From: Deltaproteobacteria bacterium
GTDB lineage: Bacteria; Bdellovibrionota_B; Oligoflexia; Oligoflexales; CAIYRB01
Direction of reading: 5' to 3'
Length of the DNA stretch: 64,000 bases
Assembly (NCBI GenBank): GCA_016874735.1
Contig: VGTI01000011.1
Location: forward strand, 1-64,000
In this document: positions 1 through 64,000 of the stretch, in pieces
How the letters are laid out: every line of letters begins with the position of its first letter
How positions within the stretch are numbered: the first letter of the stretch is position 1
Notes under the pieces: generated by a model
What the model was told of the DNA's origin: nothing
The model's input: only the letters and a program-made list of their open reading frames with translations
Database searches by the model: none
Program-made: the position numbers and the translations under genes

Positions 1-2878
1 CGCAGGTACCCTGTGTGGTTGATTTCACGATCAGTGTGTAGCTGGCGCCTTCCTGCATATTTGTAAAAGCGAAGTTGCCACAGGTCGCAGTTGTGTATTG
101 AATGTTCCCGTTGTTCCAATCGAAAGACGTCCCCGCTGCGGCGTTGTAAACATTACTGCGAATTTGACCTGTCACATCGAGTGCCACTGCAGGAGAGTTG
201 GTACCAATCCCCACACTACCGGTGCTGTATGAAATATTGCTGCCCGAGGTCGTCCACTGCGAGCTACCGCCTGCAGCTGAAGTCCAAGACAGCGATCCAC
301 TACCGTTATTAGTGAGTACCTGATTTGAAGTGCCCTGAGTTGCAGGCCAAGAATACGCGATGCCACGGATGCTGGCTAAGTCGCCCGCAGAGTTGACTTG
401 AAATTGAGAACTGCTGCCGATGCTTAGTATGGACGCTGGTGCTGTCGTTCCTATTCCGACGTTGCCAGACGAAGTTATGCGCATTCTCTCAGTAATTGTA
501 CCGGCTGCAGAATTAGTTGCGAATTGCAAATACCCTGCATAGTTAGCATTGGTGCCGTTTTCTTTCCGTCCTGAGATACTCCCGAAGGCAATTTTAGACG
601 GCGCTGCCGTTAGCGCGGATCCGCCAAGGTAAACTGAGCCACCAACGTCTGCTGCACCATTGTCAGTCGTGCCAAAATACGCTGCGCCACCACCACCACC
701 ATTATCGACTGGCTGGTTACCAAACTGGACTTCAAACTTACTCATGGGTGAGGTTGTGCCTATACCAACATTCCCACCACTCCGATAAACATCAGCGCCA
801 GATTCTGTCCAACTCCCAGCGGCAGGTACAGAGCTTACCCAAGTCGTACCATTTGAAGTGAGTATGTTGCCGCTGGCTCCCGGTGCTACGGTAAGGGGCG
901 CGCTGGTGCCGTTACCGAGTAGCACGCTATTCGCAGCTAAAGTAGCGGTTCCTGTGCCACCATTGGCCACGCTTAACGTCCCGGAGGTGATCAGTGCTGC
1001 GCTATGTGCTGGGATATCGCTAGCGGTAAAAGGCGTCCAAATCGGCGCATTAGCTATGCTGCCTGTGCCGGTGCTGGATAAAAAATGTTTAGTAGCGGTA
1101 GTGTTACCTGTCAGCCTGGTGCCGGATCCCGAAGTGCCGCCGTAGATCAAGTCACCCACCGCGGTCATTGGCGACAGGGCATCAAAGGCTCCTGATTTTG
1201 TCGTTGCGCCGGTACCGCCGTTGGTAATCGGAAGAGTCCCGTTAACTGCGTTTCCTGAGGCCAAATTAACGGTACCGAACGTAGGCTGGTTGCTCGCATT
1301 CACGGTGAGGATATTGTACTGAGTGCCGGCCGCAGTTGATGATAATGCGGAACTCGAACCAATGACGACGCCGTTGTTGGTGAAAGTCCCCACGCCTGTA
1401 CCACCGTTGGCCACTGCCAAGATACCGGTGTTAAGACTCGTCGCACTAATCGGTGGTAGGTCGCTGACAGTCAGAGTTGCGCCACTCATTACCCGACCTT
1501 TTGCGTCAGTCGTAACTTTCGTGTACATGCCAGCTGTACCCACGGTGGCAAGCGTTGGGTTAGGGAAGTTACCAGAGAGATCACCGCTGGCTGCTCCCGT
1601 TGGCGCAAGTCCTGATACCCAGCTCAGGGTGCCACTGCCGTTCGTGGACAGCACCTGGCCTGCGGTACCACTACTACCGGGTAGCTCCCATGTGAGCGGA
1701 GTTGCAAGTGTGTCGGGGGCTTTGAAGCTGACGTAATTAGTGTTGTCCTTGGTTTTGAGTACGAGCTTGTTGGCGGTTGTCCCGTTGCCTTGGATCGTGA
1801 CGCTTCCTTGAGATGTCACGGTGGAGGCTGTTAGGGTACCGGTAGTTGCAGCACCGGTCGTGTTGATTGTTGTGGAACCACCGATACTCGAAGCGCCGTC
1901 GATTGTCGCGCCAGAGAGTGTTTTATTGCTTAAAGTCTCCGTTGCATCACGCGTCACAATGAAACCTATTGTGGGGAACGTGGCCGTGGAGCTCACGCCT
2001 GTACCACCGTTAGTTGCGGGCAAAGTGCCTGCTGTAATCGCTGATGCGCTGAGCGGTGGGATATCCGTAGCAGTCAGTGAGGTGCCAGCGGTGATACGGC
2101 CCTTGGCGTCAAACGTCACTTTCGTGGCGGTCCCTGGAATGGCCACGGTCGCCAGTGAGGCAGAGCCACTGCCTGGGCCAGCTGCAATGACGTCTCCCAC
2201 TAGCCCGGTGAGGTAGTTTCCGGTGGGACTAGAAGGTGGCAAGTTTGCCGCCACCCACTTCCCATTTTTGAAGGTGAGTACTTGATCAGCGCTCGGATCA
2301 CTGCCCGCTTGGGTCTTGGCCGTTAAGTTACTCGAACTCAAGTTATCCCACTTCACGCCACCAGCACCGTTACTCACTAGTACGCTACCTGAGGCGGCTT
2401 CCTTAACCCCAGTGATGCCGAGCTTGCCCGTGTTGATGTCAAACCCGAGACTTTTACTGTCGACTGGGATACGCATAGCGAGGGGTACGTAGTTAAACTT
2501 CTGCCGGGGATAGGTCTTACTTGAAGTCGAGATCTCGATAAATACAGGCTCCGTGCCGTCGCGGAAAATGTCCTGGACCTGCGTCGCCATGAACGGGAAG
2601 TATAGGGAGAAGACGCCCTGACTCAAGATCACGCTCGCGAATTCAAATGTCTGGCCAAGTTGAGTTCCCTCAAATTCAGCCGTCCAAAAGGTGGCTACCA
2701 TCCCAACCGACCCATCTTTCGGAGCACCCGTCGATTCCGTAAGTCGGCCTGAATAAGTCATCGGTAGACTGCCGGCGCTCTGCGCCTGGGCTGCAGTCGC
2801 GAGGCAAATGGCCAGCAATGCTGACAGCACGCGCTGTGCGCCAAACGTTGCTAAGGTATTTAAACCCCGGCTGCTCAA
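1..2878 (-). CDS. Exported phage tail-fibre-like surface protein (3' end outside window)
   Basis: About 959 codons are visible and the C-terminus lies beyond the left edge. The frame starts at a TTG at 2876-2878, six bases after a perfect AGGAGG; no better ATG exists. A hydrophobic signal segment (LSALLAICLATAAQAQ) is followed by YSGRLTEST and a head domain of about 110 residues. That head ends in KTYPRQ and PLAMRIPVD and recurs in the genes at 3576-5891 and 12682-17730. The rest is made of repeats typical of tail fibres, such as LAVANGGTGT, GSGTLSWVSG and NVGIGTTSP. The last visible part, around WNNGNIQYTT, resembles the C-terminal domain of the 12682-17730 protein. It is probably an exported trimeric beta-rich fibre on the cell surface. 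No phage genes surround it. The fibre-like nature is clear; the function is not known. Confidence 0.8.
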   Translation of the reverse strand, partial: MSSRGLNTLATFGAQRVLSALLAICLATAAQAQSAGSLPMTYSGRLTESTGAPKDGSVGMVATFWTAEFEGTQLGQTFEFASVILSQGVFSLYFPFMATQVQDIFRDGTEPVFIEISTSSKTYPRQKFNYVPLAMRIPVDSKSLGFDINTGKLGITGVKEAASGSVLVSNGAGGVKWDNLSSSNLTAKTQAGSDPSADQVLTFKNGKWVAANLPPSSPTGNYLTGLVGDVIAAGPGSGSASLATVAIPGTATKVTFDAKGRITAGTSLTATDIPPLSASAITAGTLPATNGGTGVSSTATFPTIGFIVTRDATETLSNKTLSGATIDGASSIGGSTTINTTGAATTGTLTASTVTSQGSVTIQGNGTTANKLVLKTKDNTNYVSFKAPDTLATPLTWELPGSSGTAGQVLSTNGSGTLSWVSGLAPTGAASGDLSGNFPNPTLATVGTAGMYTKVTTDAKGRVMSGATLTVSDLPPISATSLNTGILAVANGGTGVGTFTNNGVVIGSSSALSSTAAGTQYNILTVNASNQPTFGTVNLASGNAVNGTLPITNGGTGATTKSGAFDALSPMTAVGDLIYGGTSGSGTRLTGNTTATKHFLSSTGTGSIANAPIWTPFTASDIPAHSAALITSGTLSVANGGTGTATLAANSVLLGNGTSAPLTVAPGASGNILTSNGTTWVSSVPAAGSWTESGADVYRSGGNVGIGTTSPMSKFEVQFGNQPVDNGGGGGAAYFGTTDNGAADVGGSVYLGGSALTAAPSKIAFGSISGRKENGTNANYAGYLQFATNSAAGTITERMRITSSGNVGIGTTAPASILSIGSSSQFQVNSAGDLASIRGIAYSWPATQGTSNQVLTNNGSGSLSWTSAAGGSSQWTTSGSNISYSTGSVGIGTNSPAVALDVTGQIRSNVYNAAAGTSFDWNNGNIQYTTATCGNFAFTNMQEGASYTLIVKSTTQGTC

Positions 2879-2884
2879 GGTAAG

Positions 2885-2890
2885 CCTCCT
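2885..2890 (-). promoter_or_regulatory. Strong ribosome binding site fixing a TTG start
   Basis: On the minus strand this is AGGAGG, six bases before TTG at 2878. It decides the start of the left-most tail-fibre-like gene, which has no upstream ATG in frame close to the signal peptide. Confidence 0.7.
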
Positions 2891-3180
2891 GAGACAGGTT
2901 GCATCTCCTTATCTCAGTAACCGCCTTCGGTCCGACGGGGGGCATTCTTTAGGTTTATTTCAAGGTGCATCAATCAAGGTGCCAAAAGGTCATGATTACA
3001 GCAGGGTGGACCGTGTGGCTGCAGGAGCAGCGAGCCCACTTTCTGTGCCCTCAGTCAGGCCCAATTCAATGCCACATTACTTTTTTTGAAAAACCCATTA
3101 GATTCGCATGGTTAAAACCAAGGTGCATGTGTTTTGTCGTCCTTTCCGGGGCTTGTCGGTGTTGCGAGATTCTACCTGCG
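2891..3180. other. Intergenic region, no intact gene seen
   Basis: This stretch carries the upstream region of the minus-strand fibre gene and the degraded lead-in to the DUF4143 remnant. Reading frames through it give Cys-rich, low-similarity peptides that I could not match to anything. It looks like decayed coding sequence. Confidence 0.4.
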
Positions 3181-3504
3181 CTGATGGACGAGGATGGCGA
3201 ATGGTTTGGTAGAGTGTTTGAGAATGCAGTTGGGGCGCATTTATGTAAAGGCCTGACCGACGTTAGCTACTGGCGTGACGGGAATGCTGAAGTGGATTTC
3301 GTTGTCGTCATTGATAAACAAATTATAGCCATTGAGGTCAAGTCTGGGCGACGGAAAGGGTCTTCAGGTTTGTCAGAATTCAAAACCAGATTTCCAAATT
3401 CGCGCACAGTGCTCATGGATTTCGAGTTGGGTGAGAAATTTCTGCTGGCATCGGATGCGCGGAAATTTCTACTCAATCTCGTCGATGACGTCGATCATTA
3501 TTAG
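3181..3504 (+). pseudogene. Remnant of DUF4143-type AAA ATPase (C-terminal part only)
   Basis: The frame reads FENAVGAHL, then YWRDG, AEVDFVV and IAIEVKSGRR. This is the usual C-terminal order of the DUF4143 half of a family of AAA+ ATPases, where the E-V-D-F and E-V-K-S-G pieces form a nuclease-like fold. Family members are near 400 residues and begin with a Walker-A ATPase domain. Here only about 107 residues are recognisable. The upstream part of the open frame (from 2965) does not look like the family and no Walker motif is present. I call it a decayed gene. A short stand-alone protein remains possible. Confidence 0.6.
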
Positions 3505-3575
3505 CTACATTTAATGCCAGGCCACTCTCAGTATAAGAGGTTGTGGCTGAGCTCGGGGGGGCAATTACTCGGCGA

Positions 3576-5891
3576 TCAATTTTTTTGACACACAAGTAAC
3601 TGCACATACGGCATAGTGACATCCACAGTCGCGGTACCTGTGGACCCTGAGGTGAAACTTGGTATCGCAATGGTGTGATTGTGCGTACCAGAACTTCCTG
3701 TACTGAAGGATGCAATGTCGAATGTGTGCCCGTGTGCTCCCGCAGAACTTGAGTTGAATGCGGCGATATCCAGCCAGTGCTGGTGAGCACCTGCAGCGTG
3801 CGTGTTTCGATTGCCCTTGTATCCTGCGTCCGAATCCGCCACGCCATCAAAGTTACCCGTATGATTGTTATCGTCGGCTCCACTCACCCCAATGGTGTGT
3901 GAATGGTTACCTTGGGAATCCGTGAGAGTTGATGGTGGATCGACGGAGTGCGTGTGAGCACCCTCCGTGGCTGATGTCGCGGTGGGAGGGGGATCAGCCG
4001 TGTGCGTGTGCGCACCAGCGTCTGTGGACACAGTTGACGGTGGAGCCACACTGTGCGTGTGAGCCGGGACGTCTGTAATTGTGCGGTTAGAGAGGTTCGT
4101 AAGCGAAGTGCCAACCGTACCGGCAAGAGTACCGCCAGCCGGTAGGCCCATGATGGTGCGACCGCGTGCGGCCGTAAGCTCGGACCAACCCGCTGGGCAA
4201 TTACTAGTATTGAAGTAGGCGACACTACCAGACGGTATGAGCCCAGCGTTGGTTGAACCAACGATCCAATTGGCACCGTCACTGATCAGGGCTACGTACA
4301 TCCACTGCGAGATTAGCTGGAAGCTAGCGGCACCTTCGATAGTTTCGCTGCCCGAGGCTTCGACGCTGACTATGTTGGGCGATGAGTCCTTCTTCTTAAT
4401 GAGGTACTGACGCCCTGGGATACCCACTGCCGATGGCAGAGACATCGTTAAGGGGCCAGAATCGGCACTGGCCAACACAACGCTATCCTGATCGGTTAAG
4501 TTATAATCAGCGTTTGTTGTGATAACGGCAGTGGCTACTGGACCGTTTATTTGCAATTTCGAACTTGGTGACGCCGTGCCGATCCCCAAGTTGCCACCGA
4601 CGCTCAGTGTTCCCGTCATGGTGTCGCCGGACTTACTGACTTTCGTGGCAGGATCTACAGTGGCCGCTATGACTATAGAACCTGGTCCGTTGTTCACCTG
4701 TATGCCTGTGCCAGCACTTAGCGTTGCTAAGGAGTAACCTGTACCGTTACCGATGAGCAGTTGCCCGTTGCTCGGCATGCTTCCTGTGCCCGTGCCACCG
4801 CGCGTGATTGGCAGCAAGCCAAACACCTCTGAAGTCAAATCAATATCCGAACCCTGACTTGCCGCGGTGATGCGTCCCTGTGCATCGACTGAAATGTTAG
4901 CTCGAGGGTAGTAACCTGGCACCACGGTCGTGTTGGATAAGCTTATCTGTCCCGCCAGCGTGATCGGACCACCGGTAAGTCCAGGACCGGTGCCAATCTG
5001 GGTTACCGTACCGGCTTTGGGGGTGATCCAGTTCAGTGCGCCCCCGCCACTGTTGCCCAGCACTTGGCCAGTGGTTCCCAAAGTTGCTGGAAGAGTCCAC
5101 ACGGCATTTGACATCACAGCGTCTGGAGCTTTGAACCCTACATATTCCTGTCCGTTTGAAGCTAGCTCTCCAAAGCGGATCTCGCTCGTGTTTCCCGCAT
5201 TGTTGCCAAAGGCATTTAGCGACAATCCTGCCTGCGCTGATGTTGTCAACGTCGCTGCGCTAAGGCTGGTGCTCGAAATTATCTTTTCTTGTTTTCCGTC
5301 AAAACGCTGCCAGTCGTCTTTACTTAGGTAACCGTCAGCCGTGCTGCCAGCAGCACCTTTGAGAGCCGCTGATGTCCCGAGGATGTCGCTAAGGCCCTCG
5401 ACCTTGTCAATTGGGATCGACTTGACTGCAAGCTGACCCTGATCGCTAAATTGCATTGTTTTGTTATCTACTGGCACCCGCAGCGCTAGCGGGATTGGTA
5501 ACAATCGTTGCCGCGGATAAGTCTTCCCATTTGCGGTTACTTGCACGTAGGCTGCTTCTGCACCGTTGGCGAAGATGACGTCGATTTCAGTAGGTGTCAG
5601 TTTGAGATCGACTTTGAATACACCTTGCACAAGCTCGATCTGGCTGAGCTGTAATGTCGGACCTAGCGGCTCCCCATCCGTCGCCGTCCTGTAAAAGCTA
5701 ATACTGATGTCTACAGTCCCAGCAAGCGGAGCACCGTTCGCACTGGTTAACCGCCCCGAGTAGCTGAGATACTGCACACCGAAGGCAATATTTGCTGGCA
5801 ACAAGAGCGACAGAATTAAAAGGACAAAAGCTCCTATCTGCTGGCAATGTTGCCGCACGGGTGTCGCTAGATTGTCGGTGCCACTGCCCAT
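3576..5891 (-). CDS. Exported tail-fibre-like protein with tail-collar-type His-rich C-terminus
   Basis: About 771 residues. I chose ATG 5891 because AAGGGGG lies nine bases upstream; an in-frame ATG at 5954 would add 21 residues but lacks a ribosome site. A signal segment (FVLLILSLLLPANIAFG) is followed by the shared head: YLSYSGRLTSANGAPL to TYPRQ and LALRVPVD. The middle has fibre repeats (GGGALNWITP, GGTGTGSMPSNGQLLIG, NLGIGTASPSSKLQI). The end differs from its neighbours: CPAGW as in phage tail-collar proteins, then several short His-x-His units such as GAHTHT, GNHSHT, GAHQHW, GAHGHT and GTHNHT. Such clusters bind metal ions in trimeric phage fibres, so a metal-stabilised tip is plausible. 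Adhesive or prey/surface-binding function is inference. Confidence 0.8.
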   Translation of the reverse strand: MGSGTDNLATPVRQHCQQIGAFVLLILSLLLPANIAFGVQYLSYSGRLTSANGAPLAGTVDISISFYRTATDGEPLGPTLQLSQIELVQGVFKVDLKLTPTEIDVIFANGAEAAYVQVTANGKTYPRQRLLPIPLALRVPVDNKTMQFSDQGQLAVKSIPIDKVEGLSDILGTSAALKGAAGSTADGYLSKDDWQRFDGKQEKIISSTSLSAATLTTSAQAGLSLNAFGNNAGNTSEIRFGELASNGQEYVGFKAPDAVMSNAVWTLPATLGTTGQVLGNSGGGALNWITPKAGTVTQIGTGPGLTGGPITLAGQISLSNTTVVPGYYPRANISVDAQGRITAASQGSDIDLTSEVFGLLPITRGGTGTGSMPSNGQLLIGNGTGYSLATLSAGTGIQVNNGPGSIVIAATVDPATKVSKSGDTMTGTLSVGGNLGIGTASPSSKLQINGPVATAVITTNADYNLTDQDSVVLASADSGPLTMSLPSAVGIPGRQYLIKKKDSSPNIVSVEASGSETIEGAASFQLISQWMYVALISDGANWIVGSTNAGLIPSGSVAYFNTSNCPAGWSELTAARGRTIMGLPAGGTLAGTVGTSLTNLSNRTITDVPAHTHSVAPPSTVSTDAGAHTHTADPPPTATSATEGAHTHSVDPPSTLTDSQGNHSHTIGVSGADDNNHTGNFDGVADSDAGYKGNRNTHAAGAHQHWLDIAAFNSSSAGAHGHTFDIASFSTGSSGTHNHTIAIPSFTSGSTGTATVDVTMPYVQLLVCQKN

Positions 5892-6044
5892 CGAGCAGCA
5901 CCCCCTTGGGGTTGTGTGCCTTACTAGTCCTTCGCTAATCACCTTTTTCGACATTTTCGGGGGATAACTTAAGGGGTGCTCGCACCTACGGAATTGACTC
6001 GTAATATTCGAGCCCTAGCCGGATGTTGGCGGTGTCTGGAAGCC

Positions 6045-6110
6045 AAAAAATTGGAGCGCAATCGGGGCGCGGATCGTCGCTGTCCGCCTTACTCAATTGG
6101 CTCCAATTTC
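6045..6110 (-). terminator. Possible intrinsic terminator of the META lipoprotein gene
   Basis: Read on the minus strand, a 10-bp perfect stem (AAATTGGAGC, 6109-6100, with GCTCCAATTT, 6057-6048) is followed by more T residues. The loop is long, about 42 bases, so termination efficiency is uncertain. It lies between the META gene and the downstream fibre gene on the same strand. Confidence 0.4.
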
Positions 6111-6151
6111 ACGAGAAAAAGAGACTTTATCCATCCCACATTACGTCCTGC

Positions 6152-6580
6152 TTAGGGAATCGGATCTGAGGCCGTAAACGTATGCGTTTCCCCGGTACCG
6201 GTCTTAATGATGAGTTGGCCATTGCGTAGTTCATAAGTCTTCCAATCCATCCATGGAAACGAGGACAGCGTCTTTAAGGGTGGGCAAGCCCTGGCGGTAG
6301 CAAGCCAATCGGCATTGGCATCGATCGTTCCGCCAGGAGCGAAGGTGAAGTATGCGTCTGGACTATGCCCGAAACTGTTGCAGCCATCGAATCCGCGAAG
6401 CGATCTCTCAGATATGGTAAAACCTCCAGCGGCACCTGGTTGACCCCAACTCGTACCAACCAATGTTTGGACGGTCTTCTTGCTATCTGTAATTGATGGA
6501 ACTTTGCCACAGGCGCTAAGACTCAATGCCATGGCGAGAGTTGTCACGCTACGTCCTAGGTTGTTTAGACTCTGGTTCAT
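6152..6580 (-). CDS. META/HslJ-like lipoprotein
   Basis: 142 residues from ATG 6580, which has AGGA six bases upstream; an upstream in-frame start at 6610 lacks one. A signal peptide ends in the lipobox LSAC, with Gly-Lys after Cys. The mature part carries the META-domain pattern: GTSW near residue 40, FDGCNSFG near 63-70, then ADWLATARACP. META/HslJ proteins are small beta-rich envelope proteins, in some species linked to novobiocin resistance or motility. The gene is on the same strand as the following fibre gene, with a probable terminator between them, so they are likely separate units. Confidence 0.75.
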   Translation of the reverse strand: MNQSLNNLGRSVTTLAMALSLSACGKVPSITDSKKTVQTLVGTSWGQPGAAGGFTISERSLRGFDGCNSFGHSPDAYFTFAPGGTIDANADWLATARACPPLKTLSSFPWMDWKTYELRNGQLIIKTGTGETHTFTASDPIP

Positions 6581-6708
6581 GTCGAATCCTCGTGTTGTTT
6601 GTTTTCTCAAGACTTTGAAGGTGGCTGCGTTAGTGCCAGTGAAGCACCACTTGATACCTACCTTTTCGGTTTATCCCGCGAGCCCGGTGAGCGATTGAGA
6701 ACAATAAG

Positions 6709-6726
6709 TGTATACAAGCGTATACA
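6709..6726. promoter_or_regulatory. 18-bp inverted repeat, operator candidate
   Basis: The sequence is TGTATAC-AAGC-GTATACA, with perfect 7-bp arms, in the region between the divergent genes starting at 6580 and 6879. The core ATACAAGCGTATA occurs again at 35349, next to the promoter of a toxin-antitoxin-like operon. A shared DNA-binding regulator is an inference. Confidence 0.45.
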
Positions 6727-6878
6727 AGGGCGCGTCCTACTAGCGACAGTTCCATGTGAAGCATTATTTTTTTAATATAAACAGAAGCTTATTTGTAACA
6801 AACAAGATCTCAAGTATTCCCGGTTTTTTGCCGAAAACACCAACATTGATTGCGTCGACCGTGATCTGGAGGTGCATG

Positions 6879-8414
6879 ATGACAAAGGACAGGAGCTGCT
6901 TAGGCTCAAAGTTAGCCGGATTGCTAGCTCTCACCTTGGCTATCTTAGGCCCCGATCCCGCCGGTGCAGCAACCGCTGTGTACCGCTACATCGACGTGGC
7001 GCGTCAGGCGCACGATGGCGGCCGTGGCATTGAGGTCCTTGGTGCCTACTGGCAATCGGTGCATCAGTACGCCAAGAACTTACGGTTCACCGACAGTGCC
7101 AAAAAAGCATACGAAATGGTGAATGACATTATTCAGACCGTTGATTTTCAAGCGTTTCTGACGTCGCATTTAGCTCTGGTGACACCGGACGGTGCGCGTG
7201 TATTTCTCCTGAAGGGAGCTACGGCCAGCGATGCGCTTACGGTTGATTACGAAAAGGCACGGCTTGGATCTTATGTCCCTGCGCGGCCCTTTGATTTCGC
7301 AGCCGAGATATCTGTCCGTGCAGATGCTAAGCCTATCCCGCAGGTGAAACGCGGCTTTGTCATCGGCGCACAGGTTGCAGCTAACGCTGGTGAGCTGAGC
7401 CACCGGACGATGCTGCGCAGTCTAGATGGCATCATGCAGGTGCTTGAGCCACAAAATGTCGCGCGACTCCCTGTCGAAGCCGGCGGTCAGAACCTCACGT
7501 TATTGGCTCGCAAGGCACGGGGCGAGGTGCTCCAGACGCTGCCCGATACGATCAAATATTTGGAGCGTTATCAGAAGATAAATTTTGAGCCAAAAATCGA
7601 GCAGCATAAGGCAACCGGTAAGGAGTTCACCCGCGTTCATCTGAGTATGGCTATCGATATCCCGGCGGTCGAACGCGACTACCCGGACTTAGCGCATTAT
7701 CTCGATAGGCTCATCACAAGTTTTGACCTCAACATCGGTGGTCGTTACCAGTTGCCAAATGGCCTCAGTTTATTCAACTTCACTTTCAACTCTGAAACCA
7801 GCGAAATAAACCTAGAATTAGTTACCGCCGATGGGGCTGTGATCCCCGTCGACGACAAAGGACAGCCCCACGCTGAGGCCGCCTTGCATTTGGCAGAACT
7901 CCAAAGTCATTCTGGCTTGATGGTCATCAACGCGCGCGGTGGTGCTTTGGGGCTGGAATTTGATCTGCACGACCTCCATTCAAGTTTTGACTTTAAAGAG
8001 GGCCCAGTCATGCACTCTGGGGGCCGAATTGTAAGTCTGCCGCCACCTAAGGTGACTGGACGCGCACTAGGAATCTTTCCGACCTGGGCGATTGACCTGA
8101 GTATTCCCGGGTCGATTGACGAATATGCGACGATGATCACGCAGGGTATCTTAAAAGGTGCTAACGGCAAGGGTACCTACTTGCGCCAAACGGTCGATAC
8201 GCGTGATCCCAAAGCCACCAAAGTGACAGTCGATATGGGTACGATGTTGGTGGATAACTTCTTCGTCAACTTTGGGATGCGCGTGGTACAGAAGTTTGTT
8301 TGGCCATCTGAAGACGTACTTGGGGAAATGCGTCAGGCATTGGTCGACTTTAGCGGCCACGTCGCCAACGACTTGGTGCGCCTTTCTGTAGTCCCCGCCG
8401 ATATCGCTCACTAA
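6879..8414 (+). CDS. Exported protein of unknown function
   Basis: About 511 residues. Two adjacent ATGs (6876 and 6879) follow GGAGG at 6868-6872; 6879 has the better spacing. An in-frame start at 6756 would place the signal peptide 40 residues in and lacks a ribosome site. After a signal peptide (LAGLLALTLAILGPDPAGA) there are no Cys clusters, membrane spans or motifs I recognise. The sequence alternates charged helical and beta-like segments. The end of the gene overlaps the stop of the convergent RND pump gene by four bases, so no terminator separates them. Function is not assigned. It may be periplasmic or secreted. Confidence 0.7.
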   Translation: MTKDRSCLGSKLAGLLALTLAILGPDPAGAATAVYRYIDVARQAHDGGRGIEVLGAYWQSVHQYAKNLRFTDSAKKAYEMVNDIIQTVDFQAFLTSHLALVTPDGARVFLLKGATASDALTVDYEKARLGSYVPARPFDFAAEISVRADAKPIPQVKRGFVIGAQVAANAGELSHRTMLRSLDGIMQVLEPQNVARLPVEAGGQNLTLLARKARGEVLQTLPDTIKYLERYQKINFEPKIEQHKATGKEFTRVHLSMAIDIPAVERDYPDLAHYLDRLITSFDLNIGGRYQLPNGLSLFNFTFNSETSEINLELVTADGAVIPVDDKGQPHAEAALHLAELQSHSGLMVINARGGALGLEFDLHDLHSSFDFKEGPVMHSGGRIVSLPPPKVTGRALGIFPTWAIDLSIPGSIDEYATMITQGILKGANGKGTYLRQTVDTRDPKATKVTVDMGTMLVDNFFVNFGMRVVQKFVWPSEDVLGEMRQALVDFSGHVANDLVRLSVVPADIAH

Positions 8415-11400
8415 TAGTTTACCATTGAGGCCTCGTGCTTCACGGTGGCACGTTTCCGCTTGAGCCATGCCATCACTGCTTCGGTAGCGACGTAGATGCT
8501 AGGCACGATGAGGAGCGTCAGTAGCGTCGAGCTGATGACGCCGCCAATGGTTGCGATACCTAGACTACGCCGTGCTTCACCGCCAGCGCCCAAGGCAGCT
8601 GCCACGGGAATCATGCCGGCAATCATGGCAACGGATGTCATAATAATCGGCCGTAGACGCAAGGATGCAGCCAATAGCATGGCATCGCGAGGGGAGTGTG
8701 AGCCCTCGCGGACTCTGGCGGCGGCGAAATCGACCAGGAGGATACTGTTTTTAGCGACAATACCAGCCAGAAGGATCATCGCCACCCCGCCATAGAGGTC
8801 AAGGGGGATTTGCCAGGCGATGAGAGCCCAGACGGCACCCGTCGCAGCGAGTGGAATGGCAGCGAGCACGCTGATGGGTATCACAAATGACTCAAAGAGG
8901 CTGACCAAGATCATGTAGACAAAGAGCATGCCGATGCTGATGGCTGCGATGACGTTTTGATAGAGCTCGTCCATCTGCTGGTTCTGCCCAGTGATTCTGG
9001 CGGCGTAGTTTTGTGGCAATGGTAGCGCGTCCAGTTTAGCCTGTAGCATCGCTACGGTGTCGCCAAGTGCAGCCCCTGGAGCAATATTGGCGCCGATGCG
9101 CAGGGTGCGCTGACGATTTTCCCGGGTGATGATGGCTGCGCCAGAATCGGTTTTCATTTCGGTAACAGCCCCGACGGGGACACCCGGCTGCGACTTGCCG
9201 TTACTCGACTTGACGTAGATGCTGCGGGACAGGAGATCCGATGGCGAGCTAAAGCGGCCAGTGTTCAAACGAACGCGGATTGGAACTTCTTGATCAGCGA
9301 TGACGATGCTATTAGTCGCATCGCCTTGAATCGCCGTGGCAAGAGCACTGCTAACTTGGGCGGCGCTGACGCCAAAGAGGCCGGCTCTGGTAGGGTCAGT
9401 TTTGATCTGAATTTCGGGGAGCCCTTCCGCCTGCACCTGCGCGACATCGGCAATCCCCGGAATTTTGCCCATAATCGCGCGAATTTCGCGACCGACCACG
9501 GTGAGCTTCCCTATATTGTCGCCGCTGATGATGACCGCTAATGGTTGAAAGCGTCCCGAGCTTCCCGCCAGGGGGTCGGCGGGTTCCGAGATGCGGACAC
9601 TATATCCTGGTACGCCGGCGAGTAGTTTGCGTATCTCGGTCCTGATGGCGCCGAGCTCTGTCTGTGTGCCGGCCGCCTTGGGGTCAACCTGCACCGTCAT
9701 GTCGACATTAGCGTAGCCTGCGTAGTTATTGCCGGCGCTGACCGTCCAGTTTAGCAACTGAGGCATGTCACGAATCTTTGATTCGGCGAGATCGGCGACT
9801 TTCTTGACTTGGTCCACTGGCGTCGCGAGCGGACCTTGTAAACTAGCGGCGAATACGTAGCCAAACTGGGTGGGAATAAAACTCTTTTTAACAATTACGA
9901 ATCCCCAGATAGCGGCGGCAATGGCAGTCAGGCCGATTGCCATGGGTAGGACCGGTTTGGCAAGCAGCCGATCGAGCAGCCCGGCATAACGCCGGCTCAG
10001 GCGCTCAAAACTATGCTCAAACGCAAGGAGGCGGGCGTCGATCCACAGGCCGAGGCGGCCGAGCGGGCGCCACTCATCCGTGGGATTGGCGATATGGGCA
10101 AAATAGGCAGAAAGCATGGGTGCCATCGTCATCGCATCGTAAAGTGACACGAGGACAGCGAACACCACAGTCAGGGCGAATTGCTTGAAGAACTGACCCG
10201 AGACCCCGCCCATAAAACCTACCGGCAAGAATACGGCAACGATGGTCAGCGTCGTGGCGACGACGGCGAGTTGCACTTCTTTGGCGCCGCGGGCGGCGGC
10301 ATCTTTGGGATTTCCACTACCAAGGTGTCTGAATATATTCTCGCGAACTACGATAGCATCATCGACGAGCAAACCCACGGCCAACGACAGGGCTAGTAAG
10401 CTCATGACGTTGATGGTGAACCCGGCGGCGTACATCACGGCGAAGGTCGTGACGACACTGCTGGGGAGCGACAGCCCGGTCGTGACGGTGGAGCGTAGAC
10501 TGCGGAGAAATAGGAGCACCACGGCAATAGTAAGGATGGCACCGATGATCAAGCTCTCGTAAACATCAGCTACATTGGTCCGCACTAGATCAGCGTTATC
10601 TCGGGTCACAGTAAGCTTGACGTCGGGAGGAAGTAGACGCGAGAGATCCCCGAGTGACGCCTTTACACGGTCAGAGACGGCGACAGTATTCTCACCCGAC
10701 TGCTTAAGGATGTTTAGGACAACCGCTGGCCTAAACCCCTGGCGATCGCCAAATCTTGTGACTCTAGTGATGTCTTGAAAGCCCGCAGTCACCGTAGCAA
10801 CGTCCCTAAGATAAAGTGGACTACCGGTAGGTGTACGGCCGATGGGAATCGAACTGATATCCGAGACGGACTGACCCCTGGCCACCGAGCGCACGAGCCA
10901 CGTGCGCTCTTGACCGCGGATCTGACCTACTGGGTCATTGCGGTTACTGGCCCTGATGGCGCTGACGATGTCGCTAGGATTGAGGCGCCACTGGTCGAGG
11001 GCCGTGGGCTGCAGTGCTACTTGGATCTCGGGCTGACGCTCGCCGCTTAGATCCACAGATCCCACACCCGTGATTTGGCGCAAACGAGGCAACAAAACAT
11101 CATTAGCAAGTTTGGTCAGCTCGGCGGCGGATCTCTCGCCAGTTACAGCCACTTCAATAATGGGCGTATCGTCGGGATCTTGGCGGAATATCTCGGGCTC
11201 GCGCATGGCCTCGGGCAGACTTTCGCGCAGATTTGCAATTTTGCCCCGCACCTGAATTTCTTGAAAGCGAATGTCGATCGCCGCATCAAACTCCATAACA
11301 ACGATGGAGCGTCCCTCGCGACTGACACTGCGCATAAGGTTGATACCGGCGACGGTGCTCAGGGTGTCTTCGACTTTTTTGGTGATCAACTGCTCAATCT

Positions 11401-11572
11401 CTTCCGGTGCAGCGCCATCAAGACTGGAGACCACGACAAGGACGGGGTAGGAGACATTTGGATACAGGTCAACTGACAGCTTGCGGAGCGCCAGGAGTCC
11501 GATCACGAGCAGGAACAGCGTCACCATACTGATAAATTTGGGACGCGCGATGGCAGTCTGGATCAGATTCAT
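8411..11572 (-). CDS. RND-type efflux pump (HAE1/AcrB-like inner-membrane transporter)
   Basis: 1053 residues, the normal length for hydrophobe/amphiphile RND pumps. It starts with MNLIQTAIARPKF and the first membrane helix, followed by LSVDLYPNVSYP, a typical family opening. The proton-relay residues are present: VDDAIVV in TM4 (the Asp-Asp pair) and AKNSILLVDFA in TM10 (the Lys). Twelve membrane helices and two large periplasmic loops are expected. It is the second gene of an operon with the adaptor at 11602-12504, 29 bases downstream of it. No outer-membrane channel gene is nearby, so a channel elsewhere would have to be used. It exports drugs, detergents or lipid-like substrates by proton antiport; the substrate cannot be read from sequence. 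Confidence 0.93.
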   Translation of the reverse strand: MNLIQTAIARPKFISMVTLFLLVIGLLALRKLSVDLYPNVSYPVLVVVSSLDGAAPEEIEQLITKKVEDTLSTVAGINLMRSVSREGRSIVVMEFDAAIDIRFQEIQVRGKIANLRESLPEAMREPEIFRQDPDDTPIIEVAVTGERSAAELTKLANDVLLPRLRQITGVGSVDLSGERQPEIQVALQPTALDQWRLNPSDIVSAIRASNRNDPVGQIRGQERTWLVRSVARGQSVSDISSIPIGRTPTGSPLYLRDVATVTAGFQDITRVTRFGDRQGFRPAVVLNILKQSGENTVAVSDRVKASLGDLSRLLPPDVKLTVTRDNADLVRTNVADVYESLIIGAILTIAVVLLFLRSLRSTVTTGLSLPSSVVTTFAVMYAAGFTINVMSLLALSLAVGLLVDDAIVVRENIFRHLGSGNPKDAAARGAKEVQLAVVATTLTIVAVFLPVGFMGGVSGQFFKQFALTVVFAVLVSLYDAMTMAPMLSAYFAHIANPTDEWRPLGRLGLWIDARLLAFEHSFERLSRRYAGLLDRLLAKPVLPMAIGLTAIAAAIWGFVIVKKSFIPTQFGYVFAASLQGPLATPVDQVKKVADLAESKIRDMPQLLNWTVSAGNNYAGYANVDMTVQVDPKAAGTQTELGAIRTEIRKLLAGVPGYSVRISEPADPLAGSSGRFQPLAVIISGDNIGKLTVVGREIRAIMGKIPGIADVAQVQAEGLPEIQIKTDPTRAGLFGVSAAQVSSALATAIQGDATNSIVIADQEVPIRVRLNTGRFSSPSDLLSRSIYVKSSNGKSQPGVPVGAVTEMKTDSGAAIITRENRQRTLRIGANIAPGAALGDTVAMLQAKLDALPLPQNYAARITGQNQQMDELYQNVIAAISIGMLFVYMILVSLFESFVIPISVLAAIPLAATGAVWALIAWQIPLDLYGGVAMILLAGIVAKNSILLVDFAAARVREGSHSPRDAMLLAASLRLRPIIMTSVAMIAGMIPVAAALGAGGEARRSLGIATIGGVISSTLLTLLIVPSIYVATEAVMAWLKRKRATVKHEASMVNY

Positions 11573-11601
11573 AGTTGGTACTCGTAAACTAAGCAGTAAG
11601 A

Positions 11602-12504
11602 TTAGTCGACAATTTGAACGCGGCTTTTATCACTAAGCAGGTTGGCGCCGGCGATGACGATCTTGGCGTTGGGTGTAACGCCTTCGGTAATTTCGACAGT
11701 GTCTGGATTGACAATACGAAACTGGACGGCAGTTCTCTTGGCCTCACTGCCATCGGCCTCGTAAACGTAGGCGCCTTGATCCGTGATGATGAGCGCTCCG
11801 GCGCTAAGGAGCATCCTCGGTCGGGGGGCAAGTTCAAAGGTGAGGCGGGCATACATACCAGCGCGCCAATCTCTCTCAGGGTTAGCGATCTCGACAGTGA
11901 CGCGCCCACGACCGGATCCTGGATCAGCCGACCTGGCGATGGAAACGACCTTAGCACTCCGACTCTGGCCGAGTAGGGTGGCGGTAACTTTGGTGCTGGG
12001 CGTCACTTGGGTCCAGTCGTCAGCCGGCATGTGCGCTATGACGCGCAGGGTGCGGTCGTCGACAATCGTCACCACAGCGTCGCTTGGGGTCACTTGTTCG
12101 CCGACAGTGGTCACATGCCAGCGACCGACCCAACCGGTAATGGGGCTATTTGTCGGCATATTCAGAAAAGACTCCCCCGCATCGTTGCGATCGATACGAA
12201 ACAGCAGATCGCCAGCCTTAACGGCAGCTCCCTCTTGGGGGCCGATGGAGGCGACGCGTCCTGTCACCTTGGAGTAAACCTCGGCCTGATGGATGCCAAA
12301 TAGCGGCGCATCGACCGTCACTTGCTTGGGTGCTGTTTGCAGGGCAGCTTCGACGACGCGGACGCTAACTGGACCCTTAGTTGCGTCGGTGCTTGGTCGA
12401 CCGCCGCGACCTCCGCTCTCGGCCGTGCAGGCAGTGACGACGGTCACACAGCATAGTAGACTGAGCCCAGTCGTCAGAACTTTGGGGGAGGATGGCACGC
12501 TCAT
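11602..12504 (-). CDS. RND periplasmic adaptor (membrane fusion) lipoprotein without alpha-hairpin
   Basis: 300 residues from ATG 12504 with GGAGG upstream. The signal peptide ends in a lipobox-like VVTAC. The first lipoyl half reads VYSKVTGRVASIGPQEGAAV then GDLLFRID. The second half (SPITGWVGRWHVTTVGEQV) follows after only about a dozen residues. In most adaptors a 60-140 residue coiled-coil hairpin that touches TolC sits exactly here. Beta-barrel and membrane-proximal domains follow (LRVIAHMPADDW, GMYARLTFEL). The gene precedes the RND pump and surely works with it. The missing hairpin explains the short length and suggests an unusual contact with the outer-membrane channel. Spirochaete BesA is a known hairpin-less example. 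Confidence 0.88.
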   Translation of the reverse strand: MSVPSSPKVLTTGLSLLCCVTVVTACTAESGGRGGRPSTDATKGPVSVRVVEAALQTAPKQVTVDAPLFGIHQAEVYSKVTGRVASIGPQEGAAVKAGDLLFRIDRNDAGESFLNMPTNSPITGWVGRWHVTTVGEQVTPSDAVVTIVDDRTLRVIAHMPADDWTQVTPSTKVTATLLGQSRSAKVVSIARSADPGSGRGRVTVEIANPERDWRAGMYARLTFELAPRPRMLLSAGALIITDQGAYVYEADGSEAKRTAVQFRIVNPDTVEITEGVTPNAKIVIAGANLLSDKSRVQIVD

Positions 12505-12681
12505 AGGCAGACCTCCAACATCGAGGGATCAAGCGGGTGGTGTCTACCAAGGTGTAGCACAAACTACAAAAAACAGATACTTGTGGAATCCTTAGATTTT
12601 GGTTTTTGGCGTACCGCTCCAAGCTAGGCGTAGCAAACAGTCTTGATGTTGCTAGGAGGTGCCTCGCTCACGCCCAAAGCC

Positions 12682-15600
12682 TCACTGGAAACCCTTATTC
12701 CAAGCTACCCACACGGTGCTTCCGCCCTTCACCATACCGATGACGGTGTCAGCGCCTGCTGTGACCACGATGGGGCAACTAGGGTTGCACTTAAAGGTAA
12801 GTCCGGTACCGGCCAACGTGTAGTTACCGCCCGTCGCATTGTTTATCACCAAGGTGTAGCCAGCGCCATCGACCATGTTGGACATAGTTAAGGTACCTGC
12901 GGCCACACTAGTAGTCTGGATGTTACCGCTATTCCAATTGATCGTTCTCGTGGTATTGGTGGCAAACCCGCTAGCGGCTTGGCCACCCACGATTTGCAAT
13001 TTGGTCGTCGGCGCTGTGGTGCCGATACCTATGTTGCCGGTCGTTGTGATCAGACCGGACGTACTGATCGCAGTCGAGCCACCGATAGTACCCGAGTTGA
13101 TGGCGGCACCAGAAACTTTGCCAGCCGTAGAGATGGTAGCCAGTTTAGAGTCGACGATTCCGGCCGTGGCAGAGATATCGGCATTGGTGATCGAACCGTC
13201 GGTAATTGTGCCACCGGTTCCCCCAGACACTGCCGAAGCCGTAGCAAGTGAGCCCAAACCGTGGCCGCTGATTGAAGTCACAGCGCCAGATAACTTTGAC
13301 GTTGCAACTGCCGCATCGGCGGCAATATCAGCGTTGACTATACTACTGTCTGTGATCGTTCCACCCACACCCCCTGACACAGCAGATGCTGTGGCCAAAG
13401 CGGTCAGACCAAGAGTAGCTCGCTGTGCGGTAGCATCGGCGTCATCGAGCAAAGCCTTACCGGCGGCCGTCAGTGTGTAGGTAGCCCAGGTATCTGCGCC
13501 CGTACGCTCAACGCCACCAGTAGTTGAGAGGCCTTCGACGGCAGCCAAGTCGTTATTTAACGCAAGCGTCAAGTTCCCAGATGCGGTTATGGGGCCACCA
13601 GCGACGCTGATGCCAGAGGCAGGGGCTGTGATGCCCACGCTAGTTACACTTCCAGTAGCTGCTGATACCCAACCGAGGTTACCAGAGCCGTCCGTCTTCA
13701 GCACTTGACCGGAGCTACCGTCAGCGGTTGGTAGCACCCAAATCTTGTTCGCGGCAATGGCGTCGGGAGCCTTGAAACCCACGTGATTCGCACCGTTAGC
13801 AGCTAACTCGGTAAAGCGTATTTCGCCTGTGTTACCTGTTGTAGTGCCGAACGGTTTGGCCTCAAAGCCAGACTGGGAGTTACTCGTTAAACTGGTAAAC
13901 GCACCTGTGTTTGGCGTCGTCGCACCGATCGCACCAGGTGCTGCCCAGCTAACGCTAGGTGCCGGAGAGCTGCTCCAGGTTGTGCCGTTTGATGTGAGGA
14001 CATTACCACTGGCACCAGGTGCTACTACTTGGACTGGACTGGTTCCGTTGCCTAAAATGACGTTGTTTGCTGCTAGGGAAGTTGCACCGGTGCCACCGTT
14101 AGCTACAGCTAGAGTTCCTGAAGTGATTAGCGCTGCACTGTGGGGCGGCAGATCTCCCGCGCTCAAGCTAGTGGCGGCTGTGACGCGCCCATACGCATCA
14201 GTCGTCACCTTAGTGTAAGTCCCGGCAGTGCCCGTAGTAGCGAGGGTAACGGTCGCCGTACCGCTAGCCGTGGCGACGCCGATGCCAGTGCCTGCGGCGA
14301 CAGCCCCTAGTTTGCCGTTAAACGCTGTGTAATCGGCATTAGATAGAAGACCTGCGGTGACGCCCGCAGTCGCTGCTAGTGGGATACTGAGTGTGTGTAC
14401 GTTGCTGGCTGACGCCCAAGCTGGTGCTGTGCCAGTGGTGCCGGGAGTGCCGAAGGTTTGGGTATTACCCACCTGTCCGTTGAGGCTGCTGAGACCCGAT
14501 CCTGCGGCTCCGAGGGCGATGGCCGTGGAGCCGTCCCAGTATTTGATTTGATTGGTGGTGGTATTAAACCAAGTTTTACCTTTATCACCCGCGGTGAGGC
14601 CAGCGGGATCGCTCGTATGCGCGCTCAGCGCCAGTGTTTTGGATGCGGCCATCAGGATGTTGCCGGCGCTTGTGAGATCGAAGCTCCCCATGTTTAAAGC
14701 ACCGGACATCGTGTCGCCGGTCTTACGTAGAGGCGTATAACCAAGAGCCGTGGTGATATCACTCGATGCCATCGTGCCTACGGTGACGGCTCCACCAGCG
14801 GTGACTTGTTTTAGGTACTGTCCGGTACCACCTGTGCTCGTGAGATTAGCGCCGGTACCACCGTTAGCTACAGTAAGCGTACCCGCGGTGATGAGCGCTG
14901 CACTGAGTGGCGGCAGATCGGCGGTGCTTAAGGTGGTTCCAGTCGTCACTCGACCTTTGGCATCATAAGTGACTTTGGTCGATGTACCAGGCAAGGCGAC
15001 GTTGGCCAGGGATGCTGCCGCTGATCCTGCTCCGGTGGCGGTCACGTCACCTGTCAGAGCGGTGATGTAATTACCGGCCGCTTGTTTAGTGTTGAAGCTC
15101 ACCCAGTCGGCCGCCGAGAGGAAACCACTGGTAGTCCCGCTGGCTTGGGCAATGGAGATCACCGGAGTAGACGTGCCTGAGGCCACGGAAATTGGTGCCG
15201 TTCCAGTGACGCTGGTGACACTAGCGGGCATTGCCGTACTTTGCCAAGTCGTACCGTTCGATGTGAGGACGTTACCACTGGCACCAGGTGCTACCACTTG
15301 GACTGGACTGGTTCCGTTGCCTAAAATGACGTTGTTTGCTGCTAGGGAAGTTGCACCGGTGCCACCGTTAGCTACAGCTAGAGTTCCTGAAGTGATTAGC
15401 GCTGCACTGTGGGGCGGCAGATCTCCCGCGCTCAAGCTAGTGGCGGCTGTGACGCGCCCATACGCATCAGTCGTCACCTTAGTGTAAGTCCCGGCAGTGC
15501 CCGTAGTAGCGAGGGTAACGGTCGCCGTACCGCTAGCCGTGGCGACGCCGATGCCAGTGCCTGCGGCGACAGCCCCTAGTTTGCCGTTAAACGCTGTGTA

Positions 15601-17730
15601 ATCGGCATTAGATAGAAGACCTGCGGTGACGCCCGCAGTCGCTGCTAGTGGGATACTGAGTGTGTGTACGTTGCTGGCTGACGCCCAAGCTGGTGCTGTG
15701 CCAGTGGTGCCGGGAGTGCCGAAGGTTTGGGTATTACCCACCTGTCCGTTGAGGCTGCTGAGACCCGATCCTGCGGCTCCGAGGGCGATGGCCGTGGAGC
15801 CGTCCCAGTATTTGATTTGATTGGTGGTGGTATTAAACCAAGTTTTACCTTTATCACCCGCGGTGAGGCCAGCGGGATCGCTCGTATGCGCGCTCAGCGC
15901 CAGTGTTTTGGATGCGGCCATCAGGATGTTGCCGGTATTCAGTAAATCGTTACCGGTAAAACTAACCGTGCCCGCAACTGTGTCCCCCGCCCTATTCATT
16001 GGGGTATAACCGAGAACAGCAATGACATCGGTGGCCGATGCGCTCTGAATCGTTCCGTTAGCACTTGTCTTTAGTACCGAACCAGGTGTTGACGACAGAG
16101 TAAGCCCAGCAAATTGCGGCGACGCTGTCAGGCGGATGTCTTGAGCGGTGTCTAAACTAATCGAGCCACTGCCGTTCGTTATGACAATACTCGCAGAGTT
16201 TCCCGGATTCAGCGTACCAAGCCGGTATCCTCCGCTACCTCCGATTAACATCTGACCATCGGTTGGAACGCTGCCGATACCCGTACCGCCGCGAGCTACA
16301 GATAAGGTTCCGCTCGTAATGATCGTAGCGGGTAGTTCTGGAATGTCAGCTACCGTTAGCGTCGAGCCACTTGTGACACGGCCGTATTGATCAGTTGCAA
16401 CTCTGCTGTAAGTTCCGCCAGCCGATACGCTAGCTAAACTTACCGTTTTAGTTGTACCTGACGTGGCGACAGCAATACCGGCTCCCGCATCAACCTGGCC
16501 GACTTTTGTGTTAAATGTCTGAAAGTCGGTGTTTGACAAGAGTCCAGCTATGACTCCGGTTGAGGCGGCTAGCGGGATGTTGAAAGTATGCGCGCCGTTC
16601 GCAGAAACGATGGTAGGACTTGTGCCCGCAGAGCCCGTTGAAAATGTTTGCGACTCGCCACTTACTCCGTTCAAGCTGTAAACTGCCCCTGCGGTTCCTA
16701 GCGTCTTTGTCTCCGCACCATTGAAAAACCGAATACTGTTTGTCGCGCTGTCAAACCAAACTTTGCCGCGATCGACGGTCGAGAGCCCAGTTGGGTCCTG
16801 GCTACGCGTCCCTAGCATTAGCGTGGCGTCGGACACCATGCTGATATTGCCGACACCATCTAGGTTATTACCGGCAAGCGCGAGAGGGCCCGATAGAGTT
16901 CCTCCGGCCAGGCCGAGTTTATTTTTGAACTCTAGCCAGTCCGACTGCCCCAGGTATCCTGTCGACACACTGGAGGCCTGTGGCAACGACAGGGTGGTGA
17001 CGCCTCCTGAAGTGGTTTTCGCTAAGGGCGTCGTGACCGTTAAAGAATCAAGAGCGGTTGCTGCTGTTGGTAACGTTGTCGGGGTCCAGACTCCACCCGC
17101 ATACGTTAATACCTGACCCGCTGATGGAGCGGTCGTGGACAACTGGCGTCCCTGAAGACTCGTAGCGGTTTCAGGAAACACGGGGCTATCAAGTTTCAGT
17201 TTACCTGTACCGTCTAGCGTTAGAAATTTGTTCGGTCCCGAAGTGCCAGCCGGAGCTAGTCCAAGTTTGCCATCGCTACCGTATTGTAAGACCCTTTCGT
17301 CAACGGGGGTGCGCAGAGCATAAGGTACGAAAGAAAAAATCTGCCTTGGGTAAGTTGCACCATTAGCAGAGATTTCCGCGTAAACAGCCGCGCTACCGTC
17401 TCCGAACACAGCTTGAACCGCCTCACCGCTCAGTTCGAACGGGGCCGTAAAGATTCCCTGATTCAGGGGCAGCGTACCCAAATCGATGTCCGTATAGCGC
17501 TGCGTACCTCCTGAAAGAGAATCCCAGAATTTCAAAGCCACCTGAGCGCTATCGCCAAGAGGTGCTCCTTGAGCACTCGTCAGCCGACCGGAATACTGCA
17601 ACCGATAGCCACTCGCAGCGGCGGTACCTGCAGACACCAGCCCGATCGACAGACAACAAACCAACGTAGCACGACGCCCATGCTCCATCGTGGCGCGCTG
17701 CAACCTACTTAAATGTGAATTTGGTGACAT
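12682..17730 (-). CDS. Giant exported tail-fibre-like repeat protein
   Basis: 1682 residues from ATG 17730 with GAGGG seven bases upstream. A signal segment (LVCCLSIGLVSAGTAAASG) precedes the shared head domain (LQYSGRLTSAQGAPLGD to TYPRQ and ALRTPVD). Then come many degenerate fibre repeats: LSVARGGTGIGS, GQMLIGGSGGY, KTWFNTTTNQIKYWDGST and SLAAATGV-type pieces. Residues about 599-829 and 1022-1252 are almost identical, from a 692-bp direct repeat. The C-terminus (TTKLQIVGGQ, WNSGNIQTT, TLVINNATGGNYTL) resembles that of the left-most fibre gene and lacks the His-rich tip. There is no S74 chaperone autoprotease motif that I can see. Surface fibre or adhesin is the likely role, by analogy only. 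Confidence 0.8.
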   Translation of the reverse strand: MSPNSHLSRLQRATMEHGRRATLVCCLSIGLVSAGTAAASGYRLQYSGRLTSAQGAPLGDSAQVALKFWDSLSGGTQRYTDIDLGTLPLNQGIFTAPFELSGEAVQAVFGDGSAAVYAEISANGATYPRQIFSFVPYALRTPVDERVLQYGSDGKLGLAPAGTSGPNKFLTLDGTGKLKLDSPVFPETATSLQGRQLSTTAPSAGQVLTYAGGVWTPTTLPTAATALDSLTVTTPLAKTTSGGVTTLSLPQASSVSTGYLGQSDWLEFKNKLGLAGGTLSGPLALAGNNLDGVGNISMVSDATLMLGTRSQDPTGLSTVDRGKVWFDSATNSIRFFNGAETKTLGTAGAVYSLNGVSGESQTFSTGSAGTSPTIVSANGAHTFNIPLAASTGVIAGLLSNTDFQTFNTKVGQVDAGAGIAVATSGTTKTVSLASVSAGGTYSRVATDQYGRVTSGSTLTVADIPELPATIITSGTLSVARGGTGIGSVPTDGQMLIGGSGGYRLGTLNPGNSASIVITNGSGSISLDTAQDIRLTASPQFAGLTLSSTPGSVLKTSANGTIQSASATDVIAVLGYTPMNRAGDTVAGTVSFTGNDLLNTGNILMAASKTLALSAHTSDPAGLTAGDKGKTWFNTTTNQIKYWDGSTAIALGAAGSGLSSLNGQVGNTQTFGTPGTTGTAPAWASASNVHTLSIPLAATAGVTAGLLSNADYTAFNGKLGAVAAGTGIGVATASGTATVTLATTGTAGTYTKVTTDAYGRVTAATSLSAGDLPPHSAALITSGTLAVANGGTGATSLAANNVILGNGTSPVQVVAPGASGNVLTSNGTTWQSTAMPASVTSVTGTAPISVASGTSTPVISIAQASGTTSGFLSAADWVSFNTKQAAGNYITALTGDVTATGAGSAAASLANVALPGTSTKVTYDAKGRVTTGTTLSTADLPPLSAALITAGTLTVANGGTGANLTSTGGTGQYLKQVTAGGAVTVGTMASSDITTALGYTPLRKTGDTMSGALNMGSFDLTSAGNILMAASKTLALSAHTSDPAGLTAGDKGKTWFNTTTNQIKYWDGSTAIALGAAGSGLSSLNGQVGNTQTFGTPGTTGTAPAWASASNVHTLSIPLAATAGVTAGLLSNADYTAFNGKLGAVAAGTGIGVATASGTATVTLATTGTAGTYTKVTTDAYGRVTAATSLSAGDLPPHSAALITSGTLAVANGGTGATSLAANNVILGNGTSPVQVVAPGASGNVLTSNGTTWSSSPAPSVSWAAPGAIGATTPNTGAFTSLTSNSQSGFEAKPFGTTTGNTGEIRFTELAANGANHVGFKAPDAIAANKIWVLPTADGSSGQVLKTDGSGNLGWVSAATGSVTSVGITAPASGISVAGGPITASGNLTLALNNDLAAVEGLSTTGGVERTGADTWATYTLTAAGKALLDDADATAQRATLGLTALATASAVSGGVGGTITDSSIVNADIAADAAVATSKLSGAVTSISGHGLGSLATASAVSGGTGGTITDGSITNADISATAGIVDSKLATISTAGKVSGAAINSGTIGGSTAISTSGLITTTGNIGIGTTAPTTKLQIVGGQAASGFATNTTRTINWNSGNIQTTSVAAGTLTMSNMVDGAGYTLVINNATGGNYTLAGTGLTFKCNPSCPIVVTAGADTVIGMVKGGSTVWVAWNKGFQ
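13975..14666 (-). repeat. Direct repeat copy B (692 bp) inside the fibre gene
   Basis: This copy matches 15244-15935 at an offset of exactly 1269 bases (423 codons). By eye it is identical from about 14027 to 14666, with about six scattered mismatches in the first 52 bases. The period is a multiple of three, so the frame is kept. This points to a recent in-gene duplication or gene conversion. Confidence 0.9.
15244..15935 (-). repeat. Direct repeat copy A (692 bp) inside the fibre gene
   Basis: This is the partner of 13975-14666. On the coding strand this copy comes first. Homology ends sharply at 15935/14666, where the two diverge completely. Confidence 0.9.
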
Positions 17731-17952
17731 ACAGAACCCTCGGGCTAAGGTCCTATCTGCTCTAAAGCGGGGGGAGGGCGTGTACGCATTAGCCTAGCTA
17801 CTCTTCGGCATGTCCTGTACCGGACTTGAATTGAGTCCTAACTGCCCAAAGATATTGTAAAAAAAAGATCGCACCGAAGCGCCACGGTAGCGCCGCGGTG
17901 CATACATACAAACCGCTCAAAATGACAAAAGAATCGGTAGCTTACTCAATTG

Positions 17953-18162
17953 ATGTTATCCAGCAAACCCGTTAGCGGAGCCTCCGGTCGACCCAACTTC
18001 GGGCCGAAGCCGCCAGCAACTGGGATTAGTGCGGCCCGAGACCTCTTACGGAGAATTGTGAGGCCTTTGCGTGCATGGTACGATCATCTAAACCGCCATG
18101 TGTTTTCCCTGCTACCCCAAAGTCTACTCGGTAACGCGCTCACAGGAGACCAGCTGTCGTGA
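17953..18162 (+). CDS. Doubtful small ORF ahead of the Cys-rich repeat gene
   Basis: About 69 codons. Its TGA overlaps the GTG start of the next gene (GTGA), which is how coupled genes look. The peptide is basic (RDLLRRIVRPLRAWYDHLNRH) with no signal peptide or known motif, and I see no ribosome site. It may be a leader or chance. The rest of 17731-18158 holds the upstream region of the divergent giant fibre gene and nothing else I can identify. Confidence 0.3.
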   Translation: MLSSKPVSGASGRPNFGPKPPATGISAARDLLRRIVRPLRAWYDHLNRHVFSLLPQSLLGNALTGDQLS

Positions 18163-19052
18163 CTAGACTATGCCTAAGCTTGGTCACCCTGATCGCTATG
18201 AGTACCACTCAGGCCCGAGCTGGCCACGTGGGCTTCACGCCAGTAATCATGGGACACCAAGTTAAATGCACCGATGAGACCACAGGCACTGAATTTGCCA
18301 ACGGTGACGTGCAATCACGCGTTTACTATCAAAGCGCCACAGTAAACGACCCGGGTAGTTGCACCTCTGAAGTGCAGCAGCGCACCTGCACGGCCGGCAC
18401 TTTTTCGACCTGGTCAGGCACATACACTAACAGCAGTTGTCAGGTGAGTCGGGTGCGCTACCAGGCCAGCACCGCTGCCGATCCCACCAACTGCGTCTCT
18501 GAGGCCCAAACATCGACCTGTACGGCTGGTAGTTGCGGTGCCTTTACTGGGTCCTACACAGTCTCGACCTGCATGAATACACGAGTCAGATTCGCTAGCA
18601 GTTCGACCACCTGTCCCACGGCCTGCACATCGGAAAACCAATCGAGAAGCTGCACGGCAGGCACCTGCGCCGCATGGAGTGGAACTTATACGGTAACTTC
18701 GTGCACGCAGAATACGACCAGTCAATCGCGGACGATGTATGCGGCAGCGAGCACCACCTGCCCGACCGCATGTGCCGCACAATCACAATCGCGCAGCTGC
18801 ACCGTCAGTAGTAACACCACCGCCGGCACCTGGGGTGCGTGGAGTGGGACTTACGCTGCCGCTTCCTGCACTCAAAATGCGACTAGTCAGACCATGAATA
18901 TCTACCAAAGAATTCTTATCATTTGTTCTTCAAACGGCACGGCCTCAAGGAGTTGCTCAGTAAGTAGCAACACGGTGGCCGGCACCTGGGGTGCTTGGAG
19001 CCCCAACGCCTCCAATTATTACTCAGACAGTGGCTGTAACAATCGCTACTAA
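18159..19052 (+). CDS. Secreted Cys-rich repeat protein, thrombospondin-like pattern
   Basis: 297 residues from a GTG start, with AGGAG ten bases upstream. A signal peptide (LCLSLVTLIAMSTTQARA) is followed by about five repeats of 38-48 residues. Each runs C-x-S/A-E/Q-x-Q-x-R-x-CT, then AGT or SSNTTAGTW, then W-S/G-GTY and a closing Cys. Examples are RSCTAGTCAAWSGTYTV and TAGTWGAWSGTYAAASC. The Trp and Cys spacing recalls thrombospondin type 1 modules but is not an exact match. Disulfide-linked repeats indicate an extracellular structural or adhesion role. The last repeat lacks part of its first half. The function is unknown. Confidence 0.7.
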   Translation: MTRLCLSLVTLIAMSTTQARAGHVGFTPVIMGHQVKCTDETTGTEFANGDVQSRVYYQSATVNDPGSCTSEVQQRTCTAGTFSTWSGTYTNSSCQVSRVRYQASTAADPTNCVSEAQTSTCTAGSCGAFTGSYTVSTCMNTRVRFASSSTTCPTACTSENQSRSCTAGTCAAWSGTYTVTSCTQNTTSQSRTMYAAASTTCPTACAAQSQSRSCTVSSNTTAGTWGAWSGTYAAASCTQNATSQTMNIYQRILIICSSNGTASRSCSVSSNTVAGTWGAWSPNASNYYSDSGCNNRY

Positions 19053-19179
19053 AGTAAGGTCGTTGCGTAGGGTACAAACCGCGAAATACAGAAAAGGATC
19101 GGCCCTTTAGGTCCCGGTTTTGGACTTGATGTCAGATCCTTTCGGACTTATAAGTGGCGTCACTCAGATTCGAGACGCT

Positions 19180-20433
19180 ATGAAATCACACCCTGCAAAT
19201 GCAACCACAGCTCAAGGCGCCGTAGCCATCATTGGCGCCGGACAACTCGGCCGGATGCTGGCTGAGGCGGCAGTCCATCTAGGATACATGCCCCATGTGC
19301 TGGCCAAGGATCCGGGTGAGCCGGCCGCTCAAGTGCGAGGTGCGCGGGTGATCCGCGGCGATATCGGTGACCAGCATGCCTTAGCCGAGCTTCTGGCACC
19401 GTGTGCCTTGGTGACGTTTGAGAGCGAGCTGACGCCGCCTCCAGTGATAGCAGCGGCAGCAGCCTACCGGCGCGTCGACGGGACTTCAGTAGCAATCGAA
19501 CCGAGTCCCGACGTGATGGCGGTCTGTGGTGACAAGCTGAGGCAGAAGGAGCTTCTGACTAGGCTTGCCGTACCCACGGCTAGGTTTGAGGCCTTGCCGC
19601 GTGACCAATCGAGTGACCATTACGTGATTACCTGGTTGGAAGGGCTAACGCAGCGCTTTGCTGGGGGCTCTGTGCTCAAATGGGCTCGTGGTGGCTACGA
19701 TGGGCGCGGTACTTTGGTTTACCGTGGCAGCCCTGAAGAACTAGCCGCGGCTCTGGAGTTTGTCCTGCAGGCAACAGCCCGCGGATCGTCGGTGTACGCA
19801 GAGAGTTTTGTGCCGTTTACGGCGGAGCTCGCTGTCGTGACAAGCCGCTCTACGACGGGTGAGTTAGTGCAGTACCCGCCGGTACTCACAACCCAGACTA
19901 ACGGCATCTGTACCGAGGTCGTCGGGCCTGCTGCAGCGTTGGGACTTTCCCCTGGAGCTATCGCAGACGCTCTGACATTTGCGCGCCGGATCGGTGAGAG
20001 TCTAAAGATTGCAGGTACGTTCGCGGTCGAATTTTTTGTCCAAGCTGACGGTTCCGTAGTCGTAAATGAAATTGCGCCGCGCGTCCATAATTCAGGTCAT
20101 TTCACGCTCAATGGCGCTGTTACGTCCCAGTTTGAAAATCATTGGCGCGGTGTCCTTGGGCTGCCCCTTGGTAGCACAGAAACACACCCCTACTTTGGGA
20201 TGATCAATCTTATCGGATGGCCTGGTTTTGTCGGCCAGGTCCCGGAGGGTTTTAGCCCGCAGGAGCCAAAAGTGAGCAGCTACTGGTACGGCAAAGCTGA
20301 GGTGCGCCCTGGGCGTAAGGTGGGGCATGTGAATCTGGTGGCTGATTCAGCTTCGGAGCTGCGCCGTCGCATCGAACTTGTTAAGGTCGAGATTGGCGCG
20401 TGGCAATCTAGACTAACGAGGGAGCAGGCATGA
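19180..20433 (+). CDS. purK: N5-carboxyaminoimidazole ribonucleotide synthetase
   Basis: ATP-grasp enzyme of purine synthesis that uses ATP and bicarbonate to carboxylate AIR. The start is uncertain: ATG 19180 is 16 residues before the family opening [14 protein letters not shown] 19129 and TTG 19120 are upstream alternatives, all with weak ribosome sites. Family features include [15 protein letters not shown] (FE-x-E of the AIR site), [11 protein letters not shown] (ATP-grasp loop), AELAVV and [15 protein letters not shown] (metal-binding Glu and Asn-Glu-x-x-x-R). About 417 residues, slightly longer than usual. Its TGA overlaps the ATG of purE (ATGA), so the two are translationally coupled. 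Confidence 0.93.
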
Positions 20434-20936
20434 CGGAACCATCGCAGGACCCCAGAGTTGCAGTAATCATGGGGAGCAAGTCGGACCTACCGGTGATGGA
20501 AGGGGCGATCGCCATGCTTCGTGAACTCGGTGTGGCGTTTGATGCCAAAGTGGTGTCAGCGCACAGGACGCCTGTCGAGATGGGCGAATTCGCGGCGAGT
20601 GCACGCGCCAAGGGCTACCGCGTGATTATAGCGGGTGCCGGCGGTGCTGCGCATCTGCCCGGTATGGTGGCGGCCCACACGTCGCTTCCCGTGATTGGTG
20701 TACCGGTTCCCATTACGCAGCTCAGTGGCATGGACGCCTTGTATTCTATAGTGCAGATGCCCAAGGGGGTTCCAGTCGCTACGGTTGCCATCGGCGGGGC
20801 GCACAATGCAGGGATACTGGCAGCGCAAATCTTAGCTAGCGGCGACAGTCAGTACGCCAAGAGTTTGGCGGTCAGACTAGACGCCTACAAGGCTAAGATG
20901 CGTGCTGAAGTCCAAGCGCAGCAACTGGAGGTCTGA
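20430..20936 (+). CDS. purE: N5-carboxyaminoimidazole ribonucleotide mutase
   Basis: 168 residues. Class I PurE moves the carboxyl group of N5-CAIR to C4, giving CAIR. The signature blocks are all there: [36 protein letters not shown], then [30 protein letters not shown]. The catalytic His of SAHRTP is present. The gene overlaps purK by four bases and acts directly after it in the pathway. The order purK-purE is the reverse of the common purE-purK order. Confidence 0.95.
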
Positions 20937-20961
20937 GGCCTCTGAGTCTGAGGCTGTGGTC

Positions 20962-21282
20962 TCAGTACCCGCATTCCACCTCGATATACGCAGGATTGCG
21001 ATCGGCGACATTCACGTAATCCAGACACTGTTGGTAGGCTTGACGGGCGGCATGTTCACCGTTGCCGGCGGCCCAGAATTCAGGGGCACCGTCCGATCCG
21101 TCGTTGGCGACACAGGTCATGTACTGGGAATCACCAAAGTTACCAGGTGTCCAGAAGTCACCCGTCCATTTGCTGCGCCAGTTGGTCCATGTGCCGCGGT
21201 CATAGGCTGGGGCGGCGACCACGTGGCCAGATGTCATAAGGACTGAGGAGACGAGAGCTAGCTTAACAAGTGCGTTTTTCAT
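20962..21282 (-). CDS. Small secreted protein, unknown
   Basis: 106 residues. ATG 21282 has GGAGGA upstream. A signal peptide (LVKLALVSSVLMTSGHVVAA) precedes an aromatic-rich mature part with three Cys (MTCVAN, QQCLDY, VECGY). I do not recognise a family. It is convergent with purE, 25 bases apart. Confidence 0.65.
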   Translation of the reverse strand: MKNALVKLALVSSVLMTSGHVVAAPAYDRGTWTNWRSKWTGDFWTPGNFGDSQYMTCVANDGSDGAPEFWAAGNGEHAARQAYQQCLDYVNVADRNPAYIEVECGY

Positions 21283-21461
21283 GATTTGATCCTCCGATGT
21301 TCTTTTGATGCTAGCGACTCAGAGACATGGGAGAAAATTTCAAAGTTGGAATAGGTGTCATTGCTGCAAGCGAAGAATCGTCAAATTATTGTTTTCAAAA
21401 AACGTTAAATCTGTAACTTATGTGAATAATAGCGATGCTCAAGAAGCAGGAGTCAGTGCCG

Positions 21462-24356
21462 ATGGAAGGGGCTACGTCAGAAAAGTACACCAAGAGGCAG
21501 CGGGTCGTAGCTATTGGTGCGTCATCCGGTGGACTCGATGCCATCAGCAAAATGCTGCGCTTTTTGCCTACCGATACTGGGCTCAGCTTCATCATCGTCC
21601 AGCACCTAGACCCGAACCAGCCGCATTATTTGGCTGAGCTTCTCACAAAATTGACGTCGATGCCCCTGGTGCACGCGACCGATGGTTTAAAACTTGAGCC
21701 CAATCATGTGTACCTGAATCCGCCTAGAACACTGGTTGAGGTGATTTTCGGCCAACTCCGGCTCTTGCCCCTGGCCGATCGGCATCCGTCTGCCTTTTCA
21801 CCAATCGATACCCTTATGGTGTCATTGGCTAACGAGTTGCAGGACGAGGCCATAGGTGTCGTCCTCTCCGGTGCGGGACAGGACGGGCGCCTTGGTCTTG
21901 CGGCGATCAAAACAGCTGGTGGTATCACGCTTGTACAGAAGCCGGAGACGGCAGCGTTCCCCGAGATGCCTAACGCTGCCATTGAACTCGGCGTGGATTA
22001 TATTTTAGCTCCTGAGCAGATTGGGCCCGAGATCGCTCGCTTGGTACGTCAGCCAGACGACTGGGGACTACTTGGTTCTGGTGGCGGTGGCCTACTTGCA
22101 GGCGAAAACTCCGTCGATCCTGTCGTGAGTTGGCTGCATAAGACGCGAGGTACCGATTTTTCTCGCTACAAGCGTCCGACGGTGGAGCGCCGTATTAGGC
22201 GTCGCATGGGGTTTCTAAAAATTGTCCGACCTGAAGAGTATATTTTTCACTTAACGGCACATCCTGAGGAGGTCGACAGCCTTTTTGAGGATATCCTGAT
22301 CAAGGTGACGTCGTTTTTCCGCGACACCGATGCCTTTGCCGCTCTGCGTGCCGAAGTTGTTCCCTTCATTCTCGAGCATAAGCGCGCCGACGATCCCGTC
22401 CGCGTCTGGGTTGCGGGTTGTGCGACGGGGGAGGAGGTTTACTCCCTTGCGATTATATTTGCAGAAGCCCTGCGTAGCCGAAACCTGACGGCTCAGGTGC
22501 GGATATTCGCCACGGATTTGAGTGCTAATGTCATCACCAAGGCGCGCAGTGGCATCTATGCGGCAAATGTTGCAGAGCAACTCAGTCCGCAGATCCTCGC
22601 GGATTATTTCACTTGTCTACCTGAGGGCCAATATCAGGTGCGCAAGATCATCCGCGATATGTGCGTCTTTGCCTATCATGATGTAACCAAAGATCCACCT
22701 TTCTCGCGCCTTGATTTGATTAGCTGTCGCAATTTAGTGATGTATTTTACGAGAGAGACACAACGCCGTGTATTAGCGACATTTCATTTTGCACTAAATC
22801 CCACTGGTCTCCTGCTCATGGGAGCGGCAGAAACTGTAGGGATCTCGTCCGATCTTTTCGAGCCCTACGGCAAAACCGGCAAGATTTTTGCGCGACGCCT
22901 CACGCGCAGTGTGGCCCCCGATTTTGCAGGCGAATACGTGACCGAGCGGCGTAGCCCACGGGCAACGGTCACTCCCGCGACAACCACAGCGGGCGATGAC
23001 GGTATTAATAGCGAGGTCGGGGCCGCTCTCGTCGACAAGATTGGATTACGCGGCGTCGTTATTAACAACGATATGGAGATTTTACAGTTTTTGGGCCAAA
23101 CTGCGGATTATCTCACGCATAAACCAGGCGAAATTGCGTCCTGCAATCTGTTCAAGATGGCACCACGGGAGTGGCTGGTGGATCTGCGCTTACTCATTCA
23201 TGAGGCGGATGCCACGAATTTGATGGTGCGTCGTGATAATTTTAGTATGCGTATTGACTCAGGTGAGTTGCAAAACATCACGGTTGAGGTGGTGCCATTC
23301 GATAGTACCGCGCTACGGCAGAGGTGTTTTATTGTGATCTTTCGCCCCATCGCGAAAGAAGTTGTTAAGGAGCTTGAAGGAACGGATGAGGAACAGTCTG
23401 ATGTCCGTGTTGCAGCTATAGTCAACGAACTGGCAGAGACCAAGGCCTACCTCAACAATCTCCTCGATAAGGAACTTGCGGCCAACGAGCAGCTCAAATC
23501 CGCGAGTGAGGAGCTACTGTCTAGTAACGAAGAATTGCAGAGCACCAATCAGGAACTCCAGACCGCAAAAGACGAAGCGCAAGCTGCCAATTTAGAACTC
23601 CAGACTGTGAACGAAGAACTCCGTAATCGCCATAGTGAGCTAAGCCAAGTATGCGATGACCTGGCAAACACTTTGGCGAGTGGACAAGTCGCACTCATCG
23701 TTGTCGATGATCATCTAACTTGTAGGATGATCACTGCCGCCGCCGAACGACTCTTAGGAGTGCATGCGCGTCATCATAAGTATACGTTGGCGGAGGTGCT
23801 CGGCAAATTCCAACCCTTCGACGTGGAATATTTGGTACGCGAGGTTATTTCGACGCTAAGGCCCAGAGAACTCGATCTGCAAGATGGACAAGGGACTTGG
23901 TATGAGCTTAGGGTCAATCCTTATGTGACAGCCAGTAAACAGGTCACCGGTGCTGTTTTAGTTTTCGACAACATCGATGTCCAAAAGCGCCTGATCAATT
24001 CGCTTCAGGATGTCGAAGGCTTTAGTGCGGCGGTAACTGATATGTTGCCGATTGGGATAGTTCTGCTGGATGACAATTATCGACTACAAAATTGTAATAC
24101 ATATTTTCAACGTATCTTACAAATGACAGACAAAATTCTGCCGGAGCAAAATATTTTTGCCATTGCCGACGGAATTTTAGACTCAGAAGATATCCGCCGC
24201 TTCGTGAAGATTGACCTCATCAGTAAAGGTACTCTCGACCGCGTCAAAGTTATGCTCAAGGACGGCAGGCAGATACATATAAGTGGACGCTGTATGAAGC
24301 GGCATGGTGCAAGCACTCAGCTGACTGTGCTCACAATCGATGAGAGGGTGGATTAA
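21462..24356 (+). CDS. CheB-CheR hybrid with coiled coil and PAS domains
   Basis: About 964 residues; ATG 21462 is preferred because AGGAG lies nine bases upstream (ATG 21435 has none). Residues about 15-195 are a CheB methylesterase domain: GASSGGLDAI (catalytic Ser), VQHLDP (His), LSGAGQDG (Asp region). There is no N-terminal receiver domain. Residues about 220-490 are a CheR methyltransferase: FSRYKRPTVERRI, TSFFRD, VWVAGCATGEEVYS (SAM site), FATDLS, SCRNLVMYF. A long Glu/Leu/Gln coiled coil (EELLSSNEELQSTNQELQ) and PAS-like regions follow. Such hybrids usually feed a histidine kinase, but no kinase or receptor gene is adjacent. The downstream gene begins one base after the stop. Confidence 0.9.
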   Translation: MEGATSEKYTKRQRVVAIGASSGGLDAISKMLRFLPTDTGLSFIIVQHLDPNQPHYLAELLTKLTSMPLVHATDGLKLEPNHVYLNPPRTLVEVIFGQLRLLPLADRHPSAFSPIDTLMVSLANELQDEAIGVVLSGAGQDGRLGLAAIKTAGGITLVQKPETAAFPEMPNAAIELGVDYILAPEQIGPEIARLVRQPDDWGLLGSGGGGLLAGENSVDPVVSWLHKTRGTDFSRYKRPTVERRIRRRMGFLKIVRPEEYIFHLTAHPEEVDSLFEDILIKVTSFFRDTDAFAALRAEVVPFILEHKRADDPVRVWVAGCATGEEVYSLAIIFAEALRSRNLTAQVRIFATDLSANVITKARSGIYAANVAEQLSPQILADYFTCLPEGQYQVRKIIRDMCVFAYHDVTKDPPFSRLDLISCRNLVMYFTRETQRRVLATFHFALNPTGLLLMGAAETVGISSDLFEPYGKTGKIFARRLTRSVAPDFAGEYVTERRSPRATVTPATTTAGDDGINSEVGAALVDKIGLRGVVINNDMEILQFLGQTADYLTHKPGEIASCNLFKMAPREWLVDLRLLIHEADATNLMVRRDNFSMRIDSGELQNITVEVVPFDSTALRQRCFIVIFRPIAKEVVKELEGTDEEQSDVRVAAIVNELAETKAYLNNLLDKELAANEQLKSASEELLSSNEELQSTNQELQTAKDEAQAANLELQTVNEELRNRHSELSQVCDDLANTLASGQVALIVVDDHLTCRMITAAAERLLGVHARHHKYTLAEVLGKFQPFDVEYLVREVISTLRPRELDLQDGQGTWYELRVNPYVTASKQVTGAVLVFDNIDVQKRLINSLQDVEGFSAAVTDMLPIGIVLLDDNYRLQNCNTYFQRILQMTDKILPEQNIFAIADGILDSEDIRRFVKIDLISKGTLDRVKVMLKDGRQIHISGRCMKRHGASTQLTVLTIDERVD

Positions 24357-24357
24357 A

Positions 24358-25035
24358 GTGGCACTGGCTTATCACCAGAACGGACTGGCTTTATCGCTGC
24401 AGAGTGTCGTCGAGTCGCATGCAGCGTTATTGATGCGACATAGCAATCTCGTGCCCAACCATGTGTTTGCAGCTACCTTAGACCATTTTGCGGGTATGAA
24501 TCCCCGCTGCCAAAGATACGTGATCAATAAGATCCACCAGTTAAATACCCTGCTCCAAGATGCCGTAAACTCAGGCGTCAAACTGACGAGTGATAAGCGT
24601 CTTACGTGGTTTGCGATAGCGCGTCTCGGTATGGTGCCGTGCGCCGATGGCTTCGATCAAATCAAAGGTTCGGATTTTGTCGAGATTTATAATACGGACG
24701 GCATTCAAATTTTTCGTAATCTCGAGTTCTATAAACTGATCTCCTACAGTATTGCCGAGATCACGCTTTACCCTTGGTATAAGCTTTACGGACGCGATGA
24801 GGTGTTTTCCGGACAGATTCGAAGTGAGGCCTTTGTGAAAGCGTTCGATGGTCGCCGTGAGACTTTTCGTCCGGCTATAGATGACCACGAGTCCGTGGAG
24901 CTGATGAGTACTGATCAGAGGCAGTTTCATATAGCCCCGGGGGTGATTTCACCTCTCTTTAACAAAATGGGCAGACCTGTGGCTTTTTTGGCCACTAGTC
25001 AGCGGCAGCGAATCGTTGGTGGTCAGCTCTCATAG
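24358..25035 (+). CDS. Unknown protein coupled to the CheB-CheR hybrid
   Basis: 226 residues from GTG 24358, one base after the hybrid's TAA; GAGAGGG inside the hybrid's end serves as ribosome site. There is no signal peptide or membrane segment. The first half is helical (SVVESHAALLMRHSNLVPNH). The second half (FVEIYNTDGIQIFRNLEFY, EITLYPWYKLYGRD) looks like an alpha/beta sensory fold, but I cannot name a family. Tight spacing says it acts with the hybrid, perhaps as its sensor or output partner. Confidence 0.6.
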   Translation: MALAYHQNGLALSLQSVVESHAALLMRHSNLVPNHVFAATLDHFAGMNPRCQRYVINKIHQLNTLLQDAVNSGVKLTSDKRLTWFAIARLGMVPCADGFDQIKGSDFVEIYNTDGIQIFRNLEFYKLISYSIAEITLYPWYKLYGRDEVFSGQIRSEAFVKAFDGRRETFRPAIDDHESVELMSTDQRQFHIAPGVISPLFNKMGRPVAFLATSQRQRIVGGQLS

Positions 25036-25100
25036 TTTTGATTCTCATGGATAAATTAGGCGCACAGTTTTAGGATTGGTAGTGACCAGCGGAGGTGCCC

Positions 25101-25406
25101 GTGGACTCCTTGTTACTACGTCGGCGTGTTGCAGCCAATATTCAGAGGTGTCGCCAAGAGCGCGGATACTCGCAAGAGGCGATGGCGCAGCGCATGGGTG
25201 TATCGCTGCGCTATGTTTCGATGCTGGAGCAGAATGCGCGCAATCTCAGTATCGTATCGCTAGCTAAGATCGCCGCGGTCCTGGATGTTGATGTCGCTGA
25301 TTTAGTCTGCGATCGCAGCAACCTCGATCAGGCTAAGCGCTCGGCTGCAGAATTGGGGATCGAGCTCCTTAGGCAGCATCTGATCAATCAGTCCACTGTC
25401 GATTGA
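25101..25406 (+). CDS. XRE-family HTH regulator
   Basis: 101 residues from GTG 25101, five bases after GGAGG; GTG 25095 lies inside that site. The Cro/C1-type HTH spans about residues 8-62: RVAANIQRCRQERGYSQEAM, MGVSLRYVSMLEQNARNLSI, LAKIAAVLDV. The remaining 35 residues have no known domain. It follows the CheB-CheR-linked gene on the same strand by 65 bases, so it could be co-transcribed. Confidence 0.8.
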   Translation: MDSLLLRRRVAANIQRCRQERGYSQEAMAQRMGVSLRYVSMLEQNARNLSIVSLAKIAAVLDVDVADLVCDRSNLDQAKRSAAELGIELLRQHLINQSTVD

Positions 25407-25421
25407 CCGTTGTGCTCTGGC

Positions 25422-26045
25422 TCACATTTCATCTTTGAAAATATAGATCAAAAGGTCGAGGGCTGCCGTCTCCCAGTCGTCGCCGTAGGTGAGTGAAGCG
25501 CGGCATAGGGTCAGGCAGGCCCTGTCCCAGACCGGATCTGCAATAGGGTCCTTACCCTGAGCGCGGCGACTCTGGTCGTAGGTGTGACGGACTATGCGGA
25601 CTGCCTGCCTAGCCCTCCGCCACTGCCGATGGCGCGCGCTTGCCGTCACCATGGCGCCATTGAGACTGTCGTTTAACTCCCTGGGCGTGGCACTTGTCGG
25701 TACCGTGTCGACCAGGTTGAAGACGTGATCGATATCGCGTGCGTGGTCGGTGAGGCCCACGACACATATGGGGAATAGCGTTGGCAAATGTGCGGCAAGA
25801 GAGTCGAAATGCCACCCCGGTGCCGCCGGGTGGCTAAAGTCAGCTACGAGCACCACACGGGTGTGGCTCTCGACCAGGCAGCAGAGTTGCGTAGGTCCTG
25901 GCTCCCGGTGGAAGATGGCCCTGTCTTCCGCCCTGAGGGCGTGTGATAGGTCGCTGATACTCGCAATATCTGCGTCTAAAACAATCGCAACCGGGTCCTC
26001 TCTAGATAACACAACTTCGCTACAAGCGGACTCAGACTTTTTCAC
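25422..26045 (-). CDS. Receiver-like protein (degenerate response regulator?)
   Basis: 207 residues from a GTG start with GAGGA six bases upstream. The N-terminal 130 residues follow a receiver rhythm: PVAIVLDADIASISDLSHAL, then VVLVADFSHP with an Asp at the expected phospho-acceptor position, FPICVVGLTDHARD, and TVPTSATPRELND. The acidic pair at the start and the conserved Lys before the last helix are not clear. The C-terminal 75 residues are helical with many Arg and no HTH I can identify. It is convergent with the XRE gene. The receiver call is tentative. Confidence 0.5.
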   Translation of the reverse strand: MKKSESACSEVVLSREDPVAIVLDADIASISDLSHALRAEDRAIFHREPGPTQLCCLVESHTRVVLVADFSHPAAPGWHFDSLAAHLPTLFPICVVGLTDHARDIDHVFNLVDTVPTSATPRELNDSLNGAMVTASARHRQWRRARQAVRIVRHTYDQSRRAQGKDPIADPVWDRACLTLCRASLTYGDDWETAALDLLIYIFKDEM

Positions 26046-26447
26046 AAAATCCTCATTGCGCCTTGCGCCGAACAGTTTGGGGGTAGGGGTAAGGGGAGTA
26101 TGGCAGTTTCATTTTTTAATGAGAAGCATATTTATACACTTTTTGGTGCGTCTAACTGGGCGAGAATGCTTGTGTTGCTTAAGCACCATGGCTTTGGTGG
26201 CGGTTGCCATGCTTGATGGTTTTTGTCGGGTGTTTGTCGATAGTTTCTGATTTTGGCCCTGCACTCTCCCTCTCATCATTCCTTGCTTGCCTCGTTGCCT
26301 CGAGAGGTGTACGACAAAGTTTGTCACCAAATATTTGTCTGAGATTTTCATAATGGTTTTTGCAAGGCCCGGGAGACCCTCTGGTCAAGGGTTTGGTGGC
26401 GAGGAATTTTAAGGGTTATTTCATACTCTAGAAATAAGGCTGTCATC
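26046..26447. other. Intergenic region between divergent regulators
   Basis: About 400 bases without a supported gene. It holds the promoters of the minus-strand receiver-like gene and the plus-strand XRE gene. It contains T/G-rich stretches and the short palindrome TGCTTAAGCA near 26179. ORFs here have no ribosome sites or coding character. Confidence 0.4.
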
Positions 26448-26774
26448 GTGGTGAAACAGAAGAATAGTCAGCATTTCGGTGCATTTTTAGGCCGCAAACG
26501 TAAAGAGGCGGGTCTCAGTCAGGAAGAGGCTGCAGCAGCTCTCGGCTACAGCGACCGTTTCTTTTTGTCACGTATTGAAAACAACCGTGTTTCGCTGCCT
26601 CTCGACAAGATCCCCGTCATCGCCGAGCTCTACGCGATCCCAGTGCGTGACCTTGCGGCTGCTGTTATCGAAGAGCAGACCCGGATCTTGCGTGGCCGCG
26701 TTGAGCGCATCATCGACAAGTCTGCCTCGGGCAAGGTGAAGCGCGGCAAACGTCGCACAGGCCGTGCTAGCTAG
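26448..26774 (+). CDS. XRE-family HTH regulator
   Basis: 108 residues from GTG 26448 (GTG 26451 is equally possible); AAGG is eight bases upstream. The HTH is clear: FGAFLGRKRKEAGLSQEEAA, LGYSDRFFLSRIENNRVSLP, IPVIAELYAI. The tail (RGRVERIIDKSASGKVKRGK) is very basic, which may add nonspecific DNA binding. It stands alone. The target is unknown. Confidence 0.8.
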   Translation: MVKQKNSQHFGAFLGRKRKEAGLSQEEAAAALGYSDRFFLSRIENNRVSLPLDKIPVIAELYAIPVRDLAAAVIEEQTRILRGRVERIIDKSASGKVKRGKRRTGRAS

Positions 26775-26812
26775 TAGGGACGTTGCTACTCGGGTTGCGG
26801 GCTAACCCAGCT

Positions 26813-26841
26813 GATCCGGATGACCCGGATGACCCAGATGA
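26813..26841 (+). repeat. Short tandem repeat, 9-bp unit
   Basis: Three imperfect units of the type GATGACCCG follow the XRE gene, after a possible stem GGGTT/AACCC. It has no clear role. Confidence 0.4.
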
Positions 26842-26964
26842 CATTCCTTGGTATAGCTAAGTTATTAAGTGGACTGCTTTTTTTATTAAAATATTGAAAT
26901 ATTTTATAGAATATTTTAAAAACCAGAGTCCCTTTAACTTTCGATAGCTTGCCGAGGATCGTCT

Positions 26965-27516
26965 ATGCCGGTCAAATCGTCGAGAAACCGACTGATCTCA
27001 TCTACGCGTTTGCGGCTTACGGCTCTGGCCATTGCGGCTGCGAGTTGGGGGTGCTCCGATATTTCCGACCTACCTGAGTTACCCGAGCTACCCGCATGGG
27101 CGGGTGGCCCCAAGGCGGCGCCTGAAGCCACGCCACCTGCGGCAGATGCCGACAAGGGTAGTGATACCGACAAACCTGAGACCCCCAGTCAGCCGGTGAC
27201 TGCGCAGGCGACGCCGAGCCAATTTCCTCTGGCTACCGTGATTGTCAGCAAAGGTGCGGTGGTCTCGCCCATCGATCAGAAGACTCTATCGCTCAGTTAT
27301 GCCGTCACGGGTGGTCCTGTTTCGGTGACGATCAATGAATTTCGTTTTTTCTGCAAGCGCGAATACGAAAAGAGCTTTAGTAACTGTCCCGACGGATACA
27401 AGTACGATTTCGCCGACCTGAAAAGTGGCAGCTCCTACACTCTGACCGTGCAAGCAGTCAGCATCAGCACGGGTGCCGTCGCCAAGCCGGACTCCATCAC
27501 GTTCCAAGTCAAATAA
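26965..27516 (+). CDS. Putative lipoprotein with proline-rich linker
   Basis: 183 residues. ATG 26965 has GAGGA six bases upstream. The N-terminus has Arg residues, a hydrophobic stretch (LTALAIAAASWGC) and a Cys that could be lipidated, though Trp at -2 is unusual for a lipobox. A low-complexity Pro/Glu/Ala/Asp linker of about 55 residues precedes a domain that looks like a fibronectin/Ig-type beta sandwich (ATVIVSKGAVVSP to SGSSYTLTVQAVSISTG). Function unknown. Confidence 0.65.
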   Translation: MPVKSSRNRLISSTRLRLTALAIAAASWGCSDISDLPELPELPAWAGGPKAAPEATPPAADADKGSDTDKPETPSQPVTAQATPSQFPLATVIVSKGAVVSPIDQKTLSLSYAVTGGPVSVTINEFRFFCKREYEKSFSNCPDGYKYDFADLKSGSSYTLTVQAVSISTGAVAKPDSITFQVK

Positions 27517-27563
27517 CTAAACCAAAATTATTTTGCTAGAAGTGATTTCTAGGGGGATGATCT

Positions 27564-28217
27564 ATGATCAGGAATATTTGTAATTCCTTTTTACTCGGTC
27601 TTTGCGGGATCTTCTTTATTTTTCCGGAATTAAGCGCGGCGCTAGTATCAAGCGATACAGATGTGGTTGCTGACATTCCGCTCACGGAATCCTACGAATT
27701 CATTCGTCTACTTCCTGGTGGTCGTTATGAGGCCGAGGTGGCTAGCGATAGCCGCGACGGCGTGCCATCTGTGGCGACTGCGGGACAGTGGGGCACCGCC
27801 GATGATCAAACTTTTACATTGGTAGACGAAGTCAGTGGACGCAGCGAAGTCCTAAAACGTCTGCCGTCGATAGATTTAAACCCAGTGATTGGGAAAACTC
27901 TGACGACAGATCGTGCTGAAGAGATATCCGATCAGGGCCCCCTCAGCTTTCGCAGTATAAAACTCAAAGCCGATGGCCGTTTTGTGGCCACTGATTTTCT
28001 TGATGGGCACAAGATCAGGGGTAAATACGAGCTTGGTCTCAAGGCGATTTATGATCGTCTTGAAGACGACGGTGAGCTTGAACATGTGTTGATGAATGCG
28101 ATTGTCTTTCAATTTAGCGGCAAACATGTGGTGATGACACTGACTCTGAACGTTGATGGTCAGTTGACTTTAGAAGATCCTATGGCATATGGGAATTATC
28201 CTCAATATCACCAGTAA
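27564..28217 (+). CDS. Exported protein, unknown
   Basis: 217 residues; ATG 27564 follows GGGGG by seven bases. Signal peptide: NSFLLGLCGIFFIFPELSAA. The body contains segments of lipocalin-like or secreted beta proteins (GGRYEAEVASD, GQWGTADDQTFTL, GRFVATDFLDGHKIRGKYEL) with no Cys after the signal. No family is recognised. It lies 47 bases after the lipoprotein gene and could share its transcript. Confidence 0.6.
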   Translation: MIRNICNSFLLGLCGIFFIFPELSAALVSSDTDVVADIPLTESYEFIRLLPGGRYEAEVASDSRDGVPSVATAGQWGTADDQTFTLVDEVSGRSEVLKRLPSIDLNPVIGKTLTTDRAEEISDQGPLSFRSIKLKADGRFVATDFLDGHKIRGKYELGLKAIYDRLEDDGELEHVLMNAIVFQFSGKHVVMTLTLNVDGQLTLEDPMAYGNYPQYHQ

Positions 28218-28218
28218 A

Positions 28219-28236
28219 TAAACTTAGATAAGTTTA
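28219..28236. repeat. Perfect 18-bp AT-rich palindrome
   Basis: TAAACTTA-GA-TAAGTTTA begins one base after the stop of the upstream gene and 19 bases before a promoter-like sequence. It could be an operator or a weak hairpin. Confidence 0.35.
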
Positions 28237-28254
28237 CATATGGAAATAAGTGTT

Positions 28255-28283
28255 TTGACGGGTCAGTAGCACGATGCTAAGAT
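28255..28283 (+). promoter_or_regulatory. Sigma70-type promoter candidate for the SLT-like lipoprotein
   Basis: TTGACG (28255-28260), a 17-base spacer and TAAGAT (28278-28283) fit a housekeeping promoter about 80 bases before the gene at 28363. Confidence 0.5.
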
Positions 28284-28362
28284 GGGAGCTCATTTTTTAG
28301 ATTTGCTGTTTCGTGCGTCAAATAGACCACGTAGGAATCATTTCATCAGGAAAGGAAGTCCC

Positions 28363-28992
28363 ATGAAATTGAAGAACCTATTGGCCTTAGTGTTTGTATC
28401 TGGTGCCGCCCTCGTTGGTTGTGGCGCGCCGCATGATGCCGTCAGTGCAGTTAAAGCGGATGGCTGGTTTGGTATCGACCGGTTATCGCAGGCTGCAGTT
28501 GACGCGATTGCCCAAGCTTGTAGTGACCCGCGTGGTGCTGCAGAGACTGGTCTTAGTTACGAGGAATGTGTGCTGGTTATTGCTGGTTCTGCGGTGAGGG
28601 AGTCATCGTGGGATGTCAATAAATCCTGCGAGGCATGGGGTAATTCTTGGGATCCCGCCTGTGGACTGACGCAGTCGCGGCGTATGGACGCCGCGGCAGT
28701 CGGTCTTGATTGTAATCCCGCGGAACAGTCTGCTAACGGTTATAAATGTAACGCTCTCACTGGTCTTAGGAATCTCCGCTGCAAAGCTGACGGTGGATCT
28801 AGCTGTGACCGATGGGGTAGCGGTCGCACGCTTTATATTGGGATCAAGAAACATTTAGGATCTAATCAAGGCGTATTTGATAGCTATAGATACGATATGC
28901 AGACGGTTTATAGCCGTGACGATGTGAAGCAGAGGCTGGGACTCAGCTCAAACTTGCGTGGCTGGGATCATGTACTGCATGCCGCGCAGTGA
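28363..28992 (+). CDS. Lipoprotein with lytic-transglycosylase-like motifs
   Basis: 209 residues; ATG 28363 follows AAAGGAAG, better than the upstream ATG 28282. Lipobox LVGC. In the mature part, VRESSWDVN followed by ACGLTQSRRMD matches the E-S-x-x...G-L-x-Q pattern of SLT/goose-type lytic transglycosylases, with Glu as the likely catalytic acid. Eight or more Cys in the mature part suggest disulfides (CSDP, CVLV, SCEAWG, ACGLTQ, DCNP, KCNAL, RCKA, SCDRWG). If correct, it cleaves peptidoglycan from the outer-membrane side. The similarity is short and should be treated as a hint. Its stop directly abuts that of the convergent dnaE2. Confidence 0.55.
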   Translation: MKLKNLLALVFVSGAALVGCGAPHDAVSAVKADGWFGIDRLSQAAVDAIAQACSDPRGAAETGLSYEECVLVIAGSAVRESSWDVNKSCEAWGNSWDPACGLTQSRRMDAAAVGLDCNPAEQSANGYKCNALTGLRNLRCKADGGSSCDRWGSGRTLYIGIKKHLGSNQGVFDSYRYDMQTVYSRDDVKQRLGLSSNLRGWDHVLHAAQ

Positions 28993-31900
28993 CTAGCGAT
29001 TACCTGTAAGCGCTAGGAGATTTTGTTTGTTCGTAGCGACATCTTGTATCGCTTCTAGATTGAGCACTTGAGCCTCCGGTATTTCTGGCTTTAGCACCTC
29101 TGTTACGAGGATGGAGACAGCATCGTGCTGTCTCTGCAGTATCCCGCGTATGCAGAGAAAGGCGTAGTTATCAACGAGCCGGCGGTAGCGTTCATAGACT
29201 TGTGGGGTGAAGGCGATATTGATCATGCCGGTGTCGTCTTCCATAGTTATAAACACCATGCCTTTAGCTGATGGCGGCGACTGTCGCACGATGGTCATGC
29301 CGAATACGGCTACTTCCTGACGTGGGCGGAGTTTTATCAGTGCATTGGCAAGCTGCAATCGCTCTACGGGGAGCTGGTAGCACCAATAAGTACGTAAAAT
29401 GGCTGCTGGATGAGGGCCGAGCGTGGTCGTTGTGGCATAGAAGTCAGACTGACAACGCTCCATGGCACTCTCTGGTGCAAACTGTATGGTGTCTTCGACA
29501 TCTTCGAGAAATCCGGAAAAAGGCGCCGCGGCTGCGAGCCACAAGGCCGCTCGTCGCTCGATACCAAAGGGGCGTAAGGCATCAGCTGCGGCTAGGGCTG
29601 TGAGATCCAGGCGGTTCAGTGATCTTGATTGCAGCATAGTCATGAGATTGGGCCAGCCACCCCGGCGTTGCCGCTCGCGGCAAAGATGTTCAGCCGCCTG
29701 TTGGCGCAGAGATCTCACTAGGTGCATGCCGAGGCGTATAGCCAGCTTGCCCGTCTCCGTGCGCTCTAGGGTGCTGTCCCAAGAGGATTTAGTAACACTG
29801 ATGGGAAGGATGGGAACACCGTCCTGGCGGGCGCTATGAATCAACACATGGGGCGCGTAAAAGCCCATCGGCTGCGAGTTTAAAAGCGAGGCAAAGTAGG
29901 CCGCTGGCACGTGGCATTTGAGGTAGGACGAGGCGTAGGCTAGGAGTGCAAACGAAGCTGCATGTGACTCGGGGAATCCATACTCGGCAAAACCTCGAAT
30001 TTGTCCCAGAATCTGCTCGACAAAGGGCTCGGCGATGCCGTTTTTCCGCATACCTTCGCGTAGTTTTTCGCCGAGGCCCAAAAGATCGCCCTTAATGGCG
30101 AATGCGCCCATGTTCTTGCGTAGCTGATCCGCTTCGCCCGGCGAAAAGCCTCCGACAGCCATAGCAATACGCATGACTTGCTCTTGAAAAATAGGCACAC
30201 CTAACGTCCGCTCGAGAATAGGAACCAGGCGTGGATCGGGAAAGGTCACAGGCTCCTCGCCGTGACGGCGCCGAAGAAAAGGATGCACCATACCCCCCTG
30301 AATGGGGCCTGGTCGGATAATCGCCACCTCAATGACTAGGTCATAAAACTTACGTGGCTGTAGTCTAGGCAACATCGACATCTGTGCCCGACTCTCTATC
30401 TGAAAGGTACCAACCGTATCCGCACGGCAAATCATGTCGTAAGTAGCTTGGTCGTCCGCAGGAATGGAGGCCAGCGAGAGCTCGCGTCCCTCGTGCTCTT
30501 TCACCAAACTAAAGGTCTTGCGTATAGCTGTTAGTATGCCCAGGGCTAGAATATCTATTTTGAAAAAACCTAAGGCCTCAATATCCTCCTTGCACCACTG
30601 AATCACCGTACGCCCAGGCATGGTCGCCGGCTCCTGTGGCACGAGCCAGTTGAGGTGGCGATCGGTGAGCATAAAGCCGCCCGAGTGAATTCCAAGGTGG
30701 CGCGGAAATCCTCGCAGCCGTTCCGTCAAACGGCCTAGGTGCTCGTTAGTATGAGTGGTGTGATCGAGAGTTTCTGTCGATATCCCCAAGGCCTTGCTCA
30801 CAGCACGTGTGGCACCGCGGCGCCTAAAGGTGATGACATTAGCGATCATAGCGGCATGGTTGCGGCCGTAGCGTTGGTAGATGTGCTGAATCACTTCCTC
30901 GCGTCGCTCGTGCTCAAAGTCGACATCGATATCAGGAGGATCACCGCGCTCTACCGATATAAAGCGTTCAAAGAGCAGATCAAATAAGTTGGGATCAACG
31001 GCGGTGATTTGCAGCACAAAACAGACGGCGGAGTTAGCTGCTGACCCGCGTCCCTGGCAAAGAATCCCCTGCTCCCGTGCCCAGCGCACAATGTCCCAAA
31101 CCGTCAGAAAATAGTCGGCAAACCCCAGCTGCTCTATCAGTTGCAGCTCGTGATGGAGTAGGCGCTCAATTTTCGGTGGTACATGACCATAGTGGGATCT
31201 GGCTCCCGCCCACGTGATCTCCTCCAGATAGGTCTGGGCTGTCACACCCGGCGGTAACATCTCCTTTGGGTAGTGATAACGCAGCGCGCGCAAATCAAAC
31301 TTGCAGCTGTCGGCTAAGGTTCTACCTGCAGCCAGCGCTGACTCATAGATAGGTAGCTCCTGATAACGCGCCGCCAGCGTGCGCAAGTCATGTAGCGTTC
31401 GCTCACCATTAGGGAAAAAATGACTACCCACCTGATCTAATGTTTGGTTGTGGCGTATGGCGTGCAAAAGATCGCTCATCTCTTTGGCGCTGCGCTCATG
31501 CATAAATACGTCGTTCGTCAAAAGGCAAGGTAGATCGAGATCCTTCGCCAACTTGATCGTGGGCTTGATCCAGTGATCCTCGGCCGGTGTTAGATGACGA
31601 CTGACAGCGCAGTAGACGCGCCCACGGAAATGCTCGCGCAGTTTAGTTAAGCGCTCACGTAAAAGATTCTCCTGGCCGCGTCGCAGCAAACCGCGCATCG
31701 GTATGATCGCAGCTAGATCTGTAACATCAGCGCTGAGTAAAGCCTCCGGAGGAATATTGGCCGCCAGCTTGCCGTCGCGGTGCGCATAGCTAGCAAGGGC
31801 CGCGAGGTTGTGATAGCCGCGGTGACTAGTTGCTAGGAGAGCCACGGTGTCCTGTAAAAAAAGCGGCAGATCATGGTCTTTGGCGAGGTGAAACTCGGCG

Positions 31901-32139
31901 CCATGGAAGAGTCGGATAGGTGTCTCAGCATCATCTTGGCTTTTAGTGTGTCGCACCCAAGCATGGTGCATGCGGGCTGAGCCATAAACGCCGTCATAAT
32001 CCGTCAGAGCCATCCCGTGATGACCAAGTGTCTGCGCCCGCTCTATAAGCTCGTGAGGGTGTGAAGCCCCCATCAAAAAGCTAAAATTACTGTGACAGAG
32101 CCACTCGGTCCAACCGTAGTGTTTAATCAAATCGACCAT
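28993..32139 (-). CDS. dnaE2: Error-prone DNA polymerase III alpha subunit (DnaE2/ImuC)
   Basis: 1048 residues from ATG 32139; a longer frame from 32232 overlaps imuB deeply and adds a non-homologous leader. The PHP domain is at the start (LCHSNFSFLMGASHP, ALTDYDGVYG). The C-family polymerase core has CQGRGSAANSAVCFV and PPDIDVDFEHERREEV with the catalytic Asp residues, and the thumb/finger block GIHSGGFMLTD. Helix-hairpin-helix and OB regions follow (AVFGMTIVRQSPPSAKG near the end). This is the mutagenic translesion polymerase of the imuA-imuB-dnaE2 mutasome. It overlaps imuB by 17 bases, so the three genes form one unit, probably induced by DNA damage. Confidence 0.95.
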   Translation of the reverse strand: MVDLIKHYGWTEWLCHSNFSFLMGASHPHELIERAQTLGHHGMALTDYDGVYGSARMHHAWVRHTKSQDDAETPIRLFHGAEFHLAKDHDLPLFLQDTVALLATSHRGYHNLAALASYAHRDGKLAANIPPEALLSADVTDLAAIIPMRGLLRRGQENLLRERLTKLREHFRGRVYCAVSRHLTPAEDHWIKPTIKLAKDLDLPCLLTNDVFMHERSAKEMSDLLHAIRHNQTLDQVGSHFFPNGERTLHDLRTLAARYQELPIYESALAAGRTLADSCKFDLRALRYHYPKEMLPPGVTAQTYLEEITWAGARSHYGHVPPKIERLLHHELQLIEQLGFADYFLTVWDIVRWAREQGILCQGRGSAANSAVCFVLQITAVDPNLFDLLFERFISVERGDPPDIDVDFEHERREEVIQHIYQRYGRNHAAMIANVITFRRRGATRAVSKALGISTETLDHTTHTNEHLGRLTERLRGFPRHLGIHSGGFMLTDRHLNWLVPQEPATMPGRTVIQWCKEDIEALGFFKIDILALGILTAIRKTFSLVKEHEGRELSLASIPADDQATYDMICRADTVGTFQIESRAQMSMLPRLQPRKFYDLVIEVAIIRPGPIQGGMVHPFLRRRHGEEPVTFPDPRLVPILERTLGVPIFQEQVMRIAMAVGGFSPGEADQLRKNMGAFAIKGDLLGLGEKLREGMRKNGIAEPFVEQILGQIRGFAEYGFPESHAASFALLAYASSYLKCHVPAAYFASLLNSQPMGFYAPHVLIHSARQDGVPILPISVTKSSWDSTLERTETGKLAIRLGMHLVRSLRQQAAEHLCRERQRRGGWPNLMTMLQSRSLNRLDLTALAAADALRPFGIERRAALWLAAAAPFSGFLEDVEDTIQFAPESAMERCQSDFYATTTTLGPHPAAILRTYWCYQLPVERLQLANALIKLRPRQEVAVFGMTIVRQSPPSAKGMVFITMEDDTGMINIAFTPQVYERYRRLVDNYAFLCIRGILQRQHDAVSILVTEVLKPEIPEAQVLNLEAIQDVATNKQNLLALTGNR

Positions 32140-33580
32140 GGATCCACCACTTGCCGGCCTGGTCACGATAAGTCCATAGCCAACGTTGCTGGCGATCAAT
32201 GACAGCATAATAATCGCGTTGACTGCTGCCAATGCTACTTAGCCACCACTTGCCATTTACTCGCTCAAGAAACATACGCGCCGCCGCATAATCCTCAGTA
32301 TCAAGAGGGGTCGGCGTATCGATATAAAAAGGTCGCACGCGCGCCGCTGCTAGCCACGGTAGGTAAGACGCGTCTGCAGTACCGTCGCCAGGATGCTCCG
32401 CGTTGTGGGAACTACGCTTAAAAGCGGCTTCAGGTACCCAGTCGTCGCGTAGCTCGTAGCGTTCTAGCGGCACTGGTAGCTGATTCTCCAAGGTGCGTAG
32501 ATGTCTTATGTCGGTATCGTTACTGTCACCAAAGAGGTCCGTCAAAAATGGTGGGATTACCAGGCGTTCATCGATCACGAGTTGCCAGCCCACAATGCCA
32601 CGTGGATAAGTATCAACGTCTTTTTGTTTGGTTGCGGCACTAAAGCTGTAGTTAGCCTGCGTCAAGGCCGTCTTGTGCTGCCCTTGCTCGGCAGCCAGAC
32701 TGTGCGGGTGACGGAAGTTGATCGGCACCGTCAGAGCACTCATGTCGTCCAAGGTGAGATGCCAGCTCACGGCCGTGACGCGCTCGCGCGCATCCCAGGT
32801 CGGTAGCCGACATAGGCGGTCGCAATCTTCCGCTAAAAGTGGTGCCAGATCATCCCACTGCAGTAGCGGCACGTCGAGATGACGCTGTAACTGCGGCTTC
32901 TCCCTACTGGTGCAAAAGACCCAGGGAAATCCCTGAGGATGCGCACGTACCTTAGCGCGCTCATGGTCCGCTCGAGACCACTCCCATAGGAGGGCAATCG
33001 TAGTGCCAAAACGTCGCCGCATGGCGAGGGCATCGACACTGCGCCAGCTGTGTGGTGTAGCAGCTCCCTTAGCCTGGCTACCGCCAATACGGGCGTGGGC
33101 TTGGGGGGGCTCAATGCGCTCAATCACAGCCTGCATGTGTTTAAGCTGACGCTTAAAGGCGTCCGGGTCAAAGCGCGGCCACTTACAGATCGCAGCGTGC
33201 GTACCCAGCTCCTCCGCACATTCTTGCCATGCCTCCCAACTCACCTGCTGATAAAAAGCGCTGCCAAAGTGCTGGCGCAAGTCGAGCAGGCCCCGTAGAT
33301 CGCGCAGCCGCATCTGCCGCACCGCTAGTAGTGCGCGCCATGGATGATCGGCCATCACGGCGCGCATCCCAGGCTGAAGACTGCGCCGCAGGATCTCATC
33401 GACCAGCGCCCCGACCGAAGTCTCGTGTTGGTGCGCCTGGGTATGCCAGTAGGTATGGCAGACGCTCAAGTCGAGCAGCCAGACCCCCTCGTGCCAATGC
33501 ATAAAGCGCGGCGTGAGCACAGCTGGCGTGGCGCCTTCGTTAAAATCACCCTCGATGGCCATAAAGTCAGCGAGCGACAT
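32123..33580 (-). CDS. imuB: ImuB-like Y-family polymerase homologue, divergent N-terminus
   Basis: 485 residues. The C-terminus is typical of ImuB: GKWWLSSIGSSQRDYYAVID followed by RWLWTYR and KWWIHGRFD. The position between imuA and dnaE2, overlapping both, supports the call. The N-terminal half differs from usual ImuB, which begins with a W-x-C-L-x-F-P type palm segment; here it begins MSLADFMAIEGDF and passes through FMHWHEGVWLLDLSVCH. ImuB is inactive as a polymerase in studied species and bridges ImuA/DnaE2 to the beta clamp. A clamp-binding motif is not obvious. The start ATG 33580 overlaps imuA by 14 bases. Confidence 0.82.
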   Translation of the reverse strand: MSLADFMAIEGDFNEGATPAVLTPRFMHWHEGVWLLDLSVCHTYWHTQAHQHETSVGALVDEILRRSLQPGMRAVMADHPWRALLAVRQMRLRDLRGLLDLRQHFGSAFYQQVSWEAWQECAEELGTHAAICKWPRFDPDAFKRQLKHMQAVIERIEPPQAHARIGGSQAKGAATPHSWRSVDALAMRRRFGTTIALLWEWSRADHERAKVRAHPQGFPWVFCTSREKPQLQRHLDVPLLQWDDLAPLLAEDCDRLCRLPTWDARERVTAVSWHLTLDDMSALTVPINFRHPHSLAAEQGQHKTALTQANYSFSAATKQKDVDTYPRGIVGWQLVIDERLVIPPFLTDLFGDSNDTDIRHLRTLENQLPVPLERYELRDDWVPEAAFKRSSHNAEHPGDGTADASYLPWLAAARVRPFYIDTPTPLDTEDYAAARMFLERVNGKWWLSSIGSSQRDYYAVIDRQQRWLWTYRDQAGKWWIHGRFD

Positions 33581-34235
33581 ACTCGCCCCCAGCTGGATCC
33601 ATTGTGATCACGGCCTGACGCGGGGAAAGTCCGCGGATGACATCGAGGTGATAAGCTCCAGGCTCCCGGGGGGAACGCCAAATATTGAGGCGTAACTTAG
33701 GCCAGATGCTATGACCGTCCGGTGTTAGGAGATAGTTGCGTATGAGGATGAAAAGCTTGCCCCGGAGGCGTGCATGATGCGCCAAAAAGGTCAGGTCATC
33801 ACCTGACAGCTGTGTTGGTGCGTCGAGGACGATGATCTTGAAGAGAGGTGATAATAACGCTGGTCTCAGCTCCATAGGGCTGCCACTGCGGACAAAACAG
33901 ACACGGCTAAGGTCGACGCCATGCGCCCGCCAGGCTGGCGGATAGACCTGGCCCTTGCTGTAGGTCCAAAGGACCCAGTGGGGCACCGCCGTTGTGAGCC
34001 CCCGAGTGGCGGCAGCGATGAAGGCGATCAGGGGACGGCGGCCCCCCCGGCCAATCGGCGAACCTATCTCGACGATCGTGCCAAGCGGGAGGCCGCCCAC
34101 CAAGAAGCGATCGAGCTCTGGGTGGTGCGAGGCCAAACGGCCGGAAGCAGAGGGGGAGGGGCCCCGTCGGCAAAGCTTGCCGCCGAGGTCATCGAGGTGA
34201 CTAAAGTGGTCTAAGTTGTTGGTCAATCGCTTCAT
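33567..34235 (-). CDS. imuA: ImuA, RecA-like mutasome protein
   Basis: 222 residues from ATG 34235; the longer frame from 34274 would run through a palindromic operator and is rejected. RecA/ImuA features: HPELDRFLVGGLPLGTIVEI, then GRGGRRPLIAFIAAA where a P-loop would be, though GSPIGRGG lacks the Lys of a true Walker A. Next are WVLWTYSKGQVYPPAW, RVCFVRSG and IIVLDAPTQLSGDDL. The tail (LSPRQAVITMDPAGG) may bind ImuB. First gene of the mutasome operon. The palindrome at 34246-34265 lies 11 bases upstream. Confidence 0.85.
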   Translation of the reverse strand: MKRLTNNLDHFSHLDDLGGKLCRRGPSPSASGRLASHHPELDRFLVGGLPLGTIVEIGSPIGRGGRRPLIAFIAAATRGLTTAVPHWVLWTYSKGQVYPPAWRAHGVDLSRVCFVRSGSPMELRPALLSPLFKIIVLDAPTQLSGDDLTFLAHHARLRGKLFILIRNYLLTPDGHSIWPKLRLNIWRSPREPGAYHLDVIRGLSPRQAVITMDPAGGEYVAR

Positions 34236-34245
34236 GCATCTATTA

Positions 34246-34265
34246 AACCATACATTTGTATGGTT
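34246..34265 (-). promoter_or_regulatory. Candidate SOS (LexA-type) operator of imuA-imuB-dnaE2
   Basis: AACCATACATTTGTATGGTT is a palindrome with perfect 9-bp arms and a TT centre. On the minus strand it overlaps a possible -10 (TATGGT), 16 bases after TTGCTT. Position over the promoter of an operon that is LexA-controlled in most bacteria suggests a lineage-specific LexA box. It does not match the E. coli CTGT-N8-ACAG or the GAAC-N4-GTTC forms. Confidence 0.6.
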
Positions 34266-34272
34266 CTCAAGC

Positions 34273-34424
34273 AAACTGATCCACTTAACTGTTGGGAAAT
34301 GCTTGTTTTATGAATGATTACAGATTGTTGCAGATCATCGTCGCAAGTTAATGGGCAGTTCCAGTAATAGTGAAGCAATGGCCGTAGGTTCCAAAACGGC
34401 ACCAACAATTAAGTGGATCAATTT
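34273..34424. repeat. Element with 23-bp terminal inverted repeats
   Basis: Arms at 34273-34295 and 34402-34424 are reverse complements with two mismatches; core TGATCCACTTAA. They enclose 106 bases without a gene and end exactly at the ATG of the next gene. Size and shape recall a small MITE-like element, but no target duplication is seen. A regulatory cruciform or RNA hairpin is the alternative. Confidence 0.55.
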
Positions 34425-35036
34425 ATGAGGAAAAAACCCTGGCTCCGCTGTGAGCGCTGCAAGATGAGGCGAGAAGTCTGCATTTGCAGCGATATTCCAC
34501 GTTTGAGCACCGAGACAAGGTTAGTGTTGCTGGCGGCTCGGCGCGAGTTACAGGTCCCGACCAACACCGGCCGGCTAGCTGCTCAGGCATTGACGCACAG
34601 CGTCATGCTGACGCGTGGCGCGAGAGATGTCCCGCTTGATCTGGCCGAGTATCTCCCAGCTGGGTGCCGTCCTCTGATCCTTTATCCAGCCGATGACGCC
34701 ATCGAACTATCTCCAGCCATGCGCGAGGGTGGGCCTTATACCTTAGTCGTGCCTGATGGTAATTGGCGGCAGACATCCAAGATGCGTCGCCGCGAGCCAC
34801 TGCTACAGGGGATTCAAGCAGTCACTTTGCCGCCTGGGCCAGAGACGCAGTATCTAGTCCGGCGTGAGACTAAAGCCCAGGGACTGGCAACTATTGAGGC
34901 TATCGCCAGGGCCCTCGGCATCCTTGAGGGAGAATGGGTCCAGCGAGAGCTCGAGAGGATTTTTGCGCTGATGGTGCAGAGGACTTTGGCCGGTCGTGGT
35001 CAGGTGTCTGACCGGCAATGCCACCATCGATGCTGA
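34425..35036 (+). CDS. DTW-domain protein, tRNA-uridine aminocarboxypropyltransferase-like
   Basis: 203 residues from ATG 34425; a GTG at 34413 is also in frame. The Cys cluster CERCKMRREVCIC near the start and the later motif VVPDGNWRQTSKM (D-x-x-W form of the DTW box) define the family. TapT (E. coli YfiP) in this family adds an aminocarboxypropyl group from SAM to U47 of tRNA (acp3U). RRETKAQGLATIEAIARAL is also typical of the family's C-terminal part. Length fits. It runs divergently from the imu operon. Confidence 0.85.
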   Translation: MRKKPWLRCERCKMRREVCICSDIPRLSTETRLVLLAARRELQVPTNTGRLAAQALTHSVMLTRGARDVPLDLAEYLPAGCRPLILYPADDAIELSPAMREGGPYTLVVPDGNWRQTSKMRRREPLLQGIQAVTLPPGPETQYLVRRETKAQGLATIEAIARALGILEGEWVQRELERIFALMVQRTLAGRGQVSDRQCHHRC

Positions 35037-35051
35037 AGGACTGGGGAAACT

Positions 35052-35285
35052 ATGGCGAAAATGAAGCGTGCAAAGAACGGTTGGTTTCTGGAAACCGAGG
35101 ATGGCGTAATCGTATATCAAGAGCCAATCAATGATTCGTCGTTTGAAGTTGACGAAGTTGAGAGATTCGCAGATTTTTTGAGGGCGATTAACATGGAGTT
35201 TGGACCATCAACCTCAAGGTATAGTCCCAAAAGGATTCACATCCTAGTGGAGCCGGGCGACAAGTATGAGGGCGAGGGCACATAA
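35052..35285 (+). CDS. Small protein, unknown
   Basis: 77 residues; ATG 35052 is preceded by GGGGAAAC and lies 15 bases after the DTW gene, so the two are probably one transcript. The protein is charged and soluble (KNGWFLETEDGVIVYQEP, EVERFADFLRAI). No family recognised. Confidence 0.6.
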   Translation: MAKMKRAKNGWFLETEDGVIVYQEPINDSSFEVDEVERFADFLRAINMEFGPSTSRYSPKRIHILVEPGDKYEGEGT

Positions 35286-35310
35286 TTCACCCCATACGTA
35301 TTTACGAGGA

Positions 35311-35340
35311 TTGACTGTCGCGTTGTCTCCTGTTTATACT
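35311..35340 (+). promoter_or_regulatory. Sigma70-type promoter of the nucleotidyltransferase/HigA-like pair
   Basis: TTGACT (35311-35316), 18 bases, TATACT (35335-35340). Both boxes are near consensus. The start codon follows at 35374. Confidence 0.65.
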
Positions 35341-35348
35341 GCTATTCG

Positions 35349-35360
35349 ATACAAGCGTAT
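35349..35360. promoter_or_regulatory. Operator candidate at the transcription start
   Basis: ATAC-AAGC-GTAT is an inverted repeat sitting about where transcription should begin. The downstream HigA-like protein would be the natural repressor. The same core occurs at 6709-6726. Confidence 0.45.
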
Positions 35361-35373
35361 AAGCTGGTGAGTG

Positions 35374-35895
35374 ATGTTGCGCATTCTTGAACAACTACAT
35401 AAAATCCGGGGTCTTTTAGACTCCGCTGGTATTGACGCTGCGATTATCGGTGGCCTAGCTTTAGGCGCGCATGGCGTGCAGCGCTTTACCAACGACATAG
35501 ATTTTTTGGTCGATGGGACGCAGCGCCTTCAGTTGAAGCACCTGATGCTGGCCAATGGTTTCACACTGTTCGCGGAGACAAGCGAAGTGATTCAGTTTGC
35601 CGGAGATATCGCCGTCGATGTTCTCTGTGCCAATCGCCCCGTAAGCCTTGCTCTGCTTCAGCAGGCTCGGTTAGATCAACGTCTTAATGTTAAAGTCATC
35701 AGTGCCGAGGGCCTGATCGGACTCAAAATCCAAGCTTATTGCAACGACCCGAAAAGAGAGTTCCGCGACAAAGCCGATATTGCCGCTCTGATTGCAAACA
35801 ACAACGCTTTGGACTGGGTGACGATTCAAAGGTTTGCTGACATGTTCGGCCAATGGCCGGTTATCGAGCAGATTCGTAAACTTCATGCAAAGTGA
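35374..35895 (+). CDS. Nucleotidyltransferase-fold protein, possible toxin
   Basis: 173 residues from ATG 35374 (GTG 35371 is adjacent). The segment IIGGLALGAHGVQRFTNDID carries the G-G-x-A...R-x-T-x-D-I-D signature of the AbiEii/MNT superfamily, with the two Asp as metal ligands. Later IAVDVLCANRP and ISAEGLIGLKIQAY (often followed by a D-x-x-D segment, here FRDKADIAAL) fit the same family. Members transfer nucleotides to proteins or tRNA and are toxins in AbiE-type systems. It is followed after 12 bases by a HigA-like antitoxin gene and has its own promoter and operator. Confidence 0.75.
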   Translation: MLRILEQLHKIRGLLDSAGIDAAIIGGLALGAHGVQRFTNDIDFLVDGTQRLQLKHLMLANGFTLFAETSEVIQFAGDIAVDVLCANRPVSLALLQQARLDQRLNVKVISAEGLIGLKIQAYCNDPKREFRDKADIAALIANNNALDWVTIQRFADMFGQWPVIEQIRKLHAK

Positions 35896-35907
35896 AGGTT
35901 TCACCGG

Positions 35908-36231
35908 ATGAACTTGTTGGATTATCTGAACTGGCTCGATGCAAACCGTGAAGCATTTCCTGTTAAGCGCGCGACCAAGCCAATACCGAAGCATCCAGGT
36001 CGTGTGTTGCGCGAAGAATTCATCGACAAGCTTGGTATGAGCCAGTCGGATCTTGCCAGGAAACTGGACTGTCGCTTTGCGAAGATAAACGAAATCCTGA
36101 ACGAGAAGCGTGCGATTACTCCTGAGTTTGCCATCCAACTCGAAGCACTCTTGGGCCTACCCGCAGAAACTTGGGTCTCCTTGCAAGCGGAATACGACCT
36201 TTGGCGAGCGCGGCAACGTGCTGCTGGGTAA
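35908..36231 (+). CDS. HigA-type antitoxin / XRE regulator
   Basis: 107 residues; GAAGG before ATG 35908. Family pattern: KHPGRVLREEFIDKLGMSQS, LARKLDCRFAKINEILNEKR, ITPEFAIQLEALLGLPAETW, then LQAEYDLWRAR. This is the HigA addiction-module antidote group, which binds DNA through its HTH and usually partners a RelE-fold HigB. It also has a 27-residue N-terminal extension absent from usual HigA. No HigB is present here; the partner is a nucleotidyltransferase. The pairing suggests an unusual toxin-antitoxin module. Confidence 0.82.
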   Translation: MNLLDYLNWLDANREAFPVKRATKPIPKHPGRVLREEFIDKLGMSQSDLARKLDCRFAKINEILNEKRAITPEFAIQLEALLGLPAETWVSLQAEYDLWRARQRAAG

Positions 36232-36242
36232 TCCCGATTTCC

Positions 36243-37670
36243 TCAGCCTGGTAGCTTCATCAGTAATCGAGTCAGACGCTGAATCAGGACGCTGGTCGCA
36301 CCGTACGGTGGATATTTCGGAAGTAGATCAGCCCAAAAGGTACTGACCACGATGCCTTTATTATGGGTGAAGGCATCGAAGCCGTATTTGCCGTGACCCG
36401 AGCCTATGCCGGACGACCCAATGCCGCCAAAGGGCAAATTGTGGCTGATAAAATGCATCAGTGTAGTGTTCACGCAGCCACCACCGAACTGCACGCTGTT
36501 CATAATCTTGTCCGTCACCGCTTTGTCACGGCTAAATACGTAGAGTGCAAGTGGCTTAGGCCGCGCATTAACGACGGCAAGAGCTTCGTCCAAATTTCTG
36601 TACGTCATAATCGGTAGGATCGGACCAAAAATTTCCTCCTGCATCACGGGGTGATCCAGGTCCACGCCGTCCACAATGGTCGGCGCAAAATAGCGTGTCG
36701 CTCTATTGTGGCGACCCCCCGTGATGACGTTGGTACCCTTGAGCAGGTTGACTAAGCGATCCAAGTGACGCTCAGAGATCATACGAGCAAAGTCTGGGCT
36801 CTGTTCGGGATCTTTACCATAAGATGCCTCGATTTCTTTGGACATCGCGACCAACAGCTCGGCCTTCATGCGTTCGGGAACGAGCAGATAATCCGGCGCG
36901 ATACAAGTCTGCGAGGCATTGAAAAACTTGCCCCAAACCAGCCGTTGTGCGGTCTCAGCGACCGGCGCTGAGTCGTCGATGATCGCTGGATTTTTACCAC
37001 CCAGCTCGAGCGTGACCGACGTGAGTGTTTTAGCTGCCGCGGCCATAACGATTTTGCCAACACCGGGACTGCCGGTAAAAAAGATGTGGCCCCAGCCATG
37101 ATTCAAAAGTGCGGTCGTCTCGGGTACGCCACCATGAACTACGGTGACGTAGTTCGGGGCAAACGTTGCTTTAATAATTTTTGCGATCACAGCCGCCGTA
37201 GCAGGGGCGAATTCCGATGGTTTAGCTACCACGCAACAGCCAGCAGCAATGGCCGAGACGAGTGGTCCCATGACGAGTTGGAACGGGTAGTTCCAAGGCC
37301 CAATCACCAGCGCGCGCCCCTTTGGTTCGGGAACTATATAGCTCAGACCAGGCTGCGCGAAGAAAGAGGTGGCTACGCGTCTTTTTTTCGCCCACTTCTT
37401 AACCTTACTCATGGCCATTTTTAGGTCGAAATAAACAACACTAAGCTCTGAAGTCATGGTTTCAAATGCAGGTTTCTTAAAATCAGCGTAGAGCGCCGCT
37501 GTGATCTCTTGTTCGTGCTCTACAATGGCGCGATAAAGCTGTTTCAACTGCTGGCGTCTAAAAGCCACAGAGCGCGTCACTCCGGTGGCGAAGAAGAGAT
37601 CTTGAGCAGCGATGATTTCATCGGTCTTAGCTAGATTCGAGGAGCTTGAGTCCTGCGCGTTAGCTGTCAT
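36243..37670 (-). CDS. Aldehyde dehydrogenase (class 3-like)
   Basis: 475 residues from ATG 37670 with AGGTG upstream; the frame upstream overlaps the preceding gene. NAD(P)-dependent oxidation of an aldehyde to an acid. Motifs: VIGPWNYPFQLVMGP, FTGSPGVGK, ELGGKNPAII (general-base Glu) and NASQTCIAPDY (catalytic Cys). C-terminal MHFISHNLPFGGIGSSGIGS and YGFDAFTHNKG are typical of the fatty/aromatic aldehyde (ALDH3) branch. It is the last gene of an operon whose first two genes are paralogous membrane proteins; the gap is 10 bases. The substrate is unknown. Confidence 0.93.
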   Translation of the reverse strand: MTANAQDSSSSNLAKTDEIIAAQDLFFATGVTRSVAFRRQQLKQLYRAIVEHEQEITAALYADFKKPAFETMTSELSVVYFDLKMAMSKVKKWAKKRRVATSFFAQPGLSYIVPEPKGRALVIGPWNYPFQLVMGPLVSAIAAGCCVVAKPSEFAPATAAVIAKIIKATFAPNYVTVVHGGVPETTALLNHGWGHIFFTGSPGVGKIVMAAAAKTLTSVTLELGGKNPAIIDDSAPVAETAQRLVWGKFFNASQTCIAPDYLLVPERMKAELLVAMSKEIEASYGKDPEQSPDFARMISERHLDRLVNLLKGTNVITGGRHNRATRYFAPTIVDGVDLDHPVMQEEIFGPILPIMTYRNLDEALAVVNARPKPLALYVFSRDKAVTDKIMNSVQFGGGCVNTTLMHFISHNLPFGGIGSSGIGSGHGKYGFDAFTHNKGIVVSTFWADLLPKYPPYGATSVLIQRLTRLLMKLPG

Positions 37671-37680
37671 AAGGCACCTA

Positions 37681-38574
37681 TCAATAAGTAGAATTACTAG
37701 TTGTGGAATTGCTTGTTGTGGAGCCAATAGCGACTAGATCGTGTTTATCGGAATCATAAAAACGCCGCATAAACCGATGCAGGGGCATACCGCGTCGCAC
37801 TAGTAAGAAGTATCCCAAGACAACACTTATCAGAAGACCAGCAACGTAACCAAAGAGCATGTTGCCGAGGGCGGCGACGCAACCGCGCACGATAAAGGAT
37901 GAAATCACGGCGAGAATTAACGTACCAAAAAACATCGACCCATAGGTTGCGCCGGTCAGGCTCAGGTACTCGAGCCCGGTAGGGCTTCTGCTGTCACTAT
38001 CCAGACGCAGGCTCTTGTAGCACTGGTCTACGACGCCATTTTGGAGTGCTGGCGCGAAGAAGGCTCCCATGACGACCAGTGAGGTAAATACTGGACCGAA
38101 AAAGAACCACATGCCGTTGTGACGGCCAGGTTCCCAAGGCTCGTAATGGTTCATCATGGGATCGTACAGGAACCGCTGCCAACCTGTTGTATCCCAGCCG
38201 CAGGCAAGCACAAACCAAAAGACGATCCACGCTAAAAACCAGTTGAGATTCGCTTTGTAATATTCTTTTTGCCGCGCCAAGCGGTAACCCACCCAGTAGC
38301 CGATGATTCCCTGTGTTACGTTCGTGACTCCGAATAACGTCACGAGCCACGGGGGTATTTGATCCAGTGAAGTCGCAACCTGCATAGTCTCCCAGCGTGG
38401 GAATGCCCATAGTAGGAATAGTCCCGAGGGGCCGAAGTAGCACGATAGGTAAACAAGAAGTCTAATGAAGTGGCGGTTGTTAAACGCCTTCGGTTCTTCG
38501 CTTAATTGTCGCGCTGAAGCAGCTGCAAAGGAGGCACCAAACGCATAGGACCAGATGACATCGACCTGTACCAT
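37681..38574 (-). CDS. Integral membrane protein, paralogue 2
   Basis: 297 residues, about seven predicted membrane helices. Shares long blocks with the upstream gene: MVQVDVIWSYA-GASFAAA, F-PSGL-LL-AFP-WETMQVA, GVTNVTQGIIGYWVG, YYKA-LNW, WDTTG-QRFLYDP-MN and HNG-WFF-GPVF. Its ATG overlaps the previous stop (TGATG). Ends in an Asn/Ser/Thr repeat (TTSNSTTSNSTY). I do not know this family. The conserved Trp, His and Tyr near loops may line a substrate or cofactor site. Sits directly before the aldehyde dehydrogenase. Confidence 0.75.
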   Translation of the reverse strand: MVQVDVIWSYAFGASFAAASARQLSEEPKAFNNRHFIRLLVYLSCYFGPSGLFLLWAFPRWETMQVATSLDQIPPWLVTLFGVTNVTQGIIGYWVGYRLARQKEYYKANLNWFLAWIVFWFVLACGWDTTGWQRFLYDPMMNHYEPWEPGRHNGMWFFFGPVFTSLVVMGAFFAPALQNGVVDQCYKSLRLDSDSRSPTGLEYLSLTGATYGSMFFGTLILAVISSFIVRGCVAALGNMLFGYVAGLLISVVLGYFLLVRRGMPLHRFMRRFYDSDKHDLVAIGSTTSNSTTSNSTY

Positions 38575-39434
38575 CAGTGCTTACCTCCCGTGTCCTGAGT
38601 CGGGCTTCGATCACCACCGTAAAGCGGACTTACTATCCAGTGAAAGAGCCGTCCCTTCGGGATGGCAACGGCGTAAATCAGAGTGGCACTCAGTGGCAGT
38701 CCCAGGAGATAGCCAACGGGTACATTGCCAGACAGCTCAGCAATCGTGCGCACAATCATCGCGGCACCGATGGCCAGGACCAGTGTGACGCCGAACCAAG
38801 TGTAGACATAGCGTCGCATCACGTTGAGCGCGGCTCCTAGGCGAAAGGGTTCGCCGCTCTCTTTGCGCATTATTTCGTAGTTTATGCGAAATACACCCCG
38901 TGACAACATCGGTACGAACACGGCGCCCATAGTGACCAAGGTGAGGAATACTGGGCCTGTAAAAAACTGCCAGCCGTTGTGCTGACCAACCTGCCACGGC
39001 ACTCCGTTGTTCATGACGGGATCGTAGAGGAAACGCTGGTAACCCGTAGTATCCCACCCCGAGACAAGCACGAACCAGAAGACGACCCAGGCGATCATCC
39101 AGTTGAGATGTGCTTTGTAGTATTCGTGGCGACGGCTAAACCGCCATCCGACCCAGAACCCGATTATGCCCTGGGTGACGTTAGTGATACCGAAAAATGT
39201 CACCAGCAATGGATTGAGATCAGACGCCTTGCTGGCAACTTGCATGGTCTCCCAGGCCGGAAATGCTGTCAGGAGATACAGTCCGGACGGCGCAAAAAAT
39301 ATACCGAGGAAGAGCAAGGCGAGCATGTAGTAGCGATTGCCAAACGGCTCGCGCTCGTGCGCAAGCTCCCTGGTCGCTGCGGCCGCGAAACTAGCGCCGT
39401 AGGCGTAAGACCAAATCACATCGACTTGCACCAT
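38574..39434 (-). CDS. Integral membrane protein, paralogue 1
   Basis: 286 residues; ATG 39434 with GGGGAGG upstream. Same family as the following gene, including VDVIWSYAYGASF, FPAWETMQVAS, FGITNVTQGIIGFWVGW, YYKAHLNW, SGWDTTGYQRFLYDPVMNN and GQHNGWQFFTGPVF. It lacks the Ser/Thr tail. Head of a three-gene operon with its paralogue and the aldehyde dehydrogenase, so the proteins may handle a hydrophobic aldehyde or its precursor. Function unknown. Confidence 0.75.
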   Translation of the reverse strand: MVQVDVIWSYAYGASFAAAATRELAHEREPFGNRYYMLALLFLGIFFAPSGLYLLTAFPAWETMQVASKASDLNPLLVTFFGITNVTQGIIGFWVGWRFSRRHEYYKAHLNWMIAWVVFWFVLVSGWDTTGYQRFLYDPVMNNGVPWQVGQHNGWQFFTGPVFLTLVTMGAVFVPMLSRGVFRINYEIMRKESGEPFRLGAALNVMRRYVYTWFGVTLVLAIGAAMIVRTIAELSGNVPVGYLLGLPLSATLIYAVAIPKGRLFHWIVSPLYGGDRSPTQDTGGKH

Positions 39435-39663
39435 AAGTAACCTCCCCGTCCCTATTGCCAATATCGGTAGAATGCGGCTTTGACTTAAGGTGTTAATAGT
39501 CCTTGTTATTTTACATTGTTCTTATCCAAGATTAGTGCTGATTAGGGATTAGTTTCGGGTGCTTAGATGTCTTCATCCGTGCCTATGCGGTGGTGCCTTT
39601 TTTGATCCATAAGAAAAGCTAGCCTGTCGCCGCCCAGATGACGGAGAGCGGGCAAAAGCTCAG

Positions 39664-39921
39664 ATTGTATGCACTAAGCCGCGGGGATCGATTGAACCAT
39701 CGCAGGGAGCGCAAACGACGCTGTATGCGCTCCTTGCAACCGAAGTCGCCTCACACAGCGGTAAGTATTTTAGTCAGGTTGGATTTTACCGCACTAAAGA
39801 CGCCACTAAGGGTGGTTGGCCGTTACACTCGCCCAATCCGCATGCCCATGACGAACAAATAGGTAACCGTTTGGATCTTTTAAGTCGTCAATTAGTCGGA
39901 CTTTCAGAGAGAATAGCCTAG
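39664..39921 (+). pseudogene. C-terminal remnant of a short-chain dehydrogenase/reductase
   Basis: The frame reads SQGAQTTLYALLATEVAS, then HSGKYFSQVGFY, and ends DLLSRQLVGLSERIA before TAG at 39919. GAQTxLYxA..xxV.SGKYF and L-x-LS-x-LVGL are the usual last 70 residues of retinol-dehydrogenase-like SDR proteins. The Rossmann and YxxxK parts are missing upstream, with no start codon. It is the decayed end of an oxidoreductase gene next to the aldehyde dehydrogenase operon. Confidence 0.65.
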
Positions 39922-39954
39922 ACTTATTTGCGGGTTCTTTAGCGCTAACTCAAA

Positions 39955-41109
39955 TTAGATCTTCGGTCTCGAGAACTGTGTAGCAGGAATGATCATATAT
40001 TGACTATCACCAGGCTTGCGCCACAGTAGACTCATAGCGATGTAAATAGGTGGTCCCTGAAAGTAGTCGAGCTGAATGTCATGGAGTCCTGCCTCTAGAT
40101 AGACTTGATCGTTTGTGACCGTAGAAATTGCATGCACGGTGTCGTTGCGGACGATGACGCGACCATCAATGTAGAGGAGTGAGCCGTCGTCGGACTGAGT
40201 TTGGAAGCCGTAGTAGCCAGATTCCGGTATGAGGATCTGGGCGCGAAACCGGATAGCAAACCAGCTGGTCAGATTAGGATAGCCGGGAAAGCCCTGCTCG
40301 TAAGGTGTATTTGGTACATCAATGCGAGGCATGACGATAGATGACAGTGGTGCGCCGCTAAACCATGACGATTTAATGCGGGCGCTATTATTACGCTCTG
40401 CCAGGGGCACTTGAAAAACATTGCCGACTAGGCCAGGAGTGCGTCCATCATCAGCTACACCGAGAGCACCGTCAGCTTTAAGGCGCACCGTGCACGATGC
40501 TTTAATGCCGGTGGTGTTGGTAGCAACTACAGCGATATCAAGGCTCGTAGCAATCCTGCTGGGACCTCGATAACGCACCGTATCCGCGTCTAGGATGTCA
40601 ATCGTCCCGAAGTCGCCAGGCTGATTGCCAGAGTCGATGGCGAAGGTAAGGGGGCCGTCGCCAGACCAATTAAAATCTGACATTTGATTGGCGGCTACGA
40701 TCGTGGCACTGCTTTCACATTTGGGCGGAGTGATTTGCGGAGTCACTGGTGATGTCACACCTATAGGTGGAACCATGGGCGCTGGTAAGCCTCCCTGCGG
40801 CAATGGCGCTGGAGCGGAGGCTGGTTCAGGCCTTGCACCTGTTTCCGACGTAGTCCTCAGTTCCGGTGATCCCGCTTGAGCTAAGGGCTGGCTCGGCGCC
40901 GCGGCGATGAGCGATGTCGTATTGTCATTCACCTCATTCACCGGTTCAAGGCGCGTGACTTTTGGCGGGGTGTTCCGCGTTTTCTTCAAGTCTGCAGACT
41001 CACCTGCTGGAGACTCTGTAACAGGCATAGTCGACGGAGTAAAGCTGGAGTCGGGTCCGCAGCTGAGGGAGCATACAAGGCTTAGAGACGCTAAATGAAC
41101 TTTGCACAT
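39955..41109 (-). CDS. PA14-domain lipoprotein
   Basis: 384 residues; ATG 41109 with AGGAG eight bases upstream (the frame upstream is a shadow). Signal peptide with lipobox-like SLSC. A long Pro/Ser/Thr linker of about 110 residues is followed by an Ig-like portion (SATIVAANQMSDFNWSGDG to IAVVATNTTGIKASCTV). The C-terminal 150 residues are a PA14 domain: WFAIRFRAQILIPESGYYGF, SDDGSLLYIDGRVIV, LEAGLHDIQLDYFQGP. PA14 binds carbohydrates or is found in adhesins and toxins. Surface sugar binding is likely. Confidence 0.8.
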   Translation of the reverse strand: MCKVHLASLSLVCSLSCGPDSSFTPSTMPVTESPAGESADLKKTRNTPPKVTRLEPVNEVNDNTTSLIAAAPSQPLAQAGSPELRTTSETGARPEPASAPAPLPQGGLPAPMVPPIGVTSPVTPQITPPKCESSATIVAANQMSDFNWSGDGPLTFAIDSGNQPGDFGTIDILDADTVRYRGPSRIATSLDIAVVATNTTGIKASCTVRLKADGALGVADDGRTPGLVGNVFQVPLAERNNSARIKSSWFSGAPLSSIVMPRIDVPNTPYEQGFPGYPNLTSWFAIRFRAQILIPESGYYGFQTQSDDGSLLYIDGRVIVRNDTVHAISTVTNDQVYLEAGLHDIQLDYFQGPPIYIAMSLLWRKPGDSQYMIIPATQFSRPKI

Positions 41110-41245
41110 ACACACTCCTCTAGGTAATTGACGTGCGCACACCGCCGCCAAAGACGGGTGCCACGCTCGGAACGACCTAAGAGAAACTTGAGAGATTTTT
41201 TTTCGCGTTTAATTGATGAGCAGATTTTGCAGTAGGATTGATGGA

Positions 41246-41806
41246 TTAAAATTTAGTCTCAAGTTTTGCGAAGATTTGGCCCAGTACGGTGTCGATTTCC
41301 GCTGATGCAGAAATCGCTTGGTTCCGCCGGTAGACTAAGTTCTCGAGTATTTTTACTAATGGGCCTTCAGTGCCGATGCCCATGATTAAGTGAATTTGAT
41401 TAACATTTCTGTATATCGACTGTATTTGTCCGTTTTTATTAACCACGATCAAAAGCGAATCCGCTAGTTGGAAGGTTACGCCATTGTGAACCGTAGGCAC
41501 CCCAAAGTACTTGCTTATTTTGCTATCAATGATCTCCATTTTGTTGCCCGCATTTTTGACAACGCGTTCGGCATGAGAGCACTCACATTCTTTTTCCGTT
41601 GATTGCGGTAGGTAGTAGTAGAGTGACCCAGATGAGATATTTTGGGAGTCTTGTTCGAAAATTGAACGCGCACTTAAAGGCAGAGGTTTTCCCACTTGCA
41701 GCGGACCGTAAATCTGCAGGCGTTCTGGTAAAAGATTTATCCCTAGTAAGCCTATGACACTTAAAAGAGTTGAAATGAATGCTAAACGCATCATGTTTTG
41801 TTTCAT
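41246..41806 (-). CDS. Membrane-anchored or exported protein, unknown (candidate immunity partner)
   Basis: 186 residues. N-terminal hydrophobic segment (LAFISTLLSVIGLLGINLL) without a clear cleavage site; the rest would be periplasmic. A C-E-C-S pair and LADSLLIVVNKNGQIQSIYR give no family I recognise. It overlaps the preceding gene by four bases (ATGA), so the two are coupled. More AT-rich than most of the window. Confidence 0.6.
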   Translation of the reverse strand: MKQNMMRLAFISTLLSVIGLLGINLLPERLQIYGPLQVGKPLPLSARSIFEQDSQNISSGSLYYYLPQSTEKECECSHAERVVKNAGNKMEIIDSKISKYFGVPTVHNGVTFQLADSLLIVVNKNGQIQSIYRNVNQIHLIMGIGTEGPLVKILENLVYRRNQAISASAEIDTVLGQIFAKLETKF

Positions 41807-42690
41807 ATCACCTCCATAATGCCGACATGATATTCATCAAGGCGACTGTTGGCGAGGTGTTGGAAAATCAGCTCCCATTTCGTTAAGTCTGTCACAGTGA
41901 TGCAGCCTTTTGATCTCGAACCCGGATGGATATATCGCTCTCCCTCATCCCCGATACGGAACCAGCTTTCAGCATGTTTTGCCGAAGATCTGAGTCGTCG
42001 TCCGCCTTGGTGCGGTGCATCCGGAAGCGAGATTTTGTAGCTCCCTGGAAATATCATGTCGCGAGCATCAAGGGGCAATACTGCAAATTCCCCCAATGAA
42101 TTAATTTGGAGTATCCATCTGTCACGAAATAATTTGAGAGAACTAGCTGGATTTCGGCCAGTCAACGGGCAGAGATGTGTGAATCGATTTTTGTCAGTGG
42201 TAATGCTAGCTGTAACGCCTTTATAATTTCCCTCAAGTATCTCGAATTGCTCTCTTTCGTTCTTTATAGATTTTAATTCTACAGCCGTCCCAGAGGCCAG
42301 CGGTACTAATGCCCCGCTAGCCAACTTTGCAAATACCCATCCGTTTGGTTCAACATCCCCAATTTGGGCCGTCCCAGGTGATTTAGAGACTGCGAGTTTC
42401 ACATCCAGCACGGCTATTAAATTTCTTTCACCGCGTCCGGCCCCATTGATTGTGATGTTTGTTTCGATTTGTTGTGCATCAATGATTGATGCTGCCGTAT
42501 CGATATTTAAATTTTGTTCACCAATATCATCAGATACAGGATCAATTTCTTTGGCTAGTAATCTGATGTTTATTTTTTCAATTTCAGTAGCTAGGAGAAA
42601 AGTCATCATGGAATATTTTGGTAGCAGTAATTTGTCGTCTTCCTTTTTTAGCCTCAGGCATACTTGGCTCTCGCCCGATGATATTTCCAA
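41803..42690 (-). CDS. L,D-transpeptidase-like domain protein, probably 5'-truncated
   Basis: 295 codons from a TTG at 42690 with no ribosome site; ATG 42609 also lacks one. The frame is open upstream to the hepT stop at 42763, which suggests the original start is lost. No signal peptide is visible. The end holds GSYKISLPDAP, then ERYIHPGSRSKGCITVTDLTKWE. The H-x6-S-x-G-C-I pattern is that of YkuD-type L,D-transpeptidases and of related effectors that cut or exchange peptidoglycan stems, with Cys as nucleophile. The middle part (PLASGTAVELKSIKNEREQF) resembles an SH3-like wall-binding segment. Coupled to the small membrane protein downstream. Confidence 0.55.
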   Translation of the reverse strand: MEISSGESQVCLRLKKEDDKLLLPKYSMMTFLLATEIEKINIRLLAKEIDPVSDDIGEQNLNIDTAASIIDAQQIETNITINGAGRGERNLIAVLDVKLAVSKSPGTAQIGDVEPNGWVFAKLASGALVPLASGTAVELKSIKNEREQFEILEGNYKGVTASITTDKNRFTHLCPLTGRNPASSLKLFRDRWILQINSLGEFAVLPLDARDMIFPGSYKISLPDAPHQGGRRLRSSAKHAESWFRIGDEGERYIHPGSRSKGCITVTDLTKWELIFQHLANSRLDEYHVGIMEVI

Positions 42691-42762
42691 TTGGTAATCA
42701 TTGCCGAGATCATCACCTCGTATATTGGCGCTTAAAACGGGATGCTTCTTACAATAGCTGGA

Positions 42763-43080
42763 TCAATTTTTTTGATATTCATGAATTGCTATATTTCTAA
42801 AGCCAATCATTCGTCTCATGTTCGTAGCTAACAATGGCGACAGAATGCCGGCATTTTCCAGAATGGTGAAGACCTCTCTGGAGGTCCTTGGAACGCTAAG
42901 GTTTCGGTATGCACATACCCAATTGGCAAGATCTAGGGCCTGCTCGCAGGCACGCTGTAAATTTAGAATTGTCACATCGAGAGCATTTTGGTCACTGAAA
43001 GTGGGATTTAAAGACGCCATTTCAGAGACTCTAGTAAGACATCGTCTGATGGAGTCGATTTTCAAAAGAGGCGTTTCCAT
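42763..43080 (-). CDS. hepT: HepT-type HEPN toxin with a C-terminal frameshift
   Basis: 105 residues, about 30 fewer than usual. Helical HEPN domain with the catalytic R-x4-H-x-Y motif intact (RNIAIHEY, residues 95-102). Right after it the frame meets TGA within the A7 tract (42770-42776). Removing one A gives QKIDPAIVRSIPF, the expected HepT continuation, so a frameshift or sequence error is likely. The RNase that cuts tRNA or mRNA and is AMPylated on the motif Tyr by MntA. Overlaps mntA by 19 bases. Confidence 0.8.
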   Translation of the reverse strand: METPLLKIDSIRRCLTRVSEMASLNPTFSDQNALDVTILNLQRACEQALDLANWVCAYRNLSVPRTSREVFTILENAGILSPLLATNMRRMIGFRNIAIHEYQKN

Positions 43081-43481
43081 CCTTCTGCTCCTAACCTTTT
43101 TTTTAGTATAGGCTCTCTCTCTTCATTCAGCATTTGATAGCTACGCAGTGCTCTCATGATCAATGTGGCTAAATCATTTTCATTCTGTACAATCAACTTC
43201 TTGCCATTCCGGATAATTTCTGCTTGAAGAGTTGGAGGCGCTTCGACGAAATCAATCAGATCTAAAGCAATCCCCCACTTTGCCAGTGCTAACTCTTTTA
43301 TATCTTCGCTTTGATCAAATGTAATTTTCTCCCGGGTAAAAATAGCGAGATCGACATCACTTTCGGGGTTAGCACGTCCACTCGCGACAGAGCCAAAAAC
43401 ATATATAGCCACAGGCTTAAGCCGCTGAGAAATTAATGCTGCAAGACTAAGCAGAGAGCTGTCTGTAGAAAATTCGGTCAT
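43062..43481 (-). CDS. mntA: MntA-type nucleotidyltransferase antitoxin
   Basis: 139 residues. Minimal nucleotidyltransferase motif FGSVASGRANPESDVDLAIF (G-S-x10-D-x-D), and IALDLIDF with the third Asp. This family AMPylates the HepT toxin's Tyr and so neutralises it. Precedes and overlaps hepT, the usual order. The C-terminal 25 residues (EPILKKRLGAEGWKRLF) are specific to this branch. Confidence 0.87.
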   Translation of the reverse strand: MTEFSTDSSLLSLAALISQRLKPVAIYVFGSVASGRANPESDVDLAIFTREKITFDQSEDIKELALAKWGIALDLIDFVEAPPTLQAEIIRNGKKLIVQNENDLATLIMRALRSYQMLNEEREPILKKRLGAEGWKRLF

Positions 43482-43640
43482 TGATGCCTTCTCCAGATCT
43501 CATTGTAGCAGATCTCGCAACGCGTCCCACTCCACTTATTCACGAACCTGCAACAGTAAGTGCTGTCTAATGCGTATGCATTCATGTAGTCAGATCCTGA
43601 TAAGATCTTATTGCGTGACCATTTCTGCAGTCTACCGACT

Positions 43641-44147
43641 TCACCGCCGCCCACACACTTCACTCAAAATAAGCTGGTGCTCATCAAGGTTGCCCTCGAT
43701 GTAGTCAGGATCAAATTCGTTTTCCATCGGCTTTGCCGGACCAAGGTTGATATTAATAGCGTTGGCCGGTGCAGGGACCGTATTCAATGGCCCACGGTAG
43801 TAATACTGAGAGTCTTGGTACGGGAGCTGAACCGACTTCAGTCTAACGACAAACTTGAATGATTTCGGCACAGTCTCCACCACCGTAATACGGCGATAGA
43901 TCTGTCTACCTTCGTAGCCGCTAACCTGTTTGTAGGCCGTTATGAGCTCAGTAGCAGATTGATCTTTAATCTCGTAGCCGCTCAGTAGCAGCGACTTGCG
44001 TATCTCGGTGAGTGAGGTGTTTGTGCATGTCGTCAGCCGGTCGATTTCGGATTGAGGGAGTGCGCGCAGGTGAGCACAGCTCGCGACGGACATCAGTGTC
44101 ATTCCTAAGGTCGTACGGATTAAAAATCGAGAGCTTCTTGCACGCAT
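43641..44147 (-). CDS. Putative lipoprotein
   Basis: 168 residues; ATG 44147 fits CAGGG better than ATG 44150. Signal peptide with SVASC lipobox. Mature part has two Cys besides the lipidated one (TTCTNTSL, EVCGRR) and a beta-rich centre (RQIYRRITVVETVPKSFKF). No family recognised. Confidence 0.6.
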   Translation of the reverse strand: MRARSSRFLIRTTLGMTLMSVASCAHLRALPQSEIDRLTTCTNTSLTEIRKSLLLSGYEIKDQSATELITAYKQVSGYEGRQIYRRITVVETVPKSFKFVVRLKSVQLPYQDSQYYYRGPLNTVPAPANAININLGPAKPMENEFDPDYIEGNLDEHQLILSEVCGRR

Positions 44148-44314
44148 CATACCCTGCCACTGTCGTCAGTTAGAGTTTCTAAAATAACACCATAAAATAC
44201 CCTTGCCGCTCCTATTGTAACACACCGTAACTATGCCGGTAGTCTTTAGCCCGTGCTTTTTACTTAAGTCGCAGACCAGATTTGCAGATAATGCGTACAC
44301 CTCTGGAGGGACCG

Positions 44315-45385
44315 ATGCGTTATGCCGGATTTTTGGCCGCTGCAGGCATTTTGGTAGCATGTCTATTGGCTTGCCAATCCGAGTCTAAAATGAACGGCTC
44401 CTCGACCACAGCACCGCAAAAAAAGGCACCTAAAGGAGCCGAAAAGACTGACGCTTGTCTCAGTATTTTAAACGCTCAGGATTCCGCACCGCATCCCCAA
44501 TTAGTGAAATTGTGGAACTATGGCTTCAATTCACTCGATGAGGTTAAAGCTGGCAAGAGAGCCTGGTGGGGCTGGACGGGAATCATCATAGGAAAGAATT
44601 CCATACTCTCCGTCAATAGGATCTTTCCCGAAGATCCTAATCCTCAGCCCATCAAAATACAGTTTAGTGGTGATACCGATGCTAGTGATGAGCATTTAGC
44701 TTCTCTCCCGCAAATCGAGCGAGTCATTTTTCATCCTTCGGTCAAGCAGGTGCAGAATATTCAGACTCAGGCAACTGGGTCGCCGCAAGCTACCAACGCG
44801 ACAACCAGCACGAATGTTGGACCGGTAGTCAGCGATGCCTTAAAAAATATCATCAAGGAAGTCGTTATTCTCAAGGCCCCAACCTCAAGTCTCACCGGTT
44901 ACTTTAAAGTAAGCGAAAACCGCCGCAAGCCTGGTGAGTCAGTAAATCTTGTAGGTATCGGTGATCGTCGCGATCTTGATTACAATACGGAGAGACTTGT
45001 TGGCCCTGCCGTTGGTAGTAATGTGTTACTCGATCAAGCGTTACTGCCGCAGGAGTTAAGCTGGCTAAATACCGAGACCGGTTATGTGATTGGTGGACGC
45101 CGCGTGAATGTGACGAACACATCGACCACTGACAGTATGCCGGCTCACGGTGATGGTGGCTCAGCCTTGGTTCAAGGTAATACGCTGCTAGGCATGAATA
45201 TCCTGTATGACCAACAGAACATGAGGGGAGTGTTGGGCAAGGAAACCCTGGCGTTTTACCTCGATCTCTCGAGTCCCTTCGCCAAGGAACTCATCGCCAG
45301 TGCGATCGATCAAAAGGCCGAAATAGCCAAGGAGTCGGATCCTACAACAGCAACGATGCAGCGGTGTACGCCGGGCCAGAAATAG
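44315..45385 (+). CDS. Lipoprotein with a degenerate S1-protease-like fold
   Basis: 356 residues; ATG 44315 with GGAGGG upstream is preferred to ATG 44291 or 44282. Lipobox LLAC. The order of segments is that of a trypsin-like protease: WTGIIIGKNSILSVNRIF where LTAAHC is expected, then KEVVILKAP where D-I-A-L-L is expected, and HGDGGSALVQGNTLLGMNI where G-D-S-G-G-P is expected. All three catalytic residues appear changed, so it is likely inactive, perhaps a regulator or inhibitor. Compare the intact proteases at 50376 and 53079. Confidence 0.62.
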   Translation: MRYAGFLAAAGILVACLLACQSESKMNGSSTTAPQKKAPKGAEKTDACLSILNAQDSAPHPQLVKLWNYGFNSLDEVKAGKRAWWGWTGIIIGKNSILSVNRIFPEDPNPQPIKIQFSGDTDASDEHLASLPQIERVIFHPSVKQVQNIQTQATGSPQATNATTSTNVGPVVSDALKNIIKEVVILKAPTSSLTGYFKVSENRRKPGESVNLVGIGDRRDLDYNTERLVGPAVGSNVLLDQALLPQELSWLNTETGYVIGGRRVNVTNTSTTDSMPAHGDGGSALVQGNTLLGMNILYDQQNMRGVLGKETLAFYLDLSSPFAKELIASAIDQKAEIAKESDPTTATMQRCTPGQK

Positions 45386-45481
45386 TCTCAGTTTGCTAAC
45401 TTGCGGAATGCTTGGCCTTTGACTACTCTAGAACGAATCATCCTCCCACCGATTCACCTCTAGACTTTGAAGGGCCAAGTC

Positions 45482-45784
45482 ATGGTTCCTTTTGTGAGAT
45501 ATCGTGGCACAGCATGCTTCAGCTTCCTCGTGGCGTCGCTTAGCCTAGGCAGTGGCTGCAAAAGCACGGGTCGCAGTGATCCAAAGGATATCTCCATGGA
45601 AGTGGCAGATGTCCTCGACGAGCATAAGTGGATTCAGTCTTGCGACCTCGAGTTAAAAAACCCAGCAACCTCGCCCAAGGCTAGGGCTGATCTGGAGCGC
45701 CTCGCGGGCACCTCAGATTGCCAGGCAGCCTATCCTGTCGTTAGGGCTACGGTGCTCAATTACCTTGATCCAAAGGGGAACTGA
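45482..45784 (+). CDS. Small lipoprotein
   Basis: 100 residues; ATG 45482 after GAAGGG. Signal peptide with lipobox LGSGC. The mature 70 residues are charged with two Cys (QSCDLELKN, TSDCQAA). It ends two bases before the catalase-like gene, so they form an operon. Function unknown. Confidence 0.62.
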   Translation: MVPFVRYRGTACFSFLVASLSLGSGCKSTGRSDPKDISMEVADVLDEHKWIQSCDLELKNPATSPKARADLERLAGTSDCQAAYPVVRATVLNYLDPKGN

Positions 45785-45786
45785 CT

Positions 45787-46995
45787 ATGTTCCGTTTTAG
45801 TCTTCGCTGCGTCCTTCCTATGGCAGCGTGCGCGCTGCTGAGCCTAGACGCCTACGGTGTCACCGTGATGACCAATTGGGAGACTTATACCCAAGGGGAA
45901 GAGCAAGAGGCAGCAGATGTCGCCAATGACCTTATTGGCCTCATTCAGGCAGAATACCGCGATCAGGGCAAAAGAGTCATGCGTGATGCCCATCCGCGTG
46001 GCATTGGCTGTACTGCGGCACGTTTCACGGTGAACGCTGACTTACCCCCCAAATACCGGACCGGCGTATTTGCGACACCCGGTCAGAGCTACGATGCGAT
46101 CATACGGTTCTCAAGCTCTCTAGGTCCAGTTGGCGATAACAAGCCCGATGCCAGGGGTATGGCAATCAAGCTTTTCGACGTGCCGGGAACTAAGCTCCTC
46201 GAAGATCAACCGCAGGCAACCACGCAGGATTTCTTGCTGATCAACTTCCCTATTTTCCCCGCTCCCACCACGCATGATTTTGCCGGACTCATCAAGATTA
46301 GGAAGGATCCCAAAGCGATCGTTAGCTACCTGTTTGAGAGTCCCATTGGCCATGCTTTGGTCCTCAAGAATGCTCTTGCTCTGACCTCGGGTAATCCCAA
46401 CAACGGTAAGAGCCTTGCGGCCATGGACTTCTTTAGTCAGACGCCTTACCTACTGAGTGGGCCAGAGGTGAACAGTCCCGTGAAATATGCTGTGCGGCCC
46501 TGCCAAGCAGTCACCTCGCGACCACTGAACGGCACAGACACGGAGCTTCGTGACGACTTACAAGAACGTTTGGACCAAGGATCTCTATGCTACAGATTTG
46601 CCGTGCAGTTTTTTGTCCCCAATCAGCCCAATAATCCCAATCTTCAAGTTATGGAAGTGGAGGATCCCTCCAAAGAATGGAAGCAGGACAAAGCCCCGTT
46701 CGTCGACTTTGCAACCATTGAAATTCCGCCCCAAACCTTTCGTACCGATAAAAGGCTCGCCTACTGCGATGCCTTGTCCTTTCAACCATGGCATGCAATC
46801 GCGCAGCATCAACCTCTTGGTAATATCAACCGCGCGCGCAAAACTATCTACGAGGCCATTTCCAACTATCGTCACAAGGCTAACATCGAGGCCGGTCTTT
46901 ATCCGGAACCCACCAGCTTAGTACCGTGGAATGACCTCAAAGATTCCACTTACCGCGAGTGGCAAGCCATCAAGGTGCCAGCCACGCGCGAGTGA
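45787..46995 (+). CDS. Exported catalase-like haem protein
   Basis: 402 residues with a signal peptide (LRCVLPMAACALLSLDAYG). Catalase-family marks: DAHPRGIGCTAARF near residue 68 (His of the distal pocket), FATPGQSYDAIIRFSSSLGP, DARGMAIKLF, DFLLINFPIF, and FQPWHAIAQHQPLGNINRAR before YEAISNYRH at the C-terminus. The family includes SrpA-type periplasmic catalases and lipoxygenase-linked relatives. Shorter than a true catalase (about 480 residues), so peroxidase activity is uncertain. Follows a small lipoprotein. Convergent with the photolyase gene, 7 bases apart. Confidence 0.78.
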   Translation: MFRFSLRCVLPMAACALLSLDAYGVTVMTNWETYTQGEEQEAADVANDLIGLIQAEYRDQGKRVMRDAHPRGIGCTAARFTVNADLPPKYRTGVFATPGQSYDAIIRFSSSLGPVGDNKPDARGMAIKLFDVPGTKLLEDQPQATTQDFLLINFPIFPAPTTHDFAGLIKIRKDPKAIVSYLFESPIGHALVLKNALALTSGNPNNGKSLAAMDFFSQTPYLLSGPEVNSPVKYAVRPCQAVTSRPLNGTDTELRDDLQERLDQGSLCYRFAVQFFVPNQPNNPNLQVMEVEDPSKEWKQDKAPFVDFATIEIPPQTFRTDKRLAYCDALSFQPWHAIAQHQPLGNINRARKTIYEAISNYRHKANIEAGLYPEPTSLVPWNDLKDSTYREWQAIKVPATRE

Positions 46996-47002
46996 GCGAA
47001 CA

Positions 47003-48478
47003 CTAACTCTTGTGGCGCGGTGCATCACCCGCCGCTTTTTTCTTGTCCTGTTGTAGGTAGGCAAAGGCCTTGAGTGCCTTGAGCCTAGCAGCCCCGTGAT
47101 CGACCAGAGGACGGGGATAATTCTTGCCAATGGTGACACCGGCTGCACTCAGTACATCCTTTGGAGCTTCAAAGGGACGGTGTATCCACTTCGCTGGTAA
47201 GCGGGCAAGCTCAGGGCACCAGCGCCGCAGGTAAACACCATTGGCGTCAAATTTCTCGCTCTGCCCGAGTGGGTTAAAGACACGGAAGTAAGGCGCAGCG
47301 TCGGCACCGCATCCGCCGATCCACTGCCAGCCAAGTGTGTTGTTTGCCAGGTCAGCATCGACCAGGGTATCCCAAAACCATTTGGCCCCCTCTTGCCAGG
47401 TGATCAGCAGGTCCTTGACGAGAAAAGAGCCTACGATCATCCGCACGCGGTTGTGCATCCAACCCGTATGCCAAAGTTGACGCATCCCGGCATCGACAAT
47501 GGGGTATCCGGTCATGCCGCGTTGCCAGGCTTTCAGGTGCTCTGGGGATGACTCCCAGGGAAAGTGACCGAACTCGGGCCGCAGCGGCGCGTTGACGGTT
47601 GCTGGAAAATGAAAGAGTAGGTGGTGGGCAAATTCACGCCACCCAAGTTGCCTGAGAAAGGCCTCGCCACCAGTGCCCTCGCCCGGTTTGATCGCGGCTT
47701 TAGCGCCGGCCATGGTCGTCCAGATGCGGCGCGGGCTAATCTCGCCCAGCGCAAGATAGGGACTGAGCTGGGACGTGGCCGCGATAGCTGGAAAGTCGCG
47801 CTCGGCGATGTATTTGGGAGCAGACGGCAAGAATTTTTGTAGGATCGCGTGGGCGCCCGTCTCGCCTGGAGTCCACGTGGCCTCCATGCCTTCATCCCAA
47901 GGAATCTGTGGTTTCAGTGCGAGCTTGCTGATGGCGAGCGACTTGGGCCATGCGCTCGGTGCTGGAAGGCGGCTGACCGGGGCCTCTGGTGCCGCAGGTG
48001 CCCCCGAGGCTAAACAGGCGCGCCAGTAAGGCGTGTAAACTTTGTAGGGCTCGCCACTTTTATTTTTAATGGTCCAGGGCTCGTAGAGTAGGGCGCCGTT
48101 CAGGCTTTCCGCCGCACAGCCAAGATCTTTGAGCGCGGTTTTGATGTGACTATCACGGGCAATGATGCTCGGCTCATAGCGGCGATGCCAGTAAACGGCA
48201 GTGGCTTTGGTGGTTTTGACGAGATCGAGTAATTCCGTCTCTGCTGAACCAGACCTAACGATGAGGCGGGAGCCGAGTGCCTCTAGATCGCGACTCAACG
48301 CCTGGAGTGAATGATGGAGCCACCACTTGGTGGCACTGCCGGCTGCGGCATCACCTTCGTCAGCATCAGGGCTATGGATGTAAACGGGAATAACTGGCGC
48401 GCCGCGTTTCACGGCGGCGCTCAGAGCTGGGTGGTCGTCCAGACGCAGGTCGCGACGAAACCAAACTATGGTGCTCAT
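47003..48478 (-). CDS. phrB: Deoxyribodipyrimidine photolyase
   Basis: 491 residues from ATG 48478 with GGAG upstream. N-terminal photolyase domain (IVWFRRDLRLDDHPALSAA). FAD-binding part: LRQLGWREFAHHLLF, MTGYPIVDAGMRQLWHTGWM, NRVRMIVGSFLVKDLL, DADLANNTLGWQWIGGCG, and FNPLGQSEKFDANG. These fit class I CPD photolyases that repair pyrimidine dimers with blue light. Photolyase is not always SOS-linked, and no LexA-like palindrome precedes it. Confidence 0.94.
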   Translation of the reverse strand: MSTIVWFRRDLRLDDHPALSAAVKRGAPVIPVYIHSPDADEGDAAAGSATKWWLHHSLQALSRDLEALGSRLIVRSGSAETELLDLVKTTKATAVYWHRRYEPSIIARDSHIKTALKDLGCAAESLNGALLYEPWTIKNKSGEPYKVYTPYWRACLASGAPAAPEAPVSRLPAPSAWPKSLAISKLALKPQIPWDEGMEATWTPGETGAHAILQKFLPSAPKYIAERDFPAIAATSQLSPYLALGEISPRRIWTTMAGAKAAIKPGEGTGGEAFLRQLGWREFAHHLLFHFPATVNAPLRPEFGHFPWESSPEHLKAWQRGMTGYPIVDAGMRQLWHTGWMHNRVRMIVGSFLVKDLLITWQEGAKWFWDTLVDADLANNTLGWQWIGGCGADAAPYFRVFNPLGQSEKFDANGVYLRRWCPELARLPAKWIHRPFEAPKDVLSAAGVTIGKNYPRPLVDHGAARLKALKAFAYLQQDKKKAAGDAPRHKS

Positions 48479-48531
48479 AAACTCCAATCTCCCGTCGGTT
48501 GGTACAATAAATCTCGTTTACTTCTGATTGC

Positions 48532-49272
48532 TTACTTCTTCTTGGCAAGGGCCTCTTCTTGCTGTCGCAGCTCGAGCATCGTTTTGACGCTCGTGGCAAC
48601 GGCCTGCGCCATGACAGTCTCGTCGCCTGGGGCGATGCCAAGGTCCTGGGGGATATCGGGGGTAGCGAAAGGTTTACTCGGTAGTGACGACACTTGCCAA
48701 ATACTTTTAGCTCCCTTGCCAGCATAGAGATCGAAACTCACCTTGGCCGTAACGGTTGCGGTGTTGTCGGCCTTGGCGCCCTCCGGTTTTCTGCGGGACA
48801 GTGCAAAGCCGATACTCACGAGGCCATCCACGCCCAATGCTCGGCGGAGTTGATCACGGTATTTGGGGGATAGATTGACTTGTTCCTCCTGCGACAGAAT
48901 GCCCGTAGGGCGAATGTCGCTACTGAGGAGGTGATTGGAGAATTTAGCGGCCAGTAGGCTGTACATACTCTGTCCGCTCACGCGCTCTAACGGCAAGACT
49001 TGCCAGCCACGAGCAGCAGCCAGGTCTCCTGCCACTTGGCGATAAAACTTGGCGGCAGATTTGAAAGTATGATCGAGTCGAAGCTGCGGGCCGCCCTTGG
49101 GTTGCACGATCGAGAACCCAATAATCGCCACAGTTTTAACTTTTGCAGCGGCACGAAGGTCAGGCTTGGTGACACATCCCGACCAGGTAAAGAGACCCAA
49201 GTAAGTCAGTACTACCGCCATACATGCGGCACGACGCGAAACGCGTCGAGAGATTTCAGTGTCGCTCGTCAT
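48532..49272 (-). CDS. Putative lipoprotein
   Basis: 246 residues; ATG 49272 with AGGTGGA upstream (the earlier frame is a shadow). Lipobox-like WSGC. Mature part begins VKTVAIIGFSIVQP and carries RALGVDGLVSIGFALSRRKP, SFDLYAGKGAKSIWQVSS, features of LpoB/GNA1162-like envelope lipoproteins. That is a weak similarity. Function not assigned. Confidence 0.6.
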   Translation of the reverse strand: MTSDTEISRRVSRRAACMAVVLTYLGLFTWSGCVTKPDLRAAAKVKTVAIIGFSIVQPKGGPQLRLDHTFKSAAKFYRQVAGDLAAARGWQVLPLERVSGQSMYSLLAAKFSNHLLSSDIRPTGILSQEEQVNLSPKYRDQLRRALGVDGLVSIGFALSRRKPEGAKADNTATVTAKVSFDLYAGKGAKSIWQVSSLPSKPFATPDIPQDLGIAPGDETVMAQAVATSVKTMLELRQQEEALAKKK

Positions 49273-49365
49273 GCGTCCACCTGGTTGCGAGTAAGGAGCA
49301 ATTTCCAGGCAATCATAGTATTTAATGTTAAAATGTTCACTCCTTAACCGACGGAGGATAGGCTC

Positions 49366-50238
49366 ATGAGCGCACTGCAGCAGCCTGGACGCTTGGCCCG
49401 TTTGCTCGATGTGCAGCCGGTGGCGCCCCGAGTCTACGTCGGCCAGAGTGAGCACTTGGGCTTTCAGTCCTTATTTGGTGGGCAGGTACTTGGACAAGCC
49501 GTCGTGGCCTCGTCGCGCACAGTATCCTTGGACCGCCCCATACACTCATTGCATGCTTATTTCCTCCGCCCTGGATCCCAAGAGGAGGAGGTGCGCTACG
49601 AGGTCGAGGTGATTCGTGATGGCACCAGTTTCGCGACGCGGCGTGTGGTTGCCGTACAAAGTAGCGGGACCATATTCTGCATGATCGCCTCCTACCAAAG
49701 GCAAGAGGAGGGCTTCGAACATGGTCCGTCGATGCCATCGGTCATTGGGCCTGACTCACTGATTAACGATAAAGAGATCGTACGTAAGGTGGCCCATCTT
49801 TTGCCGGTGAAGGATCGTGACCGTCTACTTGCGGACTACCCGGTCGAAATCCGGTCGGTAGAAAAAATTGATCTGGCGAACCCAAGCAAAAGACCACCAT
49901 ATATGCATTCCTGGCAACGTGTGCACGAACAGCTGCCCGATGATCCGATACTGCATCAAGGTGCTTTGGCCTACGCTTCGGATTTCGGGCTACTCACCGT
50001 ATCGCTACTGCCGCATGGAGCGACCCTACTGACCCCTGGGCTTAAGTTGGCAAGTGTCGATCACGCCATGTGGTTCCACCATCATCGGCCCTGGACAGGG
50101 TGGCGCCTGTACGCGCGCGACAGCCCTATTGCAGCTGGAGGGCGCGGCATGAACCACGGCCAGATTTACGATGCCGACGGCACTTTGGTGGCTTCGACGG
50201 CCCAGGAGAGCCTCATCCGGGTATCAAAACGTCCTTAG
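49366..50238 (+). CDS. tesB: Acyl-CoA thioesterase II (TesB)
   Basis: 290 residues, the family length; GGAGG before ATG. Two hot-dog domains: FGGQVLGQAVVAS, HSLHAYFLRPGS in the first; AYASDFGLL with the catalytic Asp, SVDHAMWFHH and STAQESLIRV with the catalytic Gln in the second. Hydrolyses acyl-CoA to free fatty acid and CoA in the cytoplasm. Confidence 0.93.
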   Translation: MSALQQPGRLARLLDVQPVAPRVYVGQSEHLGFQSLFGGQVLGQAVVASSRTVSLDRPIHSLHAYFLRPGSQEEEVRYEVEVIRDGTSFATRRVVAVQSSGTIFCMIASYQRQEEGFEHGPSMPSVIGPDSLINDKEIVRKVAHLLPVKDRDRLLADYPVEIRSVEKIDLANPSKRPPYMHSWQRVHEQLPDDPILHQGALAYASDFGLLTVSLLPHGATLLTPGLKLASVDHAMWFHHHRPWTGWRLYARDSPIAAGGRGMNHGQIYDADGTLVASTAQESLIRVSKRP

Positions 50239-50375
50239 TAGCCACCGCGTCGGATATAACCTCGAGATTTAATTGAGAAGCTAAAGTTTTTTTGCCAATG
50301 ACCGATAAGAAGGGCGGTCTGAAAGTCGAGGAACTTATGGCAGCTGTCGCCAATGGCAGGCTGAAGGTACCGCGG

Positions 50376-51440
50376 ATGAGTAGTGTGCCGGCAAAGTGGA
50401 AGCTAACGTTAGGGTCACGGATTTTACCGGCTCTCATGATGAGCGGTGCTCTAGCTTGTGTACCGAATACCCGCGAAGAGAACCTCCGTAGCGGCAGCAA
50501 GGTTGCCAGTGTTAATAACAAGCAGCAACAACCAGAAAAGAAAAAGTGTTTAGGCGTTGTCGGCGGCGCCCCGACGGTGGAACACCCTCAGGTCGGCTTT
50601 ATATTTCAAACAGACAAACGCTTTAGGAGCGGTTGCACAGGTACGTTCCTCAGCGATACCACCATGCTCACAGCCAGTCATTGTCTGACCGATAGTCCAG
50701 ACGGTGGGATGCTCTACATACCAGGAGATGCAATCGACCTTGGGCAAGCGAACATCGAGGCCTCCTTGGGTCGTGGGGTGCCAGCCGTAAAAGCTTTTAT
50801 TGGAGCACCTAGTCTCACGAAAGATAAACCAAAAGTTAAGGGATTGGACGATCACGAGCGGGATATTGCCGTTTTGGTATTTCCCTCGGGGACTTTCAAA
50901 TCATTTGCCTCGATTTTATCAACGCCGCTTACCGAAGATCAGGATTTAACTTTGGTCGGCTACGGTGATACCGTCGCCCCTAATTACAGTCCTGGGCCGT
51001 CAGCGCCGCCAGCCCCGCCAGCACCGTCCCCTCTTGAAGTTAAAAGGTCGGGAACCAACCGCTTAGCCAAAATGGCTAGAGAGATGCGCGCCGAGTTTCA
51101 TCCCGACTTTTACTTCGTGGTTGGGGACGCCAGCTCTAACGGTGAAACTAATAATGGAAAGGCAGTCGTGGGTTATGGCGATTCTGGTGGCCCCTTGCTG
51201 CTCAAGCAGTTGGTGGCTGCGGTGGCTTCAGCCGGTGGCATTGCGCCTCCAGAATTTAAGCCTTACATCAACAATGCTGAGAGTTTTTCTGCCTATGTCT
51301 CTCTACAGTCTACCTTCGCTAAAGAATTCCTGCAGCGTGCCATCGACGGTGGGGCTACGATGAATTTCGCCGCCAGGCCCTTAGAGGCTGATGTGACGAA
51401 AACGGAGAACGCCGCGGTCACAGTCGCCCAGTGCGAGTGA
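50376..51440 (+). CDS. S1-family serine protease, lipoprotein
   Basis: 354 residues from ATG 50376 (GAAGG eight bases upstream). ATG 50298 is in frame and would extend the N-terminus by 26 residues. Lipobox GALAC. Trypsin fold: VVGGAPTVEHPQ (activation site-like), TMLTASHCL (His), DIAVLVF (Asp), GYGDSGGPLLL (Ser). An unusual Pro/Ala insert (PPAPPAPS) and a cleavable-looking RSGTN precede the Ser loop. Active, exported, lipid-anchored. One of three S1-like proteins here. Confidence 0.85.
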   Translation: MSSVPAKWKLTLGSRILPALMMSGALACVPNTREENLRSGSKVASVNNKQQQPEKKKCLGVVGGAPTVEHPQVGFIFQTDKRFRSGCTGTFLSDTTMLTASHCLTDSPDGGMLYIPGDAIDLGQANIEASLGRGVPAVKAFIGAPSLTKDKPKVKGLDDHERDIAVLVFPSGTFKSFASILSTPLTEDQDLTLVGYGDTVAPNYSPGPSAPPAPPAPSPLEVKRSGTNRLAKMAREMRAEFHPDFYFVVGDASSNGETNNGKAVVGYGDSGGPLLLKQLVAAVASAGGIAPPEFKPYINNAESFSAYVSLQSTFAKEFLQRAIDGGATMNFAARPLEADVTKTENAAVTVAQCE

Positions 51441-51566
51441 TGAGACGGTGCGATGGTGAGCCACTTCAGTGAGATGCACGACGGGCGCGCCGAGCCTAGG
51501 TCTTTGCTTGCTTATTGAGAGGCAGTTTGATGTATTGGGCCGCGTAGTCGCCAAGGAGATTGAGAC

Positions 51567-52133
51567 ATGGCCCACAATGAGTTTCACATGTACGGCCCTC
51601 TTGCCGCACTGATCGGTGTTTGGGAAGGCATCAAAGGTCACGACACGGCTCCGGCCGATGACCGTGGTACGGAGATCAATCAGTTTCGTGAACGTATCAC
51701 TTTTACGCCCATAGGCATGATCAACAACCACGAGCAAAGTCTGGCTGGACTGCGCTACAGCACGGTCGCCCATCGTCTCGGTGAAGACGCCCCTTTTCAC
51801 GAGGAAGTCGGGTACTGGCTCTGGGACGCTGCCGCAAAGCAAGTCATGCGCTGCTTTATCGTACCGCGCGGGGTGACCGTACTAGCCGGTGGCTCGGTCG
51901 CTGATGGTGCCAAGGCGTTTCAGCTTGCAGCCGATTTAGGATCTGCGACGTTTGGCATCTGCTCCAATCCCTTCCTCGACCGGGAATTCCGCACCGTGCG
52001 CTACGAACTCAAGGTCTCGATCGAGTCGCCAGAATCGTGGTCCTACGAGGAGGATACGCAGCTACTTATGAAGGGCCGGCCCGATATTTTTCATCATCGG
52101 GACCGAAATACTTTGTTTCGTAAATCACAGTAA
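51567..52133 (+). CDS. Nitrobindin-like haem-binding beta-barrel protein
   Basis: 188 residues; AAGGAG before ATG. LAALIGVWEGIKGHDTAP matches the opening of the nitrobindin/THAP4 (DUF1794) family, and EEVGYWLWDAAAKQVMRCF and FHHRDRNTLFR fit its later strands. Such barrels bind haem and react with nitric oxide or peroxynitrite. No signal peptide, so cytoplasmic. Confidence 0.72.
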   Translation: MAHNEFHMYGPLAALIGVWEGIKGHDTAPADDRGTEINQFRERITFTPIGMINNHEQSLAGLRYSTVAHRLGEDAPFHEEVGYWLWDAAAKQVMRCFIVPRGVTVLAGGSVADGAKAFQLAADLGSATFGICSNPFLDREFRTVRYELKVSIESPESWSYEEDTQLLMKGRPDIFHHRDRNTLFRKSQ

Positions 52134-52159
52134 AGCCACTGCCAAGAGCCAATCGAGTG

Positions 52160-52783
52160 TCAGTCTGTCATCCAAGGTCGAAGAACCAAGTATTTACTCT
52201 CCTGCCCAGCTGTTTTGGTCGTGACACGGACTAGAACTGCACAATTGAAGGCCATTGCTTCGTCTCCCGCAGGAATTGGCGAGAATTCCGGGATGTCATT
52301 GATCAGAGAATACTCGATCACTGCGCCTGGGCTCGCCGCTTCTAGCTGCTCCTCGACCTGGAAAAGAGTTCTCCAAAATGCCTGATATCCAATTTTTTGG
52401 AGATCGATAGTCTCACTGGGTCGGTCGGGATAACGGACAAGTGTGGCGGAATACGTAGGCAAATGTTCACCGTAGGCACCTTCACGTGGGAACAGACATT
52501 CCTTCACCTCGGTAGCAAACGGATTATTCGTGTCCAGTTCACGCAAGCGCGTTTGAGGTCGCGGACCGATCAATTGTGGTGAGAACTCCTTGAGAGTCTC
52601 GCCATCAGCGTAGGATGTCCAAATTTGATTGTTGTCGGTGCCCACGGAATACGCGGTATTGGCGACGATAGCAATGGACTCAAGAGTCTTGCAGTGGGGT
52701 CCGTCGCAGGTGCTGGCAAAGGGCTCTGCGCTAGCGAGCGATGAGGAGCAAACAAGCGTTAAAATGAAGCATCTGAGTGTCAT
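52160..52783 (-). CDS. Exported protein, unknown
   Basis: 207 residues with a signal peptide (FILTLVCSSSLASAEP). Cys residues at STCDGPHCKT, KECLFP and FNCAVL. No known domain. Convergent with the nitrobindin-like gene. The 295 bases between it and the next gene hold only upstream sequence. Confidence 0.6.
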   Translation of the reverse strand: MTLRCFILTLVCSSSLASAEPFASTCDGPHCKTLESIAIVANTAYSVGTDNNQIWTSYADGETLKEFSPQLIGPRPQTRLRELDTNNPFATEVKECLFPREGAYGEHLPTYSATLVRYPDRPSETIDLQKIGYQAFWRTLFQVEEQLEAASPGAVIEYSLINDIPEFSPIPAGDEAMAFNCAVLVRVTTKTAGQESKYLVLRPWMTD

Positions 52784-53078
52784 GAATGCAATCTCGGTGG
52801 AGTGGAACTTTTAGGGTGGCTGCGGTCTGATGGCGCCTCTACCCAAACTAAAGACCATTTGTTTAGCAAAGGGGCTTTAAAGCTGTCAATCATGAGAATG
52901 AGTGGTCTGCCATCCATAACTATTTGTAACTATTGTGAAATATTCCAAGACCCTGTTTTTAAAGTCGAAAAACGCGAAACTCATCCTAAATACACGGAAT
53001 GTTAATCTTTTCTTAATCATTGGGTGTTACCACTAGCTCGGGTCCAAATCCTGTGAAGGTCACAAAGGATGTAAGCAA

Positions 53079-54851
53079 ATGCACCTAATGCTAAGGATGG
53101 CGTGTGGCCAGTTAATTGGACTGTTAGTTGGCTGCGGTGTTTCATGGACGAATAGCACCCAGTCGACAGCTAAGGTAATAGGCGGCGAGCCAGCGGCACC
53201 GGTAACTTTTATGCTAGGGATCACCGAGGGTAGCAGTAATCGTCCGTTGTGTGGGGCAAGCTTGGTAGCCTCAGGGGTGGCCCTCACCTCTGCGCACTGC
53301 GTTAAGAACCGGAGTAAAGCTCTCTGGGTCGTAGCGGCGGACGATCTCAGCCGCGGCGTCACGGCCAGCACGCGGCATCGCGTGCAAACGGTCGATGTAC
53401 ATCCAGATTATGATTTTGATACGCGTCGTGCCGATATCGCCGTGCTTACATTTGACACTAAACACGTTGCGCCTGACGCTTGGCAGCCTATTTCGCTCGA
53501 TCTTCTAGACAACACAACCAACGTAGCCACTGTGCTTGGTTGGGGTGTGCGCAGTAATTACGGGGATCTTCCCAGTGACCAACTCCAAAGTGCGCAATTC
53601 CCGATCATTGACAATAGCAAGTGCAAGGCATTTGGTGCTGAGTACGATCGCCTAGATGACACGATGATATGCGCCGGTCATCTCGGCGTTGGTCAAGCAG
53701 ACACTTGCCATGGGGATTCCGGTGGCCCGCTTTACGTCACAAGCGCTGACGGCAAGCCGCATCTCTTGGGTGTGGTGAGCTGGGGGCACGATTGTTCCGA
53801 GGCCGATCAGCCTGGCACCTATACTAAGGTTAGTGCCTACCGGAGCTGGCTCGATGCGGCTATGAGAGGTCCAACTGAGCGTGAAATTTTGGACTCGGGT
53901 GCCGTTATGGCGCGTGAGGTGATGCGCCATTGCCGCGATGAACTGCAGCAAAAAACGGTCGATTGGCAGAACGATCATCAATTGTCTTTGAATGGAAATC
54001 TAAACAGCATAGATGCATTTAGTCCCACCGATGAGCGCCCGGCTCCCCATGATGCACCAACTTGTACTTGGACTACTGCCAGCGGTCATACGTTCTACCT
54101 CTATCACAATGCTTTGACCACGGACCATCTTGAGCGGCAACAGCTACTGGTCAAGGATGCAGTGTCTGGGTCCTTCTATAAATCAAACACGCAAAGCAGC
54201 GTCCGCGCCCAATTAACTTGCAATACCGACTTAGGGCGAAATCCCGAGCCCTTGCTCACCATCGACGACGAATCGATCATGGTGCGATTCGGCAATAGAC
54301 TCTATCGTTACGGTGGCAATATCCCTCACAGGTTGACCGCACATCCAGTGCCGCCGAGGGACAATACGCAGTTGCCGCCTAGCCATGGTTGTGAGGTTTT
54401 AGACTACGGCCTGACTATCATTGGCCACGAACATGAAGGCCCGGAGTCGGGGCTTATTGTGCACATCAAGGCGCCGCTGCTAGGTCCCGGAGAGCATGAG
54501 TTTATTGTCCCATTCTTCGACCGCTCAAAGGCGGCTGAGATCACGTTTGCCCGCATCGATGGGCATCACGGGACTATCGAATTGCACAATTCCACCGGCC
54601 ACGATATCGTCGGCTGGCAGCTTGAGTGTGACCGTCCCTTCGTGCTGGAGGCAGCAACAGGGGGTGGTGCCGCAGGCGGGGTGCAGCAGCCCCAAAAAGT
54701 TTACGACTTTGGACAGGCGTCATCACCGTGGCTTCTCTTTGCCAAGGATCAAACGCTCACGACTGCATATCGCTCGGATGATGACTTTGGTCCAGGACAA
54801 AAGGTAATTTGCTGGATCAACCACATACCTCTCAAGGTCCTCGAGCGATAG
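53079..54851 (+). CDS. S1-family serine protease with long C-terminal extension
   Basis: 590 residues; AAGGA eight bases before ATG. N-terminal lipobox LVGC. Trypsin domain about residues 30-260: KVIGGEPAAPVT, VALTSAHCV (His), DIAVLTF (Asp), CHGDSGGPLYV (Ser), VSWGHDCSE and GTYTKVSAYRSWLDAA at its end. The remaining 330 residues have no recognised domain; GHTFYLYHNALTTDHL and GPGEHEFIVPFFDR look beta-rich, with scattered Cys. Secreted, lipid-anchored protease. Confidence 0.87.
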   Translation: MHLMLRMACGQLIGLLVGCGVSWTNSTQSTAKVIGGEPAAPVTFMLGITEGSSNRPLCGASLVASGVALTSAHCVKNRSKALWVVAADDLSRGVTASTRHRVQTVDVHPDYDFDTRRADIAVLTFDTKHVAPDAWQPISLDLLDNTTNVATVLGWGVRSNYGDLPSDQLQSAQFPIIDNSKCKAFGAEYDRLDDTMICAGHLGVGQADTCHGDSGGPLYVTSADGKPHLLGVVSWGHDCSEADQPGTYTKVSAYRSWLDAAMRGPTEREILDSGAVMAREVMRHCRDELQQKTVDWQNDHQLSLNGNLNSIDAFSPTDERPAPHDAPTCTWTTASGHTFYLYHNALTTDHLERQQLLVKDAVSGSFYKSNTQSSVRAQLTCNTDLGRNPEPLLTIDDESIMVRFGNRLYRYGGNIPHRLTAHPVPPRDNTQLPPSHGCEVLDYGLTIIGHEHEGPESGLIVHIKAPLLGPGEHEFIVPFFDRSKAAEITFARIDGHHGTIELHNSTGHDIVGWQLECDRPFVLEAATGGGAAGGVQQPQKVYDFGQASSPWLLFAKDQTLTTAYRSDDDFGPGQKVICWINHIPLKVLER

Positions 54852-54881
54852 TGTACTAGACTACCGCCCAGGAGACCTCGC

Positions 54882-57749
54882 ATGGCCAAAACTCAGGAGC
54901 TCGACGCCATTCTTGTAAGTGGCGCATGCGAGCATAATTTAAAGAATGTCGACGTTGAGATTCCGAAAAAAAAGCTGGTGATCTTCACCGGCGTATCGGG
55001 ATCGGGTAAGTCGAGTTTGGCGTTCGACACCATTTTTGCTGAGGGACAAAGGCGTTACGTTGAGTCACTGTCGGCCTATGCCCGGCAGTTTCTAGGCCAG
55101 CTGGAAAAGCCCAAATTCGAGACCATCCGCGGCCTGTCCCCAACTATCGCCATAGAACAAAAGGCCGCCAGTAAGAACCCGCGCTCTACCGTGGGGACGA
55201 TCACCGAGGTCTACGACTACCTGCGGGTGCTTTACGCGAGGATCGGTGAGCAGTTTTGCCACATCTGTGGCAAGCGGGTGGGGCGCGGTGATGCCGCCAG
55301 CATGGTCGAGCAGATTATGGAGCTGCCTGAGGGCACGCGCATCCTGCTGCTCGCACCGATCATTGAAAACCGCAAGGGTGAGCACCGCGAGCTTTTTGGT
55401 GAACTAGCGCAAAGTGGCTTCAGTCGGGTCCGTATTGACGGAGTTGTCCGAGAGCTTAGTGACGTGCAAGCACTGGCCAAGCACAAAAAGCATACGATCG
55501 AGGTCGTGATCGACCGGCTGGTTATTAAGCGCAGTGGCGAATTTAAGCAGCGGTTGACGGACTCAGTCGAAACGGCGCTGAAGCGCGGTCAATCAGCGAT
55601 CATTGTGCATGTCCAAGACCGCGAAGATATCCGCATGAGTGAGGCGCGTAGTTGCTGTGGGTTCGCCTTTCCGGAGCTCGCGCCACCGCTATTTTCGTTC
55701 AACGCTCCCCTGGGTATGTGTCCCACCTGCAGTGGGCTTGGTTCGCTCCTGATTATGGATGAGCAGAAAATCATCCCAGACCCCAGCCTTAGCATCAAAG
55801 ATGGGGCGATCATCCCTTGGCGCGGTTACTTTAAGGACGGAGAGACCGGTGATGGTTGGGGGGCTGAGAAGCTCAAGGCCATCTCTAAACAGTTTGGCAT
55901 TGATCTAAATACTCCGTGGAAAAAGTTAAGTAAGAAGCATCGCGATATCTTGCTGCGTGGATCGGGCGAGGAGCGGGTGACGGTCAAGTGGCGTGGTGAG
56001 CGTAGCCAAGGCTCGTTCTCCACAACGTTCGAGGGGCTGCTGCCGCGACTCATGCGGCGCTTTGAAGAGACTCAGTCTGACGAGATGAAACAGTGGTACG
56101 GCAAGTTTATGTCGACTAGACGCTGCGAAACTTGCGACGGGGCGCGTCTTAAGCCCGAGGTCTTGGCTGTCAGGATTAGCGGCAAATCCATCATGGACGT
56201 TTGCTCTATGACGACAGCCGATGCAGCGGCTTTTTTCGCCAAGTTGGAGCTAAAAGGCAATCAGCTCCTGATTGCCAAAGAGTTACTTAAGGAAGTGCGC
56301 AGTCGGCTTGGCTTTCTCGTCAACGTCGGCCTCGATTACCTGACCCTTGACCGCAAAGGGCCTACACTTTCCGGAGGCGAGGCACAGCGCATCCGCCTCG
56401 CGTCACAAATTGGCTCCGAGCTCACGGGCGTTCTCTATATCCTGGACGAGCCTTCGATCGGTCTCCATCAGCGCGATAATCAGAAGCTACTGGCGACACT
56501 CTGTCACCTGCGCGATATCGGCAACACGCTGATCGTCGTCGAGCACGACCAAGAAACCATCGAAGCTGCCGACTGGGTCCTCGACATCGGACCAGGTGCC
56601 GGTCATCTCGGCGGGCGTATCGTGGCGCAGGGCACCCCGGCAGAGATTAGGCGCAATCCCCACTCGCTGACTGGTCGGTACCTAAGTGGCAAAGAGACGA
56701 TAGCTGTACCCACGAAACGGCGTGTGCCACCGTCAGGGCGGAAAGACGAGGGCTGGGTGACGGTCGTCGGTGCTACGGAGAACAATCTGCGCGATGTGAC
56801 GGCACGCTTTCCACTAGGGCTGATGACCTGTGTCACCGGAGTCTCCGGCGCTGGCAAGTCCAGTTTGATCAACCAAATTCTCTATCCCGCGCTGTCGCGC
56901 CAGCTTCACGACGCCGATATTGAGGTGGGTGCGCACAAATCCATCACGGGACTTGATCAACTGGATAAGGTGATCAATATCGATCAGCGCCCCATTGGGC
57001 GGACGCCGCGCAGCAATCCAGCGACTTATACAAAATTATTTGATTTAGTCCGCGACTTTTATGCATTATTGCCAGAAGCCAGAGCCCGCGGCTATCAGAA
57101 GGGGCGATTTTCCTTTAACGTCAAAGGTGGCCGCTGCGAGGCCTGTCAGGGTGATGGTTATCTGACGGTCGAGATGCACTTTCTGGCTGACATCCTAGTC
57201 CCTTGCGAGACGTGTAAGGGCCGACGCTTCAACGAATCCACGCTGCAAATCAAGTACAAGGACTATTCGATTGCCGATGTTCTCGATATGTCGGTGGCCG
57301 AGGCCGAGCGCTTATTCGAGCATCATCCCAAAATTGCCAAGGTGCTGAAGACGCTGATAGACGTCGGTCTTTCCTATATCAAGCTAGGTCAGCCAGCGAC
57401 GACCCTATCCGGTGGCGAGGCACAGCGTATCAAGCTGGCCAAAGAATTAGCCCGCGCTGATACCGGACACACTCTTTACATCCTCGATGAACCGACCACC
57501 GGACTCCACTTTGATGACATCCGTAAACTACTTGTTGTCCTCGAGCGTTTAGTCGCGGCAGGTAACACGGTCGTGGTCATTGAGCACAATCTCGACGTCA
57601 TCAAGACGGCTGATTGGATCATCGATATGGGACCGGAGGGTGGTTTCCGCGGTGGCCAAATTATTGCTCAAGGTACACCTGAGGATGTCGCTAAGGTGAA
57701 GAAGAGCTATACGGGTAACTTCTTGGCGCGCATGGTGGCAAAAAGGTAG
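54882..57749 (+). CDS. uvrA: UvrABC excision nuclease subunit A
   Basis: 955 residues. Two ABC ATPases: GVSGSGKSSLAFDTI and GVSGAGKSSLINQI (Walker A), LSGGEAQRIRLASQIGS and LSGGEAQRIKLAKELA (signatures). Zinc sites at CHICGKRV and CEACQGDG with CETCKGRRF. Recognises bulky DNA lesions with UvrB in nucleotide excision repair. Its promoter region (30 bases after the protease) shows no palindrome like that of imuA, so damage control here is not evident. Convergent with the next gene, 28 bases apart. Confidence 0.97.
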   Translation: MAKTQELDAILVSGACEHNLKNVDVEIPKKKLVIFTGVSGSGKSSLAFDTIFAEGQRRYVESLSAYARQFLGQLEKPKFETIRGLSPTIAIEQKAASKNPRSTVGTITEVYDYLRVLYARIGEQFCHICGKRVGRGDAASMVEQIMELPEGTRILLLAPIIENRKGEHRELFGELAQSGFSRVRIDGVVRELSDVQALAKHKKHTIEVVIDRLVIKRSGEFKQRLTDSVETALKRGQSAIIVHVQDREDIRMSEARSCCGFAFPELAPPLFSFNAPLGMCPTCSGLGSLLIMDEQKIIPDPSLSIKDGAIIPWRGYFKDGETGDGWGAEKLKAISKQFGIDLNTPWKKLSKKHRDILLRGSGEERVTVKWRGERSQGSFSTTFEGLLPRLMRRFEETQSDEMKQWYGKFMSTRRCETCDGARLKPEVLAVRISGKSIMDVCSMTTADAAAFFAKLELKGNQLLIAKELLKEVRSRLGFLVNVGLDYLTLDRKGPTLSGGEAQRIRLASQIGSELTGVLYILDEPSIGLHQRDNQKLLATLCHLRDIGNTLIVVEHDQETIEAADWVLDIGPGAGHLGGRIVAQGTPAEIRRNPHSLTGRYLSGKETIAVPTKRRVPPSGRKDEGWVTVVGATENNLRDVTARFPLGLMTCVTGVSGAGKSSLINQILYPALSRQLHDADIEVGAHKSITGLDQLDKVINIDQRPIGRTPRSNPATYTKLFDLVRDFYALLPEARARGYQKGRFSFNVKGGRCEACQGDGYLTVEMHFLADILVPCETCKGRRFNESTLQIKYKDYSIADVLDMSVAEAERLFEHHPKIAKVLKTLIDVGLSYIKLGQPATTLSGGEAQRIKLAKELARADTGHTLYILDEPTTGLHFDDIRKLLVVLERLVAAGNTVVVIEHNLDVIKTADWIIDMGPEGGFRGGQIIAQGTPEDVAKVKKSYTGNFLARMVAKR

Positions 57750-57777
57750 TGCCGGCAAATTTATAGAGAGTCGGTGA

Positions 57778-58782
57778 CTAATAAATCTCTTCAATCGTGG
57801 CGAGGCCACCGGTCCAGGAAAACATAGCTGCTGTTCCGACACTTGCAACGCGTGGTTGGATGGCCCAGTTTCCAGCCCCGAGCTCAGAGATTAAAATGCG
57901 GCAATATGGCGCAAATTGATACTCGGGGGTTACGTTTGCGTGCTGAGAGCTACACATTTCATAATCAGTGCCATTAACACTAATCCCGAACTTTGCGCCG
58001 AACTGTATGCCACCCGAGTTTGTTAGTTTAAAACTCGCGAAGCTGACCGTTATCAAGAGCTTCGAGGTTGCAGAAGTCTTGGGGTAAGTGAAGCCACTAG
58101 ATACGTTGGTGTAGGTTGTAGAAGTGAGGTTGTTATTAGCAACATCCAGAAGATTCTGGGTAAATACTTGCCGGTGGCGTGGGATTTCAACGATAGGCTG
58201 GCCGGGAGTGAATAGCGGGATTCTCAGAGATTGGAAGCATGACGCTACGCCATCTCTGGCTATGCATCGTCCCAAAGCACTGTTGGGAGCGGCGCCATCG
58301 ACGCCTCTAACGATGGATAATTTGGGCGGGGGTACGGCGTCTCCCGTCGCGGTCCGCACCAAACCTACGTTTAAGCGCATAGTCTGTGGATAGTCGGTCG
58401 AGATTTTGACCTCGGCTTTACTGTCCAAAGTTTCGACCGTGGTGCCCTGTGCTGCTGCGCCAGTCTCGTCGGTGACGTCCCACTTGACCCCTGATTTATT
58501 GAAGTCGTCGGTGGATAGAATGTTACCGTCATGGGTCTGAAGTTGGCAGAGTATACTGACCTGACTGCCCTCTCGCGCGTAATCATTCCAGCCGCATGTG
58601 AGATAGGAACCAGTTACCGGTATGGGCTCAATGGCTGGGGGCGGTCCGGGTGTCGGGGCAGGTGAGGGCTCCGAGGGTTTACTGCCTGTCAGACCGTTGC
58701 CGAGATTGCTACGGTTACACGATAGCAGAGCTAGAGCAGTCACAATCCAGGCGGTGATCCTCAATATTGAATTGGACTGCAT
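57778..58782 (-). CDS. Putative lipoprotein
   Basis: 334 residues from ATG 58782 (the frame upstream lacks coding character). Lipobox LALLSC. A Pro-rich linker (SEPSPAPTPGPPP) follows, then Ig-like segments (SQVSILCQLQTHDGNIL, WDVTDETGAAAQGTTVE, PQTMRLNVGLVRTATG). The end is a C1q- or tail-tip-like beta region (LLITVSFASFKLTNSGG, YEMCSSQ). Surface role likely; no family assigned. Confidence 0.62.
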   Translation of the reverse strand: MQSNSILRITAWIVTALALLSCNRSNLGNGLTGSKPSEPSPAPTPGPPPAIEPIPVTGSYLTCGWNDYAREGSQVSILCQLQTHDGNILSTDDFNKSGVKWDVTDETGAAAQGTTVETLDSKAEVKISTDYPQTMRLNVGLVRTATGDAVPPPKLSIVRGVDGAAPNSALGRCIARDGVASCFQSLRIPLFTPGQPIVEIPRHRQVFTQNLLDVANNNLTSTTYTNVSSGFTYPKTSATSKLLITVSFASFKLTNSGGIQFGAKFGISVNGTDYEMCSSQHANVTPEYQFAPYCRILISELGAGNWAIQPRVASVGTAAMFSWTGGLATIEEIY

Positions 58783-59081
58783 GACTGGCAAAACTCCGTA
58801 GCAACGATGGCAACTAAATTTGTGTTTCCCATCATCTTGGAGATCGGACGAAAAAGATGAGATCTGAGCGGATAGATTTTGGTGACTAAGCAACCGGCGA
58901 GATATTCCTAAAACAATCTGTGAGTTTGACTACTAGACTTTGACGCAGGCTATGGGCACTAACTTAGCCACCTTGCGGGACACAGGTGTTTCTTTTCACT
59001 CAAGCATCTGACTCATTTTGCACACTAATAACATTTTCGTTTGCATAAACCATCGCCAGTGTTACACGCGATTTGGTGACT

Positions 59082-59654
59082 ATGTTGTCGTTATTTTCAC
59101 TGGGAACTGCCATCATATTATCGCTAACCACGAGTGCTGTTTTGGCCGCATCTCCCGACGCTGATTCAGTAACAACTGACTTACAAGGCACTTGGATTTT
59201 GGGCTGTCAGTCCTATGAACCAAGCACGTCGTGGCCACCAGATGAGTCTCGTAGTGCTAAATGGACTTATACCTTTGTTGGGGATGAGTTTAAGTGGCTA
59301 GAAGAGGAGTTTAGTGATGCGGCGTGTAAAGTACCGCTGATGAATCAGATTATTGAGGGTAAATTCGTCATCGGCGAGGCCATTACCAGTCTAGATAACG
59401 TCTTTGCCTTCGATATGGTAAACGTGAGGGATACATTCACTCTGATGGATCCGAGCAAACGCGTATACGATTATTGTCGCGGCGGTGACTATGTGCTAAC
59501 CGGCACATCTGCTTGTGACTATGACAATACCTACCAGATTATTCGTGTCGAAGGAAATAAGCTTCGCTTTGGACGCTTCACGGATATGCATGATGGCAAC
59601 ACTCCCGTGACGCGTCCGCTGTACTTGAGCACGCGTGTATTTACAAGACCCTGA
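59082..59654 (+). CDS. Exported protein, unknown
   Basis: 190 residues from ATG 59082 (TTG 59073 is upstream). Signal peptide (LGTAIILSLTTSAVLAA). QGTWILGCQSYEP and KWTYTFVGDEFKWLEEEF suggest a lipocalin-like small beta-barrel, with four Cys in the body. Ends 10 bases before an inverted repeat that also lies beyond the Fic gene. Confidence 0.6.
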   Translation: MLSLFSLGTAIILSLTTSAVLAASPDADSVTTDLQGTWILGCQSYEPSTSWPPDESRSAKWTYTFVGDEFKWLEEEFSDAACKVPLMNQIIEGKFVIGEAITSLDNVFAFDMVNVRDTFTLMDPSKRVYDYCRGGDYVLTGTSACDYDNTYQIIRVEGNKLRFGRFTDMHDGNTPVTRPLYLSTRVFTRP

Positions 59655-59664
59655 GGCGAAGGAC

Positions 59665-59695
59665 GCCTGAGTTTAGACTCAGGCGTCACATGGTT
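59665..59695. repeat. 31-bp repeat, left copy, containing an inverted repeat
   Basis: Matches 61102-61132 with two swapped bases. Within it GCCTGAG and CTCAGGC form a stem (extended to GACGCCTGAG/CTCAGGCGTC, 59662-59687). It follows a stop codon by 10 bases. Together with the right copy it bounds the Fic gene. Confidence 0.7.
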
Positions 59696-59746
59696 AGTTG
59701 TTTAGGCCCAATTAAGCTGAGATGGGTGCGCCACGAGAATAGTTTT

Positions 59747-59807
59747 GCGGTAAATAACTGCTTTATTCACCGCGTTATTTGCGGTAAATATAGATCTTAT
59801 TCACCGC
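59747..59807. promoter_or_regulatory. Two tandem 27-bp operators upstream of fic
   Basis: Sites at 59747-59773 and 59781-59807. Each starts GCGGTAAATA and ends TTATTCACCGC, so each is an inverted repeat with one mismatch, 34 bases apart centre to centre. The 3' site ends 14 bases before the start codon. The Fic protein's C-terminal winged helix is a natural candidate to bind them. Confidence 0.6.
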
Positions 59808-59821
59808 AAAAAGGTCTTAAC

Positions 59822-60940
59822 ATGTCGGTACGGTACATTTATCAGCGTCAAGGTTGGCCAAAATTCACTTGGAATATTGAGGGCATAATTACTAAGGTCT
59901 CAACCATCCGCCTACAACAGGGGCGGCTTGTGGGGCGGATGCTTGCCTTGGGTTTCCCCTACGCGGACGAAGCTTCCTTAGATATGGTGTCAGACAATAT
60001 TGTTAAGAGTAGCGCCATCGAAGGTGAACACTTGGACTTGAGCCAGGTACGTTCTTCGGTAGCACGCCAGCTCGGCGTTGAAGTTGCAGGATTAAAAGAA
60101 TCCGGTCGGTACGTTGACGGCGTGGTTGCGATGACGCTCGATGCCACGCAGATGTATGATAAACCGCTCACGCAAGATCGCCTGTTCGGCTGGCATGCTG
60201 CGCTTTTTCCTGCCCCTTATTCCAGCACCCGACGCATCAAAGTGGCAGCCTGGCGCGAAGACAAAAATGGACCGATGCAGGTAATTTCTGGTGTTGTGGG
60301 CAAGGAGCAAGTGCATTTTGAAGCACCACCGGCGAAATGTGTCGACAGTGAAATGCAAAGGTTTTTGGCTTGGTTTAACGCTAGTGGCAATTTGGAACCT
60401 GTGATTAAGGCAGGTATGGCTCACCTGTGGTTTGTCACGATTCATCCCTTTGATGATGGCAACGGGCGCATTGCACGTGCCATCACAGATATGTGTTTGG
60501 CGCAGTCAGAGCAATGTTCGCGGCGATTTTATAGTCTATCCAATCAATTTCTCAATTTCCGCAACGATTACTACAACGAGCTCGAGCATGCACAAAAAGG
60601 GACACTGGATATTTCTCGTTGGCTCGAGTGGTTTCTTGAGATGCTGGCGACAGCAATAACCGGTGCGGAAGCTAAATTAAGCCACGTACTCCTGAAAGGT
60701 GAATTTTGGCACCGATTCCGTAATGTGCCGCTAAATGCTAGGCAGATTCTTGTGGTAAACCGACTTTTGGATGGTTTTGACGGCAATCTTACTACATTGA
60801 AGTATTCCAAACTTGTTAAGTGTTCGACTGACACGGCCTTGCGCGATGTGACGGAACTCATTGCATTTGGGTTGGTTAGAAAAAAGCCTGCCGGTGGACG
60901 TAGCACTGCATATGAACTAATCATGGATAAACGAACCTGA
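59822..60940 (+). CDS. Fic-family protein with inhibitory helix and C-terminal wHTH
   Basis: 372 residues from ATG 59822, seven bases after AAGG. N-terminal part (RYIYQRQGWPKFTWN) is DUF4172-like. Inhibitory motif S-x3-E-G (SSAIEG, 63-68) identifies a self-inhibited class II Fic. Active core HPFDDGNGRIAR (about 207-218) with catalytic His is complete, so AMP transfer to a protein is expected. LNARQILVVNRLLD and STDTALRDVTELIAFG form a C-terminal winged helix. Target unknown; no separate antitoxin, since inhibition is internal. Bounded by 31-bp repeats. Confidence 0.9.
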   Translation: MSVRYIYQRQGWPKFTWNIEGIITKVSTIRLQQGRLVGRMLALGFPYADEASLDMVSDNIVKSSAIEGEHLDLSQVRSSVARQLGVEVAGLKESGRYVDGVVAMTLDATQMYDKPLTQDRLFGWHAALFPAPYSSTRRIKVAAWREDKNGPMQVISGVVGKEQVHFEAPPAKCVDSEMQRFLAWFNASGNLEPVIKAGMAHLWFVTIHPFDDGNGRIARAITDMCLAQSEQCSRRFYSLSNQFLNFRNDYYNELEHAQKGTLDISRWLEWFLEMLATAITGAEAKLSHVLLKGEFWHRFRNVPLNARQILVVNRLLDGFDGNLTTLKYSKLVKCSTDTALRDVTELIAFGLVRKKPAGGRSTAYELIMDKRT

Positions 60941-61101
60941 ATCACGGACGAGATACCAAGAATCGCTCCATTTAATTCCTCTTTAGTTGTTTAGATGTGA
61001 TGGTTAGCGCCCATATTTTAAGCGCAAATCAGAAAATATTTCTCAGATAGAATGCCAGGTGCCGGTGATGGTGGTTCGCCGATGGTCCCAAGGGGAATTA
61101 G

Positions 61102-61132
61102 GCCTGAGTTTAAGCTCAGGCGTCACATGGTT
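61102..61132. repeat. 31-bp repeat, right copy
   Basis: Partner of 59665-59695, in direct orientation, 18 bases from the stop of the convergent gene at 61150. The spacing between copies, about 1.4 kb, contains only the Fic gene and its operators. Confidence 0.7.
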
Positions 61133-61149
61133 TCCGATCTCGTTAATAA

Positions 61150-62352
61150 TCACCCACAGCAGCGCATACACCTGACGCAGCGTTCGTCTGTGTGCTGGCT
61201 CCAGGTGGAGCGTGCATTGAGTAATTGACGGCGGCGTCGCTTGGATAGATGTAGTGGTATGACCTTGTCGTTCGCGGATTGCTGCGTCTTATCCATTTCA
61301 ATTAATGCCCGTTCCAGGAAAATGACAAAATGTCTTGGGATTGACTTATCTTGGCGCATCGATGCGACACAATCTTGAAAACATGACCAATGCTGGAACA
61401 TCAGAATCGTACTGATCAGATCGCGCGCAGATTGTGGTTGATCCTCGTCGGGTATCGTAGCGAGCAACGCCGTAAGGTGTCGGGTGAATGACTGCGCCGC
61501 ATGGTTAAAGTTCGGGTCGTCGAGAGACGAGAGAGCGTCTCCTAGTTGACGCATGAATTCTGCGCATAGCTCCGGATTTTTCATCATGAAATGGTCGAAG
61601 CTAGCTGCAACGATACGTTGGCTTGCGGCATCAGACCCTAGCACATAGGTAAGGTTCTCAATCAGAAACTGGCGCGCTGTCGTATCGTCTTCGTGTTCAA
61701 AAACAAGATTCAACAAATGATCAAGTACGCTGCGGCCAAAACGGCTCATGAAGCGGCTGATAAACGCGTGGTGGTCATGCCCATGCTCATAAAGCGCAAA
61801 AAAATGAAACAGGCACAACTTAATGCTCATGTTCTGCGTGTCCTGAATCGTAATCAAGGCGTTGGCGACATGCTCCAAGAAGTCGTCTACTTCGTGCAAC
61901 TCTCCTGGGTAAGCACGGTTATAATCGCGGAACGTGAGTCCGAGTTCGCATATGATTGCCACCGCGGTTTCCAACAGTGCGTCTGCTTCATCCGAGTCGA
62001 CTTGTGCATGACCCAGAGCCAGGTCTACGAGTAGCCAACTTGCCTCGTCCGAGCCACGCTGGGCGCAGAACTCTTCGAGAAAGGTGTGCATGAGCTTTTC
62101 GGTCCCTGCCCCTGTAAGCCATACGATGACGCTTTCAACGATGATTTTGGCATGATGGATGTCTCCGCCCTGTGCGGCCAAACGGCGAGCATAATGACGG
62201 ATGATCTCAGTTTCGGATTTTGTGTTGAGATGAGTCCTTAGTGTGCAGACTTCCTGCGAGTTGATTAATACCCCGCGGTCGATGCAATCTGTGGCTTCGG
62301 TTACCGTAGTCACTGTCTTCCAGTTACCAGAGGTCATGATAGAGTCAGTCAC
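61150..62352 (-). CDS. Unknown helical protein with Cys-rich tail
   Basis: 400 residues from GTG 62352, seven bases after GGAGG; ATG 62337 is an alternative. No signal peptide. Almost all helical (SVIVWLTGAGTEKLMHTFLE, FLEHVANALITIQDTQN), perhaps HEAT- or TPR-like repeats. The last residues read CVRCMRCCG, which could bind a metal ion. I do not recognise a family. Confidence 0.6.
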   Translation of the reverse strand: MTDSIMTSGNWKTVTTVTEATDCIDRGVLINSQEVCTLRTHLNTKSETEIIRHYARRLAAQGGDIHHAKIIVESVIVWLTGAGTEKLMHTFLEEFCAQRGSDEASWLLVDLALGHAQVDSDEADALLETAVAIICELGLTFRDYNRAYPGELHEVDDFLEHVANALITIQDTQNMSIKLCLFHFFALYEHGHDHHAFISRFMSRFGRSVLDHLLNLVFEHEDDTTARQFLIENLTYVLGSDAASQRIVAASFDHFMMKNPELCAEFMRQLGDALSSLDDPNFNHAAQSFTRHLTALLATIPDEDQPQSARDLISTILMFQHWSCFQDCVASMRQDKSIPRHFVIFLERALIEMDKTQQSANDKVIPLHLSKRRRRQLLNARSTWSQHTDERCVRCMRCCG

Positions 62353-62579
62353 CAATAGTCCTCCCAGATGAGATCCCCAGGCGGTTAGCGTCACATCACG
62401 TTGTTACCAGTGACGTTGCGACCGGGGCTTGTTCACACTATGATCTGGGCTCATCTATCGATTGCCTTCCCGAACTGATATGTGCAAGATCGGATAGCGA
62501 CTGGATAAACTTGAGTCCTTTTTTATATTTTTTCTTAGCCCCCCAAAACTGTAGGGGAAAATCGGACTTCAGAAGGTTG

Positions 62580-64000
62580 CTAATGCCGCGGCTCCGCGCG
62601 TGAGATACGCACCGTGTAATCTGCCGTCGTCCGGTATTCGACAAGCGGAGTGAGTTGGAACGCATCGGTAAGGCGGGTAACTGCCGATGGCTCTTGATTA
62701 TTTATCCGCTGGATGACCAGCACATGCTGTAAAATCTTGGCGTTTAGCTGACTCAGAATCTGTGCAGTAGCTGAATTGGCATACTCGAAGTTTACAGTTC
62801 CGTAGCGACTCGGGACGTACATGACAGGATGGTGGTCGATCACCAGCGTGCCGTCACGTGGATAGCTCTCGATGAGGGCGAGATTGCGTTTATATTCCAG
62901 ATAACCGGCGTGCGTTTTGCCGTGCGCATTAACGGCGGCTATAGCGAGACCGCGCGAGCAAATGACCGTCGTGAGTACGACCATCAACAGTTGTTGGACC
63001 GGGCGTCTGGCAATCATGACTAGTAAATAGGCTGCAAACAGGGCAAACATGGCCGCATAAATGACCCCGATGCGCATCAGTTGAGGCTCACGCAGATCAC
63101 CGACGTAATAGAGGCAGTGAATGACCAGCGTCGCGCAGATGTAGGCCCCGGTGAGAGTGAAGTAACGACGGTACTTGCATCTTACTGCATGTTCTCCTGC
63201 CTCTATCCGCGCGATAGCCAGGCCGATACCGACCAGGCCGCTGACGACTACGGTACTACTTATGGGATAGAGAGATGGCCACGACGGCGTGAAGAATTCC
63301 ACTGCGTGACGAAGATTAGGCCAAAGGTACTGAAGTCCAAACGGGGCATCGACCTTGTCTCCCCCGTTGATTGAGCTTGAGATGAGACGCTGCCAAACCG
63401 AAGGCACGAGCAGCCACGGAGCCACGAGGAGACGATAGGACGGCCGCACGTACCTCAGTGTGCCGCGATACATGACAGCTGCACTGACAACTACGGGCAC
63501 AAGTAAAGCCGTCTCGTAGCGGCACTGTGCGGCTAAAATACTGGCATAGAGAGCGGCTTCAAACCGCTGCCAGGACGGCGTCAGCACAAAATGAAGCAAG
63601 AAATATAGGGTGAGCAGCACTAATCCTAGATTGAGTGATTCTAGCCCACACGATGTGGTAGCCAAAGCTACCAAAGGGAAAGTGGCGATGAGTGCAGCAG
63701 CAAGGTAGCCCACTATGGAGCGGCCTAACGTCCTCGTTAAACCAATCACAGCTGTGAGGCCAACCACCATGCCGAGAAAGCTGATCACAAAGCCATTTGC
63801 CAAGCGGTAGCCCGTGACCATATGCACAAGTGCCACCAGCAAGGGATAAAGCACGGGGCGTAGTGGTGTCTGCAGTCCAACGGGCAGAAATTGGTCGTTA
63901 AAGTAGAGGCCGATATTGATCAACTGGGCTTTGCCTGTGAGGTAAATGTGGAGCGCCGTGCTGAGTAGGGTGCTCTCGTCCGTAAGGACGCGGACCTCTC
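62580..64000 (-). CDS. Membrane glycosyltransferase-like protein (5' end outside window)
   Basis: The frame is open to the right edge (reading ...LTDESTLLSTALHIYLTGKAQ), so it starts outside the window; TTG 63923 is internal. About 470 residues visible, with many membrane helices. PLRPVLYPLLVALVHMVTG and ESLNLGLVLLTLYFLLHF, then a soluble C-terminal part, fit GT39/ArnT-like integral glycosyltransferases that move sugars from a lipid carrier. An aspartate-glutamate pair near the visible start fits that fold. Substrate unknown. Confidence 0.6.
   Translation of the reverse strand, partial: EVRVLTDESTLLSTALHIYLTGKAQLINIGLYFNDQFLPVGLQTPLRPVLYPLLVALVHMVTGYRLANGFVISFLGMVVGLTAVIGLTRTLGRSIVGYLAAALIATFPLVALATTSCGLESLNLGLVLLTLYFLLHFVLTPSWQRFEAALYASILAAQCRYETALLVPVVVSAAVMYRGTLRYVRPSYRLLVAPWLLVPSVWQRLISSSINGGDKVDAPFGLQYLWPNLRHAVEFFTPSWPSLYPISSTVVVSGLVGIGLAIARIEAGEHAVRCKYRRYFTLTGAYICATLVIHCLYYVGDLREPQLMRIGVIYAAMFALFAAYLLVMIARRPVQQLLMVVLTTVICSRGLAIAAVNAHGKTHAGYLEYKRNLALIESYPRDGTLVIDHHPVMYVPSRYGTVNFEYANSATAQILSQLNAKILQHVLVIQRINNQEPSAVTRLTDAFQLTPLVEYRTTADYTVRISRAEPRH

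Follow-up and report, generated by a model that had tools for sequence, protein, structure and literature searches.

A probable lineage-specific SOS switch: the palindrome at the imuA promoter as a predicted LexA-repressor site

Results

The imu operon and its upstream palindrome

The window, by which we mean the whole 64-kb stretch of DNA analysed, contains a putative imuA-imuB-dnaE2 cassette in operon order on the reverse strand, with a palindrome and promoter-like hexamers upstream of imuA. The features are as follows.

28993–32232, reverse strand: dnaE2 (imuC), error-prone DNA polymerase (NCBIfam NF004225; Pfam DNA_pol3_alpha)
32123–33580, reverse strand: 485-aa ORF in the imuB position, between imuA and dnaE2
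33567–34235, reverse strand: imuA, 222 aa, ATG at 34235; weak match to NCBIfam NF033429 (ImuA), with orthologues in the order Oligoflexales (30 genomes)
34242–34247, reverse strand: -10-like hexamer TTTAAT, overlapping the imuA-proximal end of the palindrome; TYTAAT is kept in four genomes of the genus
34246–34265, reverse strand: predicted LexA operator (SOS box), AACCATACAAATGTATGGTT read towards imuA, called from its uniqueness in window and genome, its conservation in the order and class, and the sites at lexA, recA and dinB
34265–34270, reverse strand: -35-like hexamer TTGAGA, touching the imuA-distal end of the palindrome; TTGAKA is kept in four genomes of the genus

The dnaE2 product scored 1164.7 bits against NF004225 (cut-off 939), and the true start of the gene probably lies inside the listed ORF. 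The match of imuA to NF033429 had an E-value of 1.4e-6, below the curated cut-off. The 485-aa ORF matched nothing in Pfam or NCBIfam and was assigned to imuB by its place alone; plasmid searches with this ORF and with an umuD-like protein returned nothing useful. Elsewhere in the window (35371–36231), an AbiEii-like nucleotidyltransferase gene is followed by an HTH gene, an arrangement resembling a toxin-antitoxin pair.

The palindrome, AACCATACATTTGTATGGTT, has perfect 9-bp arms around a central TT (AACCATACA-TT-TGTATGGTT), as had been described in a previous reading of the sequence alone. The sequence-only reading had also placed it 11 bases before imuA and over a -10 candidate. Its closeness to the gene was confirmed with a corrected distance of 10 bases, and TTTAAT (34247–34242) does overlap it by two bases. 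Neither the window nor the 4.65-Mb host genome contains another match at up to three mismatches. The bare palindrome is unremarkable as a chance event, with 0.23 palindromes of 9-bp arms and 2-bp spacer expected per window under a first-order random model and two observed; what makes it significant is where it lies and that it is conserved.

Promoter architecture

Read towards imuA, the upstream region is TTGAGA-ACCATACAAATGTATGG-TTTAAT-N6-ATG, in which the 17-bp spacer between the -35-like and -10-like hexamers is the palindrome core. The arrangement TTGAKA-N17/18-TYTAAT-N6/7-ATG was common to four genomes of the genus. Three relatives within the genus differ in the sequence further upstream, yet TTGAKA, the palindrome, TYTAAT and the ATG hold the same places. 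A consensus promoter scanner found no promoter at imuA. This scanner accepts only -10 hexamers whose second base is A, and the promoter call therefore rests on conservation within the genus.

The site is dyad-symmetric and overlaps the promoter of a DNA-damage gene, as expected for a LexA operator. A repressor bound in the -35/-10 spacer would exclude RNA polymerase. Transcription is predicted to start at or next to the imuA ATG, and the imuA mRNA may be nearly leaderless.

A perfect inverted repeat near a start codon could also be read as an element of the transcript, or as one that terminates or attenuates transcription in the interval separating imuA from the divergent DTW gene. However, the 2-nt loop cannot close a full hairpin, a terminator-like site was not found at the locus, and the predicted transcription start lies downstream of the palindrome. 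In relatives, the motif stands at varying distances from unrelated genes, which fits a DNA operator. A role in RNA or termination is for these reasons exceedingly improbable.

A MITE-like element (34273–34424) with 23-nt inverted repeats (AAACTGATCCACTTAACTGTTGG) 106 nt apart ends two bases before the imuA -35 hexamer. Its ends were found in about 20 copies in the host genome and in the sister genome G004, and in none in genomes G001–G003.

Conservation upstream of imuA across the order

An ACCATAC-N4-GTATGGT-like site was identified upstream of imuA, or of a lexA-imuA operon, in 25 of the 30 imuA-bearing genomes, which belong to several families. The consensus of the imuA sites is WACCATAC-N4-GTATGGTW with an A+T-rich centre. 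A single box precedes the lexA-imuA operon of G007, where a LexA gene heads the imu operon, and four genomes of genus g15 carry a second copy of the motif directly before imuB. Five imuA-bearing genomes showed no motif; among these, G014 is truncated by a contig end, and G010, G023 and G028 have a LexA with a different helix encoded beside imuA. Over 53 genomes, the pattern matched 75 times, as compared to 17 times for the reversed control pattern. The other LexA type beside imuA in G010 has a palindrome of its own, ACTGTACATTTGTACA, at -30 upstream of lexA, which makes two candidate SOS boxes for the order.

These results bear on the possibility that the palindrome arose by chance and has no function. 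The random expectation given above would allow for such an origin, but throughout the order the palindrome is kept before imuA in otherwise differing flanking sequence, and we consider the likelihood of a functionless repeat to be negligible.

Held-out tests at other SOS genes

A weight matrix was trained on 22 imuA sites only, with the sites at lexA, recA and dinB/umuC held out. Upstream of lexA, the matrix scored 18–27 bits in 15 of 47 LexA genes, mostly 44–60 bases before the start, as compared to 17.4 bits for the best of 1,880 shuffled sequences. In 19 of 30 genomes, a site of 13.6–25.2 bits precedes recA or an EI24-domain gene that lies directly before it (99% of shuffles scored below 12.6 bits). 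For dinB/umuC, scores of at least 13 bits were obtained in 11 of 29 cases versus 6 of 870 shuffles. Inspection revealed boxes before further genes, namely polB at one locus and a umuD-like gene at two. Targets of the lexA, recA, dinB, umuDC and polB type make up the classical SOS gene set.

The sequence-only reading had proposed a lineage-specific SOS box over the imuA promoter, which the sites before lexA, recA, dinB, umuDC and polB in the order and class support. The genome-wide search that it suggested, for the exact palindrome before lexA and recA, returned the imuA copy alone, which taken in isolation would have counted against the proposal; it was the matrix scan of recA and of the relatives that found the sites. 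Damage genes are preceded by the box, as a weak copy at the host recA and in strong forms in relatives, contrary to the absence that the sequence-only reading had named as its refutation.

Some other genes also follow the box. HNH-endonuclease-type genes have it upstream at six loci, with several per genome in G041, and may form a mobile or repair family under SOS control. Two families of small proteins that have no Pfam match lie downstream of the box in several genomes (L084 and L085; L077 and L089); both are candidates for new SOS genes. In much of the order (five loci), the box is separated from recA by a gene for an EI24/CysZ-like membrane protein. Viral contigs yielded one and six matches in two scans, and the one that was inspected (L339) was intragenic and taken as chance.

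LexA as the predicted binder

The host genome encodes a single LexA/S24 protein, on contig C1 and unlinked to the imu operon. The protein scored above the TIGR00498 cut-off, and alignment with LexA of solved structure showed the Ala-Gly cleavage site and both catalytic residues (Ser and Lys) to be intact. The host thus has a cleavable LexA with the Ser/Lys dyad and the LexA winged helix. Its recognition region is GYKAIGSAQDLVMALRRKGFL, in which GSAQD is invariant across ten aligned members of the class, and the GSAQD helix is common to the host LexA and to those LexAs whose own gene is preceded by a box.

When the genome collection was scanned, the GSAQD helix was found in only 8 of the 80 LexA loci retained; all eight are close to this class, and at least six match genomes of it by contig. 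A box precedes lexA in five of the eight, whereas the loci without GSAQD never exceeded 12.6 bits. At least one site was present in 33 of 38 genomes with a GSAQD-type LexA, as compared to 2 of 15 genomes without it or with the LexA of family f11 (Fisher P 8e-7 over 53 genomes, a value to be taken as a guide only, given the relatedness of the genomes). LexA is kept but the box is lacking in family f11 and some others. Another family of the class, f12, is perhaps the Silvanigrellaceae.

Three LexAs of family f11 (in G019, G025 and G037) retain GSAQD and lack the Ala-Gly site, the catalytic Lys or both, and the box is missing in these genomes. Judging from these residues, the three proteins are possibly non-cleavable. 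A LexA of G023, from the same family, is intact.

A reduced regulon in the host genus

The host EI24-recA operon is preceded by a weaker box, TGCCAGACAATTGTACGGTA, with 16.8 bits and three core mismatches. The core of this box, GCCAGACAATTRTACGGTA, is kept in all six genomes of the genus, also where EI24 does not lie between the box and recA; in G001 and G003, only some 250 bases separate the box from the recA domain. The 4.9 kb examined at the host lexA contained no box, and none was found at any lexA in the genus. The host lexA lies behind an M48-peptidase-like gene, with the two ORFs overlapping by 4 bases. The autoregulation signature, seen at 15 lexA genes across the order and class, is thus absent from the host genus, and box-based autoregulation of lexA is predicted for relatives only.

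No genes of the DinB/UmuC family were found in the six genomes of the genus. Looser matches to the box were not enriched in the host genome (95 versus 87 in the control), and no broad regulon was visible. The search model R1, built on sequence only and too insensitive for weak sites in the host genome, reported the imuA site alone there. With no excess of loose matches, no lexA box and no DinB/UmuC genes, the visible regulon consists of imu (strong) and recA (weak), and it seems to have shrunk to imuA-imuB-dnaE2 plus recA.

A strong site that occurs once in the host genome, at imuA, together with a lexA that has no box, is also what an operator for another dedicated imu regulator would look like, such as a repressor of the XRE, TetR or MarR type. 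Against this, relatives carry the motif before lexA, recA, dinB, umuDC and polB, which is the signature of LexA. Moreover, the recA box persists in G001, a member of the genus in which no imuA was found, and the presence of the site tracks the GSAQD-type LexA. A dedicated regulator in place of LexA is for these reasons very unlikely.

Discussion

The DNA motif that LexA recognises is well known to differ from lineage to lineage. Based on the site, its place and conservation, its co-occurrence with SOS genes in the held-out tests, and the intact LexA, we infer that LexA is the binder, that it represses the operon and that DNA damage induces it. In all likelihood, the palindrome is the LexA operator of the imuA-imuB-dnaE2 operon, with ACCATAC-N4-GTATGGT as a class-wide LexA motif and a regulon that has shrunk in this genus. 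According to this model, a LexA dimer would occupy ACCATAC-N4-GTATGGT in the -35/-10 spacer of imuA in the undamaged cell and block RNA polymerase. Upon DNA damage, RecA filaments would trigger self-cleavage of LexA at the Ala-Gly bond, which would free the site for production of the error-prone ImuA/ImuB/DnaE2 machinery. In the genus, the imu operon would be what is left of the regulon, alongside the weaker recA box and a lexA that lacks one.

The imu cassette is persistently regulated by LexA, and is the sole LexA-regulated unit in some organisms (PMC3323433). The proteobacterial imuA-imuB-dnaE2 SOS boxes resemble the site described here in being LexA-type palindromes over the promoter of the cassette (PMC3323433), whereas ACCATAC-N4-GTATGGT is unlike the motifs quoted in PMC8565304 and PMC3323433. 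The earlier remark that the palindrome matches none of the common LexA boxes held when TTAC-N3-GTAA, GGTT-N10-AACC and GTTC-N7-GTTC were compared with it by eye (PMC8565304, PMC3323433); all three differ. The first of these is the motif of Bdellovibrio bacteriovorus, a relative by older taxonomy, and appears unrelated to the present one. Going by the title of Campoy 2005 (cited in PMC3323433), LexA of B. bacteriovorus does not control the canonical SOS genes. Compared with what that title states, many members of the present class differ in having recA, dinB and lexA as predicted targets.

The Geobacter sulfurreducens motif GGTT-N10-AACC (PMC8565304) is likewise a large palindrome with GGTT and AACC in its arms. 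However, the present box has its arms the other way round (AACC...GGTT), at a spacing of 12 and not 10. The lexA2-imuA-imuB-imuC operon of Pseudomonas putida (PMC3901139) is similar to that of G007 in that a LexA gene heads the imu operon, whereas our host genome has only one LexA, which is unlinked to imu. By the count of a paper from 2021, 17 LexA motifs have been reported (PMC8565304). Literature searches that paired LexA with Oligoflexia or Silvanigrella returned nothing relevant, and an earlier report of the motif may exist.

We consider it likely, from the genome comparisons, that ACCATAC-N4-GTATGGT is an undescribed LexA motif of the whole class (Oligoflexales and a second family) that is read by LexAs with the GSAQD helix, and that the regulon of this genus has contracted to imu and recA. 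With lexA out of its own control and DinB/UmuC lost, imu would be the only recognisable damage-inducible translesion pathway in the genus. The class would thereby provide a further LexA motif with its recognition helix and a natural series for the study of motif and regulon change, from a broad regulon with lexA, recA, dinB and imu to one of imu and recA. With the motif, SOS genes could also be predicted from sequence in these little-studied bacteria.
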